From an uncultured Bacteroidales bacterium (lineage in GTDB: Bacteria > Bacteroidota > Bacteroidia > Bacteroidales > WCHB1-69), in contig ONAB01000029.1 in assembly GCA_900315705.1 (NCBI GenBank), positions 1 through 32,265 on the forward strand: 32,265 bases of DNA, in the 5' to 3' direction. The notes under the pieces are model-generated. The model did no database searches. It saw only the letters and a list, made by a program, of their open reading frames with translations, and was not told the DNA's origin. Shown one piece after another: positions 1 through 32,265 of this stretch. Position 1 is the stretch's first letter; each line of letters starts with the position of its first letter. The translations under genes were made by a program, and so were the position numbers.

Positions 1-24
1 GATACCCCCAAAGGAGGAAAAGAG

Positions 25-87
25 ATGAATGAAAAAATTAACAAATATGCAATGAAAAATAAGAGACGAACGGTCAACCTTATTTAG
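25..87 (+). CDS. possible 20-residue peptide ORF with strong Shine-Dalgarno
   Basis: A short frame opens at ATG 25 and closes at TAG 85-87. It is preceded by AAAGGAGG (10-17) with 7 nt to the ATG, an ideal Shine-Dalgarno. That is unusual here, since the other genes of the window show no clear Shine-Dalgarno. The product would be Lys/Asn-rich with no recognisable domain. It could equally be a chance frame or the leader of something beyond the left edge. The remaining bases to 106 hold nothing I recognise. Confidence 0.2.
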   Translation: MNEKINKYAMKNKRRTVNLI

Positions 88-106
88 GCATTGACATTAC
101 ATCCCC

Positions 107-148
107 AGTCTTAAGTCTTACGTCTCAAGTCTCAAGTCTTACTTCTTT
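107..148. repeat. heptameric repeat array, AGTCTTA family
   Basis: Five consecutive 7-nt units (AGTCTTA, AGTCTTA, CGTCTCA, AGTCTCA, AGTCTTA) run from 107 to 141, with a degenerate sixth to 148. The array contains the stop codon of the ABC ATPase (125-127), so the last residues of that protein are encoded by repeat DNA. The same unit family recurs at 9274-9315. Confidence 0.75.
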
Positions 149-904
149 CGTAACAAACCCCTCCCCCGAAATCACAAACCGCTCTGACAAATCGAAACAA
201 CTCCGTATATTTTCCGGCGACAACACCGCCTTCACCACATCGTGCTGCAAAACACTCCCCGAACGCATCAGCAGGGCGTGCGAAGCGTACTCTAACGCAA
301 TGGGAAAATCGTGCAAGATGATGACAACCAGCACATTTCGCTCTCGGTTAAGGCGCTGTAGGATGTCCATAATCTCGAACTTGTGCGCGATGTCGAGATT
401 GGAGAGGGGCTCGTCCAACAGCATTATGGGGGTCTGCTGCGCCATCGCCCGCGCTATCAGGGTGCGCTGCATCTCGCCGCCGCTCAACTCGTTGACGCTG
501 CGGTCGCGAAGATGCGACAGGTTGCACTTCTCCAACATCTCCTCCACTATCGCATCATCCTGGGAATTGGCCAGCTGCCACTGCCGCTGGTAAGGATTGC
601 GGCCCATCATCACCATATCGAAGACGGAGATGTCGAAGACCAATTCCTGCCGCTGGGGCACGTAGGCCACCTGCGTGGCCAACTCGCGCGTGGTGTAATC
701 CTTCAGCACCCGCCCGTTGACAATGACCTGCCCGCTGTTCACCGACAACAGGCCGGCAATGCACTTCAACAAAGTGGTCTTGCCCGACCCGTTGGGCCCC
801 ACAATGGCACAAAACTCACCCTCGGCAATCTGCACACTCAAATCGCAGAAAAGAGGGTATTTCCCGTAACCGAAGGTGATATGTTGCAACTCAATTTGAC
901 TCAT
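125..904 (-). CDS. ABC transporter ATP-binding protein, FecE/BtuD type
   Basis: A 259-residue nucleotide-binding subunit of the family that drives uptake of iron-siderophore, haem or cobalamin with FecCD-type permeases. Visible motifs are Walker A GPNGSGKT (36-43), Q-loop at Q84, signature LSGGE (140-144), Walker B MLLDEP (161-166) and switch His198. The protein would sit on the cytoplasmic face of the inner membrane. It starts 12 nt after the mutL stop and is probably co-transcribed with it. No permease or substrate-binding gene is adjacent within the window, so the substrate cannot be assigned. Its final codons lie in a heptameric repeat, so the C-terminus may vary between strains. Confidence 0.88.
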   Translation of the reverse strand: MSQIELQHITFGYGKYPLFCDLSVQIAEGEFCAIVGPNGSGKTTLLKCIAGLLSVNSGQVIVNGRVLKDYTTRELATQVAYVPQRQELVFDISVFDMVMMGRNPYQRQWQLANSQDDAIVEEMLEKCNLSHLRDRSVNELSGGEMQRTLIARAMAQQTPIMLLDEPLSNLDIAHKFEIMDILQRLNRERNVLVVIILHDFPIALEYASHALLMRSGSVLQHDVVKAVLSPENIRSCFDLSERFVISGEGFVTKEVRLET

Positions 905-916
905 AGTCTGTTATAA

Positions 917-2788
917 TCAGTCAAAATAGTGTTTCAGTTCTTCTGGCCCAATGATGTGGAAAACATTCTTGTTCGAGGGCGTGGTGGCCGGACACTCGCA
1001 GTTGAAGAGCTGCTGCAAAAGCGCCCGCACCTCCTCCAACGTTCTCGGGGGCTTGTAGCGCGTGCGGTTCTGGCGGGCCATACAGATGGCCATATTGCGG
1101 CGCGCATCCGCCTTGTAGAGAAACTGGTTGGTCTTGAAGGCGTCGAGGGCCTGCTCTATGAGTGTCTGCACATCGCCCTCCGAGGCCTCGTCGTTGGGCG
1201 TGCCATTGACCGCAAAATGCGTGTTGTCCATCTTCTCCAAGTCGTAGCCCAGCTTGAGGAAATCGGACCTGAGCGTGTCGGCCAAGTCAGCCTGCGCGGG
1301 CGTGAGGGTGATGGTGACGGGGAACAGGCTCTGCTGCACGCGCACCGGCGTGTGCAGCAGCGCGTCCATATAGCGGTCGTACATTATGCGCTCGTAGGCG
1401 TGCACCACATCCACCACCATCGTTTGCTCCTGCAGGCGGCAGAAGATATAACGGTTGTCGGCGACGAAAAAGTCGAACGAATCGGGCAACTCTTCCATAT
1501 TCCCTTGCGAACAGGAAACCTCCTCCATAGGCGTCTCCAGCTGTGTGCACTCGGGAGTGCTGACCTGCTCGGTCTGCATTCCCTTCAGAAACTCCTCCCA
1601 TCCGGAGGGGTTGGAACGCTGTTTCCAGGAGTCGTTGGAGAAGGAATCGAAACTTCCCTCCCTGCGGGGGCGGGACGGTACGCTGTCGAAGGGATTGTAA
1701 TTGGGGTTGATGCCCATTGAGGGGGCCACCACCTCGTGATTGGCGGGCTTGTCGGGCGGGATAAGCGCTCCCTCCACGTCAAAGTCCAGCTGAGGGGTCA
1801 GCGACATTGTGCCCAACGACTTTTTCACGGCAGCGTTGAGAAAGCCGAACATCAGCTTCTCATCCTGCAGCTTCACCTCCACCTTGGTGGGGCTCACGTT
1901 GACGTCAATGGCGGCGGGATCTATGTCGATATAAAGAAAATAGGCGGGGCGATAGCCCTGCGGTATCAGTTCCGAATAGGCGGTTTCCACCGCATAGTTG
2001 AGCAAATGGTGACGCACAAAACGGCGGTTGATGAACATATATTGCTCGCTTTTCTTCTTCTTGGCGTTCTCGGGCTTGGCAATGAAACCGGAAATCTTCA
2101 TAAAGTCGGTCTGCTGCTCCACCGGGTAAAGCTTATCCTTGAAATGGGAGCCAAAAACCGCGACGATGCGCTGGCGGAAGTTGGAGGCTTTGAGCTGCAG
2201 CATCAGTTTGCCGTTATGGAAGAATGAGAAATTCAGCTCGTGGTGGATAAGGGCCACACGGTAGAACTCTTCTTCGATGTGGGTCATCTCGACGTTGTCG
2301 GACTTGAGGAAGTTGCGGCGGGCGGGCACATTGAAGAAGAGGTTCTTGACCGAAACGGAGGTGCCGTCCTGGGTGGCGATGGCCTCGTGGGCGCGCACCT
2401 CGCCGCCCTCGATGAGTACGAGCGTGCCGGTCTCGCTCTCGGCGGGCTTGGTCTTGAGTTCCACGTGGGCGATGGCGGCGATGGAGGCCAGGGCCTCGCC
2501 GCGGAAGCCCTTGGTGGTGATGTGGAACAGATCGTCGGCGCTCCGCAGCTTGGAGGTGGCGTGCCGCTCGAAGCAAAGCCGTGCATCCTTGAAAGACATT
2601 CCCTTGCCGTTGTCGATAACCTGTATGAGGGTGCGGCCGGCATCCTTGACGATGAGCTGGATGTCGGTGGCACCGGAATCGACGGCGTTTTCCAGGAGTT
2701 CCTTGACGACCGAGGCCGGGCGCTGCACAACCTCACCGGCGGCAATCTGGTTGGCCACGGCATCGGGCAAAAGTTTGATGATATCCAT
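917..2788 (-). CDS. mutL: DNA mismatch repair protein MutL
   Basis: A 623-residue MutL, which couples mismatch recognition by MutS to strand removal. The N-terminal GHKL ATPase is intact: NQIAAGEVVQRP (13-24), ELLENAVDSGA (30-40), DNGKGM (59-64), GFRGEAL (94-100). A low-complexity linker follows (about 340-435), then the dimerisation domain. QQSLF (485-489) fits the beta-clamp binding consensus QxxLF. The endonuclease motif, usually DQHAAHERILYE, reads DVVHAYERIMYD (460-471), and the C-terminal CPHGRPT region reads CPATTPSNKN, so nuclease activity is probably lost or altered (inference). It lies between the small membrane-protein gene and the ABC ATPase on the same strand. The start codon is ATG at 2788. 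Confidence 0.95.
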   Translation of the reverse strand: MDIIKLLPDAVANQIAAGEVVQRPASVVKELLENAVDSGATDIQLIVKDAGRTLIQVIDNGKGMSFKDARLCFERHATSKLRSADDLFHITTKGFRGEALASIAAIAHVELKTKPAESETGTLVLIEGGEVRAHEAIATQDGTSVSVKNLFFNVPARRNFLKSDNVEMTHIEEEFYRVALIHHELNFSFFHNGKLMLQLKASNFRQRIVAVFGSHFKDKLYPVEQQTDFMKISGFIAKPENAKKKKSEQYMFINRRFVRHHLLNYAVETAYSELIPQGYRPAYFLYIDIDPAAIDVNVSPTKVEVKLQDEKLMFGFLNAAVKKSLGTMSLTPQLDFDVEGALIPPDKPANHEVVAPSMGINPNYNPFDSVPSRPRREGSFDSFSNDSWKQRSNPSGWEEFLKGMQTEQVSTPECTQLETPMEEVSCSQGNMEELPDSFDFFVADNRYIFCRLQEQTMVVDVVHAYERIMYDRYMDALLHTPVRVQQSLFPVTITLTPAQADLADTLRSDFLKLGYDLEKMDNTHFAVNGTPNDEASEGDVQTLIEQALDAFKTNQFLYKADARRNMAICMARQNRTRYKPPRTLEEVRALLQQLFNCECPATTPSNKNVFHIIGPEELKHYFD

Positions 2789-2799
2789 AGGTCTGGCGG

Positions 2800-2890
2800 T
2801 TGGCTGTTAGCTATTAGCTATTGGCCATTTCTAAAAGCTAAAAGCTAATGGCTAATAGCTAACGGCTAATGGCTAAAAGCTAATTGGCTA
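2800..2890. repeat. heptameric repeat array, GGCTAA/TTAGCTA family, with long inverted repeat
   Basis: Thirteen successive 7-nt units fill almost the whole gap between mutL and the small gene upstream of it. The first units are TTAGCTA-like; later ones are the opposite orientation (AAGCTAA, TGGCTAA, TAGCTAA, CGGCTAA). The orientation switch makes a 13-bp perfect inverted repeat, 2806-2818 with 2851-2863, which extends further if G-U pairs are allowed. The last unit contains the TAG stop (2888-2890) of the small gene. Confidence 0.8.
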
Positions 2891-3133
2891 TTTGAAAAAT
2901 TTGAAGAACAGGATTGCGAGGATAAGGGCGAAGAAGAGCATTGAGGCGACGGTGATCCAGGGCATACTTCCTCTGTCTTTGTCGTGGCGGCGTTTGCCGG
3001 ACCATTCGCGGTGCAGTTCTTCGGCGAAATCCCTGCGGTGGTCGCCGGTAGGTTTTTCCTCCTCGGGGGTGTAGAAACGGGGCTTGTAGTTGAACTCTCT
3101 CGGTTCGGGTTTGTTGAAATTGAACAGGGCCAT
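2888..3133 (-). CDS. small single-pass membrane protein, unknown function
   Basis: An 81-residue protein I do not recognise. The first ~57 residues are hydrophilic and charged (Pro, Lys, Arg, Glu rich); the last ~24 form one hydrophobic helix ending in Lys. That predicts a tail-anchored topology with the N-terminus probably cytoplasmic. ATG 3133 sits 22 nt after a TAnnTTTG promoter element (3163-3156). It is first in a same-strand run with mutL and the ABC ATPase, though a hairpin-forming repeat array separates it from mutL. Codon use matches its neighbours and the promoter is good, so I consider it a real gene. Confidence 0.6.
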   Translation of the reverse strand: MALFNFNKPEPREFNYKPRFYTPEEEKPTGDHRRDFAEELHREWSGKRRHDKDRGSMPWITVASMLFFALILAILFFKFFK

Positions 3134-3155
3134 AATGGTACTTTTTTAAAAGAGC

Positions 3156-3196
3156 GCAAAAGTACAAAAAAGTGTCGAACTTTTTTGTACTTTTGC
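3156..3196. promoter_or_regulatory. divergent promoter pair inside a perfect 18-bp dyad
   Basis: 3156-3173 is the exact reverse complement of 3179-3196, with a 5-nt centre. The right arm carries TACTTTTG (3188-3195) reading toward gltX, and the left arm the same element (3163-3156) reading toward the small membrane protein. Both match the Bacteroidetes -7 consensus TAnnTTTG. No convincing -33 TTG is seen at the normal spacing. The symmetry could also form a repressor operator. Confidence 0.6.
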
Positions 3197-3233
3197 AGCG
3201 TAAACCAATAAAGAAATTATCAAGTATCCATTT

Positions 3234-4748
3234 ATGAATCCAAGAGTACGTTTTGCGCCCTCTCCCACGGGCCCGCTTCATATCGGTGGCGTTCGCACCG
3301 CCTTGTATAACTATCTGTTTGCCAAGAAAAACCACGGCACTTTCCTGCTGCGCATCGAGGACACCGACCAGACGCGCTTCGTGGAGGGTGCGGAGGCTTA
3401 CATCATAGAGGCCTTCCAATGGCTCGGCATCAAGTTCGACGAGGGCGTCGGCATCGGCGGCGACTATGGCCCGTACCGCCAGTCGGAGCGCAAGGCGATG
3501 TACAAGCCTTACGCCGAGCAGCTGGTGCGCGACGGCTGGGCCTACTACGCCTTCGACACGCCCGAATCGCTGGACGCCAAGCGCAAGGAGGCCGAGGCTG
3601 CCAAGAAGACCTTCCAATATGACGCCTCCACCCGTATGGGGATGGTCAACTCGCTGACGCTGCCCGCCGAGGAGGTGGAGCGTCGCCTCGCGGCCGGAGA
3701 GCACTATGTGGTGCGCTTCAAGTATCCCGACAACATCGACATCCACGTGCACGACCTTGTGCGCGGCGAGGTGGTCATCAACTCCTCCCTGCTCGACGAC
3801 AAGGTGCTCTACAAGTCCGACGGGATGCCCACCTATCACCTGGCCAACATTGTGGATGACCACACGATGGAGATCACGCACGTCATCCGCGGCGAGGAGT
3901 GGCTGCCTTCCGCTCCGCTGCACGTGATGCTCTACAAGGCCTTCGGCTGGGAGGCGCCGCAGTTCGCCCACCTGCCCCTGCTGCTCAAACCCGACGGCAA
4001 CGGCAAACTCAGCAAACGCGACGGCGACCGCCTCGGATTCCCCGTGTTCCCCCTGCAGTGGACCGACCCCAAGAGCGGGGACATCTCTTCGGGATACCGC
4101 GAGTCGGGCTACCTGCCGGAAGCCGTCATCAATATGCTGGCCCTGCTCGGCTGGAATCCTGGCAACGACCAGGAACTGATGAGCCTGCAGGAACTCATCG
4201 ACGCCTTCTCCATCGAAAAGATCAGCAAGGCTGGCGCCAAGTTCTCCCTCGACAAGGCCAAATGGTTCAACCACGAGTACATCCAGATGAAGAGTGCCGA
4301 CGAGCTTTATCCTTATTTTGAAAAAATATTGGGAAAAAAACATATTAGCTGCAACGCAGACTATGTCAAAAACGTTATAGACTTGATTAAGGACCGGTTG
4401 AATTTCATCAACGACTTCTGGGAGCAGGCCTGCTACTTCTTCGAAGCGCCGACGGAATATGATCCGCAGGCCCTGAAGAAGAGATGGAAAGAGGGCACGG
4501 GCGCGCATCTGAAGGTCATCGACGATATGCTGATGTCGTTCCAGCCCTTCGACAAGCAGAAAGCCCAGGACACCGTGATGCAGTACATTCAGGACAACGG
4601 GCTCAATATGGGTCAGATTCTGAACAGTGTGCGCATCGCGTTGGTGGGCACGGCACGCGGCCCGGAACTCTTCACGATGATCGAGCTGATGGGAACGGAA
4701 GAGACGCACCGCCGCATCCAACGTGCCATCGAGGTTGTCAACCTGTAG
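3234..4748 (+). CDS. gltX: glutamate--tRNA ligase
   Basis: A 504-residue class I aminoacyl-tRNA synthetase that charges tRNA-Glu in the cytoplasm. The HIGH-type signature is within [11 protein letters not shown] (9-19), and the KMSKS-type motif is KLSKR (258-262), followed by DG. The C-terminal part (about 330-504) fits the anticodon-binding helical domain, and the length is normal for a bacterial GluRS. It begins at ATG 3234, 38 nt after the -7 element. It is first of a plus-strand run with the T9SS type B protein and Tex. A stretch near 4315-4350 is more AT-rich than the rest, with no sign of disruption. Confidence 0.96.
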
Positions 4749-4790
4749 TCCTTGAGCAAAAAAGGAAATATCAACAATAAAACAACGGAT

Positions 4791-7067
4791 ATGAGACTGA
4801 AACTTATATACTTGACGATAGGTTGCCTGATGTTTTGGGGAAGTCTTCGCGCCCAAAGCCTCTCCACCCAATCTGCGGCCGGGCAGAACCCCACCGTCCT
4901 GATCAACCAGCACCTTGCCGGTGACGGTGTGCTCTTATCCAATGCGAAATTCAACAACAGCACCGGCAACATCTCAACCGCTCAAATCGGCACCTTCACT
5001 TATACCGGAAACGCCTTCCCGTATCATTCCGGATTGATTATGACCACAGGCAATGTGAGCGTGGCAAATGGTCCGAACAACAGCGGTTCTTCCAGTTCGG
5101 CAGTCTCCCCCGAATATGTTGACCCACAACTTCAACCCTACGCCACGAGCACTTTACATAACTGCTCCGCCCTCGAATTCAACTTTGTGGCTTATTCCGA
5201 CACCTTTGCGTTCAACTACATCTTCGGTTCTGAGGAGTACGAAGAATACGTAAACGCTGGCTTCAACGATGTTTTCGCCTTTCTGCTGACAGGCAGGGAT
5301 CCTATTACCTTCGCGCCAAACACCACCAGAAACGTGGCCATCGTTCCCCACAGCATAACGGCGCAACACCCCACTGGAACACCCGTAACCATTGACAATG
5401 TCAACCACTTGCTAAACACCACCTATTACCATAACAACAACGGCGGTGCCGCTGTACAATACGACGGTTACACCACCAGTCTCACCGCCGAAGCCACCAT
5501 ACTCGCTTGCGAGACATACACAATGCACCTGTCCGTCGGCAACATCGGCGACAACGCATACGATTCCGGAGTGTTCTTGGAAGAGGGCAGTTTCTACAGC
5601 CCCTCCGTGCAAGTGGTGGAGGATTACCAGATTAACAATAACAGCTCCACCCAATTTGGGGACACCATCGTCCAAAACTGCCGTGAGGTGGACATTCATT
5701 TCAAATTGCCCAGGAAGGTCCTTCAAGGCCTCTATCACGCCAGCATCGATTTTATGGGCAATGCCGCTGTGGGCATCGACTATGAACTCACCTACCTCAA
5801 CGGAACCAACTGGGATATTCTGAACGAGACCAACAACGAGGTCTATTACCACGCAGACGACTCTGTCATCCTGATGCACCTTCGGATGCTGCCCTCCGCC
5901 CCCTGCGATGTGAACGTCGTCAAAGAGGTCCAACTTATAGTGACCACTATCTTTTGCGACGACTATTATTACAACGGGCATCCCGATGCCGGGCGTGTGG
6001 ACACTTTGGTCTATCATCTGAAATGCAATCCTCCTATTGAATTGGAAGACACGACTTTCAAGTATTGCCACCACGGAGATCATATTTCCGTCAATATGAC
6101 CAGCGGGGCCAACGACCTGCTCTGGCAATGGATTCCTGCCAGCGGCATCACCACTCCTAATGCCCAATCCTCCGCCGCCGATATCTCCAGCGGCAGAACC
6201 TACCAAGTCATCGCCAAGGACCGTTACGGCTGTCTGGCCGACACCGCCGATGTGGAGGTCACCATCTACAGCCAGCCGACCATCGACCTGCATATCAACC
6301 CGGAGAACGGCTGCGCCCCGCTGCCTGTCAATCTCAAGACCCTGAATATCCCCGACGATTGCGACATCATCTGGCACTTGACCCACGAGGACGGCACAGA
6401 CACCACATTCACGAGCAATCCTTTCAACGTGACGTTGGACAATCCCGGATACTACGATGTCTCCCTGTGGCTCTCCACCGCGCCGGGTTGCTCCGACTCG
6501 GTGTCGCTGCACAACGCCATCCACGTGTCCGACTACCCGCACGCTATGCTCTCCTTCTCTCCTGATGAAGCCAACAACGGCGAGATTGTCTATTTCTATG
6601 ATGAGTCCACCGGCAGCGACATCGTCTCCTACTTCTGGAGCTTCGGTGACGGCAGCACCTCCACCAGCCAGAACGCCGAGCACGCCTACCACGTCACCAC
6701 TTCCGACAATATGAATGTCCGCTTCCTCGTCACCAACGTGGACGGTTGTTCGGACGACACCACCTTCATCGTGCCCGTGGTGGATAACTTCGCCTTGTAT
6801 ATTCCCAACTCGTTCACCCCCAACAATGACAATGTGAACGATGTGTTCCAGCCCATTGCCACCGACGTGGCCTATTATCGATTGGAACTCTACGACCGGC
6901 AGGGCAACCTCTTCTTTATGACCGAGGACACTGACACGCCGTGGGACGGCACCATCAACGGCAAGCCCGCCCCCTCTGGAGTCTATGTGTGGACGATACA
7001 ATACATCCGTTATTCCAACCTTAACCAGACCCTCCTGAGAAGAGGGACCGTCACCCTTGTCCGATAA
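4791..7067 (+). CDS. T9SS type B cargo: choice-of-anchor L / PKD / gliding-motility C-terminal domain protein
   Basis: A 758-residue secreted surface protein. A signal peptide (about 1-22) ends at an Ala-Gln junction. Residues ~35-265 match the choice-of-anchor L family (conserved block NYIFGSEEYEEYV). A PKD-like domain is at about 570-665 (WSFGDGSTS), and the C-terminus (about 670-758) is the gliding-motility-associated domain (IPNSFTPNNDNVNDVF, then WDGTINGKPAPSGVYVW), the type B signal for T9SS export. I chose ATG 4791 because it starts directly at the signal peptide; an in-frame TTG at 4752 would add 13 polar residues. It lies 42 nt after gltX and its TAA abuts the ATG of tex. The ligand is unknown; an adhesin or matrix role is inferred. 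Confidence 0.85.
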   Translation: MRLKLIYLTIGCLMFWGSLRAQSLSTQSAAGQNPTVLINQHLAGDGVLLSNAKFNNSTGNISTAQIGTFTYTGNAFPYHSGLIMTTGNVSVANGPNNSGSSSSAVSPEYVDPQLQPYATSTLHNCSALEFNFVAYSDTFAFNYIFGSEEYEEYVNAGFNDVFAFLLTGRDPITFAPNTTRNVAIVPHSITAQHPTGTPVTIDNVNHLLNTTYYHNNNGGAAVQYDGYTTSLTAEATILACETYTMHLSVGNIGDNAYDSGVFLEEGSFYSPSVQVVEDYQINNNSSTQFGDTIVQNCREVDIHFKLPRKVLQGLYHASIDFMGNAAVGIDYELTYLNGTNWDILNETNNEVYYHADDSVILMHLRMLPSAPCDVNVVKEVQLIVTTIFCDDYYYNGHPDAGRVDTLVYHLKCNPPIELEDTTFKYCHHGDHISVNMTSGANDLLWQWIPASGITTPNAQSSAADISSGRTYQVIAKDRYGCLADTADVEVTIYSQPTIDLHINPENGCAPLPVNLKTLNIPDDCDIIWHLTHEDGTDTTFTSNPFNVTLDNPGYYDVSLWLSTAPGCSDSVSLHNAIHVSDYPHAMLSFSPDEANNGEIVYFYDESTGSDIVSYFWSFGDGSTSTSQNAEHAYHVTTSDNMNVRFLVTNVDGCSDDTTFIVPVVDNFALYIPNSFTPNNDNVNDVFQPIATDVAYYRLELYDRQGNLFFMTEDTDTPWDGTINGKPAPSGVYVWTIQYIRYSNLNQTLLRRGTVTLVR

Positions 7068-9209
7068 ATGACCGAAAGAAACTATGCTTTGCAGATTGCC
7101 GAGGAACTGCATCTGACCGAAGAACAGGTCAAGAACACCTTGGCGTTGCTGGAGGGCGGTGCCACCATCCCCTTCATTTCCCGATACAGAAAAGAGGCCA
7201 CTGGAAGCCTTGACGAGGTTCAGATAGGCCAGATCCGCGACCTGCATCTCCGTTATGTGGAGTTGGACAAGCGGCGCGCGGCCATCATAGACTCCGTCTC
7301 AGAGCAGGGCAAACTCACGCCCGAACTGGAGGCACAGTTCAATGCGGCCCTCACGCTCAGCGAGTTGGAAGACCTCTACCTACCCTATCGGCCCAAGCGC
7401 AAAACGCGCGCCACGGTGGCCGTGGAAAAGGGACTGGAGCCATTGGCGAAACTCATCTCCACCCAGCGGCAGGTGGACCTTGAAAAAGAGGCAGCACACT
7501 ATGTGAACGAAGAGAAGGGTGTGCAGACTGTGGACGAGGCCCTCGCGGGGGCGCGCGACATCCTGGCCGAGCGCATCAGCGAGAACATCACCATCCGCGC
7601 CCGCCTGCGCAACACCTTCCGCCAACACAGCACCATCACCACCAAACGCATCAAGGACAAGGTGGACGAAGAGGAGAAATACCGCATCTATTATGATGCC
7701 CACGAGAAGTTAGCCCGTGCCCCGTCGCACCGCGTGCTCGCGATGCTGCGCGGCGAGGAGGAGGGCATCCTGCGCCTCACCATCGCCCCCGACGAGCAAA
7801 GGACCCTGGAATCGCTCAAGAAATGGCTCATCCACAGCAACACCAACTGCGCGCAACAGATGTGGATAGCCGCCACCGACGCCTACAAACGGCTGCTACA
7901 ACCGCAGCTTGAGACCGAGATGCGCAACTTCTACAAGGAGAAGGCCGACACGGAAGCCATCAGCGTCTTCACCCAGAACCTGCGCCAGCTGCTGTTGGCT
8001 GCTCCGTTGGGGCAAGTGACTACCCTGGCCATAGACCCCGGTTTCCGCACAGGTTGCAAGGTCGTCATCCTCGACCCGCAGGGCAAACTGCTGCACAATG
8101 AGACCATCTATCCCCATCCGCCGGTAGCCCAGTACAAACTGGCCTCCGACAAACTCAAGCGGCTGGTGCTGCAATACAAGGTGGATGCCATCGCCATAGG
8201 CAACGGCACGGCCGGCCGCGAGACCGAGAATTTCATCCGCTACATCCCCTTCGAGCGCGAGGTGAAGGCCTATATGGTCAACGAGAGCGGTGCCTCCGTC
8301 TATTCCGCCTCCCCCGTGGCGCGCGCCGAGTTCCCCGACTACGACGTCACCGTGCGCGGCGCTGTCTCCATCGGCAGGCGACTGATGGACCCGTTGGCCG
8401 AGTTGGTGAAGATAGACCCGAAATCCATCGGTGTGGGACAATACCAGCACGACGTCAACCAAAAACGCCTGCAGGAGAGTCTGGAGCAGACCGTGGAGAG
8501 CTGCGTCAACTACGTGGGCGTGGAACTCAACACCGCCAGCAAGGAACTGCTCTCCTACGTGTCCGGCATCGGTCCGTCGCTGGCCCGCAACATCATCGAC
8601 TATCGCAACGAGCACGGCCCGTTCCCCTCCCGGGAGAGTCTGAAGCAGGTGCCGCGTTTCGGCGCCAAGGCATTTGAACAGTCGGCAGGGTTCCTGCGCA
8701 TCCGCGACGCAGAGAATCCGCTCGACCGCAGTGCCGTGCACCCCGAAAGCTATCCTGTGGTAAAAGCTATGGCCGCGGAGATGAACTGTTCTGTGGCCGA
8801 CCTCATCCTCCACAAGGAGATTCGCGACAACATCAATCTCGCCCATTTCATCACGCCCAAGGTGGGGTTGCCCACGCTGACCGACATAATGAAGGAGTTG
8901 GCCAAGCCGGGGCGCGACCCCCGCACGCAGTTCGAGAAGTTCGAGTTCGACAAGAATGTGCGCAAAATCGAGGACCTGCAGCCCGGGATGGTGCTGCCTG
9001 GCATCGTCACCAACATCACCAATTTCGGCTGCTTTGTCGATATCGGCGTTCACCAGGACGGCCTCGTGCACGTCAGCAATCTCTCCGACAAGCGTGTCGC
9101 CAACCCTGGCGAGGTGGTGCACCTCAACCAGAAAGTGATGGTCCGCGTGGTAGGCGTGGAAATTGAACGAAAACGCATCAGCCTCTCAATGCGCGGCGTG
9201 GAGCAATGA
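7068..9209 (+). CDS. tex: Tex family RNA-binding transcription accessory protein
   Basis: A 713-residue cytoplasmic Tex/YhgF-type nucleic-acid-binding protein. In order: Tex N-terminal helical region with FISRYRKEATGSLDEVQ (near residue 40), YqgF RNase H-like domain starting at AIDPGFRTGCKV (about 322), helix-hairpin-helix repeats around YVSGIGPSLARNI, and a C-terminal S1 domain with GIVTNITNFGCFVDIG (about 640-710). Length is slightly short of well-known Tex proteins but all domains are present. The ATG directly follows the TAA of the upstream T9SS gene, suggesting translational coupling. Its stop is followed one base later by a heptameric repeat that can form a terminator-like hairpin. Confidence 0.95.
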   Translation: MTERNYALQIAEELHLTEEQVKNTLALLEGGATIPFISRYRKEATGSLDEVQIGQIRDLHLRYVELDKRRAAIIDSVSEQGKLTPELEAQFNAALTLSELEDLYLPYRPKRKTRATVAVEKGLEPLAKLISTQRQVDLEKEAAHYVNEEKGVQTVDEALAGARDILAERISENITIRARLRNTFRQHSTITTKRIKDKVDEEEKYRIYYDAHEKLARAPSHRVLAMLRGEEEGILRLTIAPDEQRTLESLKKWLIHSNTNCAQQMWIAATDAYKRLLQPQLETEMRNFYKEKADTEAISVFTQNLRQLLLAAPLGQVTTLAIDPGFRTGCKVVILDPQGKLLHNETIYPHPPVAQYKLASDKLKRLVLQYKVDAIAIGNGTAGRETENFIRYIPFEREVKAYMVNESGASVYSASPVARAEFPDYDVTVRGAVSIGRRLMDPLAELVKIDPKSIGVGQYQHDVNQKRLQESLEQTVESCVNYVGVELNTASKELLSYVSGIGPSLARNIIDYRNEHGPFPSRESLKQVPRFGAKAFEQSAGFLRIRDAENPLDRSAVHPESYPVVKAMAAEMNCSVADLILHKEIRDNINLAHFITPKVGLPTLTDIMKELAKPGRDPRTQFEKFEFDKNVRKIEDLQPGMVLPGIVTNITNFGCFVDIGVHQDGLVHVSNLSDKRVANPGEVVHLNQKVMVRVVGVEIERKRISLSMRGVEQ

Positions 9210-9210
9210 G

Positions 9211-9315
9211 GAGTTGCGATTTGCGATGTACGATTTGCGATGTACGATTTACGACTCGCACATCGCAAATCGTACGTCTTAAGTCTTAAGTCTCAAGTCT
9301 AAAGTCTTACGTCTT
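9211..9315. repeat. heptameric repeat array filling the tex / permease convergent gap
   Basis: Fifteen uninterrupted 7-nt units tile the gap: GAGTTGC, GATTTGC, GATGTAC, GATTTGC, GATGTAC, GATTTAC, GACTCGC, ACATCGC, AAATCGT, ACGTCTT, AAGTCTT, AAGTCTC, AAGTCTA, AAGTCTT, ACGTCTT. The phase never slips although the unit sequence changes family midway. The array starts one base after the tex stop and ends inside the permease stop codon (9314-9316). The second half is the same family as 107-148. Confidence 0.85.
9228..9275. terminator. perfect 16-bp inverted repeat between convergent genes
   Basis: 9228-9243 pairs exactly with 9260-9275 around a 16-nt loop. It lies between the stops of tex (+) and the permease (-) and could stop transcription from both sides. 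There is no adjacent T-run on either strand, so it is not a textbook intrinsic terminator. Confidence 0.45.
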
Positions 9316-10318
9316 ACAACATTATCGCCCCGCAGAGCAATCCAAGGAGAACCGTGACCGCCTTCATCATAAAGAAACTGCGACGCGACTGGGCCAAGAG
9401 AGGCAATCCGGCGTGACCGTTCTGCGCAATGCAGTTGCCCAAAAGCACGCCAAACGGAATTGTTCCCTCCAAAAACATCACGATAAAGACCAAATGTGGC
9501 CCTGATTCCGGAATAAAGCCAATCAGCACCGCGATAAGCAATAACAGGTATTTCGCCCAGGTGTGGGTCTGCAAGAGTGTGTCCAAATCAAAGAAACAGC
9601 CAAAAACCTTCAGGAAAAGCAGCACCCCGAACGACCAGAGAAACACCGTCAGGAAATGCTGTCTGACGATATGGTTCCAGAGATGTTCCACAAAGAAATG
9701 CCACAGTTTCTCCTTGAAACCGGGGCTTCCGGCATCGGAATGTTCGTGATGGTCCACCCCGTCGTGTATCACCAGATCGTGCGCGCCCTCGGCGTGATGT
9801 TTTTCCGCAAAAGAGGTGTCTATTTCCTGCGACGTCCCTACCCTCTTCCGGGCCCGTTGCAGCAGCAGGTTCACGACGGTGCCCACCACAATGCCCAGGG
9901 CAAACAGGATGCCCGTCACAATGAATCCCCACTTCGGACTTTGCACGAACAGGAAGAAAGCCTCGTCGCCGAAGGTGGCTATCATTCCACCCGCCAATGC
10001 ACCGAACGTGAGCAGGTTATGGGCATACAACGACACCACGGCAAAGCCTCCTGCACAGCCCGGAATGGCCCCCAACAGGCAGGCCAACAGCAACTGCAGG
10101 AAAGGTCGGTGCTGCAATTTCTCCACCAAACGGCCGGAGGATGAGACGTTGACCAAATCGATAAGCGCCATCATCAAGAGCACCAGACCGGTGATCTCCA
10201 GCGACGTGGACAGCACCTCCCATAATAGGGAAGGCAGCGCGTGCCAAAAGCCGCCATCGGCTACAGCGGCGGAATGTATATGCAACAAAGGGATATTCAT
10301 CAGAATGTTCAGCAGCAT
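9314..10318 (-). CDS. putative 10-TM heavy-metal exporter-like permease (ArsP_2-like)
   Basis: A 334-residue polytopic inner-membrane protein. It resembles the 'putative 10TM heavy-metal exporter' family; the substrate is not known. Two halves repeat a motif: GAIPGCAGGF (83-92) followed by FGALAGG, and in the C-terminal half GFIPESGPHL followed by FGVLLGN, indicating internal duplication. Between the halves a polar loop (about 160-205) has seven His between 174 and 193, suiting metal binding. It starts 36 nt after the hydrogenase-like gene on the same strand, so it is probably the last gene of that operon. An alternative start at Met7 is possible. Confidence 0.7.
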   Translation of the reverse strand: MLLNILMNIPLLHIHSAAVADGGFWHALPSLLWEVLSTSLEITGLVLLMMALIDLVNVSSSGRLVEKLQHRPFLQLLLACLLGAIPGCAGGFAVVSLYAHNLLTFGALAGGMIATFGDEAFFLFVQSPKWGFIVTGILFALGIVVGTVVNLLLQRARKRVGTSQEIDTSFAEKHHAEGAHDLVIHDGVDHHEHSDAGSPGFKEKLWHFFVEHLWNHIVRQHFLTVFLWSFGVLLFLKVFGCFFDLDTLLQTHTWAKYLLLLIAVLIGFIPESGPHLVFIVMFLEGTIPFGVLLGNCIAQNGHAGLPLLAQSRRSFFMMKAVTVLLGLLCGAIML

Positions 10319-10354
10319 AATCTATCTACAGGGTTCTCCTCGCACGGACTTCGT

Positions 10355-11734
10355 CTAAAGATTGAGATTCTTGATGACAGCGGGGTCAATCTTCTTGGTG
10401 CCCCATATCTTGGTGGTGGTCTTGATGGAATCCGAGAGCGAAAGTTTCTCGGCGTGCTCCATTGCCTTCTGCACAAAGACGCACTGTTCAATCTGTGCCT
10501 GCCCGTTGACCACGGCCTCGGAGAGGGCCTTGCACGACTGGTAACCGCAGATACGGCAGTCCACTTGCGGCAGGTTCTGGTTGATTTCAAAGGCGCGGCG
10601 CATCTTCTTCATCGCCACAGCCACATTGTCGTCCATCTTGTCCATAGAGCGGGGCTCCACGGTGCCCAACACGCGACGGTGCTCTGACAGATAATCCACA
10701 TAGTTGAGCAGATCGTTGTCTTCGGCATCGATCTCCTCGGGCGACTTGTGCATACGGTTGCGCTGGCGTTCGGCCATCAGGAAGCGGTTGTTGGCACAGA
10801 GAATGCCACCAGCGCAGCTCTCGTCGCAGGCGCGAAGCTCCAGGAAGTCAATGTCCTGGATATCCTCGTCTTCCAGTTTCTCCAAAAAATCGGAAACATT
10901 GTGGATACCGTCGATGGCGAGGTTACGGCCTTCGTTGAGCAGGCTGACCTCTCCGGTGGTGAGGGTGAATTTGAGGCTGCTCTTGGTCAGGCGGTGGTAA
11001 CGGATGCGCGAGTCGTCGCAAAGCTGGTACTCGCCCTGCTTGATAACCCGCATCACCTTGCTGTAGAGGTAGTTCATATTGATAACGCCGGAAACGGGGG
11101 ATTCCTCTTCCGTGGCCGGACTCTTGATGGCGGCGATTTTGGCGGCGCAAGGGGCGACGTAGAAAATCCCGATATCCTCGGCGGGCACGTTATCCTCTTC
11201 GGTAAGCAGTTTCTGGATATAAAGGGCCGTGAGGTCGAGGGGCGGCTTCACCAGGTAGAGGTTGGGCACCAGCACGGGGAAGCGCACCTGGATAAGGCGC
11301 ACCACAGCCGGGCAGAAGGTGGAGATGATGGGCTTGTAGCCATTGTTCTCGTGAACGGTTTTTTTCATCTCCTCCTTGATGAAATCCACGCTCTTCTCCA
11401 CCTCGAAGACGTGTTTGAAGCCCAGATGGTAGATGGCAGAGAGGATGGTGCGTTCCTTGATTTTCTCCTCAAACTGGGCCGTGAATATGGAAGGCAGAAG
11501 CAGCACGGGGTACTTGTAGTCGTACACCGTGTTGAAGTCGTCTTGCTCGATATAGATGGCGTTCACAGGGCAGGCCTGGTAACAGCGGCCGCAGTCAACG
11601 CAGCGGTTGGGGTTGAGGTGCGGGTGGCCATCCTCGACGTGAATGGCCCCGGTAGGGCAAACGCCCGTGCAGTGGGCACACCCGATGCACAAGTCGTATT
11701 TGAATTGCAACGCGTGGTGGAAATCTTCTGCCAT
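10355..11734 (-). CDS. putative sensory [FeFe]-hydrogenase-like iron-sulfur protein
   Basis: A 459-residue cytoplasmic iron-sulfur protein. The N-terminus has two ferredoxin-type [4Fe-4S] motifs (C16, C19, C22, C26; C45, C48, C51, C55). A hydrogenase large-subunit-like domain follows. Aligned by motif, the four cysteines that hold the H-cluster [4Fe-4S] appear kept: C141 (STFCP), C196 (APCAAK), C303 and C307 (RACDESCAGG). The proton-transfer Cys of the usual TSCCP is Phe140, and the Met of MPC is Ala. A further Fe-S domain follows (C393, C396, C401, C418). Together this suggests a sensory or low-activity hydrogenase (HydS-like) rather than a turnover enzyme. It comes 12 nt after the ATPase gene. 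No maturases (HydE, HydF, HydG) are in the window. Confidence 0.8.
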   Translation of the reverse strand: MAEDFHHALQFKYDLCIGCAHCTGVCPTGAIHVEDGHPHLNPNRCVDCGRCYQACPVNAIYIEQDDFNTVYDYKYPVLLLPSIFTAQFEEKIKERTILSAIYHLGFKHVFEVEKSVDFIKEEMKKTVHENNGYKPIISTFCPAVVRLIQVRFPVLVPNLYLVKPPLDLTALYIQKLLTEEDNVPAEDIGIFYVAPCAAKIAAIKSPATEEESPVSGVINMNYLYSKVMRVIKQGEYQLCDDSRIRYHRLTKSSLKFTLTTGEVSLLNEGRNLAIDGIHNVSDFLEKLEDEDIQDIDFLELRACDESCAGGILCANNRFLMAERQRNRMHKSPEEIDAEDNDLLNYVDYLSEHRRVLGTVEPRSMDKMDDNVAVAMKKMRRAFEINQNLPQVDCRICGYQSCKALSEAVVNGQAQIEQCVFVQKAMEHAEKLSLSDSIKTTTKIWGTKKIDPAVIKNLNL

Positions 11735-11746
11735 AGTCTTTTACAA

Positions 11747-12160
11747 TTAGTTGAAATAGTTTACAAATTCGATGGTGGTGCCTTTGCCCACCTCGGTCTC
11801 GATATGGAGTTCGTCGGAGTTGTTCTTGATGTTGGGGAGGCCCATACCGGCGCCGAAGCCCATTTCGCGCACCTTGGGCGAGGCGGTGGAGTTGCCCTTC
11901 TGCATAGCCCAGTCCACATTGGGGATGCCGGGGCCTTCGTCGGCGAGGACGATGCGGATTTTGTCCTCTTCCAGGTCCACATTGATGTCACCGCGGTAGG
12001 CGTGCGCCACAATGTTGACCTCGGCCTCGTACAGGGCCACAACCGTACGTTTCACAATGTCGGGACTTACGCCGAGTTTCTTCAGCATTCTCTTGACTTC
12101 GCTGGAGGTGGACCCTGCATTGGTAAAGTCGCCTCCTTCCACGTGGTAGGTAAAATCCAT
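11747..12160 (-). CDS. ATP-binding protein, anti-sigma factor kinase fold (RsbW/RsbT/SpoIIAB-like)
   Basis: A 137-residue stand-alone GHKL ATPase domain. The N box is EAEVNIVAHAY (about 45-55), the G1 box DEGPGIPN, the G2 box GFGAGMGLPNI and a final GTTIEF strand. Such proteins act as anti-sigma factors or Ser/Thr kinases in partner-switching, but no sigma factor or STAS antagonist is nearby. Known relatives sit beside DRTGG and hydrogenase-like genes in anaerobes, as here, so a redox or hydrogen signalling role is inferred. It starts 14 nt after the DRTGG gene. Confidence 0.85.
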   Translation of the reverse strand: MDFTYHVEGGDFTNAGSTSSEVKRMLKKLGVSPDIVKRTVVALYEAEVNIVAHAYRGDINVDLEEDKIRIVLADEGPGIPNVDWAMQKGNSTASPKVREMGFGAGMGLPNIKNNSDELHIETEVGKGTTIEFVNYFN

Positions 12161-12174
12161 AGTCGTTGGTTTTA

Positions 12175-12522
12175 TTAATAGATAGCTGGAATGCCGGCGC
12201 CATAGAGGATGCCGGCGGTCTTGTACATCGAATATTTGGTCTTGACGATGATCATATCGTTGTCCTCCGCCAACTCGAGCATCTCGTCGGTGACAGCCTT
12301 GTCGCGCACCACGAGAATCATCTCGATGTCGGACATCTCGCAGGTGCGGATGGACTGCAGGTTGGAGAGGCCCGTCATCAGCAGCAGATTGCTGGTGTCG
12401 CGGATGGTCAGAACATCGCTCATCAGGTCGGAAGCGAACACGTAGGCCACCTCCCGGTTCTTAAAACTGTCGCCACAAACGATTTCTCCTTGCACTAAAG
12501 CAGCAACTTCTTCGATAGTCAT
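12175..12522 (-). CDS. DRTGG domain protein
   Basis: A 115-residue protein almost entirely made of a DRTGG-type domain, recognised from its start (EEVAALVQGEIVCGD), the central ASDLMSDVLTI, and its length. The domain is a small alpha/beta fold found alone or with CBS domains; its ligand is not established. It is the first gene of the operon that continues with the GHKL ATPase and the hydrogenase-like protein, and a good promoter element lies 35 nt upstream of its ATG. Confidence 0.75.
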   Translation of the reverse strand: MTIEEVAALVQGEIVCGDSFKNREVAYVFASDLMSDVLTIRDTSNLLLMTGLSNLQSIRTCEMSDIEMILVVRDKAVTDEMLELAEDNDMIIVKTKYSMYKTAGILYGAGIPAIY

Positions 12523-12557
12523 TTCAATCTATAATTGGTTAAACAAAAAAGGGGTTG

Positions 12558-12565
12558 CAAACATA
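12558..12565 (-). promoter_or_regulatory. -7 element TATGTTTG for the DRTGG operon
   Basis: On the minus strand TATGTTTG matches the Bacteroidetes -7 consensus TAnnTTTG and is followed by GC. It is 35 nt upstream of the DRTGG start at 12522. I see no exact -33 TTG at standard distance. Confidence 0.5.
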
Positions 12566-12620
12566 CACAAAATATTCGATTCCCGACATCGTCATTGCAA
12601 ATAAAAAAGAAGGGGAAACA

Positions 12621-12656
12621 AAAAGGTCTTGGCAACTTGCGTCGTCAAGACCTTTT
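12621..12656 (-). terminator. Rho-independent terminator of tRNA-Leu
   Basis: A perfect 11-bp stem, 12621-12631 with 12646-12656, and a 14-nt loop. Read on the minus strand it directly follows the tRNA CCA end and is followed by TTTTTGTTT. Confidence 0.8.
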
Positions 12657-12657
12657 C

Positions 12658-12744
12658 TGGTGCCCAGGACAAGAGTCGAACTTGCACGGGAGTCCTCCCA
12701 CTACCCCCTCAAAGTAGCGTGTCTACCAATTCCACCACCTGGGC
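12658..12744 (-). tRNA. tRNA-Leu, anticodon GAG, CCA encoded
   Basis: Read on the minus strand from 12744, the acceptor arm starts GCCCAGG and pairs with CCTGGGC near the 3' end. The D-arm TGGTGGAATTGGTAGACA is typical of tRNA-Leu. The anticodon loop TTGAGGG lies between CTACT and GGTAG and gives anticodon GAG (codons CUC/CUU). A variable arm (GTGGGAGGACTCCC region) marks it as class II, and the T-arm has GTTCGACTC. Discriminator A is followed by an encoded CCA (12660-12658). Its own promoter and terminator make it a single-gene transcript. Confidence 0.95.
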
Positions 12745-12758
12745 TCGTTTTGAGGCGG

Positions 12759-12766
12759 CAAAAATA
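12759..12766 (-). promoter_or_regulatory. -7 element TATTTTTG for tRNA-Leu
   Basis: TATTTTTG on the minus strand fits TAnnTTTG and ends 14 nt before the tRNA 5' end. A TTG lies 22 nt upstream of it, at slightly long spacing for a -33 element. Confidence 0.5.
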
Positions 12767-12792
12767 CACTTTTTTTAATATCGCGGACCAAC

Positions 12793-12816
12793 TTTGAAAA
12801 AAAATTTTTTTTCAAA
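12793..12816. repeat. 24-bp perfect palindrome with A8T8 core
   Basis: TTTG, eight A, eight T, CAAA: a perfect palindrome between the divergent tRNA-Leu and glycogen-synthase-like promoters. The A-tract/T-tract makes DNA bending likely, and it may be a protein-binding site shared by the two promoters. Confidence 0.7.
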
Positions 12817-12825
12817 AAAAATTCG

Positions 12826-12833
12826 TATCTTTG
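12826..12833 (+). promoter_or_regulatory. -7 element TATCTTTG for the glycogen-synthase-like gene
   Basis: TATCTTTG, followed by C, fits TAnnTTTG and ends 18 nt before ATG 12852, leaving a short 5' leader. Confidence 0.55.
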
Positions 12834-12851
12834 CAAACTTAAAATATATAT

Positions 12852-13670
12852 ATGGCAAAGAAGAAAGTCTTATTCATCACTCCGGAGATATATCCTTATT
12901 TTCCAGAAGGTTACATTTCAAACATCTGCCGTTATCTGCCGCAGGGCATCCAAGAGCGCGAAAATGAGATTCGCACTTTTATGCCCAAATTCGGTTGTGT
13001 GAACGAGCATCGGCATATGTTGCACGAAGTCATACGCCTCTCCGGACAGAACATTATCATCGAAGACACCGACCATCCGTTGATCATCAAGGTGGCCTCC
13101 TTGCAGAATGTCCGTATGCAGATATATTTCATCGACAGCGAGGACTATTTCAAGCGCAAGACTCCCTATTACGATGCGGAGGGCAACTTTTACCCCGACA
13201 ACGACTCCCGCGCCATCTTTTATGCAAAAGGTGTGATGGAGACGGTCCGCAAGCTGGGCTGGGAACCCGACATCATCCACTGCCACGGTTGGATTTCCGC
13301 CTTGGTGCCGATGTTCATCAAGACTGTCTATAAGGACGACCCGCTGCTGCAAGGGTGCAAAATCGTCTATACCATATTCCCGGATTCTTTCCCGGAGAAA
13401 TTCTCCACCAATTTCGGCAAGAAACTCCGCCAAACCAACATCCCGCGCGAGTGCCTCCGCCATTTCAGAAACCCCGGTTACGACCAGATCGTGCAGACCG
13501 CCGTGGATTTCTCCGACGCCGTCGCCCTCACCACCGACATCAAGAAGCGCCTCATCACCTATGTGGAACAGTCCGGCAAACCGGTCCTCCAACATCCTGA
13601 GGACGACAACTATGTGGATATGTACGACGAATTTTACGACGAACTTCTTTCCGACCGGGACAACGCATAA
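12852..13670 (+). CDS. glycogen/starch synthase-like protein, single N-terminal GT5 domain
   Basis: A 272-residue protein matching the N-terminal Rossmann domain of GT5 glycogen/starch synthases: KKVLFITPEIYPYFPEG at the start and PDIIHCHGWISALVPMFIK in the middle. It lacks the second Rossmann domain, which supplies most of the nucleotide-sugar site, and the usual KTGGL loop reads as PEGYI. Short proteins of this type are typical of Bacteroidetes, so it is not a recent truncation, but ordinary glycogen synthesis is doubtful. It is followed after 4 nt by the DUF4270 lipoprotein. Confidence 0.75.
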   Translation: MAKKKVLFITPEIYPYFPEGYISNICRYLPQGIQERENEIRTFMPKFGCVNEHRHMLHEVIRLSGQNIIIEDTDHPLIIKVASLQNVRMQIYFIDSEDYFKRKTPYYDAEGNFYPDNDSRAIFYAKGVMETVRKLGWEPDIIHCHGWISALVPMFIKTVYKDDPLLQGCKIVYTIFPDSFPEKFSTNFGKKLRQTNIPRECLRHFRNPGYDQIVQTAVDFSDAVALTTDIKKRLITYVEQSGKPVLQHPEDDNYVDMYDEFYDELLSDRDNA

Positions 13671-13674
13671 CTCT

Positions 13675-14982
13675 ATGAAAACACTACGGTTCATCGGCGT
13701 TCTCGCCGTTATGCTGTCCGTTCTGGTCGCCTGCAACAACCAGACCTCTTCCATCGGTCTTGGCCTTGCCGAGCAACTCGGCACGGATTACACCGACACT
13801 GTCACGGTAACGGCTTACTCCTTTTTGGAGGACACGCTCAGCACCACCAACACCACCGCCAACCTCATCGGCGAGGTGCACGACCCTGTTTTCGGTGACT
13901 GCCGCGCCTCCACGTATGCTCAGTTCAACCTCACCGGCTCTTCTGTCAACTTCGGGACAAACCCGGTGGTTGACTCCATCGTGCTCACCCTCCAGCTGGC
14001 CTCCTATTACGGAGACACCAACTCGCGGGTGGGACTTCGCGTGTATCAGCTGACGGAGCCTCTCTCCGGCACCTACAACAGCGCCAGCACCGTGAATTAC
14101 GACCCGACGCCGCTGAACTACGCCCTGACCGGATATGCCATCCAGCCTACCACCAGCGTGGTGGTGGACACCGGCAACTACAGCCCGCACCTCCGCATCC
14201 GACTCTCGAATGCCTTTGGTCAATACCTGCTCAACAACCAGCACCATATGACCAGCAACGCTGCCTTCAAGAGTTTCTTCCACGGATTGTGCATCTCTGC
14301 CGTATCCCACACAGGCCCTGTAGGTTATATTCTGCTCACCAGTATGAACAGCTCCTTGAGCGGCATTACCCTCTATTACCACAACGAAGGCGGTAATACC
14401 ATCAAATACACATTCCCCTGCCCGACGGATTGCAAACGGTTCAACCATTACGACCACAACTACAACGCCTCCTCCAATGCGGATTTCATCCAGGAGGTGC
14501 TGCAAGGCAACCAGGCTATCGGAACCAGCAAACTCTTCCTGCAAGCCACCGGCGGCGTGAAGACGCGCATCACCTTCCCCTATCTGAAAGATGCCTTCAA
14601 GTCGCTCAACAACCGCGTGGTCATCAACCGCGCCGAGCTGGTCATCACCGACATTTCCCCCGACGAGGCCTATTATATCCACCCGTCAAACCTGACGCTG
14701 CAGGGCATCAAAGCCGATAGCAGTCTGGCCTACCTGCCCGATGACGAGTATTACACCGCCGCATCCTATTTTGGGGGCACATACGATGCCGCCAAGCACG
14801 AGTACAGATTCCGCATCACGCGCTATGTGCAGGAGCTTATTCAGGGCACCGGCGACTTGACCAACACGGTCAATTTAGTGGTCAGGGGCTCCTCCGTGCG
14901 CGCCAACCGGCTCATCTTCGGCGGCACCGGCCTTGACAACGACAAGCGGCTGCGCCTTGAGATTGCCTACACCACCTACTAA
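13675..14982 (+). CDS. DUF4270 family lipoprotein
   Basis: A 435-residue lipoprotein of the Bacteroidetes-specific DUF4270 family. The start is ATG 13675, not the upstream in-frame ATG, because it opens directly on a lipoprotein signal peptide with lipobox LVAC (about residues 17-20). The mature protein begins Asn-rich (CNNQTSSIGLGL), then is beta-rich, consistent with a surface or periplasmic role. Function is unknown. It begins 4 nt after the glycogen-synthase-like gene and is followed after 23 nt by hflX, suggesting one transcript. I associate this family with the short glycogen-synthase gene in other Bacteroidetes from memory; the sequence here supports only adjacency. Confidence 0.8.
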   Translation: MKTLRFIGVLAVMLSVLVACNNQTSSIGLGLAEQLGTDYTDTVTVTAYSFLEDTLSTTNTTANLIGEVHDPVFGDCRASTYAQFNLTGSSVNFGTNPVVDSIVLTLQLASYYGDTNSRVGLRVYQLTEPLSGTYNSASTVNYDPTPLNYALTGYAIQPTTSVVVDTGNYSPHLRIRLSNAFGQYLLNNQHHMTSNAAFKSFFHGLCISAVSHTGPVGYILLTSMNSSLSGITLYYHNEGGNTIKYTFPCPTDCKRFNHYDHNYNASSNADFIQEVLQGNQAIGTSKLFLQATGGVKTRITFPYLKDAFKSLNNRVVINRAELVITDISPDEAYYIHPSNLTLQGIKADSSLAYLPDDEYYTAASYFGGTYDAAKHEYRFRITRYVQELIQGTGDLTNTVNLVVRGSSVRANRLIFGGTGLDNDKRLRLEIAYTTY

Positions 14983-15005
14983 AGATCCTACGCCGTCCAT
15001 CCACA

Positions 15006-16193
15006 ATGAAGAAGCTTACTGAAATGCCCGCCGAACGGGCCGTGCTCATTGCCGTTTCCACCCCCGCCGTCACGGAAGAGAAGACGCGGGAATACTTGGA
15101 CGAACTGGCTTTTCTCGTGGAGACCGCCGGCGGCACCAGCGTCAAGCAGTTTATGCAGAACCTCCCCTACCCTGATCCCCGCACCTATATGGGCTCCGGC
15201 AAGATCAAGGAGGTGGCGGAATATGTGCACGAGAACGACATCGACTTAGTGGTAGTGGACGACGAGCTCTCTCCGTCGCAGCAGCGCAACATCGAGCAAA
15301 TTCTGCACTGCAAGGTGATGGACCGCACCCACCTTATCCTCGACATTTTCGCCAAGCGCGCCCAGACCGCCCACGCCAAGGTGCAGGTGGAACTGGCCCA
15401 ATACAAGTACCTGCTCCCCCGCCTCACGGGTATGTGGACCCACCTGGAAAAGCAACGCGGCGGTATCGGTATGCGCGGCCCGGGCGAGAAGGAAATCGAA
15501 ACCGACCGACGCATCATCCGCCAGCGCATCTCCCTGCTCGAGAGCCGTCTCAAGGAAATCGACAAGCAGAAGAAAACACAACGCAGCCACCGCGACCAAT
15601 ACGTGCGCGTGGCCCTCGTGGGCTACACCAACGTCGGCAAGTCCACCATAATGAATATGCTTTCCAACTCGGAAGTGCTAGCCGAGAACAAGCTCTTCGC
15701 CACCCTCGACACCACCGTGCGCAAGGTGGTCTTCGGCAACCTCCCCTTCCTGCTCTCCGACACGGTGGGATTCATCCGCAAACTGCCCCACAGCCTCGTG
15801 GAGTCGTTCAAGTCCACCCTCGACGAGATCCGCGAAACCGACCTGCTGCTCCACGTGGTGGACATCAGCCACCCCGACTTCGAGGAGCAGATTGCCGTGG
15901 TAAACCAAACCCTTTCCGAAATCAACGCCAGCGGCAAGCCGATGATTATCATCTTCAACAAGATAGACCAATACACCTGGGTGGAAAAGGCCGAGGATGA
16001 CCTCACCCCCAAGTCAAAGGAGAACATCACCCTCGAGGAACTCAAGGCCACCTGGATGGCCAAAAGCGCCCACAAGACCTTCTTCATCTCCGCCAAAACC
16101 AAAGAGAATGTCAATGAGATGAAGGAGATGCTCTACGAGGAAATCAAGAAACTGCACATCCAGATTTACCCGTACAACAACTTTTTGTATTAG
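15006..16193 (+). CDS. hflX: ribosome-associated GTPase HflX
   Basis: A 395-residue GTPase of the HflX family, which binds 50S or 70S ribosomes and rescues stalled or hibernating ones. The N-terminal HflX domain includes DPRTYMGSGKIKEV (about 57-70), the linker has RGPGEKEIETDRR, and the G domain has G1 GYTNVGKST (about 206-214), G3 DTVGF and G4 NKID. Length is close to the usual. It is last in the run after the DUF4270 gene and faces the minus-strand metallo-hydrolase across a repeat array. Confidence 0.95.
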   Translation: MKKLTEMPAERAVLIAVSTPAVTEEKTREYLDELAFLVETAGGTSVKQFMQNLPYPDPRTYMGSGKIKEVAEYVHENDIDLVVVDDELSPSQQRNIEQILHCKVMDRTHLILDIFAKRAQTAHAKVQVELAQYKYLLPRLTGMWTHLEKQRGGIGMRGPGEKEIETDRRIIRQRISLLESRLKEIDKQKKTQRSHRDQYVRVALVGYTNVGKSTIMNMLSNSEVLAENKLFATLDTTVRKVVFGNLPFLLSDTVGFIRKLPHSLVESFKSTLDEIRETDLLLHVVDISHPDFEEQIAVVNQTLSEINASGKPMIIIFNKIDQYTWVEKAEDDLTPKSKENITLEELKATWMAKSAHKTFFISAKTKENVNEMKEMLYEEIKKLHIQIYPYNNFLY

Positions 16194-16198
16194 TCGAA

Positions 16199-16326
16199 AA
16201 TCACACGATTTTTTCTCCACAAATCGAGAAAATCTCGAGAATATATCTCCACGAATCTCGAGAATCACGAGAATCGTATCACAGAATCGCACAATTATTC
16301 GTGTAATTCGTGCAATTCGTGGACTA
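16199..16326. repeat. nonameric repeat array between hflX and the MBL gene
   Basis: Three exact-phase units ATTCGTGTA, ATTCGTGCA, ATTCGTGGA occupy 16297-16323. Left of them are looser units of CTCGAGAAT, CACGAGAAT and CACGAATCT type from about 16220, in the opposite sense, so the block can fold back on itself. The right end runs into the stop codon of the metallo-hydrolase (16324-16326). The period is 9 nt in the right part and irregular on the left. Confidence 0.65.
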
Positions 16327-17181
16327 TTCGGCGTGGAACTCTTCGATCACCCCCGAATAGGGCAAATGCATCCCGGCCACCACCAGTTTGTGGTCCTGGA
16401 TATAGTCATAGACCTCCTTGCGCGTCTGGGCCGCCAGCTTGGGCTCCTGGTCATAGGTGGGGCAATACTCGGGGTGCGGGATTTGCAGGGCCGCCGCGTG
16501 GATAAGGTCTCCGATGATGAGCAAGTTGCCAAGCTGATACATCGTGTGGCCTGGGGTATGGCCCGGTGCCAGAATGGCTTTCACGCCCTCCACCACATCA
16601 GTGCCCGCCTTGAAAGAATGGGTGTGCCCCTTGTAGGCATCCAGCATATCGCGCACGCGACCGTCGCGCTTCCAGGCATTCTCCTCCTCTTGGGAGAAAT
16701 AGACCTCCGCATTGGGGAAGGTCGGCTTGCCGTCGGTCAGCATCCCACCGATATGGTCGCCGTGGAAATGGGTCAGCATCACCGTATGGATCTGCTCGGG
16801 CTTGATGTCGAGCATCACCAGTTTGTCGAGCATCGCACCGCCTTGCGCAAGACCCAGTCCCGCATCGAAGAGGATGTACTCGTCGTCGCGTTTGACGAGG
16901 AACGCGTTGATAGCCGACTCGGCCTCGCCCGTGGGCACCAGCTTCTTCACCACCGCAGGGTCGGCCTTCGGGAAGAGGTCCATCGACATCCCGCGTTGTA
17001 TATCCTGCAGCGTCCACATTTCAAAACCATCGAACTGATAATGATAGACACCCGCCACAATCGTGGTGTCCTTCACCTCCTGGGGCTTCGGGGCAGGTTT
17101 GTGCTCTTTTTTGTCCGACTGGCAACAGGCCAGCACAAGCAGGGCCGCCATAAAAAGGAAATGAATCTTTTTCATAATCAC
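16324..17181 (-). CDS. metallo-beta-lactamase-fold hydrolase, lipoprotein
   Basis: A 285-residue MBL-fold hydrolase anchored as a lipoprotein: the signal peptide ends in lipobox LVLAC, and the mature chain starts with Cys-Cys and a Lys/Pro-rich linker. The zinc motif HFHGDHIGG (around 138-146) and GHTPGHT are clear, as is a late His (AGMHLPYSG). The fold covers lactonases, glyoxalase II and related enzymes; the substrate cannot be read from the sequence. Two starts are possible, ATG 17181 or ATG 17175 (two codons later), with the second giving a standard Met-Lys-Lys signal. It lies 38 nt after xseA on the same strand. Confidence 0.85.
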   Translation of the reverse strand: MIMKKIHFLFMAALLVLACCQSDKKEHKPAPKPQEVKDTTIVAGVYHYQFDGFEMWTLQDIQRGMSMDLFPKADPAVVKKLVPTGEAESAINAFLVKRDDEYILFDAGLGLAQGGAMLDKLVMLDIKPEQIHTVMLTHFHGDHIGGMLTDGKPTFPNAEVYFSQEEENAWKRDGRVRDMLDAYKGHTHSFKAGTDVVEGVKAILAPGHTPGHTMYQLGNLLIIGDLIHAAALQIPHPEYCPTYDQEPKLAAQTRKEVYDYIQDHKLVVAGMHLPYSGVIEEFHAE

Positions 17182-17219
17182 TGTTATTATTTGTTTGCTA
17201 TTATTACCAATATTTCTAA

Positions 17220-18614
17220 CTATTCTTCCACCACACTCGTCACCTCGCCTTGATAAAGCTGGGTCACGATGCGGTCGCCCGCGCGCAAAGCCTCCGCACC
17301 GGTGACGGCCTTGCCTTGCAGCCGCGTGATGCTGAAACCGCGCTTGAGGATATTGTCGGGGTGCAGCAGCCGCACCTTGTCCTCCATATTCTCCAGGCGC
17401 TCCCGCTGGCGCTGCACCAGTTGCGTGGAGCCCGCCACCAGCTGCCCGGCCATCAGTTCCAGATGCTCTCTCTCCTGGCCGATGCGCTCGCCATACAGGC
17501 GCTGTAGCTTCTCGCCCAGATTCGACAGCACCCCTCCCTCGGCCATCAGCAACTCCTTGGATTTAAGGGCTATTTGCTGGGCCGACTGCTCCAGTCGGCG
17601 CCGCTGCTCTGACAACGCTTTGGGCACGGCAATGCGTCGGGCGGCGTCCAGTTCCACCAGCCGCTGGCGTTCCACGGCAATCATCTCCTTGGCACGGCGC
17701 GCGAGGATGTCAAAGGCCTGCTGCAACTGCTCGTCAAAATGCCGGAAATGACCTATGAGGGCAAAGGCCACATCCGTGGGGGTGATGTTGAAGGTGTGCG
17801 CCACCATATCCGTAATCGTCTGGTTGGTGGAGTGCCCGATGCCTGTAAGTACCGGCAACGGGAACGTGGCCACCCGATGGGCCAACCTGTAGTCGTCGTA
17901 ACAACTCAGGCCCACATCGCCGCCGCCACCGCGCACGATGGCCACACAGTCGAACTCGGCACGGCGCATCTCAATCTCATCCAACCGGGCGGTAATGCCC
18001 AGAATGGCCTTCTCGCCCTGCAAAATGGAAGGAAAGAGCTCCGTCTCGAAACAGTAGCCGTATTGATTGCCGGTCAGCGTCGTCATAAAATCGCTGTAGC
18101 CCTTGCTGGTCTCGACTGAAATCACGGCAATGCGCTTGGGCACCAAGGGCAGTTTCCGCGACTTGTTCTGGGTGAAAACGCCCTCCTTCTTCAGCCGCTC
18201 AATGACGGCGAGCTTGTTTTTGACCATCTCACCCAACGTATAAGTAGGCTCAATATCCTGGATGTGCAAGGCCAGCCCGTGCTTCGGACTGAACTCTATG
18301 GAGGCCAGACAAAGGATGCTGATGTCTTCCTTCAGCTTCTCTCCCGTAATCTGCTCGAAACGCTGGTTGATGCGCTGGTAATTCGAGGACCAAATAATGG
18401 CCCGCATCTCCGCTTTGATGGCATTATTCTCCTTCTCCACCAACTCGGGATAGCAGTGCCCGCTGTGGGGATAGAAGTTGAGTTTCAGCACTTCGGCCTT
18501 GATGTAGTAGGGCTGCGGGTAGGTGCGCTCCACCACACGATGCAGGCTCATCGCTATTTCGGAAAGTGTATAGACAGGATGATCGTTGAAGGTCTCGCGA
18601 GGATTGTCAGCCAT
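17220..18614 (-). CDS. xseA: exodeoxyribonuclease VII large subunit
   Basis: A 464-residue homologue of the catalytic subunit of exonuclease VII, which degrades single-stranded DNA. An N-terminal OB-fold region (about 15-110) precedes the catalytic region with IVRGGGGDVGLSCYDD and GIGHSTNQTITDMVAH, followed by a long charged helical part (about 280-420) fitting the coiled coil. Compared with the common GHExDxT pattern it reads GHSTNQT, which may be lineage variation. The usual partner xseB is not adjacent: only 38 nt separate it from the next gene. It starts 18 nt after pyrC. Confidence 0.92.
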   Translation of the reverse strand: MADNPRETFNDHPVYTLSEIAMSLHRVVERTYPQPYYIKAEVLKLNFYPHSGHCYPELVEKENNAIKAEMRAIIWSSNYQRINQRFEQITGEKLKEDISILCLASIEFSPKHGLALHIQDIEPTYTLGEMVKNKLAVIERLKKEGVFTQNKSRKLPLVPKRIAVISVETSKGYSDFMTTLTGNQYGYCFETELFPSILQGEKAILGITARLDEIEMRRAEFDCVAIVRGGGGDVGLSCYDDYRLAHRVATFPLPVLTGIGHSTNQTITDMVAHTFNITPTDVAFALIGHFRHFDEQLQQAFDILARRAKEMIAVERQRLVELDAARRIAVPKALSEQRRRLEQSAQQIALKSKELLMAEGGVLSNLGEKLQRLYGERIGQEREHLELMAGQLVAGSTQLVQRQRERLENMEDKVRLLHPDNILKRGFSITRLQGKAVTGAEALRAGDRIVTQLYQGEVTSVVEE

Positions 18615-18632
18615 TGAGATGCGTTTTTATGA

Positions 18633-19811
18633 TTATGCTTGATAAACCACCTCGCCGCCCTTGACGGTCTGCAGCACGCGGCCATAGACCTCCACGCCCT
18701 CGAACGGAGTGTTTTTGCCCCGGGAGGCAAACTCCTCGGCACGGATGACATACGGGTGGGCGATATCGACCAAAACAAAATCGGCCCAGAGCCCCTCTTG
18801 GAAACGTCCTTTGGGAATGCGCATCATCTCAGAGGGTTTGGTGGACATCAACTGCACGAGTTGGGACAACGTGAGGTGTCCGCCACGCACCAGCCGCGTA
18901 TAGCAGAGGGCAAACGCAGTCTCAATGCCGGAGATGCCGTTGGCGCCGTTGGCCTTGTCCTCGGGCGTATGGGGGGCGTGGTCGGTGGCGATGGCATCGG
19001 CGGTGCCGTCCTGCAAGGCGGCGATGAGTGCCTGGATGTCCTCGTCGTTGCGGAAGGGCGGCGCCACACGATAGTGACGGGCCTGCTCGGCGTTGTAGAA
19101 GATGTGGTGCGGCGTAATCTCGCACGACACGCGCAGTCCTTTGCGCTTGGCCTCGGCGATGGCCTGAATAGCCTCGATGGTGCTGACGTGGCAGAAGTGG
19201 ATGCTGCCGCCGGTCTTCTCGCATAGCTGAAGGTCGCGGAAAGTCATCGCATTCTCGGCCATCCGCAGGTCGGCCGGACTGTAGCGGGCATCCTCTTCGT
19301 GGGCCATAATGAGGAAGTTCTTCTCTTTGCAGATGCGGAAGATCTCCTCCATCACGTCGTCGCGGTTCACGCCCTTGCCGTCATCCGACACGAAGGGGAT
19401 GGCGCCGGCAGGGATGTCCAGCAGATGGGAGCACTCCTGGCCCATCTCGTTGAGGGTCATACTCACAATCTGGTTGGCGCGGACGAGGTTGATGCGGTTG
19501 GCGCGCGCCTCCACCTCGCGGGCCTGTTCCAAGGAGCTGCACACGGGCAGCGTGTTGGGCATCAGGTTCACAACGGAGTAGCCACCGCGCACGGCAGCGC
19601 GGCTGCCCGACTCCAGGTCCTCCTTATAGGTCAGCCCGGGATCGCGGAAGTGGGCGTGCAGGTCGGTGAAAGCCGGCAACAGAACCGGGGCATCCGCTGC
19701 GGGTTCGCACTCGGGATGGAGGGTTATCTGAGCGATGAGGCCGTCCTCGACACGAATGTCGGCCACGGCATCCAGCTCATTGTCAATAATATGTATTTTT
19801 TCGTACAGCAT
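18633..19811 (-). CDS. pyrC: dihydroorotase
   Basis: A 392-residue amidohydrolase of the dihydroorotase family, catalysing the third step of pyrimidine synthesis. The metal-binding DLHAHFRDPG (50-59) with H52 and H54, a central MAHEED, CHVST and ATDHAPHT are all visible. Length and motifs fit a class I bacterial enzyme. It is followed 18 nt later by xseA and preceded by the mscL terminator, so transcription probably starts between mscL and pyrC. No other pyrimidine genes are in the window. Confidence 0.93.
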   Translation of the reverse strand: MLYEKIHIIDNELDAVADIRVEDGLIAQITLHPECEPAADAPVLLPAFTDLHAHFRDPGLTYKEDLESGSRAAVRGGYSVVNLMPNTLPVCSSLEQAREVEARANRINLVRANQIVSMTLNEMGQECSHLLDIPAGAIPFVSDDGKGVNRDDVMEEIFRICKEKNFLIMAHEEDARYSPADLRMAENAMTFRDLQLCEKTGGSIHFCHVSTIEAIQAIAEAKRKGLRVSCEITPHHIFYNAEQARHYRVAPPFRNDEDIQALIAALQDGTADAIATDHAPHTPEDKANGANGISGIETAFALCYTRLVRGGHLTLSQLVQLMSTKPSEMMRIPKGRFQEGLWADFVLVDIAHPYVIRAEEFASRGKNTPFEGVEVYGRVLQTVKGGEVVYQA

Positions 19812-19829
19812 AATTTTTCATTTACAAAA

Positions 19830-19853
19830 ATGGGGCTAACGGATTAGCCCCAT
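19830..19853 (-). terminator. Rho-independent terminator of mscL
   Basis: A perfect 10-bp stem, 19830-19839 with 19844-19853, and a 4-nt loop, followed on the minus strand by TTTTG. It lies downstream of mscL and 18 nt upstream of the pyrC start. Confidence 0.8.
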
Positions 19854-19895
19854 AAGTTTCTCGTCACCATAGCGGAGACGGGTGTGACAAAACTG

Positions 19896-20354
19896 CTATT
19901 TCTTGAGCAGGTCGCGAATTTCGGTGAGCAGTTTTTCCTCATTGGTGGGTTCCGGAGCAGGAGCAGGAGCGGCTTCCTCCTCTTTCTTACGGAGAGCGGA
20001 AAGCTTGTTGATACCCTTGATCACCAAGAAGATACAAAAGGCCACAATGAGGAAGTCAATGGTCACTTGGATGAAGTTACCATAGTTCCAGGTCACAGGG
20101 TCCATCAGTTTCTCCACGGTTTGGGGAAGGCCGTCTTCACCCACAACCGTTTCCATAACCTTGCGTTGCGGGAACGTCAGGCTCAGTTTGGTGAAATCCG
20201 TGCCACCGAGGAGCCATCCGATGGGCGGCATCAGGATGTCGTTGACAAGCGAAGTGACAATTTTGCCGAAAGCACCGCCGATAATCACACCGACAGCCAT
20301 ATCCACGACATTGCCTTTCAATGCAAACTCTTTAAATTCTTTTAAGAAACCCAT
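19896..20354 (-). CDS. mscL: large-conductance mechanosensitive channel MscL
   Basis: A 152-residue inner-membrane channel that opens under hypo-osmotic stress. The N-terminal amphipathic helix and TM1 ([20 protein letters not shown], about 8-27) are typical. TM2 is near 90-110, and a Pro/Ala/Glu linker leads to the C-terminal cytoplasmic helix. Single-gene transcript: its own promoter is upstream and its own terminator downstream. Confidence 0.95.
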
Positions 20355-20397
20355 AAGTCAGAAATTTTAGTTAGTAATTAGGATTTTCAACAGAGTG

Positions 20398-20405
20398 CAA
20401 AAGTA
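20398..20405 (-). promoter_or_regulatory. -7 element TACTTTTG for mscL
   Basis: TACTTTTG, followed by C, on the minus strand ends 43 nt upstream of the mscL start. It is identical to the elements flanking gltX. Confidence 0.55.
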
Positions 20406-20446
20406 GTATTTTTTTTTAGACGATTTCTGCCATCTCACTTTTTTTT

Positions 20447-20454
20447 TATATTTT
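20447..20454 (+). promoter_or_regulatory. possible -7 element (TATATTTT) for the SRPBCC-lptB pair
   Basis: TATATTTT, followed by C, is a one-base variant of TAnnTTTG and ends 20 nt before ATG 20475, after a T-run. It is divergent to the mscL promoter. Confidence 0.3.
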
Positions 20455-20474
20455 CGCCGCCCAATAGACGTCTT

Positions 20475-20879
20475 ATGAAAATCCAAAGCAACAAGGAAAC
20501 CCTCGCCACCTCGCAGGAAAAGGTTTACGACACTTTAGTGCGTTTCACCCAGCAGGCCCAGATGCCTCCCATCCCCCAGATTACGAACTGGAGCTCTGAC
20601 GAAAACGGATGCAGCTTCACCATCGACGGGCTGGTTACCTGCCGTTTCAGACTGACAGAACAGATCCCCTACTCCAAGGTCGGCTACCATATCGACACCG
20701 ACAAGAATCTTTCGGCGGATGCCGTCATCCACATCGGGGGCGACGCGACAGGTTCCACGGTCCAGCTGGAAGCCGAGGCTGACGTGCCCATCTTCCTGCA
20801 GGCCATCATCAAGGGACCCATCGAGAAGGCTCTCAACCAAGCTTTGGTCAGAATCAAGGAAATGGCGGAAAGGAGTTAA
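20475..20879 (+). CDS. SRPBCC/START-fold protein, unknown ligand
   Basis: A 134-residue cytoplasmic protein whose pattern (early [12 protein letters not shown], alternating beta strands, long C-terminal helix with [16 protein letters not shown]) fits the SRPBCC/polyketide-cyclase-like fold, a hydrophobic-ligand-binding module. No catalytic residues can be named. Its TAA is separated from the ATG of the LptB-like gene by one base, so the two are almost certainly translated together; a link to lipid handling is inference only. Confidence 0.6.
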
Positions 20880-20880
20880 T

Positions 20881-21612
20881 ATGGAATACAGGATTCGAAC
20901 AGAAGGACTGGTCAAGAAATACAAGAACAGAACCGTCGTGAACGAGGTCTCCATCAACTTCACGCAGGGTGAGATTGTGGGGTTGCTCGGCCCTAACGGG
21001 GCTGGCAAGACCACCTCTTTCTATATGATTGTCGGGCTCATCAAGCCCTTCGCCGGCAAGATTTTCCTCAACGACATCGACATCACGGAGATGCCGATGT
21101 ACAAGCGGGCGCAGCTGGGGTTGGCCTATCTGCCCCAGGAGGCCTCCGTGTTCCGCCAGCTGACCGTGGAGGACAACATCAAGGCCATCCTCGAGTTCAG
21201 CGGCAAGAGCAAGCAGGAGCAGAAGGAGAAACTGGAGAGTCTGATCTCGGAATTCAACATCGAGAAGGTGCGCCGCAACAAGGGCAACAACCTCTCTGGT
21301 GGCGAGCGCCGCCGCGTGGAGATTGCCCGCTGCCTCGCCTCCGACCCCAAGTTCATCCTCCTCGACGAGCCGTTTGCGGGCGTGGACCCCATCGCCGTGG
21401 AAGACATCCAGAACATCGTCCGGAAACTGAAAGACAAGAACATCGGCATTGTCATCACTGACCACAACGTGCACGAAACACTCTCCATCACCGACCGTGC
21501 CTACCTGCTCTTTGAGGGCAGCGTGCTCAAGTCGGGCACTGCCGAGGAACTGGCCGCCGACCCGATGGTGAAGAAAGTCTATCTCGGCTCCAACTTTGAG
21601 CTGAGAAAATAA
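20881..21612 (+). CDS. lptB: LPS export ABC transporter ATP-binding protein LptB
   Basis: A 243-residue ABC ATPase closely matching LptB, which powers extraction of lipopolysaccharide from the inner membrane with LptFG. Walker [10 protein letters not shown] (near 38-46), Q-loop in YLPQEASVF, signature [10 protein letters not shown] and Walker [14 protein letters not shown] are intact, followed by the switch TDHNVHET. I chose ATG 20881, which starts the recognisable [14 protein letters not shown]; upstream in-frame codons overlap the previous gene and look like shadow. It is convergent with the Gate-domain transporter, with 5 nt between the stops. Confidence 0.92.
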
Positions 21613-21617
21613 AATCC

Positions 21618-22850
21618 TTATGCGAAAATCAGTGCCAAAAGCACGAACAGCCAGTGGGCGGCAATGCCGGCCACAAGGCCCCCTATGGTGTGCGCACCGA
21701 TGGCCTTGCCGATGAGCTTACGATAGCCCAGGGAGTCGAGCATCGCGGTGTGCGTGCTCAAATAGCCGCTCCAGCACATACCCATAGCGGTGAAGACCGC
21801 CACAGCGTTGTTGTCGATGATGCCCTCCGCAATGAAACGCGGCACTAAACCGATAGCGGCGCCCACGGCACCCAACGCCGTGATGGGGAAGGATATCAGC
21901 TGCGGACTGGTGAACCCGAAGAGCCAACGGAAAATGAAATCCACCTTGGCAGCCGCCCAGGTGATGACAGGCACACCCTCGTAGGCCACGCCCTGATAGA
22001 CGCCACCCTCCCCGCTCGGACCAAAGGTCATCATCATCACCACAGTGGAGATGACCAGCACGCCGGGGATAATGGCAACACCAATGCCGACGCCATCCTT
22101 GCCGCCATCGAGTATGGAATTGAGGAAACGCATAAACACGCTGCCCTCGCTCTTGAAGGAGATCTGCTGCTCGTCGCCCTCGCCTTCAGAAACCGGAACG
22201 TCCAAATCCGGATAGGCTTTCAGCGACATATACTGCATCAGCCGCGTGGAGACGATACTGCCAATCACCGCACCCAAGATGCCCACCAAGGCTCCTTTGC
22301 CATATCCTAAGCCCGTCATAAAGGCCAAGACCACTAGTCCCATACCGAACGCCGTGCCGAAATTGGTAAGCGACACCAGCTGGTATTTCTTGAAATAGCG
22401 GCTGAAATTCTTGTCCTTGGCCAACGTGATGATGGCAGGGTTGTCGCTCAGGAAAGTCATCACGGCACCCAACGCGGCCACGCCAGGCAAATTATAAAGC
22501 GGGCGCATAAAGGGTTTCAGGACATTCTCCATCAAACGCACCACGCCGAACTCGGCCATCAACTTGCTGATGGCACCCATCAGCACACAGATGGCCATAA
22601 TGTAGAACACCGTCTCCATCAACAAATGGTATGCCGTCTGCATAAAGGTGTTGAGCATCATCGGCAATGACATCTTATAGGCCAGCAAGCCGAAAAAGCC
22701 GAAGAAAATCACCAGAAAGAGCAAGGCTTCCAAAGAGCGCTTGCTCGTGAACTTGATGGGGTTCTTCAGTTTGAGTTTGGACTCAAGACCCTTGAAGAAA
22801 TTCTCTATGGTTTGGGCATAACCCAATGTTTTTTTTCGGCGTATTTTCAT
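21618..22850 (-). CDS. YjiH-type Gate-domain inner-membrane transporter
   Basis: A 410-residue polytopic membrane protein of the YjiH/nucleoside-recognition (Gate) type, with about nine or ten hydrophobic helices. Recognisable blocks are LMGAISKLMAEFGVVRLMENVLKP in the N-terminal half, TFLSDNPAIITLAKD, and MCWSGYLSTHTAMLDSLGYR near the C-terminus. The Gate family includes nucleoside transporters and spore-maturation proteins; the substrate is unknown. Its ATG overlaps the TGA of the porin-like gene (ATGA), so the two are translationally coupled and may act as an outer/inner membrane pair. Confidence 0.8.
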   Translation of the reverse strand: MKIRRKKTLGYAQTIENFFKGLESKLKLKNPIKFTSKRSLEALLFLVIFFGFFGLLAYKMSLPMMLNTFMQTAYHLLMETVFYIMAICVLMGAISKLMAEFGVVRLMENVLKPFMRPLYNLPGVAALGAVMTFLSDNPAIITLAKDKNFSRYFKKYQLVSLTNFGTAFGMGLVVLAFMTGLGYGKGALVGILGAVIGSIVSTRLMQYMSLKAYPDLDVPVSEGEGDEQQISFKSEGSVFMRFLNSILDGGKDGVGIGVAIIPGVLVISTVVMMMTFGPSGEGGVYQGVAYEGVPVITWAAAKVDFIFRWLFGFTSPQLISFPITALGAVGAAIGLVPRFIAEGIIDNNAVAVFTAMGMCWSGYLSTHTAMLDSLGYRKLIGKAIGAHTIGGLVAGIAAHWLFVLLALIFA

Positions 22851-23980
22851 CTTATTTTACTGAAATATTTGGCGATATCAATTTTCCAAGTGACACCCAC
22901 ATTGGCATACACATTATGTTCGTTCAACACCTCGGCGGGTTGAAGGTAGGGCACATAGTCGTTGTTGGTGATATAATCCGTCACAAAACCGTGCAGACGC
23001 ACATCGGGGCACCGTTTGGGGCGCCACTCGAATCCTATACCATAATATATATATTGTTGACCGGGCAGGGCAAGGCAGTCCCACAAATCGCCCGTGGCAT
23101 TGAAATGGGCGATTTCATCCTGGTCAAGGTTCTGCTCATAACCCGCCTTCACAAAGACGTTGGCCAACGGGGTGATTTTGGCATCGGCACGGCCCACCAC
23201 CGCAAAGTCCTTGAACAGCTGGTTGACAGAATGGGCGTGGTGCATCAAATCCAGATAGATGCTGAAATGCTCGTAGTCCACCTTGTTGCCCAAAGCGATG
23301 TAGTTCATAAACGTGCCCTTCTTGCGCTCGAACATATTGAAGGAGTAGAGGGTCTTGAAATGCCCGAAATCGCCCGACCAGAACAGGTTATAACTGAGCA
23401 GTGAGTTTTTGAAGGTGGAACCGTAATGCAGATAGGGCGAATTGCCCACCTGCAAGGTCAAATGATGCTTGTCGTTGTTGGAGTGGAAGGAGATGGACCC
23501 CGCCAGCTGGAAACAGTAGAAGTTATCCCAATAATAGGAGAAATAGAGCACGTCGATAGGCGGCGCATCATACTCGAAACCACCCACAGCCAAGGCCTCC
23601 TTGCCTATACGCGCCGACCAGTTCTTATGGAAACGGTAGTCCAGATAGAGGAAGTCCGTGTTATCGAAGAAGGTGTGGCTGCCGGGGTTGGCCACGATGC
23701 GCTGGCGGAAATAGTAGGAAAGATTCGGGGCAAGATTGCCGCCCATATGCAAATTAAAATAGCGGCCCTGGAATCCGTATGAGCTCTCTCCCAACTGATT
23801 CTCCTCGAAGGCATATGTAGTCACGGGCTGGTTGAAGGTCAAGTCGGCCCGCACCTCCAGCATTAGTTTGTTGATAAGGTTGAAGTCCCCTTTCTTTTCA
23901 CGGATAGTGTCTTGCGCCAGTGCTGTAGCAGCCAGTGCCATAAGCAACAGAGCACAAGAGATCGTTCTTTTCAAATGCAT
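22847..23980 (-). CDS. porin-like outer-membrane beta-barrel protein (OprO/OprP-like)
   Basis: A 377-residue secreted protein with a signal peptide of about 22 residues ending ALA-Gln. The mature part is rich in alternating aromatic strands, and the region with FLYLDYRFHKNWSARIGKE and VGGFEYDAPP resembles phosphate-selective porin O/P proteins. The chain ends KYFSKIR without a C-terminal aromatic. The product is probably an outer-membrane channel; specificity is unknown. It is the upstream member of a 4-bp overlapping pair with the Gate-domain transporter and follows the OmpA gene after a terminator. Confidence 0.7.
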   Translation of the reverse strand: MHLKRTISCALLLMALAATALAQDTIREKKGDFNLINKLMLEVRADLTFNQPVTTYAFEENQLGESSYGFQGRYFNLHMGGNLAPNLSYYFRQRIVANPGSHTFFDNTDFLYLDYRFHKNWSARIGKEALAVGGFEYDAPPIDVLYFSYYWDNFYCFQLAGSISFHSNNDKHHLTLQVGNSPYLHYGSTFKNSLLSYNLFWSGDFGHFKTLYSFNMFERKKGTFMNYIALGNKVDYEHFSIYLDLMHHAHSVNQLFKDFAVVGRADAKITPLANVFVKAGYEQNLDQDEIAHFNATGDLWDCLALPGQQYIYYGIGFEWRPKRCPDVRLHGFVTDYITNNDYVPYLQPAEVLNEHNVYANVGVTWKIDIAKYFSKIR

Positions 23981-23995
23981 ATTTTTACAAAAAAA

Positions 23996-24018
23996 AGAGC
24001 AACCACGAAGATTGCTCT
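23996..24018 (-). terminator. Rho-independent terminator of the PorE-like gene
   Basis: A 7-bp stem, 23996-24002 with 24012-24018, and a 9-nt loop, followed on the minus strand by a run of seven T. It lies between the OmpA stop (24041) and the porin start (23980). Confidence 0.7.
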
Positions 24019-24040
24019 ATGAATCTATTTTGAATTATGA

Positions 24041-26566
24041 TTATTTATATTTCAATTGATTAGTGTTCTTGTCAATGGTGTAGGCGCCCCATTCACTCTC
24101 AATGAAGCTGTCGCCAACCACGATAGCGGCGGGCAGGTTCTTCTTGACGATGACCTTCACGTTCTCGGAATAGTCGTCACCGATACGCAGTTCCTCCAAA
24201 TAGAGGACAGCGCCCTCGATGATGCTGCCGTCTTCCTGCTTGATAGCGCCCGACTTCTCCTCGAAATCATTCAGGGTGATGAAGGACTCTTTCAGGAAAC
24301 GGGTGGCGTCGGCATAGTTCATCCAAACCTCTTCGCTACCGTTGCCGATCATAAACTCAAGAGATTTGCTGTTGGCGAAGCAGGTGCCCTTGACCTTGTC
24401 GCCGTCGATGGTGACGGGCACGGTGCGCTGTTGCACGAGGGCGATGCCGCCACCGTGACGCACGCTGTCGATATTGTCGTTGCTGGGCACATAGTCATCG
24501 CGGAGAATGATGAACTCGGTACGACGGTTGAGCTGGTGGGCAGCCTCACGCTCAGGTTTGGTGGGCAGCGACTCGCAGTAGCTCTCGGTCAGGTACGTGC
24601 CTTTGGGGAAGAAGTATTTCTTGCCGTTATAGGTGGAGTACATATCCTTTTCCAGTCTGCGGGGCACACGCTCGCCGTAGCCCTTGGCCACGATACGGTC
24701 GGCGGCAATGCCCTTTTCGTTCACGAGGAAGTCCACACAAGACTGGGCACGGTTCTGGGAGAGGATGTCGTTCTTCTCCTCCGTGTCACGCGAGTCGGTA
24801 TGGGAACGCAGCTCAATGACGATGGTCGGGTTCTTGACCATAATATTATAAAGGTACATCAGAGAGTCCTTATACTGGGGTTTGAGGTCCCACTTGGCCA
24901 GATCATACAGAATTTCCGGCAGCAGGATGGGCTCCTTCGGGATGGGCTCCAGCATAAAGTCCTGCTTGAGGTCGGTGTTTTCCTCCAGACCCACGGTAGT
25001 GGCCTTGGCAGTGTTGCCATTCTCCCAGTAGCCCTTCTTGGCAACCTTGATATCATAGGTGGTAGCGCCTAAGATTTTGGTCTTGTCGAAATGGTAGTAA
25101 CCCTTCACGTCGGTCGTGGTCTTGTAGGAGGTGCCGTCAGAGCCGGTGATTTCCACCTCAACGCCATCCATATACTGGCCGTTGTTCTTGTCGCGGATAT
25201 AACCGGAGAGCGTATAGACGAGGGGACGAAGCACGAAGTAGTAGATGTCGTCGCCGCCACGGCCGCCGGGACGGTTGGAGGAGAAATAACCCTTGGCGAG
25301 ATAGGGAGACTTGGACTTGGGGTCGATGGCTTCGGTCTCGTCGAAGATGATACCGATCTCGTCGTAGGAGGAGTTGATGGGGACCATCAGGTTCTCGGCC
25401 TTCTGGTACTCGCCGTTCTTGATGCGGGACACGAACAGGTCGAGGGAGCCCAGACCGGGCCAGCCGTCGGAGGAGAAGTAGAGTTCATTCTCGTTGCGAA
25501 GGATGGGGAAAACCTCCTGGCCTGCGGTGTTGACGTTAGGACCAAGGTTGGTGATATCGGTGAACTTGCCGGATTTCTTAGTACGAGTGGCCTTGTAGAT
25601 GTCATAGCCGCCGTATCCACCCGGACGGTTGGAGGCGAAATAGATGGTCAGCTCGTCACCGGAGATGTAAGGGTGCACATAGTTGGAGGAGGAGTCGCCC
25701 AGGAACACCAGTTCGGGTTCGCCCCAGGATTTACCCTTCTTCATAGACTTGTAGATGTAACAGCCCTGCACTTTCTTCTTGTCCTGCGGACATTTGGTGA
25801 AATAATAGACGGAGCCTTTGCGGTTGGAGCAGGCCTCGCCCTCGTTCACGCCGGAGTTGAGGATGCCGCCCTCGTCGAGGGTGGTGACAGGGGACCATTC
25901 ACCCGGCCAGTCGGTATTTTTGCTCTTGGGCTTGTTGGAGATGTAGATGTCGGAGAAGGAGACGCCGGTCCATTGGTCGGTACCCTTGCCGGTGGAGCCT
26001 TCACGGTTGGAGGTGAAGATGATGGAGTTGCGTTTCTCATCATTGCCCCAGCGGGGAGCCCATTCATCCTCACGGGTGTTGAATTTCTTGAGGTTCTCCA
26101 CCTCGTAGCGGGTGGGGTTCTCGTTCCACATCTTGGCATTCTGGCAGCCCTCGATGCGCACGTCGCCGCGCGGGTCGTCGGGCACGCGCTTCTTGTAGTT
26201 CTGATAATACTTCAGCGCCAGGTCATAGTCGCCGCGCATATTGTAAATGCTGCCGAGATGGAAGAGAATCATCGGGTTGTCCTTCTGATAGTTCTTCTTC
26301 TCCAGACGGAGGTATTGCTGCTCGGCCTTTTTCAGGTCGCCCATAATACGATAGCACTCGGCAATCTGGAACGTGGCACGCTGAATCTCCACTCTGTTGG
26401 AAGAGAGTTTCTTGATACCCTTCTTATATAGTTCCAATGCGTTCTCATATTGACAATCGCGGAACTTGTTGTCGGCATCGCGCAATATCTGCGCTTGGGC
26501 AACGCAACCCACTAACAATAAAGCGATTACAAGAATAGAGGCAAGCTTTTGTATCTTCATATTCAC
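24041..26566 (-). CDS. PorE-like OmpA family protein (TPR, PD40 propeller, CRD, OmpA) with C-terminal degenerate retropepsin-like domain
   Basis: An 841-residue envelope protein. A signal peptide contains LLLVGC (possible lipobox, Cys about 21), then TPR-like helices (about 30-130), a PD40 beta-propeller (about 150-440; repeated SNREG / SNRPGG blocks), a carboxypeptidase-regulatory-like beta domain (about 450-540) and an OmpA-like peptidoglycan-binding domain (about 553-690; ELRSHTDSRDTEEKND, LSQNRAQ). This order matches PorE of Porphyromonas gingivalis, a T9SS component. After OmpA, residues 714-841 resemble a retropepsin-like aspartyl protease, but the DTG triad position reads GNG (741-743). 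It has its own terminator and sits just downstream of secDF. A related non-T9SS OmpA protein is the main alternative. Confidence 0.8.
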   Translation of the reverse strand: MNMKIQKLASILVIALLLVGCVAQAQILRDADNKFRDCQYENALELYKKGIKKLSSNRVEIQRATFQIAECYRIMGDLKKAEQQYLRLEKKNYQKDNPMILFHLGSIYNMRGDYDLALKYYQNYKKRVPDDPRGDVRIEGCQNAKMWNENPTRYEVENLKKFNTREDEWAPRWGNDEKRNSIIFTSNREGSTGKGTDQWTGVSFSDIYISNKPKSKNTDWPGEWSPVTTLDEGGILNSGVNEGEACSNRKGSVYYFTKCPQDKKKVQGCYIYKSMKKGKSWGEPELVFLGDSSSNYVHPYISGDELTIYFASNRPGGYGGYDIYKATRTKKSGKFTDITNLGPNVNTAGQEVFPILRNENELYFSSDGWPGLGSLDLFVSRIKNGEYQKAENLMVPINSSYDEIGIIFDETEAIDPKSKSPYLAKGYFSSNRPGGRGGDDIYYFVLRPLVYTLSGYIRDKNNGQYMDGVEVEITGSDGTSYKTTTDVKGYYHFDKTKILGATTYDIKVAKKGYWENGNTAKATTVGLEENTDLKQDFMLEPIPKEPILLPEILYDLAKWDLKPQYKDSLMYLYNIMVKNPTIVIELRSHTDSRDTEEKNDILSQNRAQSCVDFLVNEKGIAADRIVAKGYGERVPRRLEKDMYSTYNGKKYFFPKGTYLTESYCESLPTKPEREAAHQLNRRTEFIILRDDYVPSNDNIDSVRHGGGIALVQQRTVPVTIDGDKVKGTCFANSKSLEFMIGNGSEEVWMNYADATRFLKESFITLNDFEEKSGAIKQEDGSIIEGAVLYLEELRIGDDYSENVKVIVKKNLPAAIVVGDSFIESEWGAYTIDKNTNQLKYK

Positions 26567-26609
26567 GATAATTTACCTTTTAAAAATTGCGGGTGCTAAA
26601 ATACAAAAA

Positions 26610-26637
26610 AAAACGGGATAGACAACTATCCCGTTTT
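26610..26637 (-). terminator. Rho-independent terminator of secDF
   Basis: A perfect 12-bp stem, 26610-26621 with 26626-26637, and a 4-nt loop, followed on the minus strand by a T-run. It is 19 nt past the secDF stop. Confidence 0.88.
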
Positions 26638-26656
26638 ATTTTATCATAAAAAATAT

Positions 26657-29600
26657 TTACTTCGAAATTTCAGCCTTCACGCGCTTGACCTCGCCGCCCT
26701 TAAGATTGAGCAAGTCGTAAGCGAGCGGGTTGGCCACGAGGATACCGGAGTAGGTACCGAAGAGGATACCGATGAACATAGCGAACACGAAGCCGCGGAT
26801 CACCTCACCGCCGAACAAGAAGATCACCAACAGCGTCACCAACGTGGTGAGGGCGGTGTTGATACTACGACCCATCGTGCTGTTGATAGCGGTGTTGAAA
26901 TTCTCGTAGTTGGTGCGCTTCGGATAAAGGGCCAAGTTCTCACGAACACGGTCCATAATGACCACGACGTTGTTGATGGAGTAACCGATCACCGTCAGGA
27001 TAGCTGCGATGAAGTTCTGGTCGATTTCCATAGAGAACGGCATAATCTTGTAGAAGAGGGAGAACATACCGATCGTCAGGAAGGAGTCGTGGAACAGGGC
27101 AGCCACACCAGCCATACCAAACTGCCAGTTGCGGAAACGGATGGCGATGTAGATGAAGATCAACACGAGGGAGGCCAACACAGCCCAGACAGCGTTCATC
27201 AAGAGCTCGCGGGCCACGGTCGGCTGGATCTTCTGGGAGGACTGGATACCACGGACATCGTTGGTCAAGTGGGAGAAGTCGTACTCAGAGAGGTCTTGTT
27301 TATCATAGAAACCCTTCAAGCAGTTGTAGAGTTTCTGCTCGCACTGCTGGTCCACCTTAGGATCGTTGCTATCCACAAGGTAGTTGGTGATGATACGGAT
27401 CTGGTTGTTGCTACCGAAGGTCTTCACTTCAGGGTTGCCACCGAACTCCTTGGCCACAGCGGCACGCACGTCCTTGGTGGTGACATCCTTGTCGAAACGC
27501 ACCACATAGCAACGGCCACCGGTGAAGTCGATACCCGGTTGCAGCTTCAGCGTGCAGAAGGAGATGATCGAAATCACAATCAAGCTGAGAGAGAGAGCGT
27601 AGAAAATCTTTCTCTTGGAGAGGAAGTCGATGTGAAGGTTCGTGAAGGCGTTGATGGTGAGAGAATTGCCGACCTCGAAGCTCTTGCCTTTCTTGAGGCG
27701 GGCCTCAATGATGAGACGGGACACCAAGATGGCGGTGAAGAGGGAGGAGAGGATACCGATGATCAACGTGGTGGCGAAACCTTGGATAGGACCGGAACCG
27801 AAGATATAGAGGACGATAGCGGTGATCAAGGTGGTCACGTTACCGTCGATGATAGCGGAATAGGAGTGTTTGAAACCTTCGTCAATAGCCACGCGGATAC
27901 CCTTGCCGGCGCGCACCTCTTCGCGGACACGCTCGTAGATAATCACGTTGGCGTCAACGGCCATACCGAGGGTCAGGACGATACCGGCGATACCGGGCAA
28001 CGTCAGGACAGCGCCCATAGAGGCGAGCACGCCGATGATGAAGAAGACGTTCATAAACAGGGCGAGGTCAGCGACCAGACCGGCGCGGCTGTAGTAGAAG
28101 AACATATAGAGCACCACGAGGATGAAGGCGGCCAGGAAGGAGAGCAAACCGGAGCGGATGGACTCCTTACCGAGGGTCGGGCCGACCACCTCGGATTGGA
28201 CGATGTTGACGCGGGCCTCCAGGTTACCGGAGTTGAGCACGGTGGCAAGGTCCTTGGCCTCTTCGATGGTGAAGTTGCCGGAGATTTCGGAATTACCGTT
28301 GGGGATTTCGCCGCGCACGGTCGGGGCGGAATAGACCACCTCGTCGAGCACGATGGCGATGGCGGAGAGATTGCCGGTGGCGTTGCCCTTCTCGGCGGCC
28401 TCGCGGGTGATCTTACGCCACTCGTCGGCAGCCTGGCTCTCCATCGACATATTGACCACGGTGCGGTTGTTCTGGTCCACATCCTGACGGGCGTTGCGCA
28501 CCACGCGGGCGCCGCCGATGGTCTCGGAACTCAAGAGCGGTCCGATACGGTCGTTTTTCTTCTTGAGGGGATAGAGCGGGAAGCCGTTGTTGTAGTTGGG
28601 ATCGGCAGCGTCGCCCCAATAGAAGACCACGTTGTTGTCGCCCAACAGGCGTTGCAGTTGCGGGAGCATAGCATTGATGGCAGGGATATCGGACTCCTTG
28701 AAGTAACCGATGACATAGCTGCCGGGGATAGCGACGGCCTTGCTCAGGATGGCGCCACCTTCGGCGGAGAGAACTTCATCTTCCTCATCCTCGTCCTCGT
28801 CAATAGCGGCTGCGGCTGCCAACGGGTCGGCGATGCTGTCGTTGAGATTCGTGGTATCCTCTTTGGCGGCCATCGTCTCCTTGTTCTTCAGCATCTCGGC
28901 CAACTGGGCGTCAGCCTCCATAAAGCGTTGCACGATGGGCTTGCCACCCACGATGTCGGCATACACCTCCCAGAATTCGAGTTTGGCGGTGCTCTTCAGA
29001 AGGTCGGTCACGCGCTCAGGCTCTTTGATACCGGGAAGTTCGACGAGGATACGGCCGCCCTGCAGCATCTGCAGATTGGGCTGAGCCACACCGAAACGGT
29101 CGATACGGGTACGGAGGATCTTGAAGGTGCGCTCCACGATTTCGGAGGACTCCTTCTTCATCCAGCTGATGATTTGCGCGTCGGAAGCGTTCTTGATGCC
29201 GGAGCGCTCGCCGAAATAGGTGCGGAGGTTGGCGTTGTTCAGTTTCAACGCACTCTTCTGCTTGTTGAAATTATTGACAAAAATATCAATGAAATCGCCG
29301 TTGGTCGTACGGGCGAATTCCTTCTCAGCGTTGGCAAAAGCAGTCTTGAAGAGTTCGTCCTCCTTATTGGAGGCCAGGCTTTGAACCACATCAGGCATAG
29401 AAATTTCAAGGGTGACGTTCATACCACCTTTCAGGTCCAGACCAAGGTTCAACTCTTTGTACTTGCACTTCTTGTAGGTTGTACCCAAGAAGACGGACGA
29501 GTCGTTCTTGTTGGTGAGGTACTGGCGGGTTCTGGCCTCAACCAAAGAGTCCACCAGATGTTTCTCCAACATCACGTCGCCATTAGCCAGTGCTTTCACA

Positions 29601-29740
29601 TTCTCGATGGCCACGGGATCATTCGCATACTTGTCCGCATTGCGCTCCACCCGCCACGTGGCGAAAGTGAAAGAGAGGCAATACAGGCAGACCAATGCCA
29701 ACAGAATGGTGAAAAATAAAATAAGTCCTTTGTTTTTCAT
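26657..29740 (-). CDS. secDF: protein translocase subunit SecDF (fused)
   Basis: A 1027-residue fusion of SecD and SecF, the RND-type accessory pump that uses proton motive force to help SecYEG export. The SecD part has GLDLKGGMNVTLEI, RTRIDRFGVAQPNLQ and, in the membrane domain, GMAVDANVIIYERVREE. The SecF part has GIDFTGGRCYVVRF (about 735-750) and GYSINNVVVIMDRVREN. The fusion is normal for Bacteroidetes. An Asp/Glu-rich insert (about 312-330) interrupts the P1 periplasmic domain. It has its own promoter and terminator. All T9SS cargo here must first cross the inner membrane by Sec, giving a functional tie to its neighbours. Confidence 0.96.
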   Translation of the reverse strand: MKNKGLILFFTILLALVCLYCLSFTFATWRVERNADKYANDPVAIENVKALANGDVMLEKHLVDSLVEARTRQYLTNKNDSSVFLGTTYKKCKYKELNLGLDLKGGMNVTLEISMPDVVQSLASNKEDELFKTAFANAEKEFARTTNGDFIDIFVNNFNKQKSALKLNNANLRTYFGERSGIKNASDAQIISWMKKESSEIVERTFKILRTRIDRFGVAQPNLQMLQGGRILVELPGIKEPERVTDLLKSTAKLEFWEVYADIVGGKPIVQRFMEADAQLAEMLKNKETMAAKEDTTNLNDSIADPLAAAAAIDEDEDEEDEVLSAEGGAILSKAVAIPGSYVIGYFKESDIPAINAMLPQLQRLLGDNNVVFYWGDAADPNYNNGFPLYPLKKKNDRIGPLLSSETIGGARVVRNARQDVDQNNRTVVNMSMESQAADEWRKITREAAEKGNATGNLSAIAIVLDEVVYSAPTVRGEIPNGNSEISGNFTIEEAKDLATVLNSGNLEARVNIVQSEVVGPTLGKESIRSGLLSFLAAFILVVLYMFFYYSRAGLVADLALFMNVFFIIGVLASMGAVLTLPGIAGIVLTLGMAVDANVIIYERVREEVRAGKGIRVAIDEGFKHSYSAIIDGNVTTLITAIVLYIFGSGPIQGFATTLIIGILSSLFTAILVSRLIIEARLKKGKSFEVGNSLTINAFTNLHIDFLSKRKIFYALSLSLIVISIISFCTLKLQPGIDFTGGRCYVVRFDKDVTTKDVRAAVAKEFGGNPEVKTFGSNNQIRIITNYLVDSNDPKVDQQCEQKLYNCLKGFYDKQDLSEYDFSHLTNDVRGIQSSQKIQPTVARELLMNAVWAVLASLVLIFIYIAIRFRNWQFGMAGVAALFHDSFLTIGMFSLFYKIMPFSMEIDQNFIAAILTVIGYSINNVVVIMDRVRENLALYPKRTNYENFNTAINSTMGRSINTALTTLVTLLVIFLFGGEVIRGFVFAMFIGILFGTYSGILVANPLAYDLLNLKGGEVKRVKAEISK

Positions 29741-29802
29741 CTCTTTTATTTACTTGATTTTTAATTATTTATATAAATTTCAACCTAAAAATTTCAAGGT
29801 TG

Positions 29803-29810
29803 CAAATATA
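29803..29810 (-). promoter_or_regulatory. -7 element TATATTTG for secDF
   Basis: TATATTTG, followed by C, on the minus strand fits TAnnTTTG. The ~60-nt leader before ATG 29740 contains a small inverted repeat (AACCT ... AGGTT) and is otherwise AT-rich. Between here and the upstream stop (29919) I see only AT-rich DNA with a weak dyad near 29869-29899. Confidence 0.55.
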
Positions 29811-29918
29811 CACTTTTTATGATATGACAAGGAACTCATTTATTATTATTTTATAATCGTTTATTCAACCGACAGAATAGCACCAAAAATTTTGGTCGGA
29901 AACAGCAAAAAAAGTATT

Positions 29919-32265
29919 TCAGTGTTTCACCAACTTCAGATAATACACCCGCTTGTCTGTAGTGATCACACGGACGATATAGGTTGCCTTTGCCAGGCGG
30001 CTGACATTGAATCGATAATCGTTGCGGAATACAGCGACCTGTCCGCCCTGCAAAGTTAGAACTGTGATTTCAGCCACCTCCTCAGGTGCAATGCCCATCA
30101 CCATCACCTCGTTATGTGCGGGATTGGGTGCGAGATACGGTTTGTCTCCTTGCTGAACATCCATATTGACACGGAGGCTTCTGGTAGAGTCATTATCCGC
30201 CATAGTGGAATCAATCTGTTGTCGTAAATCATCGGGGATTTGCTCCCAAAGAATGTACGGAGGTATGCAGATAGAATCATAACACAAATTTTCTCCATCA
30301 ATACATGCTATAAAATAAATACATATCGGCTGGTCGTTTACAAACATCTGCGACAACAGGCCATAATCGAGCATCAGAAGTCCGTCTAATTCAACAGGAT
30401 AACTTCCGTTTCCTGTAAAATCAACCACTTGGGAAGGTTTGCTCCAAACCGACAACACACTCTGTGCGGCAGGCAAAGGAATATGGAATTGGTAGTAAGA
30501 GCATTCATGAGATGTGCTAAACTCATAATAGAAATCAGTTGAATAATCAAAAACACCCTCACATCCTTCCTCAACACAGGACTGCCAATCTATATTTTCC
30601 ACATATTTGACTTCACAATTGCGGGAATGGTCTATGAAAGTGAATTCAACGGAGGTTGACGCAAAATCAGTAAAAGCAACTTCAATATCAATATCCTTAC
30701 AAGCACCTGGAGCAATATAAAGAGGCAAAGGACTGGCTGATAAAACATTACCTCCCATAATAGTCTGAACATCGTCAAAATACAACGGTTGGGAGCCATC
30801 ATTGCAAATGGTGTAATTAAATGAATAGTGCATTTTACAATCTTCCACCCAGCAAAAAGGTTGATGAGGCTTGAAACTCACACTGTCACACGGACAAATA
30901 TCGTCCTTGTCAATGAATAACTCAGGAGACTTAACTGTGCATCCAGCTGTATAGGTGGCATCCAAGTAATAAGTGCCAAAATCAATCAGAGGCAACAGAG
31001 GATTTTGATTAACCACAGTATATATCGAACCTGTAGGCTGGAATATCCAATCCCAATTCAAGTACCCAGACATGTATGGATAAATGCCATAGATTGGCAA
31101 ATCATACTGGAATTGTTCAGGGCACAACTTGTAACACCCTGTCAAAAGTGCATCAAAATCGGGAGCCGGCTCAATGAAGATTTGGGCATCGTATGAGCGG
31201 CATCCAGTAGATGGGTCAACATAATGAGCGGTGAGATATCCGTCTGAATAAGAATAGGCTGTGGTTCCGTGGTAACCATTACTCCAGAACAAACTCTGTC
31301 CGGTCGTGGAACTCACTTCAACAGGCGGGGTGTGGATGCAGTGGTTGCCCGAAAAAGCGATAGACGGTGCAGCTGGTCTTGGATTAACCGTTAAAGTGCA
31401 GGTTGCCGTGGCACTACAGTTGCCCGAATTGCTCACAGCAAGGGTTACTGTGTATGTACCCGGTTGGGAAGGAGTGAAAGAAAGTGTAGGACCCGTAGAA
31501 GTGAATCCCGGTAGTTCGGCGATAGTCCATGTATAGGTGTTGTTTGCGCCTGTATTTCCATTAAGATTGACAGTTTCACCCAAGCAGTATTCGGTGTTTC
31601 CGATGATCCGGGCCCAAGGTGCTGTGAGGAATCCGACATTGCACGTGGCTTTTGCCCTGCAACCATAGTAGGGGTAATATGCCTCAACACTGTAGTCACC
31701 TGTACTCAAAGCATCATATTGGTAGTTATTATATGGAGGATTAACTGGAAACCAAGTATAATAAGTATTGGACGGATGGGAATTGAACTGAATGGTTCGT
31801 GGCGTACCAGGACAAACTGGGATTGGAGATTGAGGTATTAATTTTTCCGGGTCAAGCACATTGTGAAACACGTCAACTTGCTGCGAATATGTATCCGAAC
31901 ACCCTAATGAATTCGTTACTATCAATGTAAAAACATAGGAAGACTGAATCATAAGATCAGACACATTATATGTATGATAAATATTATTTCCCACATTATA
32001 AGACAAATCTCCAAAATCCCAATAATATTGAAAATGATTGTTGTTTGGTGTTGCTGAAAATTGGAAAGGAGTATTATCACACATATTGGCAGGTATGTTA
32101 ATGCTTATTTGTGGAATATGCTCAATCGTTATGTTTTTTGAGCATTCACAACCTGTATTGCCAACAGTCATAGTTATGGTATATGTCCCCTGTAACGCAG
32201 ATGCCGGAATGGACACAGACATTTGGGGAGAATATATGGTCGCCGTGACCGATGTTCCCCCAATT
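29919..32265 (-). CDS. T9SS type A cargo with PKD domains, 5' end outside the window
   Basis: A partial gene: the reading frame stays open past the first in-frame ATG (32222) to the window edge, so about 781 C-terminal residues are visible and the start is missing. It is a large Cys-containing surface protein with PKD-like domains: one near visible residues 50-125 (FQYYWDFGDLSYN) and another in the region NTYTWTIAELPGF through PSQPGTYTVTLAVSN. The last ~75 residues form a T9SS type A sorting domain (YLAPNPAHNE ... KATYIVRV ... YYLKLVKH). Its DNA is visibly more AT-rich than the other genes here, suggesting a fast-evolving or acquired surface gene. Function beyond surface display is unknown. 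Confidence 0.85.
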   Translation of the reverse strand, partial: IGGTSVTATIYSPQMSVSIPASALQGTYTITMTVGNTGCECSKNITIEHIPQISINIPANMCDNTPFQFSATPNNNHFQYYWDFGDLSYNVGNNIYHTYNVSDLMIQSSYVFTLIVTNSLGCSDTYSQQVDVFHNVLDPEKLIPQSPIPVCPGTPRTIQFNSHPSNTYYTWFPVNPPYNNYQYDALSTGDYSVEAYYPYYGCRAKATCNVGFLTAPWARIIGNTEYCLGETVNLNGNTGANNTYTWTIAELPGFTSTGPTLSFTPSQPGTYTVTLAVSNSGNCSATATCTLTVNPRPAAPSIAFSGNHCIHTPPVEVSSTTGQSLFWSNGYHGTTAYSYSDGYLTAHYVDPSTGCRSYDAQIFIEPAPDFDALLTGCYKLCPEQFQYDLPIYGIYPYMSGYLNWDWIFQPTGSIYTVVNQNPLLPLIDFGTYYLDATYTAGCTVKSPELFIDKDDICPCDSVSFKPHQPFCWVEDCKMHYSFNYTICNDGSQPLYFDDVQTIMGGNVLSASPLPLYIAPGACKDIDIEVAFTDFASTSVEFTFIDHSRNCEVKYVENIDWQSCVEEGCEGVFDYSTDFYYEFSTSHECSYYQFHIPLPAAQSVLSVWSKPSQVVDFTGNGSYPVELDGLLMLDYGLLSQMFVNDQPICIYFIACIDGENLCYDSICIPPYILWEQIPDDLRQQIDSTMADNDSTRSLRVNMDVQQGDKPYLAPNPAHNEVMVMGIAPEEVAEITVLTLQGGQVAVFRNDYRFNVSRLAKATYIVRVITTDKRVYYLKLVKH

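Follow-up and report, generated by a model that had tools for sequence, protein, structure and literature searches.

The C-terminal extension of a PorE-like protein from an uncultured Bacteroidales bacterium is homologous to clan AA aspartic proteases with the retropepsin fold, and its catalytic Asp-Thr-Gly has been replaced by Gly-Asn-Gly. The protein is encoded within the window, by which we mean the whole stretch of 32,265 nucleotides analysed (contig ONAB01000029.1). That a degenerate retropepsin-like domain follows the OmpA domain of this protein was the original prediction; the observation is confirmed, and its interpretation is supported by profiles, predicted fold and a genome survey. 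We think it rather probable that the tail is a pseudo-retropepsin of clan AA descent, joined to PorE (most simply once), inherited with it and used as a protein-docking module. Having lost the cutting residues and kept the fold, the extension probably now serves for binding or pairing.

PorE of P. gingivalis is a periplasmic protein. One study describes it, in the available part, as a four-domain lipoprotein that binds peptidoglycan through its OmpA domain (residues 534-668; PMC7192894), and another reports that it binds the outer-membrane protein PorP, the holder of the type B cargo PG1035 (PMC9143113). The window protein shows the PorE order of signal peptide, TPR, propeller, CRD and OmpA domain, and continues beyond it:

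24041..26566, minus strand: PorE-like T9SS scaffold gene, 841 aa from GTG, with a match to NF052230 (T9SS_PorE)
26504..26560, minus strand: signal peptide with lipobox LVGC (Cys21), read from the translation
26117..26479, minus strand: TPR region, residues ~30-150, from Pfam TPR matches; limits approximate
25232..26089, minus strand: beta-propeller region, residues ~160-445, from a PD40 match at 292-324 and PorE model coverage; limits approximate
24956..25213, minus strand: CRD (carboxypeptidase regulatory-like) domain, residues 452-537, PF13620 at E 2e-9
24479..24934, minus strand: OmpA_C-like peptidoglycan-binding domain, residues ~545-696
24428..24478, minus strand: flexible linker, residues ~697-713, from pLDDT and dN/dS
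24044..24427, minus strand: pseudo-retropepsin domain, residues 714-841, from profile, alignment and predicted-structure evidence
24338..24346, minus strand: lost catalytic triad Gly741-Asn742-Gly743, where alignments place Asp-Thr-Gly
24113..24121, minus strand: Val816-Val817-Gly818 at the clan AA hydrophobic-hydrophobic-Gly motif (LLG of LLGQS)

The GTG start yields 841 aa, and a likelier ATG start at 26560, two codons inside, yields 839 aa. Residues 9-689 score 476 bits against NF052230, short of the curated cut-off (600 bits), so that PorE function in the strict sense is presumed for this protein. The gene is nevertheless the best of six NF052230 matches in its genome and the only one at E <= 1e-115; the frames of the next two (331 and 221 bits), 664 and 684 aa long, stop after the OmpA domain. 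The OmpA domain agrees with the peptidoglycan-binding one of PDB 6top, and its Asp591 and Arg606 are conserved in 58/58 fused proteins, namely those of the 63 fused rows of the tree described below whose frame reaches 600 aa or more within the stretch retrieved; the same set served for the cysteine pair and the distance test. Cys610 and Cys729 are each invariant among near relatives (34/34), and a disulfide between OmpA domain and extension was rejected as a general feature, both cysteines being present in only 4/58 fused proteins. Of the 34 near relatives aligned (the window among them), 19 have the lipobox Cys21 (26504-26506) and 12 have Tyr in its place; PorE lipidation would thus not be universal and would differ even within this group.

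The window's genome encodes a T9SS, as judged from SprA (2449 bits) and the sorting tails. It holds 98 matches to the T9SS sorting tail Por_Secre_tail, 97 above and one below cut-off, a single one of them within the window (29922-30131). This tail belongs to a PKD-domain protein at 29919-32222 on the minus strand, which lies beside secDF (26657-29740), itself adjoining the PorE-like gene.

For the homology of the extension, the matches of the single window sequence to clan AA models are weak but specific: PF13975 (gag-asp_proteas) is matched at E 5e-4 (21.2 bits; curated cut-off 28.2) and TIGR02281 (clan_AA_DTGA) at E 3e-4 (21 bits; curated cut-off 57.95), both below cut-off. A search of genome contigs brought 44 relatives, with best segments of 50-90% identity and frames of 839-939 aa except for two cut at contig ends (L034, L039). 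From 33 of them, none with DTG, a profile was built (A1) that matched 89 of the 393 order genomes sampled. Most of these matches lie in frames of PorE size, but A1 also picked up five DTG/DSG proteins (E 5e-12 to 1.5e-7). A second, broader profile (A2) was made from 76 fused copies, of which 27/76 match PF13975 and 12/76 match PF13650 at E <= 0.01 and 41/76 match TIGR02281 at E <= 0.1. A2 reached APRick among PDB profiles at E 7e-5. It was compared by hhalign with a profile of nine free DTG/DSG proteases (A3), whose own PDB matches are APRick (E 4e-12) and human DDI1 (E 3e-5). The profile-profile search proposed with the original prediction thereby returned a significant clan AA match, with A2 against A3 at E 6.5e-35 and probability 99.9%, and A1 against A3 at E 6e-16. 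Control comparisons (the proteins' own OmpA and CRD domains, eight versions of A3 with shuffled columns, and A3 reversed) stayed at E 0.13 to 0.63. Chance resemblance is ruled out by these negative shuffled, reversed and unrelated-domain controls together with the structure.

In the predicted single-chain model the extension adopts the retropepsin fold; VIA-align provided a second look at the structural match. Gly741 closes model strand 24-31 (residues 734-741) at the start of the psi-loop, and model residues 153-167 (697-711, in the linker) have pLDDT < 50. The proteases' LGQS site, for which a VGDSFIE segment had been proposed as counterpart, is taken in the window by Val816-Val817-Gly818, aligned to the LLG of LLGQS; in the model this site comprises strand 105-108 followed by helix 109-116.

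The alignments likewise bear out the reading of codons 24338-24346 as Gly-Asn-Gly. Copies counted as fused when the PorE body was present in the frame as well (searched by phmmer with residues 1-700 of the window protein, E <= 1e-10), and the motif was not used for classing. D-T/S-G occurs in 0/147 distinct fused rows, as in none of 130 in an earlier alignment, whereas DTG or DSG is found in 27/29 non-fused rows, the two exceptions being a contig-edge fragment of 140 aa (L157) and a copy with DTL (L147). Asp alone stands at the first position in 51/147 fused rows (40/130 in the earlier alignment), and Ala-Thr-Gly in two of the 147; the rows with Asp might conceivably keep some unorthodox activity. 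The window copy thus lacks the catalytic D-T/S-G that marks clan AA members and, since no fused row carries it either, the extension is not filed as a peptidase; no cleavage is anticipated from the window copy.

The free forms include small proteins of ~180-290 aa, seven TPR proteins and one M28/cyclophilin/FKBP frame. A small free protein with an intact FDTGASS is encoded in the window's own genome (L046 1270-1830; C12 near 199582), about 43 kb from sprA (C12:149602-156630), as an active-looking cousin of the PorE extension. The seven TPR proteins (685-742 aa; two adjacent genes at L104, and L106, L176, L182, L183 and L184) carry a C-terminal, DTG-bearing gag-asp_proteas domain and represent a second type of scaffold-retropepsin fusion in Bacteroidales, with the motif intact. 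The remaining frame (L146 of G568, 1-1893) is an unusual blend of folding and cutting modules, with an M28 peptidase, a cyclophilin and an FKBP in one frame and a DTG-bearing retropepsin-like domain last.

The extension is widespread in the order. A2 matched 122/393 order genomes; the survey for homologues with the same extension found fused copies in at least 105/393 genomes from 36 family groups, and 13 further genomes hold only copies without a PorE body, one of which (G049) is probably a fused copy cut off at a contig end. The four matched genomes outside the rows read are G018 (E 3.5e-4), G238 (6.3e-4), G289 (a frame with stops) and G336 (a 79-aa fragment), and weak second matches in G203, G216, G297 and G361 (E 1.8e-4 to 3.4e-4) are likewise outside them. 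In a sample of 395 genomes of the phylum, a PorE-fused match occurs in the window's own genome only, and in the other four matched genomes the relatives sit on other proteins. Among the rows read from these 393 order and 395 phylum genomes there is no PorE lineage that keeps D-T/S-G.

In a tree built without the catalytic columns, with fused rows thinned at 58% identity to 63 and L157 excluded, a single branch divides the 63 fused from 28 other rows (support 97 in a quick and 98/89 in a careful tree; the root is not given by the tree). A single fusion would be the simplest reading of this split. Within the fused group many forks lack resolution because there are too few columns, and two long-branched free rows (L186 and L187) may be falsely joined. 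By hand count, 94 of the 105 genomes with a fused copy have exactly one PorE match at E <= 1e-115, which was verified directly to be the fused gene only for the window's genome; of the others, G099, G253 and G385 lack such a match and eight genomes have two or three. Distances in extension and OmpA domain correlate at 0.63, a value reached in 0/200 permutations and expected from shared descent of the two domains. In family group f46, three genomes (G046, G156, G250) carry two extended PorE copies each (L119/L122, L124/L192, L112/L114), and L122, L114 and L192 group as a separate clade on a long branch.

Among near relatives the extension is under purifying selection. Over 396 pairs, dN/dS is ~0.10 for the extension, 0.07 for OmpA domain and propeller, 0.05 for the CRD, 0.03 for the TPR region and 0.30 for the linker (residues 701-716), values that are rough because synonymous sites are near saturation (pS about 0.5-0.7); the extension evolves somewhat faster than the other PorE domains. 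Across the wide family, catalytic loop, flap alanine and LLGQS are conserved in the 28 other rows (whose smaller number in itself lowers their entropy), and it is here that the fused rows are most visibly looser. They are looser outside the cleft too (P717, G723, E753, K759, L790, V793, A805, A813 and others), retain much of the core, and are stricter than the other rows at L758, F768, A786 and I839; letters denote the consensus, the window having K839 and Y840 where the fused consensus is I and F. Read from these alignments, a lost cleft and a kept fold would speak against decay and against conserved use of the old cleft, as an argument and not as a proof.

From the literature on PorE and retropepsins and from the domain anatomy we infer the following course. 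A domain that shares descent with secreted clan AA aspartic proteases of Bacteroidota would have been joined to the PorE C-terminus in an ancestor of many Bacteroidales and then inherited along with PorE. Hanging behind the OmpA domain on a flexible linker, the extension could act as a docking module that either pairs two PorE molecules in retropepsin fashion or binds another envelope protein, and PorE-PorP units might thereby be coupled at the wall. Pairing is our first guess, retropepsins being homodimers according to the available part of PMC12239564, docking of another envelope protein the second, and gripping of peptides by the dead cleft stands behind both. Residues have changed at the active-site part of the retropepsin dimer interface, so that pairing may be lost too.

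A dead cleft that still holds extended peptides as a pseudo-enzyme receptor, be it for C-terminal tails of T9SS cargo or for the tail of a wall protein, would suit a domain placed on a secretion scaffold in a genome rich in sorting tails, and near relatives show strong conservation of the flap region around EDGSIIEG. We consider it unlikely, for the cleft motifs (psi-loop, flap Ala, LLGQS) are loose in the wider family and vary between copies, and T9SS tails are recognised by other components. A flexible linker, a C-terminal place and an evolution faster than that of the rest of PorE would also fit a domain that works mainly as a spacer, or as a cap that stabilises the OmpA domain or the end of PorE, and has no specific partner; in the available part of PMC9143113, P. 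gingivalis PorE is found at ~60 instead of 78 kDa when PorP is absent, so that protection from proteolysis may matter. This too we hold to be improbable, given that the stricter conservation of L758, F768, A786 and I839 in fused rows hints at more than bulk, although core packing may account for it. The faster evolution and the many positions beyond the active site that are looser than in free relatives could further suggest a decaying remnant without function of its own; this is very unlikely in view of a dN/dS of ~0.10, of open frames of ~785-930 aa at most fused places (eight are shorter, 283-714 aa, some at contig ends), and of a core conserved across diverse family groups, at some positions more strictly than in free relatives. 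That the extension is a working aspartic protease whose active site is unusual, in favour of which the lone Asp of some fused rows and the two Ala-Thr-Gly rows might be quoted, can practically be discounted, as clan AA catalysis requires the Asp, which is Gly in the window, and as the full motif is missing from every fused row read.

Beyond the docking module that we favour, a bolder and more tentative reading is that PorE captured a retropepsin once, that catalysis was lost at the outset and that a dedicated coupling module arose, defining a second architectural class of PorE. The module might then, just as tentatively, form PorE pairs or receive a component of the ring, the wall or the cargo. 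If this were true, a pseudo-protease would be a structural part of a secretion machine.

Through PorE the T9SS machinery and some of its surface cargo are tied to the cell wall; P. gingivalis is the species used in the PorE papers found. With a fifth domain in about a quarter of the Bacteroidales genomes sampled, the model protein misses the full architecture. The sharp motif split between fused and other copies offers a clear example from nature of how a protease fold became a seemingly non-enzymatic module, and active-looking sister domains are available for comparison within the same order. In open-licence PMC text, no literature was found that joins a retropepsin or aspartic protease and PorE with type IX secretion, nor any on a retropepsin in Bacteroidetes; N- and C-terminal extensions of some PG1058 homologues were mentioned in 2016, their nature not being given in the accessible portion (PMC5053529). 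Within that text, both parent families are known, and the combination, the lasting absence of the motif and the spread of the combination appear new.

Among known systems, APRick of Rickettsia (5c9b, 5c9d, 5c9f) and the Ddi1 RVP domains are proteases or triad-bearing domains in other contexts, and we know of no link of either to PorE, OmpA or T9SS. A further comparison is with the RloA proteases of Pseudomonas, described in the available part of PMC12239564 as likewise secreted and retropepsin-like in a Gram-negative bacterium, and dimeric; unlike the PorE extension, they bear DTG and are encoded by genes of their own. The NCBIfam RloA2 model is matched by only 1/76 fused copies, at E 0.09. 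Dead proteases retained for binding or regulation also include iRhoms and CspC, whose folds are other than retropepsin, and no retropepsin on a secretion scaffold was among the pseudo-proteases listed with them. P. gingivalis PorE (PG1058, NF052230, PDB 6top), as far as the available sources describe it, differs from the window protein in having no fifth domain, and among the PorE matches listed in the order survey, those with the highest scores lie in frames of 628-749 aa. The closest relatives of the extension are the retropepsin-like proteases of Bacteroidota (PF13975/PF13650/TIGR02281), free or TPR-linked, which match it over the whole domain and share its core positions; these proteases keep D-T/S-G (27/29 rows), and 9/10 of the free relatives scanned with Pfam pass the PF13975 cut-off, whereas none of the 147 fused rows has the motif and the window domain stays below that cut-off.
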